Assembly: GCA_024508855.1 (NCBI GenBank)
Contig: JANINJ010000107.1
Location: forward strand, 1 to 64,000
Length of the DNA stretch: 64,000 bases
Direction of reading: 5' to 3'
Origin: Xanthobacteraceae bacterium
GTDB taxonomy: Bacteria; Pseudomonadota; Alphaproteobacteria; Rhizobiales; Xanthobacteraceae
Shown: piece after piece, positions 1-64,000 of the stretch
Layout of the letters: each line of letters opens with the position of its first letter
Position numbering within the stretch: position 1 is the first letter of the stretch
The notes under the pieces: model-generated
What the model saw: the letters and a program-made list of their open reading frames with translations, nothing else
Database searches by the model: none
What the model was told of the DNA's origin: nothing
Made by a program: the position numbers and the translations under genes

Positions 1-48
1 CGATGGTGCCGGTCCGTAGACAAGCCACCAACCTCCTGGAACTCGCAG

Positions 49-765
49 ATGCGTTTTTCGTCCCTCGGCGCTCTGCCGCCCGGCGTCCGGGTGTATGCCG
101 TCGGCGATATTCACGGTCGCGCCGATCTGCTTGCCGATATCGTCGATCGAATCGAGTCGGACATTCGAAGACGTCCGATCGAGCGAGCCATTGAAGTCTA
201 TCTCGGCGATTACATCGACCGCGGCCCCGATTCAAAAGGCGTTATCGACCAACTTGCCGTCCGCATGGTCAGACACGGCGCGGTTTGCCTGCGCGGCAAC
301 CACGAAAGCGTCTTCGAGGGATTTCTCGCCGATCCCAACATCTTGCCGCACTGGATCCAGCTTGGCGGGCTCCAAACACTTGCATCATATGGATTATCGT
401 CACGCAGTTCCGACATCGGAGCGGCCATCGCGCTACAGCGATCGCTGCGGATGGCACTGCCACGAACGCATCAACTGTTCTTGCAATGCCTGCAGAACAC
501 GTTCTTCTGCGGCGACTTTCTGTTCGTACATGCGGGAATTCGCCCAGGCGTGCCATTCAATGAGCAGAATCCGCATGATCTGATCTGGATACGCGAGGAT
601 TTTCTCTCCTCCGAGCAACAGCACGGAAAAATCGTGGTGCACGGCCACACACCCGTCCCGCATCCAGATATCCGGCACAATCGAATCAATATTGACACCG
701 GCGCGTGGCGCAGCGGCGTGCTCACATGTGTCGCAATTGAGGCTTCGAGCGTTCTCGTCCTTTAA
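49..765 (+). CDS. PPP-family metallophosphatase (serine/threonine phosphatase-like)
   Basis: This 238-residue protein carries the metal-binding signature of the calcineurin-like PPP phosphatases in the right order: GDIHG near residue 18, GDYIDRG near 50, GNHE near 82 and a late VHGHT motif. These residues bind the two metals that hydrolyse phosphomonoesters. Length fits small bacterial PrpA/ApaH-type phosphatases. It has no signal peptide and should be cytosolic. It stands just upstream of the polysaccharide export genes but is separated from them by a hairpin, so it may be its own unit. It could reverse phosphorylation by the nearby tyrosine autokinase, since no Wzb-type phosphatase is seen; that is an inference. 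The substrate is unknown. Confidence 0.85.
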   Translation: MRFSSLGALPPGVRVYAVGDIHGRADLLADIVDRIESDIRRRPIERAIEVYLGDYIDRGPDSKGVIDQLAVRMVRHGAVCLRGNHESVFEGFLADPNILPHWIQLGGLQTLASYGLSSRSSDIGAAIALQRSLRMALPRTHQLFLQCLQNTFFCGDFLFVHAGIRPGVPFNEQNPHDLIWIREDFLSSEQQHGKIVVHGHTPVPHPDIRHNRINIDTGAWRSGVLTCVAIEASSVLVL

Positions 766-825
766 CGGCTTGCTTCTGAAGACCCGCGCAAACTTTTACA
801 AGATACTCTTGATGTGAGTTTATGA

Positions 826-860
826 GTTCCCGGCGACGGTCGTTCGCAACGGGAACTTTT
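826..860 (+). terminator. Probable Rho-independent terminator after the phosphatase gene
   Basis: GTTCCCG (826-832) pairs with CGGGAAC (850-856), the loop contains a further GCGA/TCGC pairing, and TTTTCTT follows directly. It lies between the phosphatase stop and the export gene. It could instead act as an attenuator for the export operon. Confidence 0.5.
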
Positions 861-946
861 CTTCACATTTTTTTGCCGTGTTTCGTCGCCTTACTCCGCC
901 GCGACGCGATCGCGTCACTCCTCTTAACTCATTCGATGTGGGCGAC

Positions 947-1522
947 ATGGTGCAACGACATCTCCTCTTCCTGTTCTGCTGTGCTGTCGTGTCCTGGAGT
1001 TTGATGACGATCACTGCACCAACCGCTTTTGCGGCTGAACGTGTTGCTCACGCGTCACCATCGCCAAACTATATCCTGGGTCCCAACGACAGAATTCGGG
1101 TTAAGGTTTATGGCGAACAGGACATCACGGGCGAATACGAGATCGATAGCTCGGGAAACGTTTCAATTCCACTTGCAGGACACATAAAAGCCGCAGGACT
1201 TACGACGCGGCAAGTTGAACGCGCTATCGTGTCGGCGCTCTCGAAGGGAATCGTGCGCGATCCGCGCGTCAACGTCGAGGTCGCCGCCTATCGGCCATAC
1301 TATATTCTTGGCGAGGTAAAGAAGAGCGGTGAATATCCTTATCGGAACGGCCTGACAGTCCTGGATGCAGTGGCAAGCGCTGGCGGATTCACCTACCGCG
1401 CGAACGAGGACAAGGTCTATCTTCGCCGATCGGGAAGCGCGAGAGAAGAAGTATACCCATTGACCGCACCGGTGCTGGTTTATCCGGGCGATAATATTCG
1501 AATTCCAGAGCGTTACTTCTAA
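947..1522 (+). CDS. Polysaccharide export protein, Wza/GumB family
   Basis: From ATG 947 the protein has 191 residues and begins with a clear signal peptide (hydrophobic core, cleavage near AFA-AE). An in-frame ATG at 878 would put 23 polar residues before it, so 947 is preferred; GTGGG lies about 6 bases upstream. The mature part opens with the typical YILGPNDRIRVKVYGE poly-export motif, followed by a SLBB segment (YYILGEVKKSGEYPY). This family forms the periplasmic/outer-membrane channel for capsule or exopolysaccharide and works with a Wzc-type co-polymerase, which is encoded three genes on. It is shorter than Wza (about 380 residues), like GumB/ExoF-type short forms. No lipobox Cys is visible at the predicted cleavage site. 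Confidence 0.88.
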   Translation: MVQRHLLFLFCCAVVSWSLMTITAPTAFAAERVAHASPSPNYILGPNDRIRVKVYGEQDITGEYEIDSSGNVSIPLAGHIKAAGLTTRQVERAIVSALSKGIVRDPRVNVEVAAYRPYYILGEVKKSGEYPYRNGLTVLDAVASAGGFTYRANEDKVYLRRSGSAREEVYPLTAPVLVYPGDNIRIPERYF

Positions 1523-1796
1523 TGAACGCGCAGAATTCAGTTCTCGAACTGCACGTCGCACACGGTTTCATTCTGCATTATCGGAGTCGCCATACTGTCG
1601 TCGTTATGCGGTGCAACATACGAATGATGCGAACTCGTCTTCACCATCAATCGCGTGTCTGTATGACGAGGCCTTGGCAAATCGAGTAGCCGCCGCTGCT
1701 TCAATGAGCAGAGTTTGATGCTTCTCTGAGCAATGCTGAAGAATTCAATGCCGATGACTTCCATCATGCAGGGCTATTCGCTGCAGGGCACGCTGG
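1523..1796. other. Intergenic region between export protein and beta-barrel genes
   Basis: No gene, tRNA or convincing terminator is seen in these 274 bases. They may hold a promoter for the downstream genes, but no clear -35/-10 pair could be picked. Confidence 0.4.
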
Positions 1797-3140
1797 ATGA
1801 AATGTGTTGTTGCGTACATCGGGGTCGCTGGCCTGTTGCTGACCTTTTCATCGCGGTCGGATGCACAGGTGATTCCGCCAACGGGCCTCTTGGTCGAACC
1901 ACCGTGGAATGCCCAACGTGTCTTTGAACCGTCACCACTACCGGAGCTGACCGACCGGAATAACAGCGAAGAGGTTCCGCCAGAGGATATGCCGGTGATG
2001 AAGCGACAGCAGCCTGGATACGAGCCCGTCGGAATCCGTTCCGGCTCCTGGATGTTCAACCCCGCGTTGACGTCCGGGCTGCTCTACGACAGCAACGTGT
2101 TTTCCTCCAATACGTTCAAACGTTCAGACATCGCAGCGGTGTTTGCGCCGTCCCTGCGTGCGCATACGCTGTGGGAGCAGCACGGCATTGATCTGAAGCT
2201 CGATGCCGAGTCGATTAATTACAGGCAAAATCCAGGTCTTGACCAGACCAATGCTCAGTTGCGTGGCAGCGGTTGGGTAGATATCACCCACGACCTCGTT
2301 TTGCTGACAAGCTTCCAGATCGCGCATCTCAACGAAGGCGTTGGCACATTAAGCTCCCCCGTCAACGCTGTGCAGCCCACGCCCTATGATCTCATGTCCG
2401 GCGATGTGACGCTGCGTAAGGAGTTCAATCGCCTCACCACCTCGTTTGGCATGGGCGTCGATTCCTATAACTACGGATCGACCCGGGCACAGGATGGAAC
2501 GATCATCAACCAGGACGGGCGAGACGGACAGATCTATACTGTTCACGGCCGCGTCGACTACGCCTTCTCGCCTAAATTGGGATGGTTCACGGCCGTCGAG
2601 GGCAACGAGCGCAACATCCGCGGTACGCCCGGACATAGTCTGGATTCCCAAGGCTATCGCGCGCTATCGGGATTTACGATCGCATTCACCCACTTGATTA
2701 GCGGCGAATTCGGCGCCGGTTATGCCCAGCAGGACTTTGTCGATCCGACCATCGGCACAATCGCGGGGCCAGCCTATCGCGCGATGCTGATGTGGCGTCC
2801 GACACGACTGGTCGACGTTCATTTCAAGGCGGAACAGATCGTCACCCAAACGTCTGACACCAGTGCGACCGGTGTTCGAGCCGACGCTATTCAGGCCGGG
2901 GTTGACTATGAATTTCGGCGCAACGTCATCGTTTCAGTCAGCGGCGGGTATGAGAAGGACCGCTTCTTTGGGCAAGCGCGGAACGATACCGTCACGACCA
3001 CTGATTCCCGCATTAAATACATGTTGAACAGATTTGGCGCCGTCTCACTGTTTCACCGCTATACGCAGCGCAATAGCAATATTCCCACCTTCAGCTTCGA
3101 CAAACACCAGGTAGGGATAAATGTTACAGCGCAGTTCTGA
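1797..3140 (+). CDS. Outer-membrane beta-barrel protein (putative BBP2-type porin of an EPS locus)
   Basis: This 447-residue protein has an N-terminal signal peptide (cleavage near SDA-QV) and then alternating hydrophobic/polar strands to the C terminus. It ends in a beta-signal-like stretch (HQVGINVTAQF, terminal Phe), as in proteins inserted by BAM. The segment NPALTSGLLYDSNVFSS resembles the beta-barrel-porin-2 family often encoded in alphaproteobacterial exopolysaccharide clusters. It probably helps carry the polymer across the outer membrane with the Wza/GumB-like protein. No good ribosome binding site is visible before ATG 1797. Its 3' end overlaps the kinase gene by 20 bases, suggesting translational coupling. 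The family call is from pattern and context only. Confidence 0.75.
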   Translation: MKCVVAYIGVAGLLLTFSSRSDAQVIPPTGLLVEPPWNAQRVFEPSPLPELTDRNNSEEVPPEDMPVMKRQQPGYEPVGIRSGSWMFNPALTSGLLYDSNVFSSNTFKRSDIAAVFAPSLRAHTLWEQHGIDLKLDAESINYRQNPGLDQTNAQLRGSGWVDITHDLVLLTSFQIAHLNEGVGTLSSPVNAVQPTPYDLMSGDVTLRKEFNRLTTSFGMGVDSYNYGSTRAQDGTIINQDGRDGQIYTVHGRVDYAFSPKLGWFTAVEGNERNIRGTPGHSLDSQGYRALSGFTIAFTHLISGEFGAGYAQQDFVDPTIGTIAGPAYRAMLMWRPTRLVDVHFKAEQIVTQTSDTSATGVRADAIQAGVDYEFRRNVIVSVSGGYEKDRFFGQARNDTVTTTDSRIKYMLNRFGAVSLFHRYTQRNSNIPTFSFDKHQVGINVTAQF

Positions 3141-5433
3141 TCTGTCTCACACTTCTCTTGACGAGCCGGCGACATCGTTTCCGGAATCCGGTACGCAGCC
3201 AGCGGTCGACCTCGCACAACTCGTCCGCATTTTGCGGCGGCGGTGGAAAGTGATTGCGATCACGACCCTGTCGTTGATGTCCCTTGCGCTCGCCTATGTT
3301 CTTGTTTCGCCCACACTCTATACCGGGACGGCGACAGTATTGGTCGACCCTCGTCGTGCGAACGTCGTCGATCCCAATCAGAATGTGCTGACAAATTTCG
3401 GAACGGACGATGCGACCATCGATAGCCAAGCGCTGCTGATTCAGTCCATTTCGATCCTGCGCGGTGTCGTCGATGATTTGAAGCTTACAACCGATCCGGA
3501 ATTCGGACCCAGGCCCAGACTGCTTGACCCCATTCTTCGTCTGTTCGCAAGCAGCGGACCGAGTGACGGCGCCAATCCGGAAGACCGCACCCGCGCGGCA
3601 ACCATCTACCTGCTGCAGAAGCGCACGAAAGTCGTGCGGCAGGGAACGACGTTCCTGGTCGATATCAATGTCAATTCCGAGGATCCCCGGAAGGCCGCCG
3701 CAATCGCCAATGCAATTGCAAAGCGATATTTCGAAGAACAGGTCCGCGCCAAAAACGACTCCACCAAGATCGCCGCGACATGGCTGAACAAGCAGATCGG
3801 TGAGTTGAAGGCTCGCGTCGTCGCGTCGGATCGGGCGGTGCAGGATTATCGCGCGGCAAACAACCTCTCGGTGGCTCAAGGCGTCACGGTCAACGATCAG
3901 CAGATCACCGATCTGAATAACAAGCTGATCTCGGCCCGCACACAGACCGCCGAGGCCAAAGCGAAATACGACCAGGTCCAGCTGTTGGCGAAATCCGGCG
4001 GAGATCCCGGCGGCATCAATGCAGCGATCTCGTCGGATATGATCACAAAGTTGCGTACGCAGTATGCCGACATCGCCAAGAACGAGGCCGATCTCCTCAG
4101 CCGGTATGGCCCTCGCCATCCGCAGGTCGCAAATGTTCGCGCTCAGTTGCGCGACACGCAGAAGCTCATCAATGACGAAATCAAGCGCATCATCGAAAGC
4201 ACGAAGCATGATTACGACGTTGCGCGTTCGCGGGAGGCTTCACTTCAGCAAAGTCTCGATAAGCTGCAAGACATATCGAGTTCGTCCGGGCAGGCGATGG
4301 TCCGCCTGCACGAATTGCAGCGAGAGGCCGACGCGAACCGCACGCTCTACGAGTCCTATCTGGCGCGATACAAGGATACTGCAGCGCAGGAAAGCCTCGA
4401 GATGCCGGACTCCCGCATCGTCACGAGTGCGAGCATTCCGGTCCTGCCGTCATTGCCAAAGACAAAGCTGATTCTCGGATTCGCTCTCCTGCTCGGGCTC
4501 GGCGGCGGATCGCTGATCGCCTTCCTGATCGATTATCTCGACCGGCGCGTAAAGACTCTCGAACAGGCGGAAGCCATCTCCGGAGTACCTGCCCTCGCAG
4601 CCATTCCCCTCATCGGCGCTCGCGAGATTGCGCGGCGCGCTCAGCGCGGACGGAAGGAGCTGGCGCAATACAATCCGCGAACCATGCGGCTGCTTCCACC
4701 TTCGTTACAGTCGCCGCTCGCGCGTTATGCGATCGACGAACCGGGAACTTTTTTCGCGGAAGCCATTCGAACGGTACGGTTGTCGATCCAGCGCACCCAG
4801 CGCTTCGAGCCGATCAAAACCATCCTCGTGACTTCAGCACTGGATGGCGAAGGAAAAACCACCCTGGCAGCCAATCTCGCGGTATCGCTCGCCTCGCTGG
4901 GCATCAAGACGCTTTTGATCGACGGCGATCTCCGCAATCCTGAACTGACCCGCTCGCTCTGTCCGAATTCCGGCGCCGGGCTGCTGGAGGTGGCGACGGG
5001 ACAGATCCCGCTGGAGCAGGCATTGCTGCTCGATCGCAGCACCGGTCTCTCGATTTTACCATCAGCGGCCATGAAAGATCACAATACGATCACTGAATTA
5101 ATGTTTTCTCAACAGATGAGCGATCTTCTCGATCGCCTTCGCCAGCACTTCGAACTGATCATCATCGACTCTCCTCCGCTCGTTCCTTTAGTTGATGGGC
5201 GGGCTCTTGCGGAGATATCTGATCGCATCATTCTCGCGCTGGCATGGGACCAGACTCCTGAAGACGTGGTCACTCACACGATCGATCTTCTGTCTCCTGT
5301 TTATGATCGACTTCTCGGTACCGTGCTGACTCGCGTCGACCTGCGCCGGCTGCGGTTTTATGACTACTATCGCAGCTCGGCTTATCTCAAGCCTTACGGC
5401 GTTGCTGGACTTGACTCAGGGGCGGCGGCATGA
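3121..5433 (+). CDS. Polysaccharide co-polymerase / tyrosine autokinase, Wzc/GumC family
   Basis: The 770-residue protein has the full architecture of a proteobacterial BY-kinase. A Wzz domain starts with a membrane helix near residues 43-63, a long coiled-coil periplasmic part follows, a second membrane helix lies near 440-462, and a cytoplasmic P-loop kinase completes it. Walker A (DGEGKTT) is near residue 577, Walker A' (LLIDGDLRNP) near 600 and Walker B (LIIIDSPP) near 680. The C terminus has a tyrosine cluster (FYDYYRSSAY, about residue 745) that is autophosphorylated in this family. It controls chain length and export together with the Wza-like channel and the Wzy/Wzx proteins encoded here. 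Confidence 0.93.
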   Translation: MLQRSSDLSHTSLDEPATSFPESGTQPAVDLAQLVRILRRRWKVIAITTLSLMSLALAYVLVSPTLYTGTATVLVDPRRANVVDPNQNVLTNFGTDDATIDSQALLIQSISILRGVVDDLKLTTDPEFGPRPRLLDPILRLFASSGPSDGANPEDRTRAATIYLLQKRTKVVRQGTTFLVDINVNSEDPRKAAAIANAIAKRYFEEQVRAKNDSTKIAATWLNKQIGELKARVVASDRAVQDYRAANNLSVAQGVTVNDQQITDLNNKLISARTQTAEAKAKYDQVQLLAKSGGDPGGINAAISSDMITKLRTQYADIAKNEADLLSRYGPRHPQVANVRAQLRDTQKLINDEIKRIIESTKHDYDVARSREASLQQSLDKLQDISSSSGQAMVRLHELQREADANRTLYESYLARYKDTAAQESLEMPDSRIVTSASIPVLPSLPKTKLILGFALLLGLGGGSLIAFLIDYLDRRVKTLEQAEAISGVPALAAIPLIGAREIARRAQRGRKELAQYNPRTMRLLPPSLQSPLARYAIDEPGTFFAEAIRTVRLSIQRTQRFEPIKTILVTSALDGEGKTTLAANLAVSLASLGIKTLLIDGDLRNPELTRSLCPNSGAGLLEVATGQIPLEQALLLDRSTGLSILPSAAMKDHNTITELMFSQQMSDLLDRLRQHFELIIIDSPPLVPLVDGRALAEISDRIILALAWDQTPEDVVTHTIDLLSPVYDRLLGTVLTRVDLRRLRFYDYYRSSAYLKPYGVAGLDSGAAA

Positions 5434-6869
5434 CACCGCGGCGCACGATGCGCCCTGCACTACCCGGTGCTCCCGCGATGAGGCAAGCAACCTTTCCGGT
5501 TGGCGAACGGTATCCGGGAACAACGAGACTGTCACCGTTGCAGCGTCGCAGGTCTGCAGTGGTGCGCAGCTCGCCTATCGATATTGCCATCGCTGCTCTG
5601 ATGCTTGGAGCTGTGATCGTCACATTCACGGTTTCGCCAGCGATGCTGACGAACTGGCACATTCACTATCTTACGGCTGGCGGCATCTTTCTCGAGAAAG
5701 TACATCCGGCAACCTATTTGACATTTGCGGCGCTCACGCTGCTATTGATCCGGCACGGAAATCCGGTTGGCGAACTCAGCCGGATGCTCTCCGAAGCAAA
5801 ACTGTTCCTTCTATACCTGTTCTGCTGGCTGTTTCTGCTGGTTCAGGTCGTCGTACTTAACCGCCCGTTCACAGTCATTATCGACACCTTTCTCCTGCCG
5901 GTCGCCCTTTGCCTTGTTATATGGCAACTCACGCCATTCCAGCGCCGGCCATTGATCTGGGCGCTTCATGCGACCATGCTCTTGAACGTCGCATTGGGCT
6001 ACTTCGAATACGTAACGGGGCATCGCCTGTTTCCGCTGACGCTCGGCAGTGTTCTTGTGGTCGGCGAATGGCGATCGGCAGCTCTACTCGGACATCCGCT
6101 GACGGCATCGGGCATCGTTGCCGGCTATATTATTGCGCTGTTGCTGCGCCCGCAGATTTGCCCTCGGCCTGCGCTTCGCCTGCTGATCATCACGCTCTGT
6201 CTCGGCTCGATGATGGCTTTCGGCGGCAGAACCGCGCTCGTTTGCGTGCTTGTCGTTATCGGCACGATTTTTCTACTGACGGGACTGAACCTTCTAAAAG
6301 GCAGTCGCACGCCGCTGCTTAACGTGATCCTTGCAATGTGCGTGCTGTTCGCACTCGGCATGGGAATATTCCTTGCCCTTAACCTAGGCATCTTTGACAA
6401 GATGCTGCTGCGTTTCTCGTCCGACAAGGGCAGCACACTGGCGCGTTATGCGACCTTCAGCTTTCTTTCCCACCTCGACTGGTACGAGCTGATTCTCGGG
6501 CCGAACCCGGTGCGGGTAAACGCGCTCCAGACCCAACTGGGTCTCAACTACGGCATCGAGAATTTCTGGATTTCATGCGTCGCTCAGTTTGGACTCGTTC
6601 ATACGATCCTGTTGACGATAGGTCTGGCCGGCTTCCTGATAGAGATGCTTCGCCGCGCGCACCGCGCAGCTTGGGTCATCACGATTCTGATGTTCACCAT
6701 CGCGCTGAGTTCGGTCAGCTTCTCGTCAAAGAGCATCCAACTAGCTCAATTCGTTATTCTGATAACGTTGCTTCTGCCGCGGACGCCCGCTCGTCAGCCG
6801 TTGCAGCACTCACCGAATGCGCGGCCCCGCGGCCTTCAGCAGCAATCTCTAGCCCGGAATATCGCATGA
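5430..6869 (+). CDS. O-antigen ligase/polymerase-like membrane protein (Wzy family)
   Basis: This 479-residue protein has about ten to twelve hydrophobic segments and a larger periplasmic loop near residues 330-370, the layout of Wzy polymerases and WaaL ligases. The start overlaps the kinase stop as ATGA (5430-5433), indicating coupled translation. Position between the co-polymerase and a glycosyltransferase favours a polymerase that joins lipid-linked repeat units in the periplasm. Sequence is poorly conserved in this family, so polymerase versus ligase cannot be separated here. Confidence 0.78.
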   Translation: MTPRRTMRPALPGAPAMRQATFPVGERYPGTTRLSPLQRRRSAVVRSSPIDIAIAALMLGAVIVTFTVSPAMLTNWHIHYLTAGGIFLEKVHPATYLTFAALTLLLIRHGNPVGELSRMLSEAKLFLLYLFCWLFLLVQVVVLNRPFTVIIDTFLLPVALCLVIWQLTPFQRRPLIWALHATMLLNVALGYFEYVTGHRLFPLTLGSVLVVGEWRSAALLGHPLTASGIVAGYIIALLLRPQICPRPALRLLIITLCLGSMMAFGGRTALVCVLVVIGTIFLLTGLNLLKGSRTPLLNVILAMCVLFALGMGIFLALNLGIFDKMLLRFSSDKGSTLARYATFSFLSHLDWYELILGPNPVRVNALQTQLGLNYGIENFWISCVAQFGLVHTILLTIGLAGFLIEMLRRAHRAAWVITILMFTIALSSVSFSSKSIQLAQFVILITLLLPRTPARQPLQHSPNARPRGLQQQSLARNIA

Positions 6870-7963
6870 CCATCTACGTCGACCACACGCATCTCGGACG
6901 GCACGTGACGGGGCTCGAACGGATCACCCTTGAATTGTTCTCGCCGGCGGCCCTGGCTCCCTTACCAGTAGTTCCGGTCAAAGCAAGCGGGACGGCGAAA
7001 ATGATCGCAACGCAGACGTTGGGCCTACCGTTTCGGCTGGCCACCTCGTCATCGTTATTACTATGCCCAGGCTTCCCACCAACGCCGCTTCTGCGTCCGT
7101 TCGCGGCCCGCGTGCTTCCCTATATTCATGACATCTTTCTGCTGTCCCGCCGCGCCGACCTCAATCCGCGCGCCCGCCTCTATATGGCGCCGCCGTTTGC
7201 CCTGGCCTTGCGCACCTATCCGCGATTCCTGGTCAACTCGCTGGATACCAGAAACAAGCTGTCCCGATACTGTCGCCCCGATTCTGAAATCGTACCGTAT
7301 CGCCCATCCGTTCGAAACGTATTCGATCTCGAATCCGACGGCCGGGATTCGCGCGACGATGACGCTCCATCCCTGCGGCTGGTCGCCCTCGGCACGGTTG
7401 AACCGAGGAAGAATTTCATGGCTGCGGCGGACATTCTCGATGCATTGCGCGCACTTGGATATACCAACGCAACGCTGGAGATCATCGGCCGCGCCGGATG
7501 GGGTGAGGACTGGTCCCGATTGGCACATCGCCCCGGTGTAACGTTGCATGGATATCAGTCGGCCGAACGCGTGAAGGAAATCCTGGAGCGCGCCGATGTC
7601 CTCCTCTGCACATCCCACGAAGAGGGACTCGGGCTCCCACTGCTTGAAGCCCAATATGCCGGTCTGCCTGTCATCGCTCCCGATGGCGCGATTTTTCACG
7701 AAGTCCTGGATCGATCCGGCATCTTCGTCGACACCAATGATCCCGCGGCCGCCGCTGAGAAGATTGCCGGCGCGATGTCATCTCCAGCCTGGCGCTCAGG
7801 CTACGCAGCGCTCGGGGCTCGCAACCTGCATCGCTGGAACGCGCTGGCGGCCGCCGATCGTTCCATCGTCATCGATCTCATCGCTCGACTGGCACACGAC
7901 CGGACGCCGTCGCATGCCGGGTCCACTCGTCATGATCAAACCGATACCAGCTTCGCCCCATGA
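6866..7963 (+). CDS. Glycosyltransferase, GT4 family
   Basis: The start at ATG 6866 overlaps the previous stop (ATGA), giving 365 residues. An upstream in-frame extension lies inside the Wzy gene and is rejected. The C-terminal half is a Glycos_transf_1 domain with LVALGTVEPRKN opening the donor domain and the EEGLGLPLLEA motif (E-x7-E) that binds the sugar nucleotide. It likely adds one sugar to the lipid-linked repeat unit at the inner face of the membrane. Donor and acceptor cannot be read from sequence. Confidence 0.88.
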   Translation: MTIYVDHTHLGRHVTGLERITLELFSPAALAPLPVVPVKASGTAKMIATQTLGLPFRLATSSSLLLCPGFPPTPLLRPFAARVLPYIHDIFLLSRRADLNPRARLYMAPPFALALRTYPRFLVNSLDTRNKLSRYCRPDSEIVPYRPSVRNVFDLESDGRDSRDDDAPSLRLVALGTVEPRKNFMAAADILDALRALGYTNATLEIIGRAGWGEDWSRLAHRPGVTLHGYQSAERVKEILERADVLLCTSHEEGLGLPLLEAQYAGLPVIAPDGAIFHEVLDRSGIFVDTNDPAAAAEKIAGAMSSPAWRSGYAALGARNLHRWNALAAADRSIVIDLIARLAHDRTPSHAGSTRHDQTDTSFAP

Positions 7964-8023
7964 GATGCATCTGCGTTCGCTAAATCCGCACGCTTTCGTA
8001 ACCTGTTCGTTAGGACCAACACC

Positions 8024-9136
8024 TTGCAAGATGCCAGGATCGCCACCCGTCATCTCGACGCCTTGCGGATCATCGCCGCCTGCGCCGTCGTGGTCCTGCA
8101 CTATTCAGATTATGTGAAAAACCAGGCTGCCGGCCATTTCATCTATGAACATGCGCAGCACTTCAATCTCTTCGTGGATTTGTTTTTCGTCATCTCCGGC
8201 TTCGTGATCGCAAGCCAATATCTCGGCAAGGTAGACAATGTACGAACCATCGGCCGCTTCCTGTGGCGCCGGCTCGCACGTATCTATCCGCTGCACCTTG
8301 CCACGCTTGCGTTCTACCTTGTCGTCGCCGCCGCCATTCAGGGCGATCTCGCTAGTACGGGTAATTCCGCGCGCTACCCGCTCTCGGACGTTCCGGCGCA
8401 GTTGCTGCTTCTCCATGCGCTGATCGGTCAGCGGCTCACCTTCAATTTTCCGAGTTGGTCGCTCTCTGCCGAAATGTTCTGCTACGTGATCTTTCCGCTT
8501 GTCGCGGTAGTGGCCGCGCGCCGGAGAGACTTGCTGCTACCACTGATAGTTATTCTGATCGTCGCCAATAGTCTTTTCGCGACGGCGACGGGCACCGGCC
8601 CATGGGCGGATTGGATCAATCACGGCGGCGTCTTTCGCGCCTTCCCTGCGTTCATTCTTGGCATGGCCTGCAGCCGATATCGCGACCGGATCGCACAGTG
8701 GCGCATTCCTCCCGCAGCGCTGACGATCGCATTGGCAGGATTTACTCTATTGGGTTGGTCGATTCCGAAAATGATGGCGCTCGGATGGATCTATCTCATT
8801 GCCGCGCTTGCGATCCACTGCGATTGCGCTGGACGCGACTCGCTCATGACGCGACTTCGCATCGCCCGTTGGTCGCCTCTCACCTATTCCTGCTACATGC
8901 TGCACATTCCAGTCGCGACCGTCATTATTACTCTCGGCGCTCGCCTCATGTCCGGGATCCCGGATCGAGAACTTGCATTGCTGCCCGCTGCAATCGCTGT
9001 CCTGGCTGTAGCGAGCGTCATTTCCTACCGCTATTTCGAAACACCTGCCCGGGATGCACTGAACGAGGCGTTCGATCGCTGGGACGCGCGTCGCGTCGCC
9101 ATTCCAGCCATGACGCCGGGAGGGGAATCCCGATGA
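8024..9136 (+). CDS. Acyltransferase 3 family membrane protein (first of two)
   Basis: The reading frame opens with TTG 8024 preceded by an AGGA element about ten bases upstream; the nearby ATG 8031 is out of frame. The protein has 370 residues. LDALRIIAACAVVVLHYS in helix 1 is the conserved start of the acyltransferase-3 family, with the catalytic-type His; FFVISGFVIA follows, and about ten membrane helices are present. Such proteins O-acetylate or O-succinylate surface sugars. It lies in the polysaccharide operon and overlaps the next gene by ATGA, so it likely decorates the exported polymer. Confidence 0.87.
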   Translation: MQDARIATRHLDALRIIAACAVVVLHYSDYVKNQAAGHFIYEHAQHFNLFVDLFFVISGFVIASQYLGKVDNVRTIGRFLWRRLARIYPLHLATLAFYLVVAAAIQGDLASTGNSARYPLSDVPAQLLLLHALIGQRLTFNFPSWSLSAEMFCYVIFPLVAVVAARRRDLLLPLIVILIVANSLFATATGTGPWADWINHGGVFRAFPAFILGMACSRYRDRIAQWRIPPAALTIALAGFTLLGWSIPKMMALGWIYLIAALAIHCDCAGRDSLMTRLRIARWSPLTYSCYMLHIPVATVIITLGARLMSGIPDRELALLPAAIAVLAVASVISYRYFETPARDALNEAFDRWDARRVAIPAMTPGGESR

Positions 9137-10182
9137 CCGCTTCCGTGATCGCAGAACGGACAACATGGCAACCGGATGCCCGTGCAGTTACCCGCGATGC
9201 CAGCATCGACACCATGCGCGGCATTGCGATCCTGATGGTGATCGCGATCCACTCTCTCCAGCAGCCGCTCGGGACGCCCTGGGGCATTGCTGTCGACGCC
9301 GTTCTCAGGCCATGCGTCCCGATCTTCCTGTTCGCATCGGGTTTCCTCACCGCCCGTTCAGGCCGCGTGGCGCTGGCCAAGCGATTTCAAACCGCCCTGA
9401 TCCCCTACACCATCGCCTTCATCGCGGCCTACATCTACATGGCGGCGCATAATCCGGCGATGGATCACCGGATCACAACGACAGCAGCGCGCTACGTTCT
9501 GGCCTATGTGTTCGTCTATTATTATGTCTTCGTTTATCTCGGCTGCACCGTGATGCTCTGGCTCGCGCTCCGCCTCGCGGGAACCGGCGATTCGCAGCGC
9601 AGGTCCGAACGTCTCGCGGTCATCCTGCTGTTGGCCATCATCGTTGGCCTGATTGTCGGCAGCTATATCGATCCGCTGCTCGATCGCTTCCGCGCATCGC
9701 CGTCTTTCGTTCAAGAGGTACGGCTTCGCGACCTCCCGTTCTGGTTCTGTTTCGTCGCACTTGGAATGCTGGTTGGCACGAGGCATTCGCTGTCCTGGCT
9801 GGAAAATTCCCGTATGCTCTTAGCCGGGGCGACGCTGGCCCTGTTTGCCATCTACGCCGCTGTGCGCGTGATGGTCATCGGCGATGCTGCAGACTACGAT
9901 TCGATAGCATTCTTTGGATATTCTGCGCTGCTCTGCCTGCTGTTGCTGACAATGCAAATCCGCCTACCCGGTCTCGCCTCGCTCGGCTCGGGCAGCTACT
10001 TCCTCTACCTCGGGCATATCTTCGTTGTCATGGCGCTGCGCGATCATTCGTCGCTTCGCCAGTTCGGACCCGTCATCGACTTCATTGCGACCTATTCGAT
10101 TGCGGTGATCGTCAGCGTCGGCGCGCTAACTGCCCTGAGGACGCTTGCACCGCCGCGCGTCGCGCGCTGGCTCGGAGCGTAA
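9133..10182 (+). CDS. Acyltransferase 3 family membrane protein (second of two)
   Basis: ATG 9133 overlaps the preceding stop and gives 349 residues; the longer open frame upstream runs inside the first acyltransferase gene. The protein has the family opening DTMRGIAILMVIAIHS, with His in helix 1, and multiple membrane helices. It is clearly different in sequence from its neighbour, so the pair may modify different positions or use different acyl donors rather than being a recent duplication. Confidence 0.85.
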   Translation: MTASVIAERTTWQPDARAVTRDASIDTMRGIAILMVIAIHSLQQPLGTPWGIAVDAVLRPCVPIFLFASGFLTARSGRVALAKRFQTALIPYTIAFIAAYIYMAAHNPAMDHRITTTAARYVLAYVFVYYYVFVYLGCTVMLWLALRLAGTGDSQRRSERLAVILLLAIIVGLIVGSYIDPLLDRFRASPSFVQEVRLRDLPFWFCFVALGMLVGTRHSLSWLENSRMLLAGATLALFAIYAAVRVMVIGDAADYDSIAFFGYSALLCLLLLTMQIRLPGLASLGSGSYFLYLGHIFVVMALRDHSSLRQFGPVIDFIATYSIAVIVSVGALTALRTLAPPRVARWLGA

Positions 10183-10183
10183 C

Positions 10184-11623
10184 ATGCTGCTGAGGCAGAC
10201 ACTTCTATACATGCCGGCACAGGTCGTCGGACCGCTGTTCCAGCTGATCGCGATGATCGTCTGGACGCATATCGTCAACGATCATACACTCGGCGTCATC
10301 ACCCTCGTCACCGCCACGCACGAGTTGCTGCAGATCGGCCTGCTGGCCTGGTGGTCGCAATTCGTGCTGCGGTTCTTTGGCCGGTTTGACGGCGACGAAA
10401 CCGCATCGCGCTTCTATCCGACCGAAAATATCGTCTTGCTCGGATCGGTCATTTTGCAGAGCTTGCTGATCGTTGCGATTCTGCGCTGGGTCATTGCTCC
10501 GGATGCCGACGCCGCACTGTTGGCCGCTGCGATTTGCTATGTCATCACGCGATCCTTCAATCTGTACATCGCAGAACGCGCACGCGTTCGGCAGCAGATC
10601 GGCATCTACTCCGTCCAGCAGATTGTTGGTCCCTCGGTTGGCTTCATCATCGGGATCGTTCTGATCAAATGGCTGGGGCAACGGCCGGAATGGCCGCTCG
10701 CGGGTTACGCGATCGCCCAACTCGTCGCGACGGTCGTCGTCCTCCCGAAATTGAACTGTAGCTTCCGGCTTTGGCCGATCGATCGCGAGATCATCCGCCA
10801 TGCCCTGCAATACGGTATTCCTCTGATCGTTGGCGGCGCGCTCGGCTGGGTCGGGCTGAATGCGTCGCGATTCATCGTCAACGATATGCTCGGTGTGGCA
10901 GCTGCAGGCTTGTTTGCGGTCGGTTACGGGTTGGGTCAGCGAGCCGCCGCGGTCGCAGCCATGCTGGTTACGGCCGCCGCCTTTCCGCTCGCCGTCAAGC
11001 GCATGGAAGAAAGCGGCAGCGAGGCCGCGATGGAACAACTCGCCCAGAACAGCGCGCTTCTTGTCGCTATCCTGGCGCCGAGCATCGTCGGTATGTTCGC
11101 ACTGCGTACCGAAATCGTTACGCTGCTGATCGCCGTGCCCTTCCAGCAGGTCACCCTCGCGGTTCTGCCCTTGTCGGTTCTGGCTGGAGCCATTCGTAAT
11201 CTTCGTGCGCACTTCGGCGATCAGGTGTTCCTGTTGCACAGCCGTACACGCATGATGGTAGCGATCTCCAGCATCGACGCGGTCATGACCGTCGTCGCCG
11301 GCATTGTGTGCGTTTCGCTTTGGGGTGTGGTCGGGGGAGCCGTCGCAACCGTGATCGCCGCCACGGTGGCGGCCGCAACAAGTTTCGCAATTGGCTTCCG
11401 CGCCTTCGGCCTGACGCTGCCCTTCGGCCACCTGCTTCGCATTTTAGCGGCGACGACCGCGATGGCAGCCGGCCTGCAGCTGGTTCCGGAAGCGAAGACC
11501 TATGCGATGCTTGCTGCGCACATAGCTTTCGGTGCCGCCATATATGTGATCGTTCTCGCCGTGCTGTATGCACCGACACTATCAAGGACGCTGCGGCACC
11601 GGCTGCAACAGTCCAGCGCATGA
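10184..11623 (+). CDS. Wzx-like lipid-linked oligosaccharide flippase (MOP superfamily)
   Basis: Starting at ATG 10184, one base after the previous stop, this 479-residue protein is almost wholly hydrophobic with about twelve predicted helices. The opening (RQTLLYMPAQVVGPLFQLIA) and the layout match polysaccharide-synthesis MATE/MOP transporters. It would flip lipid-linked repeat units to the periplasm for the Wzy-like polymerase. It is the last plus-strand gene before the convergent GH10 gene. The longer in-frame start at 10145 (TTG) lies within the previous gene. Confidence 0.83.
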   Translation: MLLRQTLLYMPAQVVGPLFQLIAMIVWTHIVNDHTLGVITLVTATHELLQIGLLAWWSQFVLRFFGRFDGDETASRFYPTENIVLLGSVILQSLLIVAILRWVIAPDADAALLAAAICYVITRSFNLYIAERARVRQQIGIYSVQQIVGPSVGFIIGIVLIKWLGQRPEWPLAGYAIAQLVATVVVLPKLNCSFRLWPIDREIIRHALQYGIPLIVGGALGWVGLNASRFIVNDMLGVAAAGLFAVGYGLGQRAAAVAAMLVTAAAFPLAVKRMEESGSEAAMEQLAQNSALLVAILAPSIVGMFALRTEIVTLLIAVPFQQVTLAVLPLSVLAGAIRNLRAHFGDQVFLLHSRTRMMVAISSIDAVMTVVAGIVCVSLWGVVGGAVATVIAATVAAATSFAIGFRAFGLTLPFGHLLRILAATTAMAAGLQLVPEAKTYAMLAAHIAFGAAIYVIVLAVLYAPTLSRTLRHRLQQSSA

Positions 11624-11633
11624 ACGCGACGCC

Positions 11634-12734
11634 CTAAACTTTACGCGCTTTTTCGAATGCACGTTCCATTGCAAAATAGAGCGGCTTCTTCTTCATATCG
11701 CTGTCGAAGGGCAACGGCCTGGGCAGGCGCGTCGCCGACGGGTCCTTCTTTCGCGCCGCGTCGGTATAGAACGAATAAGTATCGGAGAGCTCCCAGGTGA
11801 TCACCATCTTGACGGCGGGAACGCGCAAGATATCGGTCAAGAACTTCTCGGCCGTCTCCGCGACCTTGGCGTCACGGCTTGGAATGTCATCCGGAAACGT
11901 ATCATCCCGCACATCGAATTCCGTCACATAGATATCGACCTTGCGTTCGGCGAGTTGGTGAACGAAATCCATGAAGCGCGATGGATCATGCGGATAGCGC
12001 GGTTGCAGATGCCCCTGCAAACCCACGGCATGAAGCGGGACGCCGGCCTGCTTCAATTCATCGACCAGACGCAGAAGTCCGGCGCGCACGGTGTGTCCGA
12101 CATCGTCGTCCCGCTCAGTCTGCGCTTCGTTGAGGACGAACTTCGTTGTCTTGTCGACCTGTCCGGCGCGCGCAAAAGCCCGCCGGATATAGTCGGTTCC
12201 AAATGCGTCGTACCAGGGCCCGACACGATATCCGCCGGGTGCCTTGTGCCCTGGCCAGAACGGCTCGTTCACAATGTCCCACGACTGGAGTTTTCCTTCA
12301 TAGCGACCGATGACCTCGTCGATATAGCTGTCAAAGAAGTTCCGGCGCTCGTCCACGCTCATGGACTTGATCCAGGCTGGAACCCACTCGTTCCAGATCA
12401 GGCAGTGTCCCCGCATCGGAATCCTGTTTTGTGTGCAGAACTGAAGCAGCCGATCTGCGCTGCTATACTGTTTCGGTCCGGGCCGGGGCGCGATGGTGCC
12501 CATCTTTAATGCAACATCGGTCGTAATGACCCGCGTGTGCATTTTGTAAAGCTCTCGATACGCGACATCCTTGTCGATCACCGGCCCTGCGGCAGAACCG
12601 AATACAATTCCATTCGCAGCAGCGGTTGCACCAAGACCAGCATCTGTCGCTGCGGTTGTCGGATTCACGCGCATCGCAACACCTGCGCCGGCAAGAAGAG
12701 ACAGCATTCGTCGTCGCGAAAAATTCAGTCGCAT
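11634..12734 (-). CDS. Glycoside hydrolase family 10 (endo-1,4-beta-xylanase-like), Tat-type signal
   Basis: The start at 12734 is set by a GAGGA ribosome binding site seven bases upstream and by the leader that follows (NFSRRRMLSLLAGAG), which has a Tat-like twin-arginine motif. The 366-residue protein carries GH10 hallmarks: HCLIWN near residue 110, the acid/base WDIVNEPF (Glu157) and the nucleophile YVTEFD (Glu272). The family cleaves beta-1,4 xylan-type backbones with retention. It is secreted and encoded divergently within an exopolysaccharide locus. It may trim the polymer made here, as ExoK-type glycanases do, rather than attack plant xylan; this is inference. No carbohydrate-binding module is present. 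Confidence 0.9.
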   Translation of the reverse strand: MRLNFSRRRMLSLLAGAGVAMRVNPTTAATDAGLGATAAANGIVFGSAAGPVIDKDVAYRELYKMHTRVITTDVALKMGTIAPRPGPKQYSSADRLLQFCTQNRIPMRGHCLIWNEWVPAWIKSMSVDERRNFFDSYIDEVIGRYEGKLQSWDIVNEPFWPGHKAPGGYRVGPWYDAFGTDYIRRAFARAGQVDKTTKFVLNEAQTERDDDVGHTVRAGLLRLVDELKQAGVPLHAVGLQGHLQPRYPHDPSRFMDFVHQLAERKVDIYVTEFDVRDDTFPDDIPSRDAKVAETAEKFLTDILRVPAVKMVITWELSDTYSFYTDAARKKDPSATRLPRPLPFDSDMKKKPLYFAMERAFEKARKV

Positions 12735-12778
12735 AGCGCGTCCTCTATTTTCAAATTGCATGCATGCATTCTTCGCAA

Positions 12779-12799
12779 GCGACGCCATCGTTGCGTCGC
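12779..12799. repeat. Inverted repeat in the GH10 leader region
   Basis: GCGACGC (12779-12785) and GCGTCGC (12793-12799) are perfect 7-base arms around a 7-base spacer. They lie 45-65 bases upstream of the GH10 start and could form an mRNA hairpin or a protein site. Confidence 0.35.
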
Positions 12800-12826
12800 A
12801 ATAGTGCGATTTCATGACCGTGTTGA

Positions 12827-12857
12827 TCGAGTACGGATAACAATCGTGCGTACTCGA
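12827..12857. promoter_or_regulatory. Candidate operator: 9-bp perfect inverted repeat between divergent genes
   Basis: TCGAGTACG (12827-12835) and CGTACTCGA (12849-12857) are perfect inverted arms with a 13-base spacer, so the half-site centres are 22 bases (two helical turns) apart. The site is midway between the divergent GH10 and WecB-type genes, as expected for a dimeric regulator. The regulator is not identified. Confidence 0.45.
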
Positions 12858-12930
12858 CGCGACGTCGACAGGACCTCTCTGACGACTCTCATCAATAAGT
12901 GTTTCGCCATAGTAAGGCCCGGAGATTGCC

Positions 12931-13725
12931 ATGTTGGATGCGCAGATGCGGCAGCACGACAGCCTCACGATCGACGGCATTGCCATCAACACGTTCTCAA
13001 TGTCGGAAGCGATCGACTCAATCGTCTCGGCAGCCCAAGACGGCGACAATTTCAGCGTCTGCACGCTCAATCTCGATCATGTCGACAAGCTCAACAGGCA
13101 GCCGGAATTCCGGGCTGCCTATCGACGGGCGCGATTCATCACGGCGGATGGCTTTCCGATCGTCATTCTCGGGCGCCTCGCGGGTGCATCGATCGAACGC
13201 ACCACGGGCGCTGATCTCGTGCATCCGTTATGCGCAGAAGCGGGCCGAAAGGGCCTGCCAGTCTATCTGTTCGGATCGAACAAGCTGACGCTGCACCGGG
13301 CGGCAAGACGTCTCGCCAGCCGCTATCAAGGCCTCGAGATTGTCGGCGCTTCTTCGCCGGGCCCAACCTTCGATCCGCATTCCAGCGAAGCAGACGAGGC
13401 GATCGAACGAATTCGCGCATCCGGCGCCAGACTTTGTTTCGTCGCACTCGGCGCACCCCGGCAGGAGATTTTCGCGGCACGCTGTCTCGACAGGCTTCCC
13501 TCCACGGGATTGCTGTGTATCGGCGCAGCGCTGGACTTCATTGCCAACACGCAAAATCGCGCGCCCCGATTCACGCAGAAGACCGGTCTCGAATGGGCCT
13601 GGCGCATGATGCGCGATCCGCGCCGCCTCGGGCCGCGCTATGCCCGTTGCGCTGCAGTGATCCCCAAACTGGCGATTCGCAGTATTCCGCAAATCCTGAA
13701 TGCACGTATGAGGAAGACCGCATGA
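12931..13725 (+). CDS. WecB/TagA/CpsF family glycosyltransferase (GT26)
   Basis: The 264-residue protein shows the family pattern: early NLDHV (about residue 47), TADGFPIVILGR, the RTTGADL block and the C-terminal region rich in FVALGAPRQE and IGAALDFIA. Members transfer a ManNAc-uronate, ManNAc or glucose-type residue to a lipid-linked acceptor in capsule, teichoic-acid or gum synthesis (GumM belongs here). It starts the second plus-strand unit of the locus and overlaps the following glycosyltransferase by ATGA. The exact sugar cannot be told. Confidence 0.9.
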   Translation: MLDAQMRQHDSLTIDGIAINTFSMSEAIDSIVSAAQDGDNFSVCTLNLDHVDKLNRQPEFRAAYRRARFITADGFPIVILGRLAGASIERTTGADLVHPLCAEAGRKGLPVYLFGSNKLTLHRAARRLASRYQGLEIVGASSPGPTFDPHSSEADEAIERIRASGARLCFVALGAPRQEIFAARCLDRLPSTGLLCIGAALDFIANTQNRAPRFTQKTGLEWAWRMMRDPRRLGPRYARCAAVIPKLAIRSIPQILNARMRKTA

Positions 13726-15002
13726 TCTCTACCATCACGCTTGCACAGCGCGCGCGTAACGCACATCCCCCCAGGGACCCGCGTTACAATATCTGCCTGA
13801 TCCATCCGTTCGATCCGCGCGGCGAAAAGGTCGGCGGTCTCGAGACCTATATCCGCGACTTCATCACGTTTCACCCCGAAGATACCGACCTGCTGTTGAT
13901 CGGCGTCGACTCCACCGGTCAGTTGGCGCTCGGCAAGGTACATCGGCTGACCTTCAGGGGGCGGTCGTTCGATTTTCTGCCGATCCTTCACTATTCGGAT
14001 CAGAAAGCGCGCGAAGCGGCGCGCAGCATTCGCTCCTCGCTGACCGGTCAGTTCTTTGTCGCACTGGTCAGTCACTTCGGCATGATCGCCCGATTGATCC
14101 GAAAACGGCGCTGTTCCATCGATCTGCGGCGAGTGGAGTTCTCGTGGCTTCCGGCCATTCTGCGATCGCCATTCATACAGATGCTGCACGGCGAAGGCGC
14201 ACCAAAACTGCAGATGGACTCGCTGCTGAAAAAGTATTCCTTTGTTCACAATGCCGGCGAGCGTTTCGCGGTGGCGATGAGCGAGAAGTTCCTTTGCGTC
14301 AATCCGTTCATCACGGAACGGCTCCAGAACACCTATCCGCGGCGACGTGAAAAGATCGACACCCTCTGGACCTGGGTGAATACCGAGATATTCCAGCCGC
14401 AGCCCTTCTCCGATCACTCCGGAGCTTTCCGCATCGTCTTCGCCGGGCGCCTCGACGAATTCAAGGACCCCGCCTTGATGTTCACGACCATCGGCCGGCT
14501 GCGTGAGCGGCTGGGACGTCCGGTGGAATTCCACTACATCGGCACCAGCGATCCGCATCGCTTTGCCGAATTCAAGGCCATCGAGGATATTACGGTCCAG
14601 CACGGCTTCAAGGATGCCGTCGGAATGGCGGCGACCCTGGCACATGCCCATTCCGGCATCCTCACGTCCGAGTTCGAAGGCATGCCGCGCTTCGTTCTTG
14701 AAACTCTGGCGGTCGGGCGCCCGGTCGTCGCCACCCATCTCCCCCAACTCGAAGCCGTGATTCACGATGGCGAGAGCGGGTTCCTGATTCCGCGCAGCGA
14801 CTCGCGTGACGAGATGGCGGACCAACTCGTTCAACGATTTGTCGAAATCAAAAAGCAGATCGATACGGGCGCTATCGATCCGGCTCGTGTCGCAACCAAT
14901 ATCCGCACGTTCACACCGAATACACAGCTCGCGCGCGTGTTCCGCTATCATCAGGAAATTCAGAACGCACGCGGGATCGTCCACGCGATCCCGTCGTATT
15001 GA
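13722..15002 (+). CDS. Glycosyltransferase, GT4 family
   Basis: ATG 13722 overlaps the preceding stop and gives 426 residues. The N-terminal domain contains GEKVGGLETYIRDF, typical of the acceptor domain of GT4 enzymes. The C-terminal domain has IVFAGRLDEFKDP and the donor-binding EFEGMPRFVLETLAVG (E-x7-E) motif. It is a cytoplasmic transferase of the repeat-unit assembly line. A longer open frame begins at 13230 but that part lies inside the WecB-type gene. Confidence 0.87.
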   Translation: MISTITLAQRARNAHPPRDPRYNICLIHPFDPRGEKVGGLETYIRDFITFHPEDTDLLLIGVDSTGQLALGKVHRLTFRGRSFDFLPILHYSDQKAREAARSIRSSLTGQFFVALVSHFGMIARLIRKRRCSIDLRRVEFSWLPAILRSPFIQMLHGEGAPKLQMDSLLKKYSFVHNAGERFAVAMSEKFLCVNPFITERLQNTYPRRREKIDTLWTWVNTEIFQPQPFSDHSGAFRIVFAGRLDEFKDPALMFTTIGRLRERLGRPVEFHYIGTSDPHRFAEFKAIEDITVQHGFKDAVGMAATLAHAHSGILTSEFEGMPRFVLETLAVGRPVVATHLPQLEAVIHDGESGFLIPRSDSRDEMADQLVQRFVEIKKQIDTGAIDPARVATNIRTFTPNTQLARVFRYHQEIQNARGIVHAIPSY

Positions 15003-15009
15003 GGCGATA

Positions 15010-16227
15010 TTGAAGATTCTGCTCCTTACGAGCGAATTTTCGCCAGCGATGGGTGGCATCGGCACCTATGCGCGTGAAATCGCCGCGGCTGCGACCCACC
15101 TTGGCGCAGAGATCACTGTGGTTGCTCCCGATTATGCACGCGACCTGGCGTCAGACGATCGGGCGCTGCCATTTCAGGTTCGGCGCTTTCGCGGTGGTCT
15201 TCACTCGATGCGGCACCTGCCGCCGAAGATCCGGTTGGCGCGGGATCAGGTCGCTACGGCCTCCTATGACATCGTGCATGCCGCCGATTGGCCGTTCTTC
15301 ATTCCAGTGGCCATGTCACGCCGCCGCACGCCTGCACGCTTAATTGTTACGGTTCATGGTACCGAGATCAACGAAACCCAGACACGTCTGAAGCGCCTCG
15401 CCATCAGTACGGCGGGCGTCTTCGGACCACGCACTGAAATTGCTGCGAACAGCCGGTATACGCGCGACCTGTTTAAACAGCGCTTTTCCATAGATCCGAA
15501 ACAGATCAAGGCAATCCCGCTTGGCGTATCCGATTTCTGGTTCGGACCGCGCGCCTCGCGCGAGGCTGTTCGACAAGCTCACGGAATTTCGAGCCACAAG
15601 ATCGTGCTGGTGACTGTTGCCCGGCTGACCCGGCGCAAGGGTCATCATATGGCTCTCGCCGCACTCGCGCGTTTGCCGCACGAAATCCGCAAACGCATCG
15701 TCTGGCTGGTCGTCGGGCCCCCGGGGGAGTCCGATTACGTCGAAGAGCTGCACCGTCTTGCCGCTGAAGCGGATTGCGATGTCCGGATGCTCGGCCCGTT
15801 GCCGGATCACGACATTCGCGATCTGTACGGCGCAAGCGATCTGTTCTGCCTCACCGGGGTGCCCGATCCATCGGGCCGGGTCGAAGGATTCGGCCTCGTC
15901 TACCTCGAAGCTGCAGCGGTTGGTCTACCGAGCGTTGCAACCGCGATCGGCGGCGTTCCCGATGCTGTCGTCGCGGACGAAACAGGCTTTCTCGTCGAAC
16001 CATCGATCGACGCGATCGCTCACGCTATCGGGCGGATGGTTACCGAGCGCAATCTTCGCGTCACTATGGCGGAGCGTGCTCTTGTGCACGCCGATTCATT
16101 ATCATGGGAGCGCTGTGCTGCCGAAACCTACGGTTTGCCGCACTCCGCGCGACGGAACGCCGCGCAGCAAACCGAAATAACGCGCCAAACCGACAATGAG
16201 ACATTACAGCTTGCGGCCGATAGTTAA
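15010..16227 (+). CDS. Glycosyltransferase, GT4 family
   Basis: TTG 15010 is taken as start because GAGGCG stands just upstream, the previous gene ends at 15002, and the protein then begins with the canonical KILLLTSEFSPAMGGIGTY of GT4 enzymes (405 residues). The donor domain includes VTVARLTRRKGH and GRVEGFGLVYLEAAAVG (E-x7-E motif). A longer frame from 14806 lies within the previous gene. It is the third GT4 enzyme of the locus, probably coupled to its neighbour. Confidence 0.87.
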   Translation: MKILLLTSEFSPAMGGIGTYAREIAAAATHLGAEITVVAPDYARDLASDDRALPFQVRRFRGGLHSMRHLPPKIRLARDQVATASYDIVHAADWPFFIPVAMSRRRTPARLIVTVHGTEINETQTRLKRLAISTAGVFGPRTEIAANSRYTRDLFKQRFSIDPKQIKAIPLGVSDFWFGPRASREAVRQAHGISSHKIVLVTVARLTRRKGHHMALAALARLPHEIRKRIVWLVVGPPGESDYVEELHRLAAEADCDVRMLGPLPDHDIRDLYGASDLFCLTGVPDPSGRVEGFGLVYLEAAAVGLPSVATAIGGVPDAVVADETGFLVEPSIDAIAHAIGRMVTERNLRVTMAERALVHADSLSWERCAAETYGLPHSARRNAAQQTEITRQTDNETLQLAADS

Positions 16228-16663
16228 AAATCATCGGCTCGGAACCCGCGTGATCGCATATCTGGCGTTATCTATTACCGCTGTGCTTGCCACAACGCCA
16301 GGTCATGCCGAGAGCTGCACCAAGAGCCGCGATTATCTACTGGGTGGCAGTGCGGGAGACTTACCGGGCCCCGCGGAGTCTTACCGCAATCTCTTCAAGA
16401 TCTGCATGGAAACGACCGCGATGCCAAATGTGAAAGACGCGTTCGTTTTGCGCGACGGCGGCATCGCCGCGATTCCCAAACAGGATACCATACCCGCCAC
16501 AGCAGCCACGCTTTCTCACTTCTGCGATGCCTATCCGCGCGCCACGCTACGCTTCCTCAGCCGCAAAGATCTTCAACGAGGCGTGGGGGTCGGGCGTATC
16601 GTCCAGATGTCATCGACCGGATCGACATCATGCCCCCAGATCAAAGGGAATGCCGTCCGCTAG
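16196..16663 (+). CDS. Small secreted protein of unknown function
   Basis: The 155-residue product has an N-terminal signal sequence (core IAYLALSITAVLATT, cleavage near GHA-ES), and its mature part has four cysteines, enough for two disulfide bonds. I do not recognise the family. The ATG at 16196 overlaps the glycosyltransferase by 32 bases; GTG 16250 with a GGAA element upstream would avoid the overlap and keep the signal peptide (137 residues). Its place at the end of the polysaccharide unit suggests an envelope role, but nothing in the sequence shows a function. Confidence 0.55.
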   Translation: MRHYSLRPIVKNHRLGTRVIAYLALSITAVLATTPGHAESCTKSRDYLLGGSAGDLPGPAESYRNLFKICMETTAMPNVKDAFVLRDGGIAAIPKQDTIPATAATLSHFCDAYPRATLRFLSRKDLQRGVGVGRIVQMSSTGSTSCPQIKGNAVR

Positions 16664-16924
16664 CCTTCGAGGCTTTCGACGCTGCTTGCATTTTCAACAT
16701 GCGCGTCGTGCATCGGTCATCCGTGTTTCCGCGCATCCCACGGATGGAACGGACAAATCGGGCCTCATATCGGGCGACTATCCGTGTGTACCCTCCCGCT
16801 TTGATCGTTGCCGCGTGGACACAAGGCATTGCCCGGGAAATACAATTTGACTTGTTATAACATTATGACATTCTAAGCCCCGAAGGCCGCAACAAATGGC
16901 CTCGCAACACCTAGGGAGGGAAGA
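16664..16924. other. Intergenic region before the sugar ABC operon
   Basis: No gene is seen. A 5-bp stem with a 3-base loop (16662-16674) just after the preceding stop is too weak to call a terminator. The 3' half holds the promoter/operator described separately. Confidence 0.5.
16847..16875 (+). promoter_or_regulatory. Probable promoter with a TGTTATAACA operator for the ABC-sulfatase operon
   Basis: TTGACT (16847-16852) fits a -35 box. A perfect 10-base palindrome, TGTTATAACA, spans 16853-16862, directly next to it and 50-70 bases upstream of the binding-protein start. GntR/HutC-type repressors commonly bind such short AT-rich palindromes, and one is encoded at 21144. The -10 box is weak (ATTCTA-like at 16870). 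Confidence 0.45.
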
Positions 16925-18316
16925 ATGGTATTTCGATCTACCAGACGTACGTTCCTCAAAGGCAGCGTAGGCGCATCGGCAATGTTGCTGGGAGCGCCGG
17001 CATTTTTGCGCGGTGCAGCGGCCCAAGACAACGATCTCGCCCCCTACACATCGGCGAAGATCGACTGGAAGCAGGCATCCGGTGAATCGATTACCGTCGC
17101 CGTCATTCCGGCGAGCTACTTCGATAACCTGATTTCCATTGCACCTCAGTTTCAGGAACTGACCGGCATCAATGTCCGGTTCGAAAAGATTCCGCCTGCG
17201 CAGATTCGCCAGAAATGCGTCATCGATCTCACCTCCAAGACCGGCACCTATGCAACGCATGCGGCCGATCCGATGTATTATGCGCTGTACGCCGCCAACA
17301 AATGGGCCGAGCCGCTCGATCGATATCTCAACGATGCGTCGTTGACCGATAAAGCCTGGTTTAATTTCGATGACATCATTCCGGCATGGCGTGGCGCCGA
17401 CAGCGTCGACGGCAAATTGTACGGAATTCCCTACGACGGTGAAGTCACCATTCAGGTCTATCGCAAGGACCTTTATGAGGCGAAGGGACTTAAGCCGGCC
17501 GACAATCTTGAGGCCTTCGTCGCGAACGCTGCAGCACTGAACGATCCGGGCAACCGCATTTGGGGCGCGGCCCTGCGTGGCGTCGCCGGCGCCGGCCAGA
17601 ATATGTACATCTATCCGTCGATCTTTCGCGAATTCGGCGGCGAATGGTTCAAGGGCGGCAAGTTGACGGTGAACGGACCGGAGGCCGAGGCCGCCCTCAC
17701 CTGGTACGTCGACCTGATGCGCAAATATGCGCCCGCTGCCGCGCAGAACTGGAACTGGCCCGACATCGCCGACGCATTCTCGCAAGGCACGATCGGCGCC
17801 TATATCGATGCGCACTCCTCCGCCTCCGTGGTCAACAATGCCGATAAATCGAAAGTAATCGGCAAGGTGGCCTACGCACGATGGCCGAAAGGACCATCCG
17901 GAAAACGCGTGACCTCAATCTGGAATTGGGGTTTCCCGATCAATGCGGCGCTCCCGGACAAGCGTAAGAAAGCCACGTGGCTCTTTATTCAATGGGCTGC
18001 GAGCGCAGAAACGCAGGCCAGAACCTCCTACAAGTTTGCCGGTCCGGCGAAACGCTCGGGCGTCAACCGCACCTCGGTATGGAAGGACCCCGCTTACATC
18101 AAGCTGATGAGCAGCTTTGGCAACAACTTCGTGGAGGCTGCGATGGATTCCCTGCAGCACGACACCGACGTGGATTGGCGTCCGCGCGTGCCGCAGTGGC
18201 CGGCGATCGGCGATACGATGGCGACCGCAATCCAGTCGGCGCTCGCCGGGCAGGCGACGGTGAAGGCTGCTCTGGACGATGCCCAGAAGCGCATCGAGCC
18301 GATGATGAAAGGCTGA
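16925..18316 (+). CDS. ABC transporter substrate-binding protein, sugar type, Tat-exported
   Basis: The 463-residue protein follows a strong GGAGGGA ribosome binding site. It begins with a twin-arginine leader (STRRTFLKGS) ending near GAAAQD. The body matches extracellular solute-binding family 1 (UgpB/MalE type): SITVAVIPASYFDNL, a GIPYDGEV hinge-like segment and a C-terminal block of the usual length. It delivers a substrate to the two permeases encoded next. Because a sulfatase and its activating enzyme lie in the same run, the ligand may be a sulfated sugar or another sulfate ester; this is inference. Confidence 0.9.
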   Translation: MVFRSTRRTFLKGSVGASAMLLGAPAFLRGAAAQDNDLAPYTSAKIDWKQASGESITVAVIPASYFDNLISIAPQFQELTGINVRFEKIPPAQIRQKCVIDLTSKTGTYATHAADPMYYALYAANKWAEPLDRYLNDASLTDKAWFNFDDIIPAWRGADSVDGKLYGIPYDGEVTIQVYRKDLYEAKGLKPADNLEAFVANAAALNDPGNRIWGAALRGVAGAGQNMYIYPSIFREFGGEWFKGGKLTVNGPEAEAALTWYVDLMRKYAPAAAQNWNWPDIADAFSQGTIGAYIDAHSSASVVNNADKSKVIGKVAYARWPKGPSGKRVTSIWNWGFPINAALPDKRKKATWLFIQWAASAETQARTSYKFAGPAKRSGVNRTSVWKDPAYIKLMSSFGNNFVEAAMDSLQHDTDVDWRPRVPQWPAIGDTMATAIQSALAGQATVKAALDDAQKRIEPMMKG

Positions 18317-18323
18317 CCGGCCG

Positions 18324-19259
18324 ATGTCGACGGGATCCGGCACATCGATGGACGCGCCTGCATTCATTTCCTCGATGGATGCAGGCCGCGTGCTCGCGCG
18401 TCGTGAACGCCGTTTTGCGAGCGCGCTGCTTGCGCCGGCGTTCGCAGCGCTGCTGGCCACGACGACATTCCCGTTACTTTACCTGATCTGGACCAGTACA
18501 TTCCGTATCGACCTAGCGATGCCGTTCACCAACGGATTCATCGGCATTGACAATTACCGCGACCTGCTGGCCGACAGCCGCTTCTGGTCTTCGCTGTCCG
18601 TCAGCATGATCTACACGATTTCCACCGTCGTCCTGCAGGTCGCTATCGGGCTCGGACTCGCGCTGTTTGTGATGGGAATGAAGAAGGGACAAGGCCTGTT
18701 CCGTCTCATCGCTATTCTTCCTGTCGTTCTGTCTCCCGCAGTGGTCGGCATGGTGTGGCGCACCTTCATGCTGCAACCGGAATTCGGAATCGTCGACTTT
18801 CTGTCGATCAACGCCGGCCTCGGCAGCCAGAACTGGCTCGGTGATCCAACCCTGGCGATGATTTCGGTTATCGTTATCCACACCTGGCAATGGACACCGT
18901 TCGCATTCATGGTGTTGCTGGCCAGCCTGGCCGCACTGCCCGACGACATCTATGAGGCCGCGCGTATCGACCGCGCGAGCGCCTGGCAGCGGTTTCGCCG
19001 TATCACGCTGCCCTTGCTTCGTCCCGCCATCGTCATGGTCGTCATCATGCGTACGATGGTGGCGCTCACCGCCTTTGCCGCCATCTTCACGGTTACCGGC
19101 GGCGGCCCGGGCACCGCGACCGAAATCCTCAATCTCTACGCCTATCGAAAATCCTTCACGGAACTCTCGATCGGGTATGGATCCGCGCTTGCCGTTGCAT
19201 TGCTGGTCGTCACGATCATCATTTCGGCGGCGCTGTTCGCGGTGCGGAGGGCGAAATGA
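18324..19259 (+). CDS. ABC transporter permease, UgpA/MalF type
   Basis: This 311-residue protein has six predicted membrane helices and the EAA loop that docks the ATPase (EAARIDRASAWQRFRRITLPLL, read as EAA---G-like near residues 212-233). It follows the binding-protein gene by seven bases and overlaps the next permease by ATGA. It forms the inner-membrane channel with the second permease. Confidence 0.92.
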   Translation: MSTGSGTSMDAPAFISSMDAGRVLARRERRFASALLAPAFAALLATTTFPLLYLIWTSTFRIDLAMPFTNGFIGIDNYRDLLADSRFWSSLSVSMIYTISTVVLQVAIGLGLALFVMGMKKGQGLFRLIAILPVVLSPAVVGMVWRTFMLQPEFGIVDFLSINAGLGSQNWLGDPTLAMISVIVIHTWQWTPFAFMVLLASLAALPDDIYEAARIDRASAWQRFRRITLPLLRPAIVMVVIMRTMVALTAFAAIFTVTGGGPGTATEILNLYAYRKSFTELSIGYGSALAVALLVVTIIISAALFAVRRAK

Positions 19260-20095
19260 CCGCCAAGCGCCTGCGCATCGCCGCCGTGATTGCAATCTCG
19301 CTGATCTTCATATTGGCGTGGATGTTTCCGATTCTGTGGAGCTTCCTGAACTCACTGAAAACCGACAAGGACGTGCTCGCCTACCCGCCCAAGGTGCTGT
19401 TCACGCCAACGCTCGAAGCATATCGCGACGTCCTGTTTGGGTCCGCATCGATTTTGCCAAACCTGGTCAGCAGCTTCATCATCTCGATCGGCACCACCGT
19501 GATCACGATGCTGCTGGCGGTGCCGGCCGCCTACGCGCTGGCGCGGCTGCGCTTTCCGGGCAAGCGGTTCGCCGGCTTCTACGTCCTTGCGACCCAGATG
19601 CTGCCGCCGGTCGGCATCATCATTCCTTACTTCCTGGTTCTTCGCGGCATCGGCTGGATCGACACCTATCAGGGCATCATCCTGATCTACCTGTCGTTCT
19701 CTTTGCCATTCGCGATCTGGCTGCTGGTCTCCTATTTCGAGGATATTCCGTTCGAGATGGAGGAGGCCGCCTATCTCGACGGTGCCAGCCGCCTGCGAAC
19801 GTTGTGGCGCATCATCATCCCGCAAGTCCGTGGTGGCATCTCCGTCACAGTGGTTTTCGTATTTCTGAATGCGTGGAACGAATTTCTCTTTGCGGTCGTA
19901 CTGAGCGGCAACACCGTGCGTCCGGTGACCGTCGCCATGTACAACTTCATTTCCGTCGAGCAGACACTCTGGACCAAGCTTGCCGCCGTCTCGGTGCTCG
20001 CGATGCTGCCGGTGATCCTGCTCGGGATCTTTGCGCAGAAACATATCGTCAAGGGACTGACTGTCGGCGCAGTCAAAGGTGGGGGACGCCGATGA
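19256..20095 (+). CDS. ABC transporter permease, UgpE/MalG type
   Basis: The 279-residue protein has six membrane helices, the MalG-type opening ending in KTDKDVLAYPPK, and an EAA loop (EEAAYLDGASRLRTLWRIIIP). Its start overlaps the partner permease stop and its own stop overlaps the ATPase start (ATGA at 20092), so all three membrane and ATPase components are translationally coupled. Confidence 0.92.
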   Translation: MTAKRLRIAAVIAISLIFILAWMFPILWSFLNSLKTDKDVLAYPPKVLFTPTLEAYRDVLFGSASILPNLVSSFIISIGTTVITMLLAVPAAYALARLRFPGKRFAGFYVLATQMLPPVGIIIPYFLVLRGIGWIDTYQGIILIYLSFSLPFAIWLLVSYFEDIPFEMEEAAYLDGASRLRTLWRIIIPQVRGGISVTVVFVFLNAWNEFLFAVVLSGNTVRPVTVAMYNFISVEQTLWTKLAAVSVLAMLPVILLGIFAQKHIVKGLTVGAVKGGGRR

Positions 20096-21144
20096 ACGGG
20101 CGTGGACATGTGCGTTTCGAGCAGATCGTGAAAATGCACGGAAATTTCAAGGCATTGAAAGGCGTTGACTTCGATATTCGACCTGCCGAATTCTTCGCAC
20201 TGCTTGGTCCCTCGGGATCGGGGAAGAGCACCACGCTGCGCATCCTCGCCGGCCTCGATGCGCCGACCTCGGGCCGCGTCATGATCGACGGCAAGGACGT
20301 GACATCCGCCGACGCGCGTGACCGCGACGTCGCGATGGTGTTCCAGAGTTATGCGCTCTATCCGCATATGACGGTGTTCGAAAACATCGCATTTCCACTC
20401 GAAATGGCGAAGATGGCGAAAGCCGATATCGCACCCGCGGTGCAGGACGCCGCGCGCAAGGTCAAGATCGAGCATTTGCTCGAGCGCAAGCCGGGCCAAC
20501 TGTCCGGAGGCCAACAACAACGATGTGCGCTGGCGCGCGCCATCGTGCGCAGGGCGAGTCTATTTCTTCTCGATGAGCCGCTCTCGAACCTCGATGCCAA
20601 GCTGCGGCTGGAAACCCGCGCCGAACTGAAAAAACTGCAACGCTCTCTTGGCGTCACTGCCGTCTATGTCACCCACGATCAGGAAGAGGCCATGACGCTG
20701 GCCGACCGCATGGCGGTTTTCATGGCTGGCGAAATCGAACAGATCGGCACGCCCGCCGAGGTCTTTACGCGGCCGAACTCACTCGATGTCGCGGCATTCA
20801 TCGGAAGCCCGCCGATGAACCTGATTCCGGCGCGGCTTGCAGGCGGCAATGTCATTATCGCCGGGCAACCGTTGGCAACGACCCGTGCTGACTTGAGCGA
20901 TCGCAACGTCACCGTCGGCATTCGCCCAAGCGCACTTCGGATCGGGCCGACCGGTCTCCCCGCCAAGGTCGATCTGGTAGAAGACCTCGGCGACAGTGCG
21001 GTACTCGATCTCGATTGCGCAGGCACTCGCGTTCGCGCCCGCATCAACCATGATGATATCCCGCCGGAGAACTCCAGTGTTTTCGTCACCGCCCGCCCGC
21101 AGGACATTCATCTGTTCGACCCAGACACCCGAAAGCGCATCTGA
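20092..21144 (+). CDS. ABC transporter ATP-binding protein, UgpC/MsmK (CUT1) type
   Basis: ATG 20092 overlaps the permease stop, giving 350 residues. Walker A (GPSGSGKST), the Q-loop (VFQSYALYPHM), signature (LSGGQQQRC), Walker B (LFLLDEPLSNLD) and switch His (VTHDQEEA) are intact. The C-terminal 110 residues form the TOBE/MalK-type regulatory domain. It energises the upstream permeases. A much longer in-frame open region upstream runs through the permease genes and is not coding in this frame. Confidence 0.94.
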   Translation: MNGRGHVRFEQIVKMHGNFKALKGVDFDIRPAEFFALLGPSGSGKSTTLRILAGLDAPTSGRVMIDGKDVTSADARDRDVAMVFQSYALYPHMTVFENIAFPLEMAKMAKADIAPAVQDAARKVKIEHLLERKPGQLSGGQQQRCALARAIVRRASLFLLDEPLSNLDAKLRLETRAELKKLQRSLGVTAVYVTHDQEEAMTLADRMAVFMAGEIEQIGTPAEVFTRPNSLDVAAFIGSPPMNLIPARLAGGNVIIAGQPLATTRADLSDRNVTVGIRPSALRIGPTGLPAKVDLVEDLGDSAVLDLDCAGTRVRARINHDDIPPENSSVFVTARPQDIHLFDPDTRKRI

Positions 21145-21935
21145 TGTCCGGCTCCAGGCAGATTAGAAAGACTACCCCGCGCAAAACCACCAGCACTTCG
21201 GATTTGCCGAACCATGCAAGCGGGACGCCGCTGCACATCCAGGTGCGCGAGACCATCCGCCGTCAGGTTCACGACGGAGGGCTGGTCGACGAAACCGGCC
21301 AGTTGATGACTGAAGCAGAGCTCGGCAAGCACTTCGGCGTCAGTCGCATTACCATCCGCAGCGCCATCCGGCCCCTCGTCGACGAAGGCCTGCTCGAGCG
21401 CGAGCGCGGGCGCGGTACATTTTTGCGATCGAACCAGCCGGAAAACTGGGCCGGACGGCTGATGGGGTTCTCGGAAACCATCCGCGATACCGGGCAGCAG
21501 CCCGGCGCAAAAATTCTGCAGCAGGGCATGACCAATCGCCATGACGCAACCGTTCGCGAGCAGATCGGCGAACGCGCGGTCTGGCAACTCAAACGCCTCC
21601 GGCTGGCCGACGACACTCCGATTGCGATCGAGCACGCGTTCTATGCTCCCGACATCGGGCTCGAGTTGGAGAAGCGCGATCTCACCTCGATCGTCATGTA
21701 TCGCGTGTTCGAACACGAACTCGGCTTCAACATCAAGGAAGCCAATCAGACCGTCAGCGCAACCCTGGCGGACTCCTCCAATGCCAAACTGCTGAACGTC
21801 AAGATCGGCAGCCCGTTGATCTCCATGGAGCGTCTGACGATCTCGGTCGATGGCCGGCCGCTCGAATTTCTGCGTTCCATCTATCTGCCGTCCTACTTCC
21901 ATTTCAGCATCAAGCTGACCCGAAACCCCGCCTGA
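21144..21935 (+). CDS. GntR family transcriptional regulator, HutC/UTRA type
   Basis: The start codon shares its A with the ATPase stop (TGATG). The 263-residue protein has an N-terminal winged helix (MTEAELGKHFGVSRITIRSAIRPL) and a C-terminal UTRA ligand domain typical of HutC/NagR-type regulators that sense a sugar or amino-acid related effector. It probably represses the importer-sulfatase operon in the absence of substrate; the palindrome at 16853-16862 is the best candidate operator. Confidence 0.9.
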   Translation: MSGSRQIRKTTPRKTTSTSDLPNHASGTPLHIQVRETIRRQVHDGGLVDETGQLMTEAELGKHFGVSRITIRSAIRPLVDEGLLERERGRGTFLRSNQPENWAGRLMGFSETIRDTGQQPGAKILQQGMTNRHDATVREQIGERAVWQLKRLRLADDTPIAIEHAFYAPDIGLELEKRDLTSIVMYRVFEHELGFNIKEANQTVSATLADSSNAKLLNVKIGSPLISMERLTISVDGRPLEFLRSIYLPSYFHFSIKLTRNPA

Positions 21936-21982
21936 TCGATTGTCGTTCAAAGAACCACTCTGCCCGCACCAAGGAAGAAACA

Positions 21983-23623
21983 ATGGTCAGTCAAGCCGCA
22001 ACGAAAAGCCCCAATATTCTGCTGATCCTCAATGACGACATGGGCTTTTCCGATATCGGCTGCTATGGCGGCGAAATCGAAACACCCAATCTAGACCGAC
22101 TGGCCCGCAACGGCCTGCGTTATTCGCAATTCTACAATACGGCACGATGCAGCCCGTCCCGCGCCTCCCTGCTGACTGGATTGCATCCGCATCAAACCGG
22201 CATTGGAATTCTCACCTACAGCAACGGCCCGGAAGGCTATGCGGGCAACCTCAACAAGCGCTGCGTCACCATCGCCGAAGTGTTGAAGCAGAAGGACTAC
22301 AAGACTTATCTCAGCGGCAAGTGGCATATCGCCAGCAATCTGACGCAACCGACCGATGCGTGGCCGTTGCAGCGCGGTTTCGACTACTTTTATGGCACGA
22401 TCATCGGTGCCGGCAGTTTCTACAGTCCGAATACGCTCACACGCGGAAACGATAACATCGAGCACGAGGCGGAGAGCGATCCGTCATTTTTCTACACCGA
22501 CGCGATCAGCGATCAAGCTGCAGCCTTCATCCGCGATCACAAGCAGGCCCATCCCGACAAGCCTTTCTTTCAGTATGTAGCCTATACGGCCCCCCATTGG
22601 CCGCTGCATGCCCACGAGGAAGACATCGCGAAGTATAAAGGCAAATTCGATGCCGGCTGGGATCAGCTGCGCGAATCCCGGCTGGCACGCCTCGTTCAGG
22701 ACGGCATCATTCACCCAGGCTGGCAGTTGACCGACCGCGACCCGACCCAGCCGCCGTGGACCGAGGCGGAAAACCGCACCTGGCTGTTGCGATGCATGGA
22801 GGTATACGCAGCCCAGATCGACCGGATGGATCAGGGCATCGGCCGCATTCTCGCTGCGCTCGAGGAAAGCGGCGAAATCGACAACACCTTGATTATCTTC
22901 CTGTCCGATAACGGCGCATGCGCGGAGGATATTCCGGACGGCGTCACAGCGCGCGAATTGGTCGACGAACTGATGATTGCCAAGGCCAAGACGCGCGATG
23001 GGCGGCCGGTTCGCTTCGGCAACGATACATCGTTGATGCCGGGCCCCGAAGATACTTATCAAAGCTACGGCGTCGCCTGGGCTAATCTGTCGAATACGCC
23101 GTTTCGGCTGTACAAACACTGGGTCCATGAGGGCGGAATCGCCACGCCGCTCATCGTGCATTGGCCGCAAGGCATCGCGGAGCGGGGCGGCCTACGTCAT
23201 AATCCGGGTCAACTGCCGGACGTAATGGCAACGATCCTCGAAGTCTCCGGCGCCCCCTACCCCAAAACGTACGATGGCAACGACATCCTGCCGTGCGAAG
23301 GCGAAAGTCTCGTCCCTTCCTTCAGCAGCGCTTACAGCGCACGCGGGCCGTTGTTCTGGGAGCACGAGGGCAACGCCGCGATCCGAATCGGGAAATGGAA
23401 ACTGGTGCGCAAATATCCGGACCCATGGGAGTTGTTCGACATGGAGGCCGACCGCACCGAGATGCACAATCTCGCCGGGCAATACCCGGAGCGAGTGGAA
23501 GACATGGCCAAGCAATATGCAGCGTGGGCGCAGCGCTGCGGCGTAATTCCACGGGAAAAGATTCTGGAATTGATGAAAGCCGAAGGCGGCAATGCCTTCT
23601 GGGAAGAAGAGAATCAGAACTGA
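21983..23623 (+). CDS. Type I sulfatase (arylsulfatase-like), cytoplasmic
   Basis: The 546-residue protein is close to AtsA in length. It has the metal-binding pair NDDMG (Asp18-Asp19), the sulfatase signature CSPSRASLLTG with Cys56 as the residue converted to formylglycine, the SGKWH lysine motif, and LSDNG near residue 308. No signal peptide is present, so desulfation should occur in the cytoplasm after import by the upstream ABC system. An AGGAAG ribosome binding site precedes ATG 21983. The enzyme that makes formylglycine is encoded 15 bases downstream. Substrate class (aryl, alkyl or sugar sulfate) cannot be fixed from sequence. Confidence 0.93.
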   Translation: MVSQAATKSPNILLILNDDMGFSDIGCYGGEIETPNLDRLARNGLRYSQFYNTARCSPSRASLLTGLHPHQTGIGILTYSNGPEGYAGNLNKRCVTIAEVLKQKDYKTYLSGKWHIASNLTQPTDAWPLQRGFDYFYGTIIGAGSFYSPNTLTRGNDNIEHEAESDPSFFYTDAISDQAAAFIRDHKQAHPDKPFFQYVAYTAPHWPLHAHEEDIAKYKGKFDAGWDQLRESRLARLVQDGIIHPGWQLTDRDPTQPPWTEAENRTWLLRCMEVYAAQIDRMDQGIGRILAALEESGEIDNTLIIFLSDNGACAEDIPDGVTARELVDELMIAKAKTRDGRPVRFGNDTSLMPGPEDTYQSYGVAWANLSNTPFRLYKHWVHEGGIATPLIVHWPQGIAERGGLRHNPGQLPDVMATILEVSGAPYPKTYDGNDILPCEGESLVPSFSSAYSARGPLFWEHEGNAAIRIGKWKLVRKYPDPWELFDMEADRTEMHNLAGQYPERVEDMAKQYAAWAQRCGVIPREKILELMKAEGGNAFWEEENQN

Positions 23624-23638
23624 CGATGACCGACGATC

Positions 23639-24607
23639 ATGACTGATGGCGCCCCCAGCTGTTGCGTGACCGGCCGGGGCTATGAAGGCAACGACCGCGT
23701 GGCCGTGCGGGCGATCTCGCCACGCTCCCGGCCGGCTCCGCATCGCTGGAGCGGCAGCATCGGAGGGACGTTCGTAATGGGCTCCGCGGAGCCAGGCCGC
23801 TTTCCCGCCGACGGGGAAGGCCCAGCACGCAACGTCTCGGTGTCACCCTTCGAGATTTCCTGTCATGCGGTGACCAACGCGCAGTTTGGCGAATTCGTCC
23901 GGGAGACCGGATACACCACGGACGCAGAACGCTTCGGCTGGTCGTTCGTCTTCGAGATGTTGGTGCAACCGGAGCTTCGGCAGGAAATCGGCCGTGTTGT
24001 CGCCGACACGCCGTGGTGGATTCCCGTTTCCCACGCCTATTGGGCTCAGCCGGAGGGGCCGCACAGCACTGTGCTGGAGCGCCTGGACCACCCCGTCGTT
24101 CACGTCTCGTGGAACGACGCCAAGGCCTATTGCACCTGGGCTCACGCACGACTTCCGACCGAGGCCGAGTGGGAATTTGCCGCGCGTGGCGGGCTCGATC
24201 GAAAGATTTATCCCTGGGGCGACGAACTGCTACCGGCAGGAAACCATCGCTGCAACATCTGGCAAGGCCAGTTTCCGGTCGTCAACACCGCCGAGGACGG
24301 GTTTATTGGCACAGCACCGGCGAACGCGTACGAACCCAACGGATACGGGCTTTTCTGCGTCGTAGGAAATGTGTGGGAGTGGTGCGAGGATTTCTTCTCG
24401 CCCGGCTATCACCGCACGACGGCTTCCGCCGATCCGATCAACATTGAGCCGACAGCAAGCCGCTCGCTACGCGGCGGCTCGTTCCTCTGCCACGATTCCT
24501 ATTGCAATCGCTACCGCGTCGCGGCCCGAAGCTCGAATACGCCGGACAGTTCCGCGAGCAACATTGGATTTCGGGTCGTCTGCGACAAGGCATCAAATTC
24601 GGCCTGA
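23639..24607 (+). CDS. Formylglycine-generating enzyme (sulfatase-modifying factor)
   Basis: This 322-residue protein has the FGE-sulfatase fold pattern: [30 protein letters not shown] and a C-terminal [18 protein letters not shown]. Both copper-binding active-site cysteines of true aerobic FGEs are present (Cys284 and Cys289), which separates it from the many FGE-fold proteins lacking them. It oxidises the CxPxR cysteine of the adjacent sulfatase. No export signal is present, consistent with cytoplasmic maturation. Confidence 0.94.
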
Positions 24608-24617
24608 GACCGGTTCG

Positions 24618-25103
24618 TCAAAGCCGCAACAGATATGTATGCGAACCTTCGAGCACGCGCTCTCCGCGCTGATTGTCGAGCGTGGCTGACATTGTGACGA
24701 TGCCGGTTGTCCGCTGCGGCTTCAGCGCGGTAATCTCGAGCATCGGATAGATCGTGTCATCCGGAAAGACGCCGCGCAGAAACTTCGCACTGACTTCGGT
24801 GAACCCGATCAGATGCGGCCCCACCACATGTGGAAACAGGCCCGCCCCTGCCGCAGTCAGGCTCAACACATGCAGACCATGTGCAAGCAGATCGTGGTGG
24901 CCAAGCGCCTTGCAGTACTCACGATCATAATGGATCGGATGGTTGTCTCCGGTCAGCGCCTGAAATGCCGAAAAATGTGCATGCGTGATCGTTCGCGCCG
25001 GAAGTGGATATTTCTCACCCAGTTGCAACTCGGAGAATCGCCGGATCGGCAAAAGCGGCCTGCTCAGAGGATCGAACGTTGCGGCTTGATTTGATGTTTC
25101 CAT
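24618..25103 (-). CDS. MaoC-like acyl dehydratase
   Basis: The 161-residue protein has the hot-dog hydratase-2 motif, FSAFQALTGDNHPIHYD, with catalytic Asp and His, then HGLHVLSL. Such enzymes hydrate or dehydrate (R)-3-hydroxyacyl-CoA or related CoA esters. Its start lies one base after the stop of the enoyl-CoA hydratase gene, so the two form an operon. Convergent with the FGE gene. Substrate unknown. Confidence 0.85.
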   Translation of the reverse strand: METSNQAATFDPLSRPLLPIRRFSELQLGEKYPLPARTITHAHFSAFQALTGDNHPIHYDREYCKALGHHDLLAHGLHVLSLTAAGAGLFPHVVGPHLIGFTEVSAKFLRGVFPDDTIYPMLEITALKPQRTTGIVTMSATLDNQRGERVLEGSHTYLLRL

Positions 25104-25104
25104 T

Positions 25105-25887
25105 TTATTCTTTCACCTGCCAATTCGGCTTTCTGTTTTCCTGGAATGCCCGAAGGCCCTCCCGCGCATCATCCGTGCCGGCGATGGTGCAGAAACTGTC
25201 GACGACGTTCTCGATCGATCTTCGGTAGTCCAGATCGTTCGCCCGCATGAAGGCCGCCCGGCCGAGCCGCATCACGGTCGCCGATTTTGCGGCGAAGTTT
25301 TGAGCCAGCTCCCTCGCCGCTGCGAGAACGGCATCGTCTGCCACGATCCGGCTGACGATGCCGAGCGACTGCGCCTCGCTTGCTGGAAATGATCTGCCCG
25401 AGAACAGCAGTTCGAAAGCCCGATGACGCCCCACGATCCGCGGCAGGTGAATGAAGTGAATTCCGGGAACGAGTCCCAGTTCAATTTCGGGATATCCGAA
25501 CGTCGCGCGTTCGCTCGCAATCACGACGTCGCAAGACACCGCTACCGTCATGCCCCCGCCTCGCGCTGCGCCATTGACCGCGGCAATCGACGGCTTGCCG
25601 AGCTTGTATTGCGCATCGTAGAGGTCGATGTAGAGGCTCTTGAGCACGTTATAGATATGGTCCGACGGCTGATCGAGAATGAGATTCAGGTCGAGCCCTG
25701 CACAAAAGCGGCGCGGAATATTCGAGCAAATAATCACCGCACGCGCTCGGGAATCAGCAGCGGCGTGGTTCAAGGCCGCGACAAGTTCGCGAATCATTTC
25801 CAGGCTAAGCGCATTGACCGGGGGACGTTGCAGCGAGATTTCGGCGATACCGTCGACGATATCGTAAGCAAGATGGTCGAACTTCAT
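25105..25887 (-). CDS. Enoyl-CoA hydratase/isomerase family protein
   Basis: This 260-residue crotonase-family protein has the oxyanion-hole segments RRFCAGLDL and AVNGAARGGGMTVAVSCD, and GYPEIELGLVPG following. The catalytic glutamate pair of classical hydratases is only partly recognisable, so isomerase or other crotonase reactions are possible. It is the first gene of a two-gene unit with the MaoC protein. Confidence 0.87.
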   Translation of the reverse strand: MKFDHLAYDIVDGIAEISLQRPPVNALSLEMIRELVAALNHAAADSRARAVIICSNIPRRFCAGLDLNLILDQPSDHIYNVLKSLYIDLYDAQYKLGKPSIAAVNGAARGGGMTVAVSCDVVIASERATFGYPEIELGLVPGIHFIHLPRIVGRHRAFELLFSGRSFPASEAQSLGIVSRIVADDAVLAAARELAQNFAAKSATVMRLGRAAFMRANDLDYRRSIENVVDSFCTIAGTDDAREGLRAFQENRKPNWQVKE

Positions 25888-26206
25888 GATTGGGAATTCC
25901 CGGCAGCCCTAAGACGACCGGTCATACGATGATTTTATGGGCAACGCCAAGTCCATCGACTGGCGCCTCCGTCATCCGTGGGGCACCAGATGCATGCCAT
26001 TTGAGCAATTGCGAACAAATCACGCCGGTTTCGTAGTCCAGCCTGCTGCTGAACGACGACCTTCCCGCCAGCCCCACGATAAAATCAGCGATATTCGCTC
26101 CGATCGCAATTGGCACAATTCCTGCTCCGGTGCTTGCGGGCCTTTATGGGCCGCCAACACGAGAAACGCCGATCAGGCCAGCCTGCCTTTGCCTTCGGAG
26201 CCACCC
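25888..26206. other. Divergent intergenic region (enoyl-CoA hydratase / narK)
   Basis: These 319 bases hold no supported gene. An open frame continues in frame upstream of narK to 25937 but has no membrane helices or family features, and narK has its own ribosome binding site. The region holds the sigma-54 promoter of the nitrate operon and about 70 bases of leader, with a possible GC-rich hairpin just downstream of it. Confidence 0.6.
26110..26126 (+). promoter_or_regulatory. Sigma-54 (RpoN) promoter of the nitrate operon
   Basis: TTGGCAC (26110-26116), five bases, then CTGCT (26122-26126) matches the -24/-12 consensus TTGGCAC-N5-TTGCW with one mismatch and exact GG-to-GC spacing of 12. It lies 81 bases upstream of the narK start. 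RpoN/NtrC control is normal for assimilatory nitrate genes. Confidence 0.75.
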
Positions 26207-27439
26207 ATGCCAGCAGCTTCTCCGTCCAATACAGCGACCGCGCAACGCGCTCTTTGGTTGTCGACCATTGCTTTTACCGTCTGCTTTGCGGTGTGGACGA
26301 TATTTTCGATCATCGGCATCCGCATCAAGCAGGAACTCGGGCTTAACGAGACGGAATTCGGCCTGCTGATCGGCACACCAATCCTCACCGGTTCGCTCGT
26401 TCGCCTCCAGCTCGGCATATGGACGCCACGATACGGTGGGCGGCTCGTTTACACGCTGACGATGCTGGCAGCGGCGCTTGCCACCTTTCTGCTCGCCTAC
26501 GCGAAAACCTATCCGCAGTTCCTGGTAGCGGCGCTCGGTGTCGGTCTCGCCGGCGGTTCGTTCGCCGTCGGTGTCGCCTATATCTCGCCGTTTTTCCCAG
26601 CGCAGAAGCAGGGAACGGCGCTCGGCATCTTTGGCGCGGGCAACGTTGGCGCCGCGGTGACAAAGTTTCTGGCACCCTTCGTGCTGATCGCATACGGCTG
26701 GCAAACCACCGCTGAAGTCTGGGCTACAGGGTTGGCATTGATGGGCATCGTCTTCTGGTTTTCGACCACAGACGATCCGAATTTCATCGCGCAACGCAAC
26801 GCAGCAGCGCCTCGAAAGAGCTTTGCCGCGGATCTCGCGCCACTGAAGAACCTTCAGGTCTGGCGCTTCTCACTCTACTACTTCTTTGCGTTTGGCGGCT
26901 TCGTAGCCCTAGCGCTGTGGCTGCCCCGCTATCTCATCGGCGTTTACGGCTTCGACATCGAAACGGCCGGCATGGTTGCTGCAGCCTATTCGATTCCCGG
27001 CAGCATCTTCCGTGCCTATGGCGGGTTTCTATCCGACAGGAAAGGAGCGCGCTCGGTCATGTATTGCATGTTCGTGGTCGCAGCAGTGACGACAGGGATA
27101 TTGTCATTCTCGATCAAGCCGGCTGTTTTCGTCGCAAGCATCTTCGTCCTTGGCTTCGTCATGAGTCTCGGCAAGGCCGCGGTCTACAAGCATATCCCGG
27201 CCTATTATCCGGACAGTGTCGGCCCTGTCGGAGGTGTGGTCGGCATGGTCGGCGGCCTTGGCGGCTTCGTGCTCCCGATCGCTTTCGGTGTGTTGAAAGA
27301 CACGACGGGGTACTGGCCAAGCTGCTTCGTGCTGCTATTTGCTCTCGTCCTCGTCTTGCTTGGCTGGATGCACGTCTCGATCCGTGAACTGCGGCGGACG
27401 GCCTCGCTGACGCCGGATGCGGCACTGGCGACCTCATGA
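26207..27439 (+). CDS. narK: Nitrate/nitrite transporter, NarK/NasA family (MFS)
   Basis: ATG 26207 has a GGAG box six bases upstream and gives 410 residues with twelve predicted helices. GLLIGTPILTGSLVRLQLGIW and VGLAGGSFAVGVAYISPFF are characteristic of the nitrate-nitrite porter family, including the conserved arginine of helix 2 and glycine-rich nitrate signature. It overlaps the next gene by ATGA. It imports nitrate, or exports nitrite, for the reductase encoded two genes later. Confidence 0.9.
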   Translation: MPAASPSNTATAQRALWLSTIAFTVCFAVWTIFSIIGIRIKQELGLNETEFGLLIGTPILTGSLVRLQLGIWTPRYGGRLVYTLTMLAAALATFLLAYAKTYPQFLVAALGVGLAGGSFAVGVAYISPFFPAQKQGTALGIFGAGNVGAAVTKFLAPFVLIAYGWQTTAEVWATGLALMGIVFWFSTTDDPNFIAQRNAAAPRKSFAADLAPLKNLQVWRFSLYYFFAFGGFVALALWLPRYLIGVYGFDIETAGMVAAAYSIPGSIFRAYGGFLSDRKGARSVMYCMFVVAAVTTGILSFSIKPAVFVASIFVLGFVMSLGKAAVYKHIPAYYPDSVGPVGGVVGMVGGLGGFVLPIAFGVLKDTTGYWPSCFVLLFALVLVLLGWMHVSIRELRRTASLTPDAALATS

Positions 27440-28692
27440 CGTTGCAGAGTCCGCGAATGACTGAGAAACTCGTCATTATCGGCAACGGCATGGCGCCAGG
27501 ACGCATGCTGGAACATCTGTTCGAGTATGCGCCCGGCCGCTACGACGTCACGATTTTCAACGCCGAGCCACGGGTCAACTACGACCGCATCATGCTCTCG
27601 CCCGTTCTCTCGGGCGAGAAGGATTATGAGCAGACCATTATTCACGGCGACGGCTGGTACATCAGGAACGGCATCGTACTCTACAAGGGCCACAAGATCG
27701 TAGCGATCGATCGTGCGACAAAGACGATCACATCGGATCGCGGCGTGAGCGCCACGTACGACAAGCTCGTGATCGCGACCGGTTCGGTACCGTTCATCTT
27801 GCCGGTTCCAGGCAACGATCTAGCTGGCGTCCTGACCTATCGAGACCTCGACGACGTCAACGCGATGCTGCTTGCCGCGCAATCCCGTGCCAAGGCCGTC
27901 GTCATCGGCGGTGGATTGCTGGGCCTGGAAGCCGCCGCCGGATTGCAGATGCGCGGCATGGACGTCACGGTCCTGCATCTGATGCCGACCCTGATGGAAC
28001 GGCAACTTGATGCTGCTGCCGGTCGTCTGCTCGAGAGCGCGCTCAGGGAGCGGGGCATCGAAGTTAGAACAAGCGCCAATACGAAAGCCATTCTCGGCGC
28101 GAAAAGGGTTGAAGGCATCGAATTGGCCGATGGCACCGTTGTGCCGGCGACACTGGTCGTGATGGCCGCGGGTATCCGGCCGAATGCCGGACTTGCCAAG
28201 ACCGCGGCCCTGACCGTCAATCGCGGTATCGTCGTCGACACGCGGATGCGGACGTCGGATCCCGACATCCTCGCGCTTGGCGAGTGTGCGGAGATCGACG
28301 GACATACTTACGGATTGGTCGCGCCGCTTTACGAGATGGCCAAGGTCGCAGCGGCGACACTTGCCGGCCGCGAGACAAGTGGCTTCGTTCATAGCGAGAC
28401 CCCAACCAAACTCAAGGTTACAGGTATCGACCTGTTCTCGATCGGCGATTTCGCCGACGGCGAGGATCGGCAGGATATCGTGTTACGCGACGTCTCGGCC
28501 GGTGTTTATAAGCGCGTCATCATCGAGAACGATCGCGTCATTGGTACGGTCCTGTTTGGCGAGACGCTGGACGGCGCGTGGTTCAACGATCTTCAAAAGA
28601 GGGCGGTGAACATCGCCGGCATCCGGGACACACTGATCTTCGGACAAAGCTACCAGGGAGGCATTCCCCAGGACCCTATGGTGGCCGCCTGA
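27436..28692 (+). CDS. FAD/NAD(P)-dependent oxidoreductase of the nitrate operon (Flp/NirB N-terminal type)
   Basis: The 418-residue protein resembles the N-terminal flavoprotein half of NirB/NasB: VIIGNGMAPGRML (FAD), YDRIMLSPVLSG, VVIGGGLLGLEAAAGL (NAD(P)H) and ALGECAEIDG (second FAD contact). It lacks the siroheme and 4Fe-4S parts of a nitrite reductase, so it should be an electron-supply reductase. It corresponds to Flp of the B. japonicum narK-bjgb-flp-nasC operon and probably donates electrons to NasC. The nitrite reductase itself is not in this window. Confidence 0.85.
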   Translation: MTLQSPRMTEKLVIIGNGMAPGRMLEHLFEYAPGRYDVTIFNAEPRVNYDRIMLSPVLSGEKDYEQTIIHGDGWYIRNGIVLYKGHKIVAIDRATKTITSDRGVSATYDKLVIATGSVPFILPVPGNDLAGVLTYRDLDDVNAMLLAAQSRAKAVVIGGGLLGLEAAAGLQMRGMDVTVLHLMPTLMERQLDAAAGRLLESALRERGIEVRTSANTKAILGAKRVEGIELADGTVVPATLVVMAAGIRPNAGLAKTAALTVNRGIVVDTRMRTSDPDILALGECAEIDGHTYGLVAPLYEMAKVAAATLAGRETSGFVHSETPTKLKVTGIDLFSIGDFADGEDRQDIVLRDVSAGVYKRVIIENDRVIGTVLFGETLDGAWFNDLQKRAVNIAGIRDTLIFGQSYQGGIPQDPMVAA

Positions 28693-28693
28693 A

Positions 28694-31363
28694 ATGAGTA
28701 CGACGACCGGCACTCGCACCGTTCGCACGACCTGCCCGTACTGCGGCGTGGGCTGCGGGGTGCTGGCCGAGGCGACATCCGACGGCGCCGTAAACGTGCG
28801 CGGCGATCCGGAGCACCCGTCGAACTACGGTCGGCTTTGTTCGAAAGGCTCTGCCCTTGCCGAAACGATCGATCTCGATGGCCGGCTGCTCGCTCCAAAA
28901 ATCGACGGTCGTACGGCCGACTGGGGCGAGGCGCTCGACCTCGTCGCCTCCACCTTCTCACGGACCATCGCAGAGCATGGACCTAATTCGGTCGCCTTCT
29001 ATGTCTCGGGCCAGCTACTCACGGAGGACTATTACGTCGCCAACAAGCTGATGAAAGGCTTCATCGGCACAGCCAACATCGATACCAACTCACGGCTCTG
29101 CATGGCGTCATCCGTGGCGGGTCATCGCAGGGCTTTTGGTTCGGACACGGTCCCCGGCAACTATCAGGACTTCGAGCTTGCGGACCTCGTCGTGCTGGTC
29201 GGCTCCAATCTCGCCTGGTGCCATCCAATCCTCTACCAGCGGCTGGCCGCCGCCAGGCAAACGCGGCCGCAGATGCGGGTCGTCGTCATCGATCCGCGCC
29301 GCACCGTGACGAGCGAATTAGCCGATCTGTATCTGCCGATCAGCACCGACGGGGACGTGGCGCTGTTCACCGGGCTACTAGCATGGCTTGCCGATCATGC
29401 AGCGCTCGACCACGGCTATATCGCAGCTCACACTTCCGGCTTCACAGAGGCGCTGGTATCCGCGCGTGCGGTCGGTCTCGACGGAATTGCACGACAGACC
29501 GGGCTACCCATCGAAACGCTGCTTCAATTCTATACGCTTTTTGCAGCGACCTCGAAGGTAGTCACAGTCTATAGCCAGGGCGTCAATCAATCGTCCTCCG
29601 GCACGGACAAAGTCAACGCCATTCTCAACTGTCATCTTGCCACGGGCCGGATCGGCAGGCCCGGCGCCGGACCGTTTTCCGTCACCGGACAGCCGAATGC
29701 AATGGGTGGCCGTGAAGTCGGCGGACTCGCCAATATGCTGGCCGCGCATATGGAGATCGAGAACCCGGCGCATCGCGATCGTGTGCAGCGGTTCTGGCGT
29801 TCACCCGTCATCGCGGACAAGCCCGGCCTCAAGGCCGTCGAGATGTTCCGCGCCGTCGCTGACGGACGCATCAAAGCGCTCTGGATCATGGCAACCAATC
29901 CGGTCGACACGATGCCCGACGCGAGCGCGGTGGAAGCCGCGCTGAAATCCTGTCCGTTTGTCGTCGTTTCCGACATCCTTGCCGAAACTGACACGATGCG
30001 CCACGCGCATGTAGCACTGCCCGCTGCCGGCTGGGGCGAAAAAGACGGCACCGTCACCAATTCGGAGCGCCGCATCTCCCGACAACGGCCATTCCTCGCG
30101 CGTCCCGGCGAGACCCGTCCCGATTGGTGGATCATCTCGCAGGTCGCACGGCGCATGGGGTTCGCCAACGCATTCGGCTATGAATCGCCGGCCGAGATTT
30201 TTGCCGAGCATGCAGCCTTGTCTGCGTTCGAGAACGATGGCGCGCGCGACTTCGACATCGGCGTTTATAAGAACATCGACCGTGAAGCCTTCGAAGACCT
30301 GCAGCCCTTCCAATGGCCGCAGCCTAGACAAGACACCCCGGCCGAGACGCGCTTCTTCGGTGACGGCCAGTTCTTCACACCTGACCGCAAGGCACGCTTT
30401 GTTGCCCTCACGCCTGCCCTCACGCAACGGACCAGCGCGGCATTCCCGCTGATCCTCAATACTGGCCGGATTCGCGATCATTGGCATACCATGACGCGGA
30501 CCGGAAAAAGTCCGCGCCTGTCGCAACATCTGGCCGAGCCGTTCTGCGAGTTACATCCTGCAGATGCAGCCGCACGAGGCGTCGGCCATGCCGATCTCGC
30601 ACGAGTTACGACGTCTCACGGCGCGCTGACGGTTCGAGCCCTGTTGTCGACGCGCCAGGCGCGCGGTTCGATCTTCGTGCCGATGCACTGGAACGACCAA
30701 TTCGCGTCGCAAGCGCGCGTCGATGCCCTGATTCCATCTATCACCGATCCGGTGTCAGGCCAGCCTGCGTCGAAGCATATCGCAGCACAGGTTGCAGCCC
30801 TTAAGGTCAGGAATTTCGGCTTCGCCGTTCTGCGTCGCCGTCCGCAGGCGCTCGATGCCGATTATTGGGCGATCGCCAAATGCAACGGCGGCTGGCGGAT
30901 CGAACTGGCCTTCGAACGTGACCGCGAATGGGCCGATTTCGCGACGAAATTGTTCGGCTGCTCACCCGGCACGGAGCTGTCGACCTATCATGATCGGGCA
31001 AACGGTCAGCAGCGTTTCGCTTTCTTCGATAGCCGCGGCCTCGTCGGCGCTCTGTTTCTTGCGCCGCAACCGGTCGCCGTGTCGCGTGACTGGGTAGCGG
31101 AGCAACTCGGGTCCGAGTTCACCGATCGGCGAATGCATATTGGTCTGATCGCCGGGCGGCCCGGCAATGACGTTCCGGATCGAGGGGCAATTGTCTGCTC
31201 CTGCTTCGGCGTCGGCGCGAAACAGATCGCCGCCGTTGCCAGATCTAACTGCCGTACGGTCGAAGCAATCGGTGTTAAGCTTCAGGCCGGCACAAACTGC
31301 GGCTCATGTCGCTCGGAGATCAAAGCGATCATCGATGCGCACAATCTCCAACCCGCCGAATAG
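28694..31363 (+). CDS. nasC: Assimilatory nitrate reductase catalytic subunit
   Basis: The 889-residue protein binds a 4Fe-4S cluster through Cys14, Cys17, Cys21 and Cys49 (CPYCGVGC...LCSKG) and contains the molybdopterin bis-MGD domains of the NasA/NapA group (FIGTANIDTNSRLCMASSVAGH). A C-terminal BFD-like [2Fe-2S] domain (VCSCFGVG ... TNCGSC) is fused, as in NADH-linked assimilatory enzymes. No Tat signal: it is cytoplasmic. It follows the flavoprotein gene by one base and reduces nitrate to nitrite using electrons from it. Confidence 0.94.
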   Translation: MSTTTGTRTVRTTCPYCGVGCGVLAEATSDGAVNVRGDPEHPSNYGRLCSKGSALAETIDLDGRLLAPKIDGRTADWGEALDLVASTFSRTIAEHGPNSVAFYVSGQLLTEDYYVANKLMKGFIGTANIDTNSRLCMASSVAGHRRAFGSDTVPGNYQDFELADLVVLVGSNLAWCHPILYQRLAAARQTRPQMRVVVIDPRRTVTSELADLYLPISTDGDVALFTGLLAWLADHAALDHGYIAAHTSGFTEALVSARAVGLDGIARQTGLPIETLLQFYTLFAATSKVVTVYSQGVNQSSSGTDKVNAILNCHLATGRIGRPGAGPFSVTGQPNAMGGREVGGLANMLAAHMEIENPAHRDRVQRFWRSPVIADKPGLKAVEMFRAVADGRIKALWIMATNPVDTMPDASAVEAALKSCPFVVVSDILAETDTMRHAHVALPAAGWGEKDGTVTNSERRISRQRPFLARPGETRPDWWIISQVARRMGFANAFGYESPAEIFAEHAALSAFENDGARDFDIGVYKNIDREAFEDLQPFQWPQPRQDTPAETRFFGDGQFFTPDRKARFVALTPALTQRTSAAFPLILNTGRIRDHWHTMTRTGKSPRLSQHLAEPFCELHPADAAARGVGHADLARVTTSHGALTVRALLSTRQARGSIFVPMHWNDQFASQARVDALIPSITDPVSGQPASKHIAAQVAALKVRNFGFAVLRRRPQALDADYWAIAKCNGGWRIELAFERDREWADFATKLFGCSPGTELSTYHDRANGQQRFAFFDSRGLVGALFLAPQPVAVSRDWVAEQLGSEFTDRRMHIGLIAGRPGNDVPDRGAIVCSCFGVGAKQIAAVARSNCRTVEAIGVKLQAGTNCGSCRSEIKAIIDAHNLQPAE

Positions 31364-31430
31364 ATCCCCGGAAGCACATCCTGCAATTCTACGATACCGC
31401 ATAGCAGCGCTATAGTAGCCGGAGCAATGG

Positions 31431-32588
31431 CTAGGTGTTCTTTCGGGTCCGTCGCAGGAAACGCTCCTTGAAGACTCCCCACATCAGCGAGAATATCCCC
31501 AACGACTTGACCGATTGTTCACCGATGGCTTCACCTTTGAGCGACGCTTCAAGATTGGAAACGAAGATCGAAGCAAGCCGCTGAATCACGTCCTGAACAA
31601 GTCCGGCACGATTGAATTGGGCGAGCCGTCCGCTCAGGCGCCAGGAGAGACTTACCTGGATCAGGCTGTCCGACGCTTCTCCCGGGAGCACGCGCCATTC
31701 CACCTCTCCTTCAGCGGTCGATCCGGAGCCGGCATCTCGACCGCCGCCGCTCAAGCGGCCAATACGCCTCTCGGCATCGAGCATCACGTTGCCATCACCG
31801 TTGAAGGCAATTTTCATCGGCCCAAGGGTGACATTCATCTTGCCGCGGATGCGATCACCGTCGAGCTCGGTGATTTCAGCCCCCGGCAAACACGTAGAGA
31901 CCTCGCGAATATCGGAGAGACGATCCCAGACGACGTCGGGTGAAAAACCCACGGTGAGACGTTGCTCGATCGAGGACCATCCCTTGCGCGCGCTCGTTCC
32001 CGCTGATGGCGTGGCAACGGTCGGACGAGGTGCTGGCGCAAACACCTTCCTCACGGTATCGGCCGGTCGACTAGCGACCGTAGCCTCGATCGCTGCAACG
32101 GGAGCTTTCGGGTCTCGCGCGGCTTTTCCTTTGCTGACCTGCTCGACTGCTTCCACAATCCCGACGTAGCCGGTACAGCGACACAGATTGCCAGACAGCT
32201 CTTCGCGAATGCGCGCAGCGCTGGTTTCTCCAAGCCTGAGAATGATATCGCGCGCCGTGATCAGCATTCCGGGTGTACAGAAGCCGCATTGCAGCGCGTG
32301 GTGGCGTGAAAACGCAACCCGGAGTTCATCCATTAGCGCGTCGTCGTCAAACCCTTCGATCGTCGTGATAGAACCGCCTTCACAGTCACCCGCATAACTG
32401 ATGCAGGATCGCTGGGGTTTGCCGTCGACGACGACGGTGCATGCGCCGCAAACCCCCTGCTCGCATCCGACATGGGTGCCGGTCAAGTTCAGATTCTCAC
32501 GCAGCAATTCACACAACTGCGTACGTGGCTCAACCGTCGCGGCTGCCGGTCGTCCGTTGACAGTCAAACTGACGTTGAGCATTGGCAT
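31431..32588 (-). CDS. Molybdenum hydroxylase [2Fe-2S] subunit fused to a CoxG-like domain
   Basis: The start at 32588 follows the stop of the FAD-subunit gene by one base and gives 385 residues. Residues 1-160 are a CoxS/XdhC-like iron-sulfur subunit with Cys42, Cys47, Cys50 and Cys62 for the plant-type cluster and Cys101, Cys104, Cys136 and Cys138 for the second. A linker rich in Ala/Pro (about 160-205) leads to a C-terminal SRPBCC/CoxG domain (SSIEQRLTVGFSPDVVWDRL, CLPGAEITELDG). CoxS is normally about 160 residues and CoxG is separate, so this is a fusion. CoxG is linked to membrane anchoring of CO dehydrogenase in Oligotropha. Confidence 0.88.
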   Translation of the reverse strand: MPMLNVSLTVNGRPAAATVEPRTQLCELLRENLNLTGTHVGCEQGVCGACTVVVDGKPQRSCISYAGDCEGGSITTIEGFDDDALMDELRVAFSRHHALQCGFCTPGMLITARDIILRLGETSAARIREELSGNLCRCTGYVGIVEAVEQVSKGKAARDPKAPVAAIEATVASRPADTVRKVFAPAPRPTVATPSAGTSARKGWSSIEQRLTVGFSPDVVWDRLSDIREVSTCLPGAEITELDGDRIRGKMNVTLGPMKIAFNGDGNVMLDAERRIGRLSGGGRDAGSGSTAEGEVEWRVLPGEASDSLIQVSLSWRLSGRLAQFNRAGLVQDVIQRLASIFVSNLEASLKGEAIGEQSVKSLGIFSLMWGVFKERFLRRTRKNT

Positions 32589-32589
32589 T

Positions 32590-33426
32590 TCAGACGGTTT
32601 CCAGGAGCGATATTTTCTGCAAGCTGCGTTGTACAGCGACGGCAAGCTGCTGCCGGTGACCGGGCTCAAGATGCGGAAGGACTTCCTCGATCTCCTGGCG
32701 CGCAACGCCAGCAGCACGATCAGCACCCTGGGTAGCCAGTGTTTCGCCACTCCGAGCAAGCAAGACCGGACGACCTTCGGTTGAACCGGCAAGGACTCGG
32801 AATATCCCGGCCCGGGGATCCTGGATCGTGACGCCGATGGCTTTCGCGAATTCACCGGTCTTGCGACAGACTTTGTAATAACCCCACCGAGCCGTCGCCG
32901 AGAGGCGCGGAAGTTCGATCGCAGTTAGGAGTTCGGTAGCGCCGAGTTTCGAGGTGAAGGCTCCAACCAAAAACTGCTCCGCCGGCACGCGGCGTTCACC
33001 TGCCGGTCCATGGACGACCATCGTGGCACCTATAGCTGCCATAGTAGAGACCCAATCGGCAGCCGGATCGGCGTGCGACAGACTGCCGCCGACGGTACCG
33101 CGATTTCGCACCGCTCGGTATGCGATGCCGCGTGCTACGAACGGCAATAGCCCTTGCGAAAAATCCTCGAACGCACCGTCCTCGATCTCCGCGTGGGTCA
33201 AAGTCGCTCCGATCGAATACGACTTCTCGTCAACCCGCACAGCTCGTAGTGCCTGGATGTTGCGGATGTCGACCAGTTTTGCGGGACGGGCCAGCCGCAG
33301 GTTCAACATCGGCCCGAGCGATTGACCGCCGGCAAATATCTTGGCGTTCGCGCTCTCATCTGAAAGCAGCGCCGTCGCTTCTGGCAAACTTCGAGGCCGA
33401 ACATAATCGAAAGGGGCGGGCTTCAT
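32590..33426 (-). CDS. Molybdenum hydroxylase FAD-binding subunit (CoxM type)
   Basis: The 278-residue protein has the medium-subunit FAD motifs KIFAGGQSLGPMLNLRL and TVGGSLSHADPAAD. It relays electrons from the iron-sulfur subunit to the acceptor. It overlaps the large-subunit gene by ATGA and is followed at one base by the small-subunit gene, in the order L-M-S. Confidence 0.92.
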   Translation of the reverse strand: MKPAPFDYVRPRSLPEATALLSDESANAKIFAGGQSLGPMLNLRLARPAKLVDIRNIQALRAVRVDEKSYSIGATLTHAEIEDGAFEDFSQGLLPFVARGIAYRAVRNRGTVGGSLSHADPAADWVSTMAAIGATMVVHGPAGERRVPAEQFLVGAFTSKLGATELLTAIELPRLSATARWGYYKVCRKTGEFAKAIGVTIQDPRAGIFRVLAGSTEGRPVLLARSGETLATQGADRAAGVARQEIEEVLPHLEPGHRQQLAVAVQRSLQKISLLETV

Positions 33427-35768
33427 GCTGCGTCGTTCAACGTGGGCTTCGCCGCTGCGATCGCCGCGAGGATGCGCTCGGGAGAAGCGGGAATTGTGTG
33501 TACTGCGGCGTTGAGAGGAGCGAGCGCGTCATTGATTGCGTTTACCAGAGCTCCTGCCGGGGCAATGGCTCCGCCCTCGCCGACGCCTTTAAGGCCGTGC
33601 GCGGAGTAAGGCGATGGCGTCTCCATATGCGAAATACGGAAACGGGGAAGTTCGGTCGGTCCTGGCAGCAGATAGTCGATCAATGTCGACGCCAGAGGCT
33701 GTCCGTTATCGTCGTACGGGCTTTCCTCGAACAGTGCCGTGCCGACGCCCTGGGCTGCTCCGCCGATCGTCTGGCCATCGACAATCATTGGGTTGACCAT
33801 CGTGCCGCAGTCTTCGCAGATAGCATAATCGAGGATTTCGACGAGCCCCGTCTCTGCATCGACGGCAACGTATGCCGCGTGGCTCGCGTATGAAAACACA
33901 CCGCTATCGATCTGCGGCTTGTAGGCGCCGGTCGCTTCCAACCCTCCTCTGTCGACGTCATCGGGAAGCTGGTCCGGCCGCATGTACCAAGCCCTGCCGA
34001 CGTCCTCATAGGAAACACTTGCTTCGCCGGCGAAGATGGCTCCATCGCGGAAACTGATATCTTCGGGACGAACCTGCAGAAGATGGGCGGCGATGCTTTT
34101 GATCCGTCCCGCGACAATCTCGGATGCAACCGAAACCGCACCGCCAGTCATCACGATACCACGGGACGCATAAGCTCCCGTCGAAAAGGGCGTGTTGGCG
34201 GTATCTCCCAGCACAACGCGAATATCCTTCAACGGGACTCGCGTTTGTTCATGGGCGATCTGGGCAAGGGTCGTTTCCAGACCTTGACCTATGGTGTGGA
34301 TGCCCGCCTTGATTTCGAGCGCACCGTCCGGCGTTAACTTGACGTGAGCCTGGTCGAAACCGGGAACGAGCGGAAGACCCCATTGAGCAAACACCTTGGT
34401 ACCGTGGGCGGATTGCTCGGTATAAGTTGCAAAGCCTACACCGAGGTATCGCCCCTTTGCATCACGCCGCGGCTCACTGCGGATGCGATCGAAATCGATC
34501 ATGCGCTTCACTTCGAGAAGCGAGGCGGGATAGTTGCCGCTGTCATAGAACTTCTTGGTGACGTTGGTGTAGGGCATGGCGGAAGCGGCGACGAGATTCT
34601 CGAGCCGGACTTCCCAGGCCTCTCGCCCGACCGCCTTTGCGATTGCATCAATCGTCAATTCGATGGCGAAGCACACTCCCGGACGCGCGACACCTCGATA
34701 CGGCGCGAAAGGCGGCTTGTTAGTTGCTACCGAAAAAGTACTGCAGCGATATGCCTTGAGATCGTAAGGGCCAGGCAGATTCCCGCTGGCCTGAGCCGCC
34801 TCGAGGCACGCCGAGAATGGCCATACGGAGTATGCGCCACAATCAACAGCAACGTCCGCATCGAGACCAAGAAACCTGCCACGCTCATCGGCGTAGGCCT
34901 TGATCTTGTATTCATGCTGACGCGCATTCGCTCCGGCCGTGAGATGCTCCCGCCGATCCTCGATCCAGCGAAACGCTCCCTGCCTCGTATACGCAAGCCA
35001 AGCGACGGCGACTTCCTCGGGCATCAACATGCACTTGTAGCCGAAGCCCCCACCGACATCAGGCGCAGCCACACGGATAATGGCCTGCGGTATGCCGAGA
35101 CATTCCGCAAGCCCGATGCGGATCATGTGAGGCACCTGGGTCGAGGTGTGCACGACCAACTGCCCGGCCCGGTGATCCCACCACGCAACCAGCCCCTTCC
35201 CTTCCATCGGGTGCATCGTCTGGCGCGCGGTCGAGAGCTCCAACTCGACGACGACAGGAGCCTTGGCAATCACCTCGTCCATGCCCTGGTCAAACGAGGT
35301 GCGCAGGAACAGGTTGTCAGTCCACCCATCGTGCAGCGGCTTCACCCCCGATGCGCGCCCCGTTGCGCAATTCACGATGGGATCGAGTTCTTCATACTGG
35401 ATATCCACAAGCTCGCAGAGATCCTCCGCGGCCGCGCGATTGGGCGCTACGCACATCGCAATGGTCTCGCCAACGAAGCGAACACGCTCCGCGGCAAGCG
35501 CTGGATAATCGGAGACCTTGTAGCCCGGGATGGACGAGCGCGTCGTGATCGGCAACACACCGGGCATATCGTCGTTAAAGATAACGGAGTTCTCGAATCC
35601 GGCAGGCTTTTTGCGTTCACGAATGAGCGCGTGAGCAACAGGACTGCGGACAAACGCGACTTCAAGCATTCCGGGGATCCGGATGTCTCCGACGAACTGG
35701 CCGCGGCCACGGAGATGTCTTGCGTCCTCCTTTCGGAGAACGCGCGCGCCGATTCCTTCAGAGGCCAT
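33423..35768 (-). CDS. Molybdenum hydroxylase large subunit (xanthine dehydrogenase/CoxL family)
   Basis: ATG 35768 is chosen for its GGGAGAG ribosome binding site and because the family opening (GIGARVLRKEDARHLRGRGQFVGD) starts there; 781 residues result. The moco-binding domains are complete, including the near-C-terminal GVGEGG with the catalytic Glu. The CO dehydrogenase form-I loop AYRCSFR is not present: the equivalent region reads FAPYRGVARPG, so it is not a CO dehydrogenase. The enzyme probably hydroxylates an aldehyde or N-heterocycle. It heads the L-M-S set downstream of the TRAP binding protein gene. Confidence 0.9.
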   Translation of the reverse strand: MASEGIGARVLRKEDARHLRGRGQFVGDIRIPGMLEVAFVRSPVAHALIRERKKPAGFENSVIFNDDMPGVLPITTRSSIPGYKVSDYPALAAERVRFVGETIAMCVAPNRAAAEDLCELVDIQYEELDPIVNCATGRASGVKPLHDGWTDNLFLRTSFDQGMDEVIAKAPVVVELELSTARQTMHPMEGKGLVAWWDHRAGQLVVHTSTQVPHMIRIGLAECLGIPQAIIRVAAPDVGGGFGYKCMLMPEEVAVAWLAYTRQGAFRWIEDRREHLTAGANARQHEYKIKAYADERGRFLGLDADVAVDCGAYSVWPFSACLEAAQASGNLPGPYDLKAYRCSTFSVATNKPPFAPYRGVARPGVCFAIELTIDAIAKAVGREAWEVRLENLVAASAMPYTNVTKKFYDSGNYPASLLEVKRMIDFDRIRSEPRRDAKGRYLGVGFATYTEQSAHGTKVFAQWGLPLVPGFDQAHVKLTPDGALEIKAGIHTIGQGLETTLAQIAHEQTRVPLKDIRVVLGDTANTPFSTGAYASRGIVMTGGAVSVASEIVAGRIKSIAAHLLQVRPEDISFRDGAIFAGEASVSYEDVGRAWYMRPDQLPDDVDRGGLEATGAYKPQIDSGVFSYASHAAYVAVDAETGLVEILDYAICEDCGTMVNPMIVDGQTIGGAAQGVGTALFEESPYDDNGQPLASTLIDYLLPGPTELPRFRISHMETPSPYSAHGLKGVGEGGAIAPAGALVNAINDALAPLNAAVHTIPASPERILAAIAAAKPTLNDAA

Positions 35769-35847
35769 CTGCCGCTCTCCCTGATTCCGGAACGTCAAAT
35801 GCAGCCAAAGCAAAGCACCACAGACATCGCGTCCAGACCAGACCTTC

Positions 35848-36933
35848 TTACCATTTATGTCCGGTATAGCGGAACGCGTCGAGGCGATACTCGGCTACCT
35901 GGAACCACTGGTTGGAGGTGTTCATGAATTCCTTCCAGTGCTCGTAAACCCGCTTGAAATCCGCACTCTTCGTCGAGAGATCGTTGAAGGTTTCGACTGT
36001 CGCCTTGTAGCAGGCCTCAATGATCGGCTGTGGAAAGGCGCGCAGCTTGGTGCCGCCGGCAATCAGTCGCTTGAGCGCGGCGGGATTCTTCTGATCGTAT
36101 TTGGCAAGCATCAGAAGATTCTGCTCATTTGCGGCCGTCTCGAAAGCATCCTTGTAAAGCTGCGGCAACTCCTTCCAGGCCGCAGTATTCACAAGGCTCG
36201 TAATCATCGCGCTGCCCTCCCACCAGCCCGGCGTGTAGTAGTAAGGAGCGACTTTAGCGAAACCGAGCTTTTCGTCGTCATATGGGCCAATCCATTCGGC
36301 CGCATCGATCGTGCCGCGCTCAAGCGAGGGATAGATATCGCCCGTCGCAATCTGCGTCGGAATGCTGCCGAGACGCTGCAGGACCACGCCACCGAGTCCA
36401 CCGATGCGAATACGCAAGCCCTTCAAATCCTCAGGCGTGTTGATTTCCTTGCGATACCAGCCGCCCATTTGCACGCCGACATTTCCACACGGGAAGTTCA
36501 ACAAATTTTGCTTGGCAAAGATTTCACGTAACACTTCGAGGCCGCCGCCGTAGTAGAGCCACGACGCCTGCTGACGCGCATTGGCGCCAAAGGCCACACC
36601 CGAATCGAACGCGTAGACAGGGTCCTTGCCGAAGTAGAACGACGAGAGCGTATGACCGCATTCGACGGTCCTGTTCGAGACAGCATCGAATACCTGCAGG
36701 CCGCCTACGATCTCACCCGCGGCAAAGCACTGAACTTCGAACTTGCCTTCGGTGAGTTGGCTAATGCGTTTGCACATCTCATCGGCCGAACCGTAAATCG
36801 TATCGAGGCTCTTCGGCCAGCTGGTTGCCATTCGCCAACGCACCTTGTCGTGCGACTGCGCCAAAGCGGGCGCGGCGACGGCGGTCATCGCCAATCCAGC
36901 GGTTGCCTTTTTCAGAAATGTACGTCGCTGCAT
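35848..36933 (-). CDS. TRAP transporter substrate-binding protein, DctP/TakP type, Tat-exported
   Basis: A GGGGGAA ribosome binding site precedes the start. The 361-residue protein opens with a twin-arginine leader (MQRRTFLKKATAG, cleavage after ALA). The body has the TRAP-binding features RWRMATSWPKSLDTIYGSA, an LKGLRIRIGG segment with the conserved carboxylate-binding Arg, and AAEWIGPYDDEKLG, closest in pattern to TakP-like 2-oxoacid binders. No DctQ or DctM membrane subunits are found in the window. It lies 79 bases upstream of the molybdenum hydroxylase genes and likely shares their promoter. Confidence 0.88.
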   Translation of the reverse strand: MQRRTFLKKATAGLAMTAVAAPALAQSHDKVRWRMATSWPKSLDTIYGSADEMCKRISQLTEGKFEVQCFAAGEIVGGLQVFDAVSNRTVECGHTLSSFYFGKDPVYAFDSGVAFGANARQQASWLYYGGGLEVLREIFAKQNLLNFPCGNVGVQMGGWYRKEINTPEDLKGLRIRIGGLGGVVLQRLGSIPTQIATGDIYPSLERGTIDAAEWIGPYDDEKLGFAKVAPYYYTPGWWEGSAMITSLVNTAAWKELPQLYKDAFETAANEQNLLMLAKYDQKNPAALKRLIAGGTKLRAFPQPIIEACYKATVETFNDLSTKSADFKRVYEHWKEFMNTSNQWFQVAEYRLDAFRYTGHKW

Positions 36934-37296
36934 TTCAAATTCCCCCTTCTAATGATCTCGAAACCAAATGGCTTCAGCCTCACCACGCGCAACGACGTGT
37001 CGAAAGCTATCCGGTGCGCGCCATTTGAACTGGCTTGTTGTTCACCCTGTCGCGCCGCCGAAGCGGCACAACCTTTCACGCTCCAACGGGACGCCCTAAA
37101 GCAGTTTTGGGCACTCGCCGACGAAAGAAATTTATGATGGTATACTGATCATATTTTTAGAAACTGTCAAATGAGACTTCGGGCTGGAAGCCGCATAATT
37201 GAAAATCACTTCTCGGCCAGCAAGCACCACGCAGCAAACATCCGCCCTCGCGATGCAAGGAAACTATGCAGTGTGCCGCTTATTGGCGCAGATGCG
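36934..37296. other. Intergenic region upstream of the TRAP-SBP/molybdenum hydroxylase unit
   Basis: These 363 bases contain no supported gene. They hold one copy of the TATGATG..ACTGA element (37133-37153), about 200 bases upstream of the binding-protein start, and the 3' end of the permease unit. No clear terminator is seen. Confidence 0.55.
37133..37153. promoter_or_regulatory. Putative MarR operator, copy A
   Basis: TATGATGG TATA CTGATCATA carries outer arms TATGAT/ATCATA (perfect, 9-base spacing). It is the most symmetric of four related elements, all in promoter regions around the MarR gene. Confidence 0.6.
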
Positions 37297-38088
37297 TCAG
37301 TGTCCCTGACGCTCGGCGCTGTAATGCCAGGGCATCGCCAGGCGCTCGACGATAGCGACGGCCTCGATCAGCACCACGCCGACCACAGCCAGAATGGCGA
37401 TCGCCGCAAATACGCGCGTCGTGTCGAACATGCCCTGTGCGCTCAGGATGACGTAGCCGAGACCGCGTTGTGACGACACGAACTCGCCAACGATGGCTCC
37501 CACAAGTGCAAGCGACATCGCAACCTTGAGGCCGGCAAATAAATGAGGCATCGCGCAGAACAGCTTGACCCGCAGCAATACCTTGAGGCGCGATCCCCGC
37601 ATGGTCTTGGCAAGATCAAGTATATCCGGCGGGACCGACCGCAACCCGAGCGCGGTGTCGATAACCACCGCGAACACCGCGATGAGAAATGCGATGGCAA
37701 TCTTCGGGGCATCGCCGACGCCGAACCAGATGATGAACAGCGGTGCGAGCGCAACCTTGGGCACGCTGTTCAGGCCAACGAAGAGCGGAAACAGCAGCCG
37801 ATCAAGCAGCTTCCACTCCACGATCACGACTGCAAATAACACTCCGAAAACGACGGCCGCTACGAAGCCCGCGAACGTGATGCCCACGGTGTAGACGGTT
37901 TGCTCGGCAAACCACGCCGGCGACGTCATGATCTCGTGAAAAACCGATATCGGGCTCGGCAGCAACACCGGCCGAATGGAGAATATCCAGCACGCAGCTT
38001 CCCATACGACAAGAAAAGCCAATGCACCCGCAATCGGCGTGCCGCTTCGACGAAGGCCATTTCGCAGGGCTGATGGCAATTCAATCAT
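37297..38088 (-). CDS. ABC transporter permease, NitT/TauT (SsuC/TauC) type
   Basis: The 263-residue protein has about six membrane helices and the SsuC-type EAA region (LDLAKTMRGSRLKVLLRVKLFCAMPHLFAGLKVAMSLAL). Its start overlaps the ATPase stop by eight bases. It is the last gene of a three-gene importer unit on the minus strand. Confidence 0.9.
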   Translation of the reverse strand: MIELPSALRNGLRRSGTPIAGALAFLVVWEAACWIFSIRPVLLPSPISVFHEIMTSPAWFAEQTVYTVGITFAGFVAAVVFGVLFAVVIVEWKLLDRLLFPLFVGLNSVPKVALAPLFIIWFGVGDAPKIAIAFLIAVFAVVIDTALGLRSVPPDILDLAKTMRGSRLKVLLRVKLFCAMPHLFAGLKVAMSLALVGAIVGEFVSSQRGLGYVILSAQGMFDTTRVFAAIAILAVVGVVLIEAVAIVERLAMPWHYSAERQGH

Positions 38089-38845
38089 GAATCAGCCCCA
38101 TCTTTTCAAACAGCCCGCGTATATGGCGGGCGTGGTCGCCGAATTCCTTGCTTTCGCGTACCGCAAGACGCCGCTCGCGCGGAAGATCGATGGCGATGTC
38201 CTCCACGATGCGTCCGGGCCGCGGGCTGAACACGACGACGCGAGTTGAAAGGAAAACGGCTTCCGAGATGCTGTGGGTGACAAAAACAACTGTCATATTC
38301 CGCTGCTGCGAAAGATGATGCAGGTCGACATTGAGCTGATCTCGGGTCAGTGCATCAAGCGCCCCGAACGGCTCATCCATCAGCAGGAGCCGCGGGTCGA
38401 GTAGCAATGAACGGCATATGGCCACACGCTGGCGCATGCCGCCCGACAAAGCGCGCGGATAACTGTGGATGAAGGCGCTAAGCCCCGCCATTTCCAGAAG
38501 TTCGCGAGCGCGCGGTTCGTAGTCGCACTTTCGCTTGTTTCCGAAATCGGCCGGCAGCAACACGTTTTCCAACACGTCGAACCAGTCGAGCAGCGCATCG
38601 CGCTGAAACGCCATTCCGAGACGATCCGGCGGGCCGGCAATCGGCTTGCCATCGATCAGCAAGTTGCCGCTGCTCGCCGTTTCGATACCCGCAAGGCACC
38701 GTAGAAAGGTGCTCTTGCCGCAGCCGCTGGGGCCTAACAGACTGACGAACTCGCCCTCGTTAATGGTGAGGGAAATTCCGTTCAGCGCAGTAACGCCTTT
38801 GTGGCCATGTCCGAATTGCTTGGTGACCTGCGATGCATGAATCAT
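38081..38845 (-). CDS. ABC transporter ATP-binding protein, NitT/TauT (SsuB/TauB) type
   Basis: The 254-residue ATPase has Walker A (GPSGCGKST), signature (LSGGMRQRV), Walker B (LLLMDEPFGALD) and switch motif (VTHSISEAVFL). It is placed 12 bases after the binding-protein gene. TauB/SsuB-like systems import sulfonates, nitrate, pyrimidines or aromatic acids; context here favours an aromatic substrate. Confidence 0.92.
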   Translation of the reverse strand: MIHASQVTKQFGHGHKGVTALNGISLTINEGEFVSLLGPSGCGKSTFLRCLAGIETASSGNLLIDGKPIAGPPDRLGMAFQRDALLDWFDVLENVLLPADFGNKRKCDYEPRARELLEMAGLSAFIHSYPRALSGGMRQRVAICRSLLLDPRLLLMDEPFGALDALTRDQLNVDLHHLSQQRNMTVVFVTHSISEAVFLSTRVVVFSPRPGRIVEDIAIDLPRERRLAVRESKEFGDHARHIRGLFEKMGLIHD

Positions 38846-38857
38846 GGAGCGCGCGGC

Positions 38858-39877
38858 TTAGAACTTGCCATCGGCAATATCGGCAACGATCTTCTTGTCG
38901 ATCAGATCGTTCGTAAAGACGTCGTCCGGCTTGAGCTTCTGCTCTAGCAGACCGCCCTCGCTCAAGACCTGTATTGCCGTTTGCCAATCCGACGCTGCCA
39001 TCACGCCGAACGGCAGCTTCTCGGTCGCCGGTGTTTTGGCGAAAGCCTTGATGCTTTCAATCTGTTTACGCAATACATCCGGATCGAGCTTCGCCTGCGG
39101 CCGCGCCGCAATGATCGCCTGCACACCCTCGTCGACATGGCCGTTGAGGATATAGGCCCAGCAGCCGGATACGACGCTGGCAAAGCGCCGAAGCGCATCC
39201 GCCTTGGTCTGGATCGTCTTTTCCGTGGCAAACAAGCCGAAGCTCGGGAATTGCAGGCCGTAGTCCACGAAGTTCAGACTTGTCGAGGGGCGCTTGCTGG
39301 AGGCCACCGGCAGGAAGAATGGCACCGACGAAAATGCACCGTCCGCCCCACCCGATATATATGTTCCGGCTTTGGCTGCGGCACTCACATTGAGCAGTTC
39401 GACATCGTTGCGCGTCAGCTTGCCGGCCGCGAGGAAGCGATCGATGAATGGCGCCTCGAGCGAACCGGCCGTAAAGGCGATCTTCTTGCCTTTCAGATCG
39501 GCCGGACTGCGTATGCCGCTGTCGGCCGGCACCAATAACCCGATGTCGTTCTTCTGAACGAAGCCCGCGAAAGCCTTCACCGAGAGGCCTTTGGAGCGCG
39601 CAATAATCATCGGTGCGAGCGAGGCATGGCCGATGTCGTACTCGCCGTTTCCGACGATCTGCACAGTCGATACCGATCCGTTGCCATCGTCGAGCGTGAC
39701 ATCGAGGCCGTATTTCTTGAACAGGCCCTTTTGTGCCGCAAAATGCATGGGAGCCTGGTTGCCCCATGGCGTCCAGTCCAGACGAACCTTCAAGGTATCT
39801 GCGGCATGTGCCGGAAAGCCGATCAAACAGCCGGCGAGCATCGCAAAGGCAAGACCAATCCAACGACGTGCGGACAT
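38858..39877 (-). CDS. ABC transporter substrate-binding protein, NMT1/TauA-like
   Basis: Three ATG codons in a row (39883, 39880, 39877) follow a GTGGGGG box; 39877 has the best spacing and gives 339 residues. A Sec signal peptide (GLAFAMLAGCLIGFPAHA) is followed by the NMT1-like domain: VRLDWTPWGNQAPMHFAAQKGLFKKYGLDV, here read in two parts as the typical opening. It binds the ligand for the NitT/TauT importer. Its promoter region holds MarR-site copy D and is shared with the divergent MarR gene. Confidence 0.9.
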   Translation of the reverse strand: MSARRWIGLAFAMLAGCLIGFPAHAADTLKVRLDWTPWGNQAPMHFAAQKGLFKKYGLDVTLDDGNGSVSTVQIVGNGEYDIGHASLAPMIIARSKGLSVKAFAGFVQKNDIGLLVPADSGIRSPADLKGKKIAFTAGSLEAPFIDRFLAAGKLTRNDVELLNVSAAAKAGTYISGGADGAFSSVPFFLPVASSKRPSTSLNFVDYGLQFPSFGLFATEKTIQTKADALRRFASVVSGCWAYILNGHVDEGVQAIIAARPQAKLDPDVLRKQIESIKAFAKTPATEKLPFGVMAASDWQTAIQVLSEGGLLEQKLKPDDVFTNDLIDKKIVADIADGKF

Positions 39878-39956
39878 CATCATCCCCCACTCGAGAAACA
39901 CATTGGAAATAACCCGGCACGAATACGGTAACACGATAATTTAGAATTGGACAAGA

Positions 39957-39977
39957 TATGATGTTGTACTGACGAAT
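39957..39977. promoter_or_regulatory. Putative MarR operator, copy D
   Basis: TATGATGTTG TACTGACGAAT lies 80 bases upstream of the importer start and 180 bases upstream of the MarR start, so it could control both directions, including autoregulation. Confidence 0.55.
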
Positions 39978-40157
39978 TTTGCCTTCCAGCCACCCTTGCG
40001 CTATGACCGCTTCGCCGATGCGGAAAGCTCTGGACACCCCCCGCAACCTTCATCGCGCCACGTGAAACAGTTGCAAAGTCGACCGGCAGGGAGTCCAATT
40101 GGCACAATTCGACCCGGACAGGCCTCGTGCTTCACCGGGCGCGCGACAGGAAATCTT

Positions 40158-40733
40158 ATGGCGATCAACGCAAAATCTCGCACGGCAAAGCCGGCGCAAT
40201 CCAATTCTCCGATCAAACTTCCCACGCCCAAAGGCAAACGTCGGAATTACTCGGTGTCGAGTGCCCTGATGTCGGAAATGCCGCTATGGGCTCGCCCAGG
40301 TTATCTGCTCCGGCGATTGCATCAGATTCATTATGCGCTGTTCTTCGAGGAATGCGCCGCATTCGATATCACGCCCGTCCAATACGGGCTTTTGACCACA
40401 CTCATGGCCAACCCCGACCTCGATCAGAACTCGCTTGCGCGCGAACTCGGCATCGATCGCACCAACGTCGCCGACGTACTCAACCGGCTGAGCCGGCGCG
40501 GATTGATCGAACGGCGACGCGGCAAAGTCGACAAGCGAACGATGCTGGCGCGACTGACCCCTGAAGGAAAGCACGTCACCAAGGACATGTACATCGCAAT
40601 GCAGCGCGCGCAGGAGCGCTTGCTTGAGCCACTCCTGCCAGCCGAGCGGCATGCCTTCATCTCGACCTTGATTCGGCTGATCGATGGAAACAATCACCTC
40701 GGCCGCACGATCTTCAGTCCGAGCGAGGCTTAA
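40158..40733 (+). CDS. MarR family transcriptional regulator
   Basis: ATG 40158 has an AGGA box seven bases upstream and gives 191 residues; a longer open frame to 39996 lacks a binding site. After a basic, probably disordered N-terminus of about 40 residues comes the winged-helix core: QYGLLTTLMANPDLDQNSLARELGIDRTNVADVLNRL and the wing RRGKVDKRTMLARLTPEG. The family represses catabolic genes and releases DNA on binding a phenolic or aromatic acid. It sits at the centre of the island whose four promoters share one motif. Confidence 0.92.
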   Translation: MAINAKSRTAKPAQSNSPIKLPTPKGKRRNYSVSSALMSEMPLWARPGYLLRRLHQIHYALFFEECAAFDITPVQYGLLTTLMANPDLDQNSLARELGIDRTNVADVLNRLSRRGLIERRRGKVDKRTMLARLTPEGKHVTKDMYIAMQRAQERLLEPLLPAERHAFISTLIRLIDGNNHLGRTIFSPSEA

Positions 40734-40739
40734 CAATTC

Positions 40740-41384
40740 TCAGAAGGCATCGGGCTGCGTTTTCGGCTGCGTTTCCGTGAAGGCCGGAAGCGTCATGCAG
40801 TTCTCGAATATTTCGTTGAGCTTCGTATAGGCACCCAGTTCGCAGCCGAAGCGTCGGGCATTGAAGATCTGCGGCACCAAGCAGATATCCGCCATGGTAA
40901 CCGCGTCGCCGAGCGCAAATTGTGCCGACCGCCCCTCCCGAACGACGTAGTCCTCCAGCGCCCCGAGCCCTTCCGCGATCCAGTGCCGGTACCACTCATT
41001 GGTCGCGGCCTCGTCGGCGCCGAATTGACTTTGCAACCGCTTGAGCACGCGGACATTGTTGAGTGGATGAATGTCGCAGCCGATGATCTGTGAAAACGCT
41101 CGTACATAAGCCCGGTCCTGTGCGGTCTTCGGCATCAGTGCAGGTTCAGGGTATATTTCGTCGAGGTATTCGATAACCGCGAGCGACTGAATCAGTGGTT
41201 GCTCATCCTCGATCAGCAGGGGCACAAGTCCCTGCGGATTGAGGTCCCGGTACGCAGTCTCGCGGTGCTGCATTTTTGGCAGGCTAACGTAGTGCGGTTC
41301 GTAAGCCAGCCGCTTGTGCGCGAGGGCAATGCGCATCCGGTACGAGGTCGAAGACCGGAAGAACGTATAAAGATGCCGCGCCAC
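40740..41384 (-). CDS. Zeta-class glutathione transferase (maleylacetoacetate/maleylpyruvate isomerase)
   Basis: The 214-residue protein has the zeta-class active-site motif RSSTSYRMRIAL (SSxSxxxR), then NPQGLVPLLIEDE and IEYLDEIYP. Such enzymes isomerise maleylacetoacetate or maleylpyruvate to the fumaryl form using glutathione in homogentisate or gentisate breakdown. No ring-cleavage dioxygenase or fumarylacetoacetase is seen nearby, so the actual role could differ. It is convergent with the MarR gene and nine bases downstream of the ABM-fold gene. Confidence 0.88.
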   Translation of the reverse strand: MARHLYTFFRSSTSYRMRIALAHKRLAYEPHYVSLPKMQHRETAYRDLNPQGLVPLLIEDEQPLIQSLAVIEYLDEIYPEPALMPKTAQDRAYVRAFSQIIGCDIHPLNNVRVLKRLQSQFGADEAATNEWYRHWIAEGLGALEDYVVREGRSAQFALGDAVTMADICLVPQIFNARRFGCELGAYTKLNEIFENCMTLPAFTETQPKTQPDAF

Positions 41385-41393
41385 CGGACGATC

Positions 41394-41762
41394 TCACCCG
41401 GCGGCTTTTTGCAGGATCTCGTCCGGGGTGGACGATACGACCTCAACATATTTGGGGACGAACTTGCCGCCCTCGATATACTTGATGAATTCCGGCTTGA
41501 TCTCGTTCGCCAAGATCTTGCGGATCTTCGCGTGCTCCTCGATGTCCGACCATTCGGCAATCAGAAAGAAACGCTGCGGATCTTCGACATCGCGGCAAAG
41601 CACACCGTCCTTCACCTGGGCTGACGATTTGTGCATCGGGTTACCGTCCGAATAGTCGAACTCCTCGAACAGCCGGACGAACTCGTCTTCGTGGCCAGCC
41701 TGCACCCGGAAATCGTAAATGTGCAGGAAGTTCCCTTTATTCGCGATCGGCTCTTGAGCCAT
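41394..41762 (-). CDS. Small ABM-fold (antibiotic biosynthesis monooxygenase-like) protein
   Basis: An AGGAGAG box fixes the start at 41762 (122 residues). The core FLHIYDFRVQAGHEDEFVRLFEEF with RFFLIAEWSDIEEHAK matches the dimeric alpha/beta barrel of ABM-domain proteins, which can be cofactor-free oxygenases or isomerases. It forms a two-gene unit with the GST gene, divergent from the Rieske gene, and is preceded by operator copy B. Specific reaction unknown. Confidence 0.75.
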   Translation of the reverse strand: MAQEPIANKGNFLHIYDFRVQAGHEDEFVRLFEEFDYSDGNPMHKSSAQVKDGVLCRDVEDPQRFFLIAEWSDIEEHAKIRKILANEIKPEFIKYIEGGKFVPKYVEVVSSTPDEILQKAAG

Positions 41763-41795
41763 GACGGCACTCTCCTGATTTGCATCTCTGGAATT

Positions 41796-41816
41796 TATGA
41801 TGGTACACTGACTAAA
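41796..41816. promoter_or_regulatory. Putative MarR operator, copy B
   Basis: TATGATGGTACACTGA CTAAA lies 34 bases upstream of the ABM-fold gene start, in the 151-base divergent region that also contains copy C. Confidence 0.6.
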
Positions 41817-41876
41817 TTGACGAAGCAATATCCCGGCTTCGACTCTAGGTGTCCGGGACGATTGCCTTCCAACAAT

Positions 41877-41897
41877 TATGATGTACACTGATCAATA
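41877..41897. promoter_or_regulatory. Putative MarR operator, copy C
   Basis: TATGATGTACACTGA TCAATA lies 17 bases upstream of the Rieske fusion gene start and would block transcription or initiation there when bound. It is one base shorter in the middle than the other copies. Confidence 0.6.
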
Positions 41898-41913
41898 ATC
41901 TCGGGATAAATCG

Positions 41914-44799
41914 ATGGCCTGGCTTCATGCGGCATCCTTGAATTCGATCCGGGACGGCGCTGTCGTCAGCGCCGACGTCGGGGGAACCCCGGTTGCACTC
42001 TACAATCTGGGCGGCGAGATTTACGCCACTCACGGCATCTGTACCCATGCGCTGGCGCTGCTGTCGGAAGGCTGGGTCGAAGACGGCAAAATCGAGTGCC
42101 CGCTTCACCAGGGCCAGTTCGATATCCGCACCGGCAAGGCACTGTGCGCCCCGCTGACGCAAGATCTACGCACCTACGCGGTCAGGGTCGACGGCGACGA
42201 CATTCTTGTCGACCTTGACCAGCATGGCGCGCGTCCCAGCCTCACCTCGAAAAAAACGGAAAGCACAGTACAGCCCGACAAGACGGCGATAGCAGCGACG
42301 GCCGTGATCGTCGGCGCCGGACAAACGGCGGCGGCAGCGATCCGTGCGCTGCGCAGCGCAGGTTTTAATGGCGCGATCGATCTGGTCGGTGACGAAGTGC
42401 ACCTGCCCTACGAACGTCCGCCTCTGTCGAAGGACATGCTGCTCGGCCGCGGCAATCTGGAAGCCTGCACGCGCTTGAGTCGGAACGATGCGGACTCCCT
42501 GGGGGTGCGGCTGCACCTCGGCCAGCGAGCGGTGTCTATCGATTCCGCCGAAAAGCTCGTTCATCTCGCGAGCGGTGAAACGCTGCCTTACGATACCTTG
42601 CTGATCGCAACCGGCGGCCGCGCACGCCGGCTTGGTATTCCCGGTTCCGACCGGGCGGGCGTCTTCCATTTACGTACCATCGAGGATGCCGCCGCAATCG
42701 ATCGCGCATTCGGATCTGCAACGCATGTAGCGATCATCGGCGGCGGCTTTATCGGTCTGGAGCTGGCATCCGCCGCAGTCGCAAGAGACGTCGCCGTCAC
42801 GGTGCTTGAACGTGAGCCGGAAATCATGATGCGCCTGCTGCCGAGACCGCTCGGCCGCACTTTCCGGCGTGTCGCCGAGGCCCATGGCGTCGACGTTCGG
42901 CTGAACGCCGATATTCGCGAAATCACGCAGAGAGGCAGCAAGCTCGGTATCGTGACCGAACAGGATACGATCGAGGTGGACGCCGTACTTGTCGGCATCG
43001 GCCTTGAACCGGTTCTCGATCTCGCCGTGACTGCCGGCTGTGCGGTTGCTGGCGGCATCGAGGTGGATGCCGAAGGACGCACCAGCATTCCGGGCATTTG
43101 GGCTGCGGGCGACTGCACTCTGCACCATATTCCGAAAAGCGACGGGCGGCGCGTGCGGCTGGAGAGTTGGCACAACGCCGAAGAGCAAGGCGCCGCGGCT
43201 GGACGCTCGATGGCCGGAGCCACATGCGATGCGGTTATGAAAAAACCCTGGTTCTGGACCGACCAGTTCGGCCTCAATATCCAGATGATCGGGAGTATCC
43301 ACGCGAACGACATGGTCGTGCGCCACGGCGATATCGACGCCGCCGCCGGTGCCATTTATCGCACGATCGATCGCGAAACCGGCCTTCTCACCGGCGTAAT
43401 CGCTTTTTCGGCACCGGATGCGATCCGGCAAGCGCGTCACGATCTTGAAGCGACCACCCCATTCGTTCTCGACAACGTCTCCAACGTTGTGCTCGCCGAC
43501 GACGAAAGCGAATCCAACACTTCACCTTCGGAGATCTCTGCCATGAACGCGCCTTCATCCCTGGCATTGACCAAACGCTATTTGTGGCCGCAAGAAGGGC
43601 TGACCCGCATTCCGGATTGGGTTTACACCGACGAGACGATCTACGAACGCGAGGTCGAGAAGATTTTTCATGGCCGAACCTGGAACTATGTCGCGCTCGA
43701 ATGCGAGGTACCAAATCCGGGCGATTACATCCGCTCCCATGTCGGCCCGACGCCCGTCGTCGTTGCGCGCGCGGAGGATGGCTCGATCAACGTGTTCGAG
43801 AATCGCTGCGCCCACCGGGCGGCAGAGTTCTGCCGCGAACTGAGCGGCAATGCCAAGGAGTTCGTCTGCCCCTATCATCAGTGGTCCTACGATCTGAAAG
43901 GCAATCTCGCCGGTGTGCCTTTCCGTCGCGGCGTCAACGGCAAGGGCGGCATGCCTGCCGACTTCAAGACTGCAGATCACGGCCTGCGCAAGCTGAACGT
44001 GACGACACATCGCGGCGTCGTATTCGCTTCCTATAACGACACGATGGAATCATTTGAGGACTATCTCGGCCCCGAGGTATTGAGCGAGTTCGATGCGACC
44101 TTCGATGGCCGCAAACTCAAGCTGCTCGGCTATTACCGTCATTCCCTGCCTGGCAATTGGAAGCTCTATCACGAGAATCTCAAGGATCCTTATCACGCGA
44201 CGCTGTTGCACACGTTCCTCGTGACGTTCGGGCTTCTAGTCGCAGGCAATCGCTCCCTGATGCTCGCCGACCCATCCGGCCGGCACGGCGTGATGGCATC
44301 TGCAAAGTCAGACGGCAAAACAGTAACAAGCGATGCCAAGAAGGAGATGCGCGCTTATCGCGAAGGGATGACCTTGGAGGAGCCGCGCTTCATGGACTTT
44401 ATCGACGAGTTCAAAAGCCCGTGGTCGGTGACGATGTCGACGATCTGGCCGAATCTCATCGTCCAACGCGAGATGAATACGCTCGGCATCCGCCAGATCG
44501 TGCCAACGGGACCGCATGAATTCATCATGAAGTGGACCATGTTCGGTTTCGAAGGCGACAGCGAGGAAATGACGCGCCACCGTCTGCGTCAGGGCAATCT
44601 GATGGGGCCTGCCGGCTTTCTCGGACTCGAGGATAACGAGGCCATCAAGTTCGTTCAGGATGGCATGCAGCGTGTCCCGAACGGCGAGCACCTGGTGAAG
44701 CTTGATCCCGAGATCGAAGCTGGAACTGCGGATAGCCTTATTTCGGAAGCGGCAATTCGTGCCATGTACAAGCACTGGCGCCAGGAAATGGGGCTTTGA
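41914..44799 (+). CDS. Single-ORF Rieske ferredoxin + FAD reductase + oxygenase alpha subunit
   Basis: One uninterrupted 961-residue frame holds all redox parts of a ring-hydroxylating oxygenase except the beta subunit. Residues 1-105 form a Rieske ferredoxin (Cys43, His45, Cys62, His65). Residues 128-540 form a ferredoxin reductase with FAD motif VGAGQTAA (133-140), PYERPPLSKD, NAD motif IIGGGFIGLELA (275-286) and IWAAGDC. After an acidic/serine linker (about 525-543), residues 544-961 form a full oxygenase alpha subunit with Rieske ligands Cys632, His634, Cys652 and His655 and the iron site NLKDPYHATLLH (His761, His766). An internal ATG 43543 with a GGAG box could also start the alpha part alone. 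The substrate is probably an aromatic or heteroaromatic acid. The beta subunit follows at once. Confidence 0.9.
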   Translation: MAWLHAASLNSIRDGAVVSADVGGTPVALYNLGGEIYATHGICTHALALLSEGWVEDGKIECPLHQGQFDIRTGKALCAPLTQDLRTYAVRVDGDDILVDLDQHGARPSLTSKKTESTVQPDKTAIAATAVIVGAGQTAAAAIRALRSAGFNGAIDLVGDEVHLPYERPPLSKDMLLGRGNLEACTRLSRNDADSLGVRLHLGQRAVSIDSAEKLVHLASGETLPYDTLLIATGGRARRLGIPGSDRAGVFHLRTIEDAAAIDRAFGSATHVAIIGGGFIGLELASAAVARDVAVTVLEREPEIMMRLLPRPLGRTFRRVAEAHGVDVRLNADIREITQRGSKLGIVTEQDTIEVDAVLVGIGLEPVLDLAVTAGCAVAGGIEVDAEGRTSIPGIWAAGDCTLHHIPKSDGRRVRLESWHNAEEQGAAAGRSMAGATCDAVMKKPWFWTDQFGLNIQMIGSIHANDMVVRHGDIDAAAGAIYRTIDRETGLLTGVIAFSAPDAIRQARHDLEATTPFVLDNVSNVVLADDESESNTSPSEISAMNAPSSLALTKRYLWPQEGLTRIPDWVYTDETIYEREVEKIFHGRTWNYVALECEVPNPGDYIRSHVGPTPVVVARAEDGSINVFENRCAHRAAEFCRELSGNAKEFVCPYHQWSYDLKGNLAGVPFRRGVNGKGGMPADFKTADHGLRKLNVTTHRGVVFASYNDTMESFEDYLGPEVLSEFDATFDGRKLKLLGYYRHSLPGNWKLYHENLKDPYHATLLHTFLVTFGLLVAGNRSLMLADPSGRHGVMASAKSDGKTVTSDAKKEMRAYREGMTLEEPRFMDFIDEFKSPWSVTMSTIWPNLIVQREMNTLGIRQIVPTGPHEFIMKWTMFGFEGDSEEMTRHRLRQGNLMGPAGFLGLEDNEAIKFVQDGMQRVPNGEHLVKLDPEIEAGTADSLISEAAIRAMYKHWRQEMGL
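43530..43545 (+). promoter_or_regulatory. Internal ribosome binding site and ATG at the oxygenase alpha boundary
   Basis: GGAG (43530-43533) lies nine bases before an in-frame ATG (43543) exactly where the alpha-subunit homology begins (MNAPSSLAL, residue 544). It could yield a separate alpha subunit in addition to the fusion, or be a relic of once separate genes. Confidence 0.5.
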
Positions 44800-44800
44800 T

Positions 44801-45331
44801 ATGCAAGGCACCGTGATGACCCGACCGTCGTATGCCGACAGCGATGCCCGTCTGGCAAGTCTGCTGCTTCACCACGAGATCGCGACCTTCAACAACGAAT
44901 ACGCGGCAGCGCTCGACGAACAACGCCTCACCGACTGGGCAGAGATGTTCGCTGACGACGCACTCTATGTGATCCTGTCGCGTGAGAATTTCGACCGCAA
45001 CCTGCCCGTCGGTCTGATCTATTGCGAAAACAAAGGAATGATTCGCGATCGAGCGTTCGCGCTGAAAGAGACGGCCATGTTCGCGCCGCGCTATTTGCGC
45101 CATATGATCGCCAATCAGGCAGTTTTATCCGAGGCGCCGGATGGCACGATCACAGCGCGGGCAAACTATGTCGTGCTTCAGGTCCTCTACGATCGGCCGG
45201 ATGCGACACTGCACCAGGTCGGCGTCTACCACGACAAATTCCGGCGCGTAGACGGCGTACTGAAACTCGCGGAACGCCGCTGCGTCTACGACAACCTGCT
45301 GGTCGACAACGCGCTCTGCCTACCGATCTGA
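44801..45331 (+). CDS. Ring-hydroxylating oxygenase beta subunit
   Basis: Starting one base after the alpha stop, the 176-residue protein has the SnoaL-like/cystatin-like fold pattern of beta subunits: EIATFNNEYAAALDEQRLTDWAEMFADDALY and a C-terminal ERRCVYDNLLVDNAL. With the alpha part it would form the usual hexamer. ATG 44816 is a possible alternative start. Adjacent to the amidase gene by 37 bases. Confidence 0.9.
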   Translation: MQGTVMTRPSYADSDARLASLLLHHEIATFNNEYAAALDEQRLTDWAEMFADDALYVILSRENFDRNLPVGLIYCENKGMIRDRAFALKETAMFAPRYLRHMIANQAVLSEAPDGTITARANYVVLQVLYDRPDATLHQVGVYHDKFRRVDGVLKLAERRCVYDNLLVDNALCLPI

Positions 45332-45368
45332 TCGTTCACCCGTCACTCATATTCGAGGAGCGTCGAGC

Positions 45369-46814
45369 TTGGACACGCTCGCCTATCTTCCGGCCGTCGA
45401 ACTGGCCAAACGCATTCGCTCGCACCAGCTTTCGTCGGTTGAAATCACGAAAACTATTCTAGCGCGAATCGACGCGAGCCAACCCACGCTCAATGCCTTC
45501 ATCACCGTTTGCCATGATGAGGCATTAGCGGCTGCCCGCGCCGCCGATGCCGCGCTCGCGCGCGGTGAAGATGTCGGGCCGCTGCACGGCGTGCCGATTT
45601 CGGTCAAGGACATTATCAATACTGCCGGTATCCGCACGACATGGGCTTCACGGACCATGGCGAACAATGTACCGAACGCTGACGCCATCGCGGTGCGCCG
45701 TCTCAAGGAAGCCGGTGCCATCATCCTCGGCAAGACGACGACGTCTGAATTCGCTCACAAGCTGATGACCGACGCGCCTCTATTCGGGACCACGCGCAAC
45801 CCGTGGGATTTGAACTACACGTCCGGCGGATCGAGCGGCGGCTCGGCGGTCGCGGTCGCTGCGGGACTAGGTCCCCTCTCGCTGGCGACCGATGCCGGCG
45901 CGAGCACACGTCTGCCAGCTGCCTGTACCGGAATCGTCGGCCTGAAACCGACGCTGGGCTTGATCCCGCACAGCCAGGTGCCCGATGGCTTCAATAATTT
46001 CATTCACCTCGGGGTGATGGCCCGCACGATCGCAGATACTGCATTAATGCTGGATATCCTTTCCGGTGCGGACTCCAGCGATCCGCATTCTCTCGGTACT
46101 CAACGCACGCAAGCACTCGCCGCGATCGCTGACATGAATTCGGAAGCGCTACGAGGCCTGCGCATCGGCTGGCGGCCGCTTGCCGGCAACACGCTACTGG
46201 ACGACGAAGTCCGCCATGCCTGCGAGCATGCCGTCGAGGCTTTCCGCGCACTCGGCTGTCACGTCGACCTGGTCGACGCTCCGATCGAGAATGCCGAGCC
46301 AGCCTGGCGGGTGCTCCAGCAGTCGAACTGGGCAGCGCGCTTCTTCGATCGCATCGATGAATTGGAGCCGCAGCTCGATCCAAGCTTCGTCGAGGGAATT
46401 CGTGCAGGTGGCGCCTATAGCGGCCAGCAAGTCACGCGCGCGACTTACAAGCGCACCGAGCACTTCCGCACCGTGCAAGGCTGGTTCGGGTCCTACGATC
46501 TCGTGTTGACCCCGACGATGAGCCGACCGCCGCTGGCGGCCGATCATGGCGCACTCGAACCCATCACGATCGGCGGCGAGGATGCCGGCGATATGCGTCA
46601 GAGCTGGGTACCCTATCTCAATCTTTTTGACTTGACCGGACATCCGGCGATCAGCGTTCCATGCGGATGGTCGGACAAGGGTCTCCCGATCGGACTGCAA
46701 ATCGTCGGCCCCTGGTACGCGGATGCCATGGTGCTTCGGGCCGCAGCCGCGTTCGAACGAGTGCGTCCATGGGCTGACAGAGTGCCAGTCCATGCGCCCG
46801 AGGCTATTCATTGA
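45369..46814 (+). CDS. Amidase signature enzyme
   Basis: A GAGGAG box precedes TTG 45369, giving 481 residues. The Ser-cisSer-Lys triad is visible as Lys80 (PISVKD), Ser155/156 in TSGGSSGGSA and nucleophile Ser179 in TDAGASTR. Such enzymes hydrolyse amides, from simple aryl amides to ring-derived acyl amides. Position at the end of the Rieske unit suggests it acts on the oxygenase product or releases its substrate from an amide conjugate; this is inference. Confidence 0.92.
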   Translation: MDTLAYLPAVELAKRIRSHQLSSVEITKTILARIDASQPTLNAFITVCHDEALAAARAADAALARGEDVGPLHGVPISVKDIINTAGIRTTWASRTMANNVPNADAIAVRRLKEAGAIILGKTTTSEFAHKLMTDAPLFGTTRNPWDLNYTSGGSSGGSAVAVAAGLGPLSLATDAGASTRLPAACTGIVGLKPTLGLIPHSQVPDGFNNFIHLGVMARTIADTALMLDILSGADSSDPHSLGTQRTQALAAIADMNSEALRGLRIGWRPLAGNTLLDDEVRHACEHAVEAFRALGCHVDLVDAPIENAEPAWRVLQQSNWAARFFDRIDELEPQLDPSFVEGIRAGGAYSGQQVTRATYKRTEHFRTVQGWFGSYDLVLTPTMSRPPLAADHGALEPITIGGEDAGDMRQSWVPYLNLFDLTGHPAISVPCGWSDKGLPIGLQIVGPWYADAMVLRAAAAFERVRPWADRVPVHAPEAIH

Positions 46815-46858
46815 ATGATGATGCTGGTTTCGAACCGGGATTAGCCGATCTCATTCAA
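46811..46858. terminator. Possible bidirectional structure between convergent amidase genes
   Basis: TTGAATGA (46811-46818) and TCATTCAA (46851-46858) are perfect inverted arms, with a GGTT/AACC hairpin inside. They cover the two stop codons of the convergent genes. There is no T-run, so termination is uncertain. Confidence 0.3.
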
Positions 46859-48189
46859 GCGGCGCGTTCTACGGCCTGCGCCGCCGCGAGCACTTTTTCG
46901 TCGCTACCGCGCGGAGCTGATACGAGGATGCTTTGCGGGACAGCGGTAGTATCCGTGCGAGAGGGCAACGCAACGCCGGGCATATCGAGAAAGCTGCCGA
47001 TCATGGTGTTGCTCAACGTCCTGGCATTGATCCGGGCAAACAGATCGGTATCCTGTTCGAGCGGGGCTAGCAAAGGCACCGAATGCGGCATCGTTGGAAA
47101 GATGACAAGATCATCGCCTAGTTCAGTGCTGAGCTGATCGATCAGGGTATCGCGTTGCGAGAACATTTTCTGGCGCGCCTGTGCGCTGATTGCGCTGCCC
47201 GCCTGGAGCCGGCGCGCTACCCTCTGATCAATCTGGGACAACAGCTCCGGCTTTGAAAGAATATCGCGGTGAACTTCCGCAGCTTCGACAGCGACCAGGG
47301 TGCCGAGTTCCTGAAACAGGCCGTGGGTGCCCTCAAATGACTTCAAACGCCGTCGCACAATGCGAAAGCCAGCTCGTTCGAGGCGTTTGATCTCCTCCTC
47401 GAAGTTGGCCGCGACAGCGGGTTCAAGGTCGCCGGTTACAACGCTCTCCGGAACAACGAATGTGGCGGATTCTCGTGTCTCGCCCGGCGATTTGGTCTGA
47501 CGTTCCGTCAACACGTCGTCGACCACGATGATATCGGCCATCGATTTTGCAATGATCCCGACCGTATCCAGCGACGGCGCCAGTGGGAACACTCCGCGCA
47601 ATGGATATCGCGACGCCGTCGGCTTGAATCCGACCAGCCCGTTGCACGCGGCAGGCACCCGAATTGAACCCGATGTATCCGTTCCGAATGCGACGGCGCA
47701 GGCTCCGATCGCCACACTCACCGCCGCGCCGGACGACGACCCTCCGGGAATTCCGCCTTGAACAAGCGGATTGGCCGGCGTTCCAAAATGCGGGTTGAGG
47801 CCGATCCCGGAAAACGCAAACTCGGAGAGATTTGTCTTGCCGATCGAGACTGCACCCGCTTGCGCCAATCTAGCCACGACAGGTGCATCTGCCGCCGCAG
47901 GCTTTGCACTCCGCAGCAACGCAGAGCCGGCGGTGGTCGGCGTCCCCTCGACGTCGAACACGTCTTTCCAACTGACCGGAATGCCGTCTAGCCGGCCAAT
48001 CGGCCGTCCCATCTTGTAGCGTTCGAGGCTGGCGCCGGCCTCTCTCAAAGCCCGAGCCTCCGTCAAGGCAATAAATGCCGATCGTGCTGAAGCAGAGCTT
48101 GCCCGTTCCAGACAATCTTTCGCGGACCGGACCGGATCGGTCGATCCATTCCGAAACATCGACGTCAGCTCTTCAATGGAACGGCGCAT
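46855..48189 (-). CDS. Amidase signature enzyme (second)
   Basis: The 444-residue protein has the triad as Lys75 (PVSWKD), Ser151/152 in PGGSSSGAA and Ser175 in TDTSGSIR, with the classical signature through FKPT. It is not closely similar to the amidase at 45369. It is the last gene of the minus-strand block, 138 bases after the tautomerase gene, and may hydrolyse an amide substrate or intermediate of that pathway. Confidence 0.9.
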   Translation of the reverse strand: MRRSIEELTSMFRNGSTDPVRSAKDCLERASSASARSAFIALTEARALREAGASLERYKMGRPIGRLDGIPVSWKDVFDVEGTPTTAGSALLRSAKPAAADAPVVARLAQAGAVSIGKTNLSEFAFSGIGLNPHFGTPANPLVQGGIPGGSSSGAAVSVAIGACAVAFGTDTSGSIRVPAACNGLVGFKPTASRYPLRGVFPLAPSLDTVGIIAKSMADIIVVDDVLTERQTKSPGETRESATFVVPESVVTGDLEPAVAANFEEEIKRLERAGFRIVRRRLKSFEGTHGLFQELGTLVAVEAAEVHRDILSKPELLSQIDQRVARRLQAGSAISAQARQKMFSQRDTLIDQLSTELGDDLVIFPTMPHSVPLLAPLEQDTDLFARINARTLSNTMIGSFLDMPGVALPSRTDTTAVPQSILVSAPRGSDEKVLAAAQAVERAA

Positions 48190-48327
48190 TCGTCATCGTC
48201 CTCACAAACTGTCATGACCATAGGCTTGGTAATACAGCTTGCTGACGCCATCAATGGCCGCTTACGAGGCTTTGCGTTCGGATTTCAGCCGCGCGATGAC
48301 CGGCCCAACGAGCCGATCATCCAAAGA

Positions 48328-48549
48328 CTATCTAGCGGAGTGCTTGTAGATCGTATTCGGCTTTGCATCGATATCGGGCTTCTGCACCTTCTCTGTCCAG
48401 TCCGCCGGACTGACGTCCTCGATACCGACCGAAATGGAAGTCTCCTTCGAGTTGAGAACCTTCATCACAGTCTTAGTGAGTTCATCAGCCAGTTCTTTCT
48501 TCTGCTCTTCGGTTCGGCCGGGATAAAGCTTGACGATGATGTGCGGCAT
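48328..48549 (-). CDS. 4-oxalocrotonate tautomerase family protein
   Basis: The 73-residue protein starts after an AAGGAAA box and begins Met-Pro, giving the catalytic N-terminal Pro1 of the family once Met is removed. PHIIVKLYPGRTEEQKKEL and the central VSIGIEDV-like segment (ISVGIEDVSPADW) support the call. Family members shift double bonds in 2-hydroxymuconate-type acids or dehalogenate small acids. It follows the Baeyer-Villiger monooxygenase gene by 29 bases. Confidence 0.85.
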   Translation of the reverse strand: MPHIIVKLYPGRTEEQKKELADELTKTVMKVLNSKETSISVGIEDVSPADWTEKVQKPDIDAKPNTIYKHSAR

Positions 48550-48578
48550 GTTTTTCCTTTCCTGGAAAGCGTTCGGCC

Positions 48579-50552
48579 TCAGACCTTGACGAGATCGTAG
48601 TCTGCAAGATTCGCGCGCTCCGTGATGCGCCAATATTCAAGCAGGGAGAACGGCCAGGTCTGCGATGCTCTTCCAAAGCGGTTTCGATACCAGCTGGACA
48701 CTTTCGCAACTCCCCAGGCTTTGGTCAGATTCCCCGCGTCGACGCGCCGATTGAATTCGTCGAACGGAGCCTGACGCACATCCATGGACGCATAGCTCCC
48801 ACGCAGCAGTTCGTGGATTGCCGACAGGGCATACTCCACGGCACATTCAGCAGAGAAGATGGCACTGCCATTGACGACCACCCCTGTCGTCGGACCACCC
48901 GTCATGAACAGGTTTGGAAAGCCCGGCATGGTGATCCCTAAATAAGCACGGCAGTCTCCCGCCCACCACTCATGAAGATCCTTGCCATCACAGCCGGTCA
49001 CCTTGATGGGCGTCAGATAGTCCGATGCCTGAAATCCGGTCGCGAGCACGATGACATCGACCTCGTGCAGCTGACCGTCTTCGGTGACGATCCCGCGTTC
49101 TTCGATCTTCTCGATCTTGTCCGTGATGAGCCTCGCATGCGGTTGCTTCAGCGCCGCGGCCCAGACACCGTTATCCCGCAGCATTCGCTTCGCACCGGGC
49201 GGATAGCTCGGAGTCAGTTTTTCCAAAAGATCTGGACGATCCACCAATTGCGTCTTGAGATGTTCGATACATTCGAGACGAAGTCCCTCGTTGGCGCGCC
49301 CGACGGAAATAGGGTGATCCCAATCCGGTTCGACTTCGACCAGAGGCAATCGTCCTTCCGCCGCGATCCAGAACTGCCAGAACCTGAACCACCGCCCATA
49401 ATAAGGCACGTGGTGCAGCAGCCACGCCATCCCCGGCTTGATCTCGTCATGATAGTTCGGTGTCGGCAGCATCCAGGGCGGATTGCGCTGGAACACTTGA
49501 AGTTCGGACACCGAACCAACGATCGACGGCACGATTTGATATGCACTCGCGCCGGTGCCGATGACGGCAACGCGCTTGCCCCTGACGTCAAATCCCGCGG
49601 GCCATCGTGCGGAATGGAACAAATCGCCCTTGAACGTCTGCAGGCCGTTGATGTCAGGATATGCCGGCCGGTTGAGTTGCCCGGTCGCGGTTATGATCGC
49701 ATTGAACGTTTCGGTCCGAACCAGTCCTGCCACATCGCGCGTTTCTACCGACCAACGGGCCGACGCCTCGTCGTATGACAAAGACAGAACCTCGGTTTCG
49801 AACGCAATGTGCGCGCGGACCGAGGTTTCATCGGCGACACGGGATACATATTTTTGAATCTCGATCTGGCGAGAAAACTGCTCCGGCCAGTCCTGTTTTT
49901 GCGCGAAAGAATAGCTGTACGCAAAGTTTGGCGTATCCAGGCGGCAGCCGGGGTAGACGTTCTCCCACCACACACCGCCGACATCGGCATTCTTTTCGAA
50001 CACCTTGTAGGCAACGCCCGCCTGCGCAAGGCGATACGCGGCCGCCACTCCGGAGAGGCCGGCTCCGATTACCGCAACCTTGAAATCACGAGCGGGCGCG
50101 ATGTCCGTCTTACGCCAGTCCGGCGCTCCCAAATCGCGCGGCAGCGCCAGCTCGTGCTTGAGCAGCGGAAGATATTCAGGACCCGTTCCTCTCGCGAGAA
50201 ATCGCATAGCGCGTTCCAGAAGTGGCGGCCTGGGGTCCGGTTCTGGCGAGCCCTTATCGCGATATGAAATCAGCGCTTCCACCGCCAAGCGACGCGCTTT
50301 GTCCTGAGCCTCCGCGCTCATACCCCCTTGAGGCTTAATGGACGCCCCCATTTTGGGCGGCGGCGGCTGCAGATCGTCCGCCAGCAATCGATCGTCGCCA
50401 GTCAAGGTCGCGAGCGCCGCCAGCAACGCCGGCAAGTCGGCGTCCTGAACGGCGGCCGCAATTTCCTCGTCGCTCACGACGATGGGGGCGACCTGATCGA
50501 ACTTGCGCATGCCGTTCGTGTCGGCTGGGAGATCGGAAGCTGCTACATTCAT
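48579..50552 (-). CDS. Baeyer-Villiger monooxygenase, 4-hydroxyacetophenone monooxygenase type
   Basis: The start at 50552 has a strong GGAGGGA box and overlaps the hydrolase stop (ATGA); 657 residues. A non-homologous-looking N-terminal extension of about 150 residues precedes the FAD motif VIGAGLSGVAAAYRL (162-176), then GGVWWENVYPGCRLD. The Baeyer-Villiger fingerprint FKGDLFHSARWP is exact (Phe307 to Pro318). The long N-terminal extension is typical of 4-hydroxyacetophenone monooxygenases, which turn aryl ketones into aryl esters with NADPH and O2. The adjacent alpha/beta hydrolase could cleave the ester. Confidence 0.9.
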   Translation of the reverse strand: MNVAASDLPADTNGMRKFDQVAPIVVSDEEIAAAVQDADLPALLAALATLTGDDRLLADDLQPPPPKMGASIKPQGGMSAEAQDKARRLAVEALISYRDKGSPEPDPRPPLLERAMRFLARGTGPEYLPLLKHELALPRDLGAPDWRKTDIAPARDFKVAVIGAGLSGVAAAYRLAQAGVAYKVFEKNADVGGVWWENVYPGCRLDTPNFAYSYSFAQKQDWPEQFSRQIEIQKYVSRVADETSVRAHIAFETEVLSLSYDEASARWSVETRDVAGLVRTETFNAIITATGQLNRPAYPDINGLQTFKGDLFHSARWPAGFDVRGKRVAVIGTGASAYQIVPSIVGSVSELQVFQRNPPWMLPTPNYHDEIKPGMAWLLHHVPYYGRWFRFWQFWIAAEGRLPLVEVEPDWDHPISVGRANEGLRLECIEHLKTQLVDRPDLLEKLTPSYPPGAKRMLRDNGVWAAALKQPHARLITDKIEKIEERGIVTEDGQLHEVDVIVLATGFQASDYLTPIKVTGCDGKDLHEWWAGDCRAYLGITMPGFPNLFMTGGPTTGVVVNGSAIFSAECAVEYALSAIHELLRGSYASMDVRQAPFDEFNRRVDAGNLTKAWGVAKVSSWYRNRFGRASQTWPFSLLEYWRITERANLADYDLVKV

Positions 50553-51397
50553 TTCGCTCCCTCCGTACATCCGAGATAGCCGCTTACCAGCCGACACACC
50601 TCATCCGGGCATTCGATGTTGGGTTCATGGCCGGCATCGATCGTGATCGCCGAAAGCTTCGGTGACAGCGCAGCAAGCTTCTCGGCCCATCCTTGCTCCA
50701 GCAGCGGATCGCGCGACCCGGCAATCAGCAGTGCGGGCACGGTCGTCTGCGCGAGCCGATCGAGATAGTCATCGGCAGGCACGGCACGCGACACAGACGG
50801 GTTCTTGAGCCGCGGCGCCATCAAGGTTTCCCAGTGCCCCGGAATCAAGCTGTTCTCGTGGCGTTGGCGAATATGATCCTCCATACCGCTCGTCGATCCC
50901 GCAATGAGGGCGGTCAGCTTCTCCGCGGCTTCGAGGCTCGGCGTGTAGTCGGCGAGCGCTTCGATACCCGATTGCAGTCGATACGGGCCACCGGACCCGG
51001 AGATCGAAATCGCCCGACTGATCTTCCACGGATTGCCGGGAGCAACCATAGCTCGCAATATCAACGATCCGCCGAAGGATGAGCCGAGATAATCGGCCGA
51101 AGCAATGCCGAGTTCGCTGACGAACGCCTCGATATGCGGAAGGCGCGCCGCATAAGGCGACCGATCGAAGTAGACGACCTTGTCCGTCCCGCCCCAGCCC
51201 AGCAACTCCGGAGCGAGGATGTGATGATCGCGCGACAGCTTACCGATGAGTTCCTGCCAGCAAAGTTCTGCCGTCGTTCCGAATGCGCCATCGTGAATCA
51301 AAACTAACGTCGGCTTGGTCCGGTCGCCAGCCTCCAGATATCTGGTCTTGAAACCTCCCGCGACGATCGTCTTCGCCTCGAACTGCGATGTTGCCAT
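50549..51397 (-). CDS. Alpha/beta hydrolase (esterase / C-C hydrolase type)
   Basis: The 282-residue protein has LVLIHDGAFGTTAELCW at the oxyanion-hole position, the nucleophile elbow GSSFGGS, an Asp in GSRDPLLEQGW and the catalytic His in DAGHEPNIECPDE. It resembles MhpC-like hydrolases. Overlap with the monooxygenase start suggests a joint step, hydrolysing the ester made by the Baeyer-Villiger reaction. Confidence 0.87.
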   Translation of the reverse strand: MATSQFEAKTIVAGGFKTRYLEAGDRTKPTLVLIHDGAFGTTAELCWQELIGKLSRDHHILAPELLGWGGTDKVVYFDRSPYAARLPHIEAFVSELGIASADYLGSSFGGSLILRAMVAPGNPWKISRAISISGSGGPYRLQSGIEALADYTPSLEAAEKLTALIAGSTSGMEDHIRQRHENSLIPGHWETLMAPRLKNPSVSRAVPADDYLDRLAQTTVPALLIAGSRDPLLEQGWAEKLAALSPKLSAITIDAGHEPNIECPDEVCRLVSGYLGCTEGAK

Positions 51398-51635
51398 TTT
51401 ACATTCCTCTTTTTAGATCGACACGCGGCCGTCATCAGAACAGAGCGGCGCCGGCAGGAGTGACGCAGCGGGCCACATGCGAGCAACACACGCCCTTCAA
51501 CCGGCGATATGCATGTGCCATCCGCGCAAACCACTCCACGAAAAAGCTCTAGCGCGGCGTCTCGAGACACGGCAGATTCAAGTACTGATAACTGCTATCG
51601 TGCGCCGTGATATAGCTGATCGCAGCCGCTGCCGC

Positions 51636-52397
51636 TCAGTTCATCACCGAGCCACCGTCAACCGACAGCGTTTGGCCGGTCACAAAATCACTCGCGGGAG
51701 ACGCCAGAAAGATCAGGGCGCCCAGCAGGTCCTGGGGCACGGCCTCGCGTTTCAGTGCACGCGATGCGACGTTGTTGGCAATAATGTCGTTAGACCAGCT
51801 TGGATTGCCTTTCATGCCGTCGCTCATGGTCAGACCGGGAGCAAGCGCGTTTACGCGAATGCCATCGACGCCGAACTCCCTTGCGGACGCCCGCGTCAGC
51901 GAAATGATCGCCCCTTTTGATGCCACATAGTGCGGGAGGCCCGGGGAGCCCTTGATGGCCGTCCCTGACGCCAGATTGATGATCTTGCCGTATCCGTTGG
52001 CTTTCATCAGCGGCGCTACGGCCTTGGTGCATTCGAACGTCCCACGGGCATTGACCGTCATCACGCGATCCCATTCCTCGGAACTGATATCGATCAGCGA
52101 TTTGAGCTGAATTGCTCCGGAGATCGCGGCATTGTTGACCAGAATATCGATACGGCCGAACGCATCGACCGCCGCCTGCACAAAATGCCTGACCGATTCT
52201 GGTTGCGTGACGTCGAGGGTAACGCCTTGCGCTCGGGCACCTGCGGCGCGCACCCCGACACAGGTCGCATCCGTCGAAGCAACATCTCCGACGATCACAT
52301 CCGCGCCCTCCTTCGCAAGGGCAACTGCAAATGCCGCACCTAACCCCTGAGCAGCGCCCGTCACCGCAGCGACCTTGCCGGCAAGCACCTTCGTCAT
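51636..52397 (-). CDS. Short-chain dehydrogenase/reductase (first)
   Basis: The 253-residue classical SDR has the NAD(P) motif TGAAQGLGAAFA, the NNAAISG structural motif, and Tyr-Lys in YVASKGAI. The end of the protein (VTGQTLSVDGG) is typical. Asp near VGDVAS after strand 2 suggests NAD preference. It is separated by 238 featureless bases from the hydrolase gene and 36 bases from the second SDR. Confidence 0.9.
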   Translation of the reverse strand: MTKVLAGKVAAVTGAAQGLGAAFAVALAKEGADVIVGDVASTDATCVGVRAAGARAQGVTLDVTQPESVRHFVQAAVDAFGRIDILVNNAAISGAIQLKSLIDISSEEWDRVMTVNARGTFECTKAVAPLMKANGYGKIINLASGTAIKGSPGLPHYVASKGAIISLTRASAREFGVDGIRVNALAPGLTMSDGMKGNPSWSNDIIANNVASRALKREAVPQDLLGALIFLASPASDFVTGQTLSVDGGSVMN

Positions 52398-52433
52398 TTC
52401 ACCTCACATCATATACGTTTCACAAATCAAAAC

Positions 52434-53225
52434 TCAGGACGCCGTTGCACCGCCATCGATCGGAATAACGGTACCGGTGATGTAGCTCGACGCAGGCGAT
52501 GCAAGCAGCAGCGCCAATCCCTTGATCTCATCGGGCTGGCCAAGCCGCCCCATTGGGACGTCGCTGACAAATCCCGCAGCAACGTCGGGATCGTGCAGAC
52601 GGCCGTGGCCGATATCGGTCAGGAATGGTCCCGGCGCGATTGCGTTGATTGTCACATTGTGCGGCGACAATTCTATCGAGCTCTGGCGAACGAGATTGCT
52701 GATGGCCGCTTTCGTCGCCGCATAGGCATAGCCGCACATCCGCTCGCCTCGAACTCCTGCGATCGACGCCGTCACGATCAGGCGGCCCGAGCGCTGCTTG
52801 ATCATATGGGTCGCGCTGGTACGGATTGTCACGAAGACGCTGGTCAGATTGATTTGCAGCAATTCATTCCAGCGCTTCAGATCGACCTGCGCCATCGCGC
52901 CGTTGTCGGTCAGGGGCCCCGATCCCGCCGAAAGTCCGGCATTGGCGAACACGATGTCGAGTCTGCCAAATCGTTCCGCTACGCCATCGATGATTTTGGC
53001 AAGTCTATCGGCGTCCGCAACGTCCAGCACTTCTCCATGCACATCCAAGCGTTGCCCCTGCAGCCGCTTCACGGAAGCTTCAAGAGCGTGCGGGTCGATA
53101 TCGGTCATCACGACCAGCGCTCCCGATTGCGCCACGATCTCGGCCATGGCCAGCCCGAGACCTTTCGCCGCGCCCGTCACGAAAGCGACCTGGCCTCGGA
53201 GATCGAACATGGAGCGATAATCCAT
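52434..53225 (-). CDS. Short-chain dehydrogenase/reductase (second)
   Basis: The 263-residue classical SDR has TGAAKGLGLAMA, an FANAGLSAG motif in place of NNAG, catalytic YAYAATKAAIS (Tyr-x3-Lys) and a C-terminal TGTVIPIDGG. TDIDPHALE after strand 2 indicates NAD use. It follows a strong hairpin after the MFS gene. Two SDRs in one unit suggest successive alcohol or dihydrodiol oxidations. Confidence 0.9.
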   Translation of the reverse strand: MDYRSMFDLRGQVAFVTGAAKGLGLAMAEIVAQSGALVVMTDIDPHALEASVKRLQGQRLDVHGEVLDVADADRLAKIIDGVAERFGRLDIVFANAGLSAGSGPLTDNGAMAQVDLKRWNELLQINLTSVFVTIRTSATHMIKQRSGRLIVTASIAGVRGERMCGYAYAATKAAISNLVRQSSIELSPHNVTINAIAPGPFLTDIGHGRLHDPDVAAGFVSDVPMGRLGQPDEIKGLALLLASPASSYITGTVIPIDGGATAS

Positions 53226-53248
53226 ACTTCACCCTATCCTTTTAAAGG

Positions 53249-53279
53249 AATACTGAGGCGTCAGCGACGCCTCAGTATT
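53249..53279 (-). terminator. Strong hairpin between MFS and SDR genes (terminator or attenuator)
   Basis: AATACTGAGGCGTC (53249-53262) pairs perfectly with GACGCCTCAGTATT (53266-53279), a 14-bp stem with a 3-base loop. It sits in the 62-base gap between the MFS stop and the SDR start, with a short T-rich tail on both strands. Confidence 0.7.
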
Positions 53280-53287
53280 TTCCGGCG

Positions 53288-54589
53288 CTAAGCGGCCGAA
53301 CGCGCCTTCGTCTCGATGACGGCAAACGAGCGTCCGGCTGTTTCCGGCAGCAACAGCGCAGCGACCGCACAAATCACGGCAGCGGCCAATCCCACCATCA
53401 TGCCGCCGGCGATGCCGTTCGCGGAATTGGATGCCACCACCGGCACGACAAACGGCGCAACGCTGCCGATCCCTCGACCAACCATGTAGATGGTGGATAC
53501 GGCCGATGCGCGAAGCTCGACGGGATACAGTTCGGAGAACCAGCAGCCGAACATTCCCGCGGCGGTCTGACCGATTCCCCAAAGCACGTACCAGCCGAAC
53601 AGCGGCCACAACAGCAGCGAGCCCGGGAAATTCGTTCCAGCCGTCGTGTAGATTCCGATGAAGCCGATGATGCTGATGATCGTCGGCCCAACGACGCCAA
53701 CCTTGCGGCCGAGGCTGTCGGTGAACCAGCCAAATACAAGGAAGGCTATCGCGAGCCCAGTCGAAAACACGATCGTCACGGTGCGGATCGCTTCCGGCGC
53801 TGCGCCAAGATTGCGCATGTAGCCCGGCATGAAGACGGTGATCGAGTAGAAGGCGAACATATAGCCGGAAACGATTAGGAAGCCGAGCAGTGTGTAACGC
53901 AGTGAGGCGCCTTTGAAGATTTCAATGAGCGGATTTGCCGCCATCGCCTTCTCGGGCGGCAACTCGCCGGCTGCACGCATGCGCTCGTATTCGAGCCACA
54001 GTTTGGATTCCGGCATCCAGAAGCGGACATAGACCATGAGCAGGATGGGAGCGCCGCCGGTCAGAAGAGCAACGCGCCATCCCCAATCCGGGCTGAACGT
54101 GCTGAGCGACCACACCGCGACAATCGAAGCCGCTGCAATGCCGCCGGTCGAAGCCGCCTGAATCACCGAGCTGCCGAAACCGCGCCGATTCTTGTCCCAA
54201 ACTTCGTTGAAGAGGACGATCCCCGCGCCCCATTCGCCGCCAAGGCCGATGCCGGTGATGGCCCGCGTCACCAGCAGCGAATTGAAATCCCAAGAGAAGG
54301 CCGACAAGATCGCGCCGACCGAAAAGAGACCCAAGGTCCAGAGCAACGAATTCTTGCGGCCGATCCGGTCCCCCAACCATCCGAACAGCACGCCGCCGAC
54401 GACCGAGCCGGCGAGCGTCACAGTCGTGATGATGCCGGCTTCCGTCAGCGAAATATTGAGCGACTTCTGAATGGCGCCCATGATGAATGAAATGATGAGA
54501 ATATTGTAGAAATCGATGCCGTAGCCAAGCAGCGTGGAGATGAGCACGCTACTCTTCTCCTTCCTGCTATAAATGAGCGATGTCTGCAT
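53288..54589 (-). CDS. MFS transporter, aromatic acid/sugar porter type
   Basis: A GGGGAGA box sets the start at 54589 (433 residues); an open frame continues upstream without features. Twelve helices are predicted, and the MFS loop motif GWLGDRIGRKNSL lies between helices 2 and 3, with a further GWFTDSLGRKVG in the second half. Such carriers take up aromatic acids or small organic acids by proton symport. It is downstream of a LysR gene. Confidence 0.88.
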   Translation of the reverse strand: MQTSLIYSRKEKSSVLISTLLGYGIDFYNILIISFIMGAIQKSLNISLTEAGIITTVTLAGSVVGGVLFGWLGDRIGRKNSLLWTLGLFSVGAILSAFSWDFNSLLVTRAITGIGLGGEWGAGIVLFNEVWDKNRRGFGSSVIQAASTGGIAAASIVAVWSLSTFSPDWGWRVALLTGGAPILLMVYVRFWMPESKLWLEYERMRAAGELPPEKAMAANPLIEIFKGASLRYTLLGFLIVSGYMFAFYSITVFMPGYMRNLGAAPEAIRTVTIVFSTGLAIAFLVFGWFTDSLGRKVGVVGPTIISIIGFIGIYTTAGTNFPGSLLLWPLFGWYVLWGIGQTAAGMFGCWFSELYPVELRASAVSTIYMVGRGIGSVAPFVVPVVASNSANGIAGGMMVGLAAAVICAVAALLLPETAGRSFAVIETKARSAA

Positions 54590-54623
54590 TTGCGTCTCCC
54601 CTCGTCGACGTAATTCTTGGCGA

Positions 54624-54654
54624 CTGCCTAATGACAGACGCGCGAAGTAGGCAG
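54624..54654. promoter_or_regulatory. Inverted repeat upstream of the MFS gene
   Basis: CTGCCTA (54624-54630) and TAGGCAG (54648-54654) are perfect arms with a 17-base spacer, 35-65 bases upstream of the MFS start. It could be the binding site of the LysR protein encoded next to it, but lacks an obvious T-N11-A core. Confidence 0.3.
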
Positions 54655-54793
54655 CGGCAAGTTGAATCGGCCTCGATATCTCAGCCGAAACGACCGCCAC
54701 CGCCTTCCCTGTCGATGACACTAGGGAAACCGGACGCGGCGGGCAGCAACGCGCGGCTGATATGTGCTATCTTGAAAGCTGATGGCAGCCGGA

Positions 54794-55726
54794 TCAGATC
54801 GCAGAAGCCGAAAGTTCGTGCCAGATGCCGTCGACGACCCGCATCTCGGCTTCAATGGCGGCGATGAATTGCCGCGCTGCAATATTTGGCGGCCGCCGCT
54901 TGTCGTAGACCAGGTAGAGATCGAATGGAATTTCGGGACTGACAATCGGATAGACGTACATGCCAGATCTATCCGACTCCTGGCAGACCGAGACGAATGG
55001 CGTCAGAACGCCCCAATCCGAGAACCGGGCAAGCTGAAATGCGCCCACCGTGCCGTTGATCTCGATCGTCTTGGCCGCCCGGATTTGCCCCTTGTCGATA
55101 TAGCTCTGAACGAGAGACCCGAAGCTTTGATTCTGGGCGGGCAGAATCAGCTTCAAATTCTCTGCTTCGCTGAGGTTGCAGGCGCTGAACGATGGACCAT
55201 TGACCGGCGCGCCTGACATCAGCACAACGCGGTCGCGGTAAATCAGCTTCTGTATCAATCCGCCCTCTTCGGACGGGCGTACGCCGAGCGCAAAGTCGAC
55301 GCTTCCCTCGCGGACCCAATCAATCAATGTACCCGTATATGCCTCCGAGATCGTCAGGCGAACGTCCGGGTATCTTTCCATGAACGGGAGCAGGATATTG
55401 CACAATACGCCGCGATTGAACGATCCGGGCAGTCCTACCCGGATCACGCCTGACAGCGCCACCAGGTCGCTGGCGCCCGACAATTCCTCACGGGCCAATG
55501 CAAGATTGCGTGTGATCGGAACACACCGTTCATAGAGCTTGCGCCCCGCCTCGGTCGGTTCGACACCGCGCGGCAGCCGATTGAAGAGAAGCACACCGAA
55601 TTCGTCTTCGATCCGGCGAATCTGCATGCTGAGGGCGCTCTGCACGACGTTGGCTTTCGCCGCCGCCCTGCTGAAGCTTCGCTCCTCGTAGACCCACATA
55701 AAATAGTTGATCTGCTTCAGATCCAT
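54794..55726 (-). CDS. LysR family transcriptional regulator
   Basis: The 310-residue protein starts with the typical MDLKQINYFMWVYEERSFSRA helix-turn-helix region and ends in a periplasmic-binding-protein-like effector domain (VALSGVIRVGLPGSF, LRISEAYTG-like segment). The closest pattern is to nitrogen assimilation or aromatic-acid type regulators. It is oriented like its neighbours, upstream of the MFS-SDR-hydrolase-monooxygenase genes, which it probably controls. Confidence 0.9.
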   Translation of the reverse strand: MDLKQINYFMWVYEERSFSRAAAKANVVQSALSMQIRRIEDEFGVLLFNRLPRGVEPTEAGRKLYERCVPITRNLALAREELSGASDLVALSGVIRVGLPGSFNRGVLCNILLPFMERYPDVRLTISEAYTGTLIDWVREGSVDFALGVRPSEEGGLIQKLIYRDRVVLMSGAPVNGPSFSACNLSEAENLKLILPAQNQSFGSLVQSYIDKGQIRAAKTIEINGTVGAFQLARFSDWGVLTPFVSVCQESDRSGMYVYPIVSPEIPFDLYLVYDKRRPPNIAARQFIAAIEAEMRVVDGIWHELSASAI

Positions 55727-55906
55727 CCGCGGCCGTTTCGTTGCACTTACCTCTTATATGTTATACGCAATCGACCGCGTTAAGGACAATGCAGGTGGCC
55801 GGCGACGGTCATTCGACCCATCATCCCTGTCCGCTGCAATTCCCCAGCAGGATGCGCCTTTCGGCCACTCCGCAAACTCGCTTGTATGTGAGCGTGTACG
55901 CCGAAC

Positions 55907-57100
55907 TCAGGCGATCTCCGCTGCACGTCGCAGACTTGCGATCATCCCGACGCGCTCGAGATACTGGCGAGATTCCGCATGATCGGCAGCGATCCGGCGC
56001 AATCGGTCGCGGAACTCGGCTTGATCCGCCTCGGTCTTCGCCTCTAGATCCTTCTTGTTCTGGATGGTCTGCCGTTGCACGACCTCGATCGTGACCTGCC
56101 GCCGTTGCAGATCGTAGCGGTCCAGTTCCTTTTCGTCTTTCTTGCCGCCAATCACCGCCAGCAGTTTCTCGGCGAAATTCAGCGCATCATGGATGCCGCC
56201 ATTCATCCCCATGCCGCCGAGGGGATTGTTGATATGCGCAGCATCGCCGGCGAGGAAAGCCCGGCCGGAACGGAACGTTTTCGCGACCCGTTGATGGACG
56301 CGGTAAAGCGTGGAGTGCGCGATCTCGAAGCGCTCTCCTTCGACAATCCGCGCCAACTGGGTCTGCCCGAATTCCGGCAACACGGCCGTCTCATCGGAAA
56401 CATTGGCATCGACCGGAAACATCACGCGCCACATATTCGGAATCTTGAGCAAGAAATACCAATCCTGCGGCGCGGCCACATAGTTGACCGAAACCAGATC
56501 GGGAAACCGTGCCTTGAAATCATAGGGGGTGCTCAAGACCAGAAAACGCTCCGGCCAGGTAAAACCCTCGAACTCGATATCGAGCGAGCGCCGCACCTTG
56601 CTGCGGGCGCCATCCGCGCCTAACAACCACGCGCCCTTTCGAACATCCGTTTTGCCGTTCACCTGAACCCGCGCGGAAACGCCGTGCGCATCCTGCTCTA
56701 CGCCTTCCACTTCCGCGCCGAATTCGATACGGAAGTTCGGCTTCTGCTGCAAACTGTCCAGCAGAATGCGGGTGAGCTTGAACTGTTCACTCTGCACGCG
56801 ATAGGGATGTGCGGTCAGATCCGCGACGTCGCCAAAATCGAACTGAGCGATCACGCCTTTGCCGTGCGTTCGGTATTGCAATGAGCTGGCGATAAGGCCC
56901 TGAGCGATCAGCGGCTTCGCAGCGCCCAGGCCATCCAGCATATCCAGCGTCGGCGGGTGGAAAGTCGACGCGCGTGACTCCGTCGACAGCTTTTCACCAG
57001 CCTCGAGCACAGTGACGTCGATACCGGCGTTCACCAGTTCGGCAGCAGCAGAAAGCCCAACCGGGCCGGCTCCCACGATCAATACGTTATCATTTGTCAT
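55907..57100 (-). CDS. FAD-dependent aromatic hydroxylase (group A flavin monooxygenase)
   Basis: The 397-residue protein has the three group A motifs: VLIVGAGPVGLSAAAEL at the N terminus, the DG motif LLGADGARSKVR near residue 160, and the GD motif AFLAGDAAHINNPLGGMGMNGG near 285. Such enzymes hydroxylate phenolic substrates with NAD(P)H and O2. It is shorter than phenol hydroxylases, without the thioredoxin-like C-terminal domain. It lies 82 bases downstream of the LivF-type gene and may belong to that unit. Confidence 0.88.
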   Translation of the reverse strand: MTNDNVLIVGAGPVGLSAAAELVNAGIDVTVLEAGEKLSTESRASTFHPPTLDMLDGLGAAKPLIAQGLIASSLQYRTHGKGVIAQFDFGDVADLTAHPYRVQSEQFKLTRILLDSLQQKPNFRIEFGAEVEGVEQDAHGVSARVQVNGKTDVRKGAWLLGADGARSKVRRSLDIEFEGFTWPERFLVLSTPYDFKARFPDLVSVNYVAAPQDWYFLLKIPNMWRVMFPVDANVSDETAVLPEFGQTQLARIVEGERFEIAHSTLYRVHQRVAKTFRSGRAFLAGDAAHINNPLGGMGMNGGIHDALNFAEKLLAVIGGKKDEKELDRYDLQRRQVTIEVVQRQTIQNKKDLEAKTEADQAEFRDRLRRIAADHAESRQYLERVGMIASLRRAAEIA

Positions 57101-57182
57101 TCAAGCGCCTCGTCTTCAGATAACCGGGCGGCAACGATTCCCGCCGGATATTTTATGTTTGCAGCGGATACGGCTGGCCCCG

Positions 57183-57896
57183 CTAATGACTGCCATCGCC
57201 GAGATAGGCCTCCTGAATGCGAGGATCGGCCTTCAGCGTCTCGACCGGACCCTCGATCGAGATGCTTCCGTTTTCCATGACATAGCCATAGGTAGCGACG
57301 TCCATGGCCACGCTGGCATTCTGTTCCACGACAAGAACCGCGACGCCTTGCTGATTGATCTTGCGAACCTGCGCAAAGATTTCCTGTACCAGGATCGGCG
57401 CAATACCGAGCGAGGGTTCATCGAGCAGCAGCAGCGAGGGGCGTGACATCAGTCCACGGCCGATCGCCAGCATCTGCTGTTCGCCACCGGATAGTGTCCG
57501 CGTATTCTGGCTGCGGCGTTCCGCCAGCCGCGGAAACATGTCGAATACCTGTTCCAGGCTCTGCAAGACTTCAGCCTTGTCGTCGCGCGTGAAAGCCCCC
57601 AGCATCAGATTTTCGATCACGGTCATGTTGAGAAACAGCTCGCGCTGCTCCGCCACCAGCGCAATGCCACGCCGAACGAGCGAATGCGGAGCCACGCCTG
57701 CGCATGCTTTGCCGCGATAGTCGATGCTGCCGGACCATGCCTTGATGAGGCCGGCAATCGTATTCAGCGTCGTCGATTTGCCGGCGCCGTTGGCACCAAG
57801 AAGCGTGACGACCGAACGATCAGGTACCGTCAGCGAGACATTGTTGAGAACCTGAACCGCACCATAACCTGCATTGAGATTCTTCAGTTCAAGCAT
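57183..57896 (-). CDS. Branched-chain amino acid-type ABC transporter ATPase (LivF-like)
   Basis: The 237-residue ATPase has GANGAGKST, LSGGEQQML and LLLDEPSLGI, and the LivF-type end (YLGDGSH). It starts two bases after the LivG-like gene. HAAT-family importers of this kind often carry aromatic acids in alphaproteobacteria, which fits the hydroxylase gene downstream. Confidence 0.92.
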   Translation of the reverse strand: MLELKNLNAGYGAVQVLNNVSLTVPDRSVVTLLGANGAGKSTTLNTIAGLIKAWSGSIDYRGKACAGVAPHSLVRRGIALVAEQRELFLNMTVIENLMLGAFTRDDKAEVLQSLEQVFDMFPRLAERRSQNTRTLSGGEQQMLAIGRGLMSRPSLLLLDEPSLGIAPILVQEIFAQVRKINQQGVAVLVVEQNASVAMDVATYGYVMENGSISIEGPVETLKADPRIQEAYLGDGSH

Positions 57897-57898
57897 GC

Positions 57899-58660
57899 TC
57901 AGTGCCCCAGATAAGCAGCGATCACGGCGGGGTCCTTGCGAATATCCTGCGGTTCGCCTTCCGCGATCTTCTGGCCAAAATTGACCACGGTGATGCGATC
58001 CGACACGCCCATCACGACGGGCATCACGTGATCGACCAGCAGGATCGTCATGCCGAACCTGTCCTTCAGCATCCGCAACAATCCATTGAGTTCATCGACC
58101 TCACCGGCGCGGAGGCCTGCCGCAGGTTCGTCGAGCAGTAACATGGTCGGCTCAGCGGCAAGCGCACGCGCCAATTCCAGTCGCCGCATCTTGGCGAACG
58201 GCAGGAACTGCGCTTCCGTCGCGCGCTGATCGCTCAACCCGACGAGGTCGAGCAACTCCGCGACACGCTCGCTGATCCGTCGTTCCGCGTGCCGTGCGGT
58301 CGGCAGCTGGAGCGCAGCCGACAATACGCCATAGGGTGCAATGCGATGCATGCCGAGGCGCACATTGTCTGCCACCGACATGTCGCCAAACAACTCGGTG
58401 TTCTGGAATGTGCGCGTGAGCCCGAGCGCGCAAATCCGCTCCGGCGGCGTGCCGGCAATCGATTTGCCGTCGAAGAGCACGTCGCCCGACGTAGGCGGGT
58501 AAACGCCAGTGACGGTATTGATGACCGTTGTCTTGCCAGCGCCATTCGGTCCGATCAGGCTGTGAATCGTACCCTTGCTGACGTCGATGCTGACCTTGTT
58601 GACGGCCGTCAGACCACCGAAGCGCACCGTCACATCATGGAGAGAGAGCTGAATAGTCAT
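57899..58660 (-). CDS. Branched-chain amino acid-type ABC transporter ATPase (LivG-like)
   Basis: The 253-residue protein has Walker A GPNGAGKTT, Walker B LLLDEPAAGL and the LivG C-terminal end (AYLGH). The signature loop is divergent, reading LPFAKMRRLELARALA where LS(F/Y)GxQR is usual: the signature Gly is replaced by Ala. Overlaps the LivM-like gene by ATGA. Confidence 0.9.
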   Translation of the reverse strand: MTIQLSLHDVTVRFGGLTAVNKVSIDVSKGTIHSLIGPNGAGKTTVINTVTGVYPPTSGDVLFDGKSIAGTPPERICALGLTRTFQNTELFGDMSVADNVRLGMHRIAPYGVLSAALQLPTARHAERRISERVAELLDLVGLSDQRATEAQFLPFAKMRRLELARALAAEPTMLLLDEPAAGLRAGEVDELNGLLRMLKDRFGMTILLVDHVMPVVMGVSDRITVVNFGQKIAEGEPQDIRKDPAVIAAYLGH

Positions 58661-59604
58661 GATACGGCTTTCTTCCCGAACGGACTGCGCAGACTTTTCA
58701 GCAGGAATTCGAGCCCGGATGGCGCAATCCGGATGATAGCCAGCAGCACGATCGCGAACATCAGGCCCATATAGGTCTTGAAGCCGCCGAGCAGTTCCGG
58801 CGCCATGACGAAGATGACGGCGCCGATGACGGCTCCCAACTGGCTGCGCAAGCCGCCGATCACCAGCACCGAGAGATAGGATACGCTACCGAGCACGGTG
58901 AACTGTGCCGGATCGAGATACGTCGTCTGCAACGACTGCAATGCACCGCCAAGTGCCCCGAGACCCGCGCTCATCGCAAAGGCGATGGCTTTCACCCGCC
59001 GGACATCCATCCCGAGACTCTTGCAGGCGATTTCACTGAGCCGGACTCCGTGAAACGCCCTGCCCCAGCGCGACAGCAGCAAGTTGGAGACGCCGAACAG
59101 CACCGCACCCGCAACAATAATCGAGAGATAGTAGAGCGAGACCGGTGAGCCGAAGGTGAAGCCGAAGATGCTGAGCGGCTGCACCGGTCGGCCAACGGCA
59201 CCGCCGGTCAGATCGGTCAGGTGCAACAGACCGAGGTTAATGATGCCGCCGAAGGCCAGCGTAACCAGCGCCAGGTAATGGCCTTCCACACGGAGCGACA
59301 TCACGCCGACGCCGTATCCGATAATGGCAACCACCACCGCGGTAACCGGAATGGTCAACCACATCGGCACGCCCGCATGCACCGACAGCAACGTTGCGCC
59401 ATAGGCGCCGAGCCCGCAAAAAGCGGCCTGTGCCAGCGATATCTGTCCGGCGAGGCCCGTCACGATGCTGAGGCCGATGGTGATGATCGACGTGGTCGCG
59501 ATCAGCGCCATCAACAGCATGATATGGGTCGACATGTAGGCCGGCCCCGCCAGCAGCACCGCTGCTATTACGCACCACAGCGCAATCGATTGCGAACGGC
59601 TCAT
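58657..59604 (-). CDS. Branched-chain amino acid-type ABC permease (LivM-like)
   Basis: The 315-residue protein has eight to ten membrane helices and the LivM motif GLAGQISLAQAAFCGLGAYG, plus the docking segment RLSEIACKSLGMDVRRVKAIAFAMSA. It starts four bases after the LivH-like gene. Confidence 0.92.
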   Translation of the reverse strand: MSRSQSIALWCVIAAVLLAGPAYMSTHIMLLMALIATTSIITIGLSIVTGLAGQISLAQAAFCGLGAYGATLLSVHAGVPMWLTIPVTAVVVAIIGYGVGVMSLRVEGHYLALVTLAFGGIINLGLLHLTDLTGGAVGRPVQPLSIFGFTFGSPVSLYYLSIIVAGAVLFGVSNLLLSRWGRAFHGVRLSEIACKSLGMDVRRVKAIAFAMSAGLGALGGALQSLQTTYLDPAQFTVLGSVSYLSVLVIGGLRSQLGAVIGAVIFVMAPELLGGFKTYMGLMFAIVLLAIIRIAPSGLEFLLKSLRSPFGKKAVS

Positions 59605-59608
59605 GGCT

Positions 59609-60478
59609 CTACACCTTCTTCAGTTGAGCTTTGCCGAACAGGCCTTGCGGCATGAAGATGACGACCGCGATGAGAACGCCGTAGGCAACGACGTCCTTTG
59701 CGGCGGTGGAGATGTAGTAACCCGCCGTGGTTTCGATCAATCCGAGCAGGATGCCCCCGACGATCGCCCCCGGCAGGCTGGTGAAGCCACCCAGAACTGC
59801 TGCACAGAAACCCTTGATCGCAATCAGGCCCATGTCGGGCGACAAGGTCACGACCGGTGCCATCAGTATCGCCGACACCGCGGCCAGCACCGACGCCACG
59901 ATCCAGATACTGGCGAACACCTTGGTCACCGAAATGCCGACGATCGATGCGCCCTTGGCATTCTCGCAGGCTGCAATGATCGCCTGCCCGTATTTCGAGA
60001 CCTTGAAGAAAACGAAAAGCGCCACCGTGATGATGACCGCGATCGCGACCGCTGCAACGTTTGCGCTGGTGATGAAGACGCCGCTAAGATTGAAAATCCG
60101 AGGCGCAACCAGTGCTGGAAACGGCCAAGGGTCCGGCCCCATGAAGGCCCGCATGCCCTCACGCAGCGCCGTGCCGATCGCCAACGTGGCGATGACCTGC
60201 ACTAGCAGCGGCGTTTTGCGGATCGGCGCAAGGATCGCGAGATAGATAAACAGACCGAACAAGGCGGAGATCACGACTGAACTGGCGATCGCGAGCCATA
60301 GCGGCGCACCGAACAGCGTCTGTGCGATTACCACCAGATAGGCCGCGAACGTAATCTGGTCGCCATAGCCGAAATGAACGACATTGGTCCCGTTATGAAT
60401 AAGAACGATACAAAGCGCGACCAGCGAATACATGACGCCGGCGGGAATACCGTTTGCGATGAGCTGTAGAATATCCAT
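59609..60478 (-). CDS. Branched-chain amino acid-type ABC permease (LivH-like)
   Basis: The 289-residue protein has eight helices and LivH motifs NGIPAGVMYSLVALCIVLIHN at the start and a docking helix (ACENAKGASIVGISVTKVFA). It follows the binding-protein gene after a stable hairpin. Confidence 0.92.
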   Translation of the reverse strand: MDILQLIANGIPAGVMYSLVALCIVLIHNGTNVVHFGYGDQITFAAYLVVIAQTLFGAPLWLAIASSVVISALFGLFIYLAILAPIRKTPLLVQVIATLAIGTALREGMRAFMGPDPWPFPALVAPRIFNLSGVFITSANVAAVAIAVIITVALFVFFKVSKYGQAIIAACENAKGASIVGISVTKVFASIWIVASVLAAVSAILMAPVVTLSPDMGLIAIKGFCAAVLGGFTSLPGAIVGGILLGLIETTAGYYISTAAKDVVAYGVLIAVVIFMPQGLFGKAQLKKV

Positions 60479-60495
60479 GGGATGCCCGCCGGGTC

Positions 60496-60521
60496 GGAGA
60501 GCGCCCTTGCGAGCGCTCTCC
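60496..60521 (-). terminator. Intra-operon hairpin after the LivK-like gene
   Basis: GGAGAGCGC (60496-60504) pairs with GCGCTCTCC (60513-60521), 9 bp with an 8-base loop and no T-run. It lies between the binding-protein and LivH-like genes. Such hairpins usually stabilise the upstream message so the binding protein is made in excess. Confidence 0.6.
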
Positions 60522-60526
60522 TGGGG

Positions 60527-61720
60527 TTACTTGGTCTCGATGGCGCCAGGAAGCACTTCGCGCGTGAGGTCATCCTTGATCACGGCAATGTACATTTTCG
60601 TGTTGCCTTCGCGGTTGGTCGCGGAGAGATGGGTCGGCATCGATATGCCGGTCTCATACCCATCCATCGACTCCAGCGCCTTCACATAACCCTCGCGCGT
60701 GAGGTCCTTGCCGGCTTGACGAATAGCCTCGATCATCGTCAACGCGCCGGCATAGCCGAGCGTGTCGCCGAGCGCAGGACGGCCCTGCCGCGCGAGATCA
60801 GGGAAACGTTTCTGGAAGGCCTCGCGAAACTTTTTTATTGCCGGAAAGTCCGATTCCGGCTGATGCTCAAGCGTGGTGACGAACTTGGTGCCTGCACCGA
60901 TTTTACCTACCAGTTCCGGATAGTTCTGGTTGGAAGTCGCCGAGGAGCCAATGATCTCGGCCTTGATACCGACCTCACGAAGCTGACGCGTGATGATCGC
61001 GCTCGGCGCGGGATAGCCGTAGACGACGATGGCATCGGGATTAGCGGAGCGGACACGCAACACCTGCGACGTGAAATCCGTGTCGGCCGCATTGAATACC
61101 TCGTTCGCGACCGGAGCCATCTTGAGCTCCTTGAGGCGATCGCCGACAGCGCCGGCACCGGTCGCGCCGTATTCGTCCGACTGCCGAAGGATCGCGATCT
61201 TTGTGCGCTTGTCCGTATTCACGAGATAATTGGCGATGCCCCGTCCCTGCATGCGATCGTTGATTGCACCGACGCGGAAAATGTTAGGCGCCGGCGGCTC
61301 TGTCATCAGGGGCGAGGAGAAGCTTGGAATGAGAACGGGCACGCCGGAGCTCGCCATGGTGGCCTTCATGGGCACGCCGACAGCGCTCGAACTCGGGCCG
61401 AACACCGCAAAAACCTTGTCACTCTGAACCAGACGGTTGAAGCCCGCGATGCCCTTCGGCGCGGAGGTCTCGTCATCGACGGTGATGAATTCGATCTTGC
61501 GGCCGTTGACGCCGCCAGCGGCATTGAGCTCCTCGAAGGCCAACGTGGCGCCCGCCATATTGCCCGAGCCCCAGATTGCAGCCGGTCCGGTCATGCTGCC
61601 GACGAAGCCGATCTTGATCGTGCTGTCGGTAACGCCCGTGCTGTCCGCGAAAACCGGGTTCGCTCCCCACAACCCAAACGCTACGAACGCTGCAGCCTTG
61701 GCGACAGTCGAAGTCCTCAT
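60527..61720 (-). CDS. Branched-chain amino acid-type ABC substrate-binding protein (LivK-like)
   Basis: An AGGAG box places the start at 61720 (397 residues). A Sec signal peptide (AKAAAFVAFGLWGANPVFA) precedes the Peripla_BP_6 domain: IKIGFVGSMTGPAAIWG, VFGPSSSAVG and YGYPAPSAIITRQLREVG. It is the first gene of the importer operon, divergent from the DUF2848 gene, with a palindrome in its promoter region. Ligand unknown; aromatic acids are plausible from context. Confidence 0.92.
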   Translation of the reverse strand: MRTSTVAKAAAFVAFGLWGANPVFADSTGVTDSTIKIGFVGSMTGPAAIWGSGNMAGATLAFEELNAAGGVNGRKIEFITVDDETSAPKGIAGFNRLVQSDKVFAVFGPSSSAVGVPMKATMASSGVPVLIPSFSSPLMTEPPAPNIFRVGAINDRMQGRGIANYLVNTDKRTKIAILRQSDEYGATGAGAVGDRLKELKMAPVANEVFNAADTDFTSQVLRVRSANPDAIVVYGYPAPSAIITRQLREVGIKAEIIGSSATSNQNYPELVGKIGAGTKFVTTLEHQPESDFPAIKKFREAFQKRFPDLARQGRPALGDTLGYAGALTMIEAIRQAGKDLTREGYVKALESMDGYETGISMPTHLSATNREGNTKMYIAVIKDDLTREVLPGAIETK

Positions 61721-61749
61721 TTCCAACTCCTGTGCTTACACCACGCTTT

Positions 61750-61763
61750 TGTGATGTATCACA
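61750..61763. promoter_or_regulatory. Candidate GntR/FCD operator 1
   Basis: TGTGATGTATCACA is a 14-base inverted repeat (6-base perfect arms), 30 bases upstream of the LivK-like start. A related TGATGCATCA lies at 61952-61961 on the other side of the divergent region. A GntR/FCD regulator is encoded at 63087. Confidence 0.5.
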
Positions 61764-61951
61764 TGCACTCTACGATACTAACCGTGAGGTCTGTCAAGGA
61801 AAGCGATAGCCTTCTACTCATTTTGCGAACATTTTGAGCGCATTGCTTGCGTCTTCACCGGGTTCTGCACAAAATCCTTCCGTGCGTTGTGCCGCATTTT
61901 TCCTGGGAGTTGAGCCACGCTATTGTCTAATGGAGGGCCATCCCCTAGTCT

Positions 61952-61961
61952 TGATGCATCA
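61952..61961. promoter_or_regulatory. Candidate GntR/FCD operator 2
   Basis: TGATGCATCA is a perfect 10-base palindrome sharing the TGATGYATCA core with operator 1. It overlaps the first usable ATG of the DUF2848 gene, which hints that the true start lies slightly downstream. Confidence 0.4.
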
Positions 61962-62694
61962 CAAGCTTTTCACTGCGGAGTTACCGGATTTGATCGTGGA
62001 GTATTTGGCGCCGTTGTCGTTCACGGCTTCGACCAATGACGGAAGCCGGGAAATTAGCTTCCGGCCAACGAATCTGGTGATTGCCGGATGGGCCGGCCGC
62101 GATGCGGATGCCATCGAACATCACATTCAGGAACTCGAAGCGATCGGCGTGCGGCGCCCGCGCGCAGTCCCTTTATTCTATCGGCTTTCCGCATCGCTTC
62201 TCACGACGGCCCCGCACATCGAGGTCACTGGCAGCGATAGCAGCGGTGAGGCCGAGGCCGTTCTGATTCGGTGCGAGGATACGCTGTGGGTCGGCATCGG
62301 CTCTGATCACACCGACCGCAAGGTCGAAACCTATGGCGTAACCGTATCAAAGCAGATCTGCGGCAAGCCGATAGGACCCCAGGTGTGGCGCTTCGCAGAC
62401 GTCGAGCCCCATTGGGATGAGCTGATTCTCCGATCGCACGTGGTGAATGGCGGCGAGCGCAAGCTTTATCAGGAAGGCCTGCTGTCGAGCCTGCGCAATC
62501 CGATGGACCTCGCTGCACGCTATGAAGCCGATGGAGGAAGTATCGTGAACGGAACAGCGATGCTTTGCGGTACCGTTCCGGTGCATAGCGGCTTCCAGCC
62601 TTCGGAGCGGTTCGAAATCGAGCTTCATGATCCTGTACTGAAACGGTCCTTGAAACACGCCTATACAGTTTCCACACTGGCCATCGCCGATTGA
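61954..62694 (+). CDS. DUF2848 family protein
   Basis: The product is recognisable by FRPTNLVIAGWAGRDADAIEHHIQEL and the later DHTDRKVETYGVTVSKQ region of DUF2848 proteins, which are often encoded with aromatic or amide catabolism genes; the biochemical role is unknown to me. The start is uncertain: ATG 61954 gives 246 residues, ATG 61930 is longer, and TTG 62014 (opening SFTASTNDG) agrees best with the family N terminus and would leave the palindrome at 61952 free as an operator. Confidence 0.75.
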   Translation: MHHKLFTAELPDLIVEYLAPLSFTASTNDGSREISFRPTNLVIAGWAGRDADAIEHHIQELEAIGVRRPRAVPLFYRLSASLLTTAPHIEVTGSDSSGEAEAVLIRCEDTLWVGIGSDHTDRKVETYGVTVSKQICGKPIGPQVWRFADVEPHWDELILRSHVVNGGERKLYQEGLLSSLRNPMDLAARYEADGGSIVNGTAMLCGTVPVHSGFQPSERFEIELHDPVLKRSLKHAYTVSTLAIAD

Positions 62695-62708
62695 ACGGGA
62701 GAATCAAA

Positions 62709-63083
62709 ATGCAGAAACCTCATCTCGAATTTCACAGCCTCGATCTCAACGAAGGCTGGGAAACTCCCCCTGGCTACCCTTCCGGTATCAAGCAGAAGAT
62801 CATTGCCGGCGTTCTCGATGAGACCGGCAAGGCCGGCAACCGGACGCGGCTGCTGTCGTTCGAGCCCGGCGTTTACACGACCGATCCCTTCGTTCACGAG
62901 TATTGGGAAGAAGTGTATCTGCTGTCCGGCGACCTGATCGTTGGCAACGACAAGAACGGAAACGGCGGAGAAAAGTTCACCGGGCCGACCTACGCCTGCC
63001 GACCGCCGGGCGCTTATCATGGTCCGTTCAAGTCCGAGAACGGATGCATGCTGCTCGAAACTCATTATTTCGCACCGAACTGA
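62709..63083 (+). CDS. Cupin domain protein
   Basis: A GGGAGAA box precedes ATG 62709, giving 124 residues. The cupin pattern is seen in LLSFEPGVYTTDPFVHEYWEEVYLLSGDL, with His and Glu metal ligands, and PPGAYHGPF in the second motif. It is 14 bases after the DUF2848 gene and three bases before the GntR gene. Small cupins may be dioxygenases, isomerases or sensors; no specific role can be assigned. Confidence 0.82.
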   Translation: MQKPHLEFHSLDLNEGWETPPGYPSGIKQKIIAGVLDETGKAGNRTRLLSFEPGVYTTDPFVHEYWEEVYLLSGDLIVGNDKNGNGGEKFTGPTYACRPPGAYHGPFKSENGCMLLETHYFAPN

Positions 63084-63086
63084 TCG

Positions 63087-63755
63087 ATGACGAGCCTCGA
63101 TGTATCGCGCACGACGCAACGGCCGGTGCCTCTGGTGGTGCAGGCCTACGAGGCGATCAAGCATCGTATCTTTACGGTTGCCTACGCGCCGGGCGCCTAT
63201 CTGAACGAGATTGCGATCTCGCGGGAGCTTGGCATCGGGCGCACGCCGGTGCATCTCGCATTGCATCGGCTCGCCAAAGAGGGGCTGGTCAACGTGATTC
63301 CGCGCAAGGGGGTGATCGTTCGACCGGTCTCGCTCGACGAAGTCGCGCAAATCATCGAAGCGCGCCTGGTCAACGAGACTTATTGCGCCACGCTCGCGAC
63401 ACGCCGGGTGACGCGCGCGGACCTGGAGGCGCCGAAGGCGATCTTGTCGAAGGCGCAAGCGGAAATCGATGCCGGAACCGGCGTCGAGGAGTTGATGCGT
63501 CTCGATCAAGCCTTCCATAGCTGGATCGCCAAAATGTCGGGAAACCCGATATTGGCCGAACTGTTGTCGAATTTACAGGACCGCGCCGCGCGCTTCTGGT
63601 TTCTCTCGCTCAGCGAGGGCCACCATCCGCAACAGGTGCAGCGAGAACATCTCGACCTGTTGCAGGCGATCGCGTCAAAGGACGAAACGCAAGCCGCCAA
63701 CATGGCACGCGCGCATATCGAATCGTTCCGCAATACAATCTTACGCGTTCTTTGA
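63087..63755 (+). CDS. GntR family transcriptional regulator, FCD (FadR/VanR) type
   Basis: The 222-residue protein has an N-terminal winged helix (LNEIAISRELGIGRTPVHLALHRLAKEGLV) and an all-helical FCD effector domain with its metal/ligand residues (DQAFHSWIAKMSGNP). It is the third gene of the DUF2848-cupin unit. It probably controls that unit and the divergent LivK-FGMH importer through the TGATGYATCA sites. Confidence 0.9.
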   Translation: MTSLDVSRTTQRPVPLVVQAYEAIKHRIFTVAYAPGAYLNEIAISRELGIGRTPVHLALHRLAKEGLVNVIPRKGVIVRPVSLDEVAQIIEARLVNETYCATLATRRVTRADLEAPKAILSKAQAEIDAGTGVEELMRLDQAFHSWIAKMSGNPILAELLSNLQDRAARFWFLSLSEGHHPQQVQREHLDLLQAIASKDETQAANMARAHIESFRNTILRVL

Positions 63756-63874
63756 AACAATCACGGACTTGGGTGACGCGGCAAAGAGCCTTATCTCTGC
63801 CTGGATGAAGGCTTCCCTATCCGCAACATTCAATGGTCAGACAGGACGTCGCGTCCGGACAGATGTCGCTATAA

Positions 63875-64000
63875 TCACTCCGCCGCTTCCGCCAGGTCGT
63901 CGATCTCCTTGTTGTAGTCGTACACGACACGACCGTAGGGCAACGTCAAATCCGCGAGGAAATGTTTGGCGCCGATCACGCGGCGCACCGGAAAATCGGC
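63875..64000 (-). CDS. C-terminal end of an unidentified protein (partial)
   Basis: The last 41 codons of a minus-strand gene enter from the right edge and stop at TGA 63877-63875. The peptide ends VVYDYNKEIDDLAEAAE and includes RRVIGAKHFLADLTLPYG. I do not recognise the family. The codon pattern fits a coding sequence, and the stop lies 119 bases from the convergent GntR gene. The 63756-63874 gap shows no clear terminator. Confidence 0.6.
   Translation of the reverse strand, partial: ADFPVRRVIGAKHFLADLTLPYGRVVYDYNKEIDDLAEAAE

Follow-up and report, generated by a model that had tools for sequence, protein, structure and literature searches.

The window, a stretch of 64,000 nucleotides from a Xanthobacteraceae bacterium, carries a gene in which a Rieske ferredoxin, an FAD/NAD reductase, and the alpha subunit of a Rieske oxygenase are joined in a single reading frame, with the gene for the oxygenase beta subunit directly downstream (Table 1). 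The frame runs from ATG to TGA over 961 codons without any internal stop, and third-position GC is high along its entire length (0.76 in the second linker). Readthrough or a frameshift at the junction between reductase and alpha is unnecessary because the frame is open throughout. Pfam matched Rieske twice, with the better match in the N-terminal ferredoxin, followed by Pyr_redox_2 (residues 130–426), Reductase_C (446–517), and Ring_hydroxyl_A (740–959). The probable ATG of the beta subunit lies two bases past the end of the alpha stop codon, which satisfies the test of an adjacent beta-subunit gene for an alpha3beta3-type Rieske non-heme iron oxygenase.

Table 1. Features of the fused gene and its surroundings in the window, and the related ferredoxin-oxygenase genes (positions within each locus).
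Feature	Position	Strand	Extent	Basis or remark
Ferredoxin-reductase-oxygenase alpha fused gene	41914–44799	+	961 aa	Open frame and Pfam domains
Rieske ferredoxin domain	41914–42225	+	Residues ~1–104	Pfam Rieske 3–88; ligands C43, H45, C62, H65
First linker (ferredoxin-reductase)	42232–42291	+	Residues 107–126	pLDDT <50
FAD/NAD reductase domain	42292–43494	+	Residues ~127–527	Pyr_redox_2 and Reductase_C
Second linker (reductase-alpha)	43504–43626	+	Residues 531–571	pLDDT <50; length and sequence vary among relatives
GGAG, proposed internal ribosome-binding site	43530–43533	+		9 bases before ATG 43543; duplex energy −6.6 kcal/mol
Oxygenase alpha from proposed internal start M544	43543–44799	+	418 aa	Short form
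Oxygenase beta subunit	44801–45331	+		Probable start ATG 44801; longest frame from 44702; Ring_hydroxyl_B, E 7.1e-17
maiA-type isomerase	40740–41384	−		TIGR01262, 258.5 bits (cut-off 171.05)
MarR-family regulator	39996–40733	+		Longest frame
Small ABM-like protein	41394–41888	−		PF03992, 23.3 bits
Ferredoxin-oxygenase gene, L043	5386–7059			Reductase not found in fetched stretch
Ferredoxin-oxygenase gene, L044	5602–7251			Reductase not found in fetched stretch
Ferredoxin-oxygenase gene, L045	2556–4211			Reductase not found in fetched stretch
Ferredoxin-oxygenase gene, L055	5542–7230			Reductase not found in fetched stretch
Ferredoxin-oxygenase gene, L057	1699–3333			Reductase not found in fetched stretch
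Ferredoxin-oxygenase gene, L042	2–1534			Truncated by contig end; reductase not found in fetched stretch

The residues expected of a complete electron chain are conserved among the fused proteins. In an alignment of 33 rows, the four ferredoxin ligands, the CxH...CxxH cysteines and histidines of the alpha Rieske center (C632, H634, C652, H655), the glycines of the FAD motif (G134, G136) and of the NAD motif (G276, G278, G281), and the mononuclear-iron residues H761, H766, D907, and D758 are all invariant, so that the tests for the alpha Rieske center and for the mononuclear iron were both met. The last four residues align with identical residues of NagG. We take H761, H766, and D907 to be the His, His, and Asp ligands of the mononuclear iron and D758 to be the bridging aspartate; the roles of the other invariant residues are likewise assigned from what is known of these families. 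The original prediction, which placed all cluster, flavin, and iron ligands in one 961-codon frame with this domain order and with the beta subunit as the next gene, is thereby borne out. All redox domains share the oxygenase chain, as the concept of a self-sufficient oxygenase demands. The term applies to the long alpha subunit together with beta, since beta remains a separate gene, a point that the original prediction did not stress. Hexameric assembly, oxygenation, and turnover with NAD(P)H in the absence of added redox proteins are inferred, and activity of the fusion was held to be an inference in the original prediction as well.

We modeled the fused protein as a monomer with AlphaFold2, using the 33 aligned fused proteins as input (mean pLDDT 75.0, pTM 0.53). 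In addition to the linkers, several segments of the oxygenase half fall below a pLDDT of 50 (residues 671–678, 758–779, 799–804, 810–828, 899–919, and 921–952). Support from this predicted structure is better for the ferredoxin module, the reductase module, and the linkers than for the oxygenase half; because it is a monomer with a pTM of 0.53 and low-confidence oxygenase segments, it is uninformative on docking.

Distribution and origin of the fused gene

Contigs were scanned with the alpha part as the query, and the best 80 loci were taken; these are the nearest to the window and do not represent population frequencies. Judged by reading frames, 36 of the 80 have a single frame that spans ferredoxin, reductase, and oxygenase, and 31 have separate genes. 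Six others join ferredoxin to oxygenase, and the stretches fetched for them showed no reductase; in six more, neither partner of alpha was found. One locus (L078), with alpha in a 535-aa frame together with a reductase fragment, was excluded from these classes. The same fused frame occurs on NZ_CP067132.1, a complete Paracoccus seriniphilus plasmid (L118, at 5845–8814 of the locus), and in two single-contig genomes (G478 and G737). The gene table of this plasmid lists the alpha part alone (7567–8814) and leaves the ferredoxin-reductase half of the frame without a CDS. The genome of the window is a draft in 107 contigs, where a sequencing or assembly error might have deleted a stop codon between reductase and alpha; the homologues with the same frame already refute such an artefact, which can be considered practically ruled out. 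The expectation of an intact linker without a lost stop near 43500 therefore holds, and the three-in-one electron chain proposed originally is supported as both conserved and unusual.

The fused gene is sporadic; Xanthobacter aminoxidans, Paracoccus seriniphilus, and Alloalcanivorax are among its cultured carriers. Among 385 genomes drawn from the class, 42 had a match at 1e-100 and six a full-length, stop-free one, with the genome of the window counted. A draw of 398 genomes from the phylum gave three matches at 1e-150, all full-length and again including the window's own. Some genomes in these draws duplicate loci from the scan of the best 80. Among 101 near relatives (E limit 1e-60), a full-length match was found in the window's own genome only. 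Such a sporadic occurrence fits horizontal transfer.

Long open frames listed beside four loci (816 aa at L013, 904 at L020, 716 at L024, and 1489 at L126) were considered as possible further fusions. On inspection, L013 has an alpha frame of 429 codons, L126 an alpha frame of 473 aa, and L024 an AIFL-type ferredoxin-reductase; the frame read for L020 was an antisense one. The genes of Caballeronia SBC2 (H2/L119), joined into one piece by tblastn, are split. Two loci contain long open frames antisense to the fused gene (L038, 1712–4645, minus strand, 977 aa; L040, 4414–7857, minus strand, 1147 aa), which are probably an effect of G+C content.

The split operons of Burkholderiales and Pseudomonas have the same order as the fusion, namely ferredoxin, reductase, alpha, and beta. 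Their assigned alpha starts lie from 14 bases before to 89 bases after the reductase stop; for L093, L096, L109, L115, and L119, no alpha ATG or GTG was found within the range searched. In a reductase tree of 92 rows, all 38 fused rows are confined to the same side of a single branch (SH-aLRT 94), which makes one fusion event the simplest origin. In an alpha tree of 88 rows, the fused label requires five changes, and a group with fused genes also includes all six ferredoxin-oxygenase genes, four of them beside the gene of the window, and four of the six alpha-only genes. Both trees are quick searches without bootstraps. The simplest reading is a single fusion, through the loss of stops in a colinear operon, and subsequent spread between classes; some genes would then have lost the reductase, or both partner domains. 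The direct ferredoxin-oxygenase fusions, which had escaped the original prediction, lie within the fused group of the alpha tree and constitute a second architecture found in nature.

Fusions of the AIFL/AIFM3 type also join a Rieske domain and a reductase in one chain, as in L002 in the window's own genome, but they lack an oxygenase. Their reductases group separately in the reductase tree; the fused gene does not belong to them, and an AIFL-type origin of its N-terminal half is unsupported.

A putative internal start in the second linker

Because of a probable internal start, the mature product may be two proteins, a possibility that the original prediction missed. An in-frame ATG or GTG behind a Shine-Dalgarno match of −5 kcal/mol or stronger occurs in the second linker of 36 of 37 fused genes (31 at −6, 20 at −7, and 18 at −8 kcal/mol), whereas codon-shuffled linkers reached the −5 threshold in a mean of 10.6 and a maximum of 16 of 37 over 100 shuffles. 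When one gene was retained per 85% alpha identity, the site was present in all 13 representatives, whereas 1000 shuffles gave 4.0 on average and never more than 9. In the window, the main start has a match of −4.1 kcal/mol, against −6.6 for the internal site; in 27 of 35 comparable genes, the internal site equals or exceeds the main start in strength (medians −7.9 versus −6.3). The internal start lies a median of 14 residues ahead of a conserved WP motif. Five further loci outside the 37 were checked singly (L118, L121, L123, L163, and L164). L163, from G737, has a different sequence and a site of −7.7 kcal/mol, and the deposited alpha CDS of L118 begins at exactly the internal ATG, although the gene table of that plasmid is incomplete. 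The only one of the 37 without the site is L069 (4351–7221). Its record is titled Mesoflavibacter, yet the gene groups with proteobacterial ones, and the label may be wrong.

These observations meet the test for a gene within a gene, that is, a conserved internal ribosome site with an in-frame start, but the support is weak under synonymous recoding. With amino acids kept, the combined p was 0.033 over the 13 representatives, a weakly positive result; two of the 13 were below 0.05 on their own, as against 2.4% of 409 control windows. Acidic, Glu-rich codons account for a large share of the Shine-Dalgarno match. The fused gene might accordingly yield one product only, a working self-sufficient fusion in which the internal start is a by-product of acidic codons or a relic of a separate alpha gene. 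A relic is plausible in principle, as the alpha starts of the split relatives have similar sites, mostly from −4.9 to −7.6 kcal/mol. We consider a single product unlikely, though not negligible, because the site persists in every diverged representative in a linker whose sequence is otherwise variable, while equal windows elsewhere in the fused genes reach −5 in only 33% of cases (3% at −8) and the first linker in 16 of 37 (3 of 37 at −7).

The ferredoxin-oxygenase genes also speak against a single product. A site of −5 kcal/mol or stronger is found in one of their six linkers (L055, −6.6); the others are weaker (L042 and L043, −4.2; L044 and L057, −3.0; L045, −2.5), and L042 (−6.3) and L057 (−4.9) carry extra sites where the ferredoxin part ends. 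Fisher's test gives 4e-5 for 36/37 against 1/6, and 6e-4 against 2/6, but the six genes amount to only approximately three events. This decay of the internal site after the loss of the reductase fits the proposal that free alpha dilutes the fused chain.

The fusion could also merely ensure co-expression, if the chain were cut in the linker or if its N-terminal half donated electrons in trans, so that the enzyme would work as an ordinary multi-component system. The second linker is indeed disordered and unconserved, and alpha-only and separate-gene relatives exist. We regard mere co-expression as quite improbable, as the second linker contains no conserved processing site, the frame stays open across linkers of 35 to 70 residues, as delimited here, in 37 genes, and the ferredoxin-oxygenase genes retain the tether after the loss of the reductase.

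What is new here is that an in-frame start preceded by a Shine-Dalgarno match is retained in the variable linker before alpha. Genes within genes, in which the C-terminal part is translated from an internal site, are described for Cas11 of type I CRISPR systems and for Rpn (PMC10327210). Neither is an oxygenase, and their short products have been reported, whereas the short alpha is a prediction for which no expression or mass data exist.

Likely substrate and proposed mechanism

Several known systems resemble the fused oxygenase. The closest solved relative is the salicylate 5-hydroxylase NagGH (PDB 7c8z; alpha 434.8 bits over residues 14–417 of the short form), which likewise has a beta subunit. 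NagGH with NagAa and NagAb also uses a Rieske ferredoxin as donor; NagG, NagH, the ferredoxin, and the reductase are separate proteins there, and the Nag reductase belongs to a different type. The anthranilate 1,2-dioxygenase AndAaAbAcAd supplied the best NCBIfam models for alpha, beta, and ferredoxin and the second best for the reductase, all below the curated cut-offs (ferredoxin 113.1 of 150 bits, reductase 271.3 of 650, beta 138.2 of 230). Membership in AndAc (NF041684) was not met, with alpha at 403.9 of 750 bits. Self-sufficient P450s such as CYP102 and CYP116B also have all redox centers on one chain, but they are haem enzymes with an oxygenase unrelated to the Rieske fusion. Three split relatives (L097, L110, and L117) lie among pic-type neighbors in the gene order ferredoxin, reductase, alpha, and beta, and are comparable to PicB1B2B3B4. 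PicB is the 6-hydroxypicolinate monooxygenase of picolinate clusters and is encoded by four genes in Alcaligenes and Bordetella, compared with one fused gene plus beta here (PMC10142695). That its four parts are ferredoxin, reductase, alpha, and beta is our inference, as the passages in question give only their names and function.

The enzyme is likely to hydroxylate an aromatic or pyridine carboxylate that already bears a hydroxyl group, either salicylate-like, leading to gentisate, or 6-hydroxypicolinate-like. The gene layout beside fused relatives is that of picolinate clusters. Five pic-type genes adjoin the fused genes of L063 and L066, and Pfam named four of the five proteins in L066 (Amidohydro_2, Amdase, Abhydrolase, and Isochorismatase); the fifth, without a match, carries a PicD/NicX label that rests on our own recognition. 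NCBIfam at 1e-30 named none of six pic-type proteins. The annotated neighbors of L118 include the maleate isomerase ndpH, an alpha/beta hydrolase, an amidohydrolase, and a member of the xanthine-dehydrogenase family. The fused gene in the window itself lies near maiA, MarR, and amidase genes and near molybdenum hydroxylase genes at 31431–35813. In one shared-neighbor cluster ('ABM'), the ABM-like gene is mixed up with antisense frames; this cluster was left unused.

The enzyme of the window could thus be a fused PicB, as the pic-type neighbors of L063, L066, and L118 and the molybdenum hydroxylase genes of the window might suggest. We regard this identity as possible but doubtful. The pic-cluster test (PicC and PicD–G alongside) was not met; no PicC- or PicD-type gene appears in the window's list of shared neighbors, and only distant homologues occur elsewhere in the genome (37% identity for PicC-like, 35% for PicD-like). 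A salicylate 5-hydroxylase identity would fit the kinship with NagG, the adjacent maiA, and a gentisate 1,2-dioxygenase in the genome (608.8 bits, above the cut-off). The window's own neighborhood points more toward a salicylate/gentisate-type substrate than toward picolinate, and we favor a salicylate-type substrate with low confidence, the function being inferred. Elsewhere in the window, a 474-aa frame near the large subunit of the molybdenum hydroxylase (31431–32855, minus strand) combines Fer2_2 and CoxG, and its cluster has members in 30 loci; a sulfatase gene followed by one of the sulfatase-modifying-factor (FGE) type was found at 21983–24607 (plus strand).

Taken together, we assign a probability of approximately 0.65 to a naturally self-wired Rieske oxygenase consisting of the long chain and beta, with a probable free alpha in a mixed hexamer. 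Direct observation covers the fused frame with its domains and its conservation, as well as the recurrent arrangement of the internal start site; tethered electron transfer, two products, the mixed hexamer, and the substrate are inferred, without expression, mass, or activity data. Electrons would pass from NADH via FAD to the [2Fe-2S] cluster of the tethered ferredoxin; the Rieske cluster of alpha would accept them next and hand them over a subunit border to the mononuclear iron, so that the long chain and the separate beta could relay them without soluble partners. This route follows the established chemistry of Rieske oxygenases. The disordered linker of approximately 40 residues should give the donor module access to the oxygenase. 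The ferredoxin of cumene dioxygenase binds where alpha and beta meet (PMC9361823), and a flexible tether of this length should permit such docking. The ribosome-binding site and start codon in the linker would also produce free alpha, and the alpha3beta3 hexamer might mix long and short alpha, leaving the reductase sub-stoichiometric to the active sites. That the start has been selected, with one gene giving self-wired long alpha and free alpha and one mRNA setting the ratio of reductase to active sites, we hold with only a slight preference.

Implications for Rieske oxygenases

Rieske oxygenases are in demand as catalysts, and it is their multi-component electron chains that hold them back. 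According to a 2025 review, no self-sufficient Rieske oxygenase system has been identified yet, and the fusions constructed to date show attenuated activity and coupling (PMC12445004). Among the matches listed in open-access full-text literature on Rieske fusions, self-sufficiency, and salicylate and picolinate genes, no report of the fusion was found. If the proposed mechanism is true, a natural self-sufficient Rieske oxygenase with built-in control of stoichiometry would be seen here for the first time; loss of the reductase domain would then make the internal start dispensable and let it decay. The natural fusion family, with its range of second-linker lengths and its ferredoxin-oxygenase relatives, offers ready templates and opens tether length, reductase stoichiometry, and oxygen uncoupling to direct tests. 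Judging by the internal start, free alpha may dilute the tethered reductase, which could be a hint for designs that place all components on every chain.
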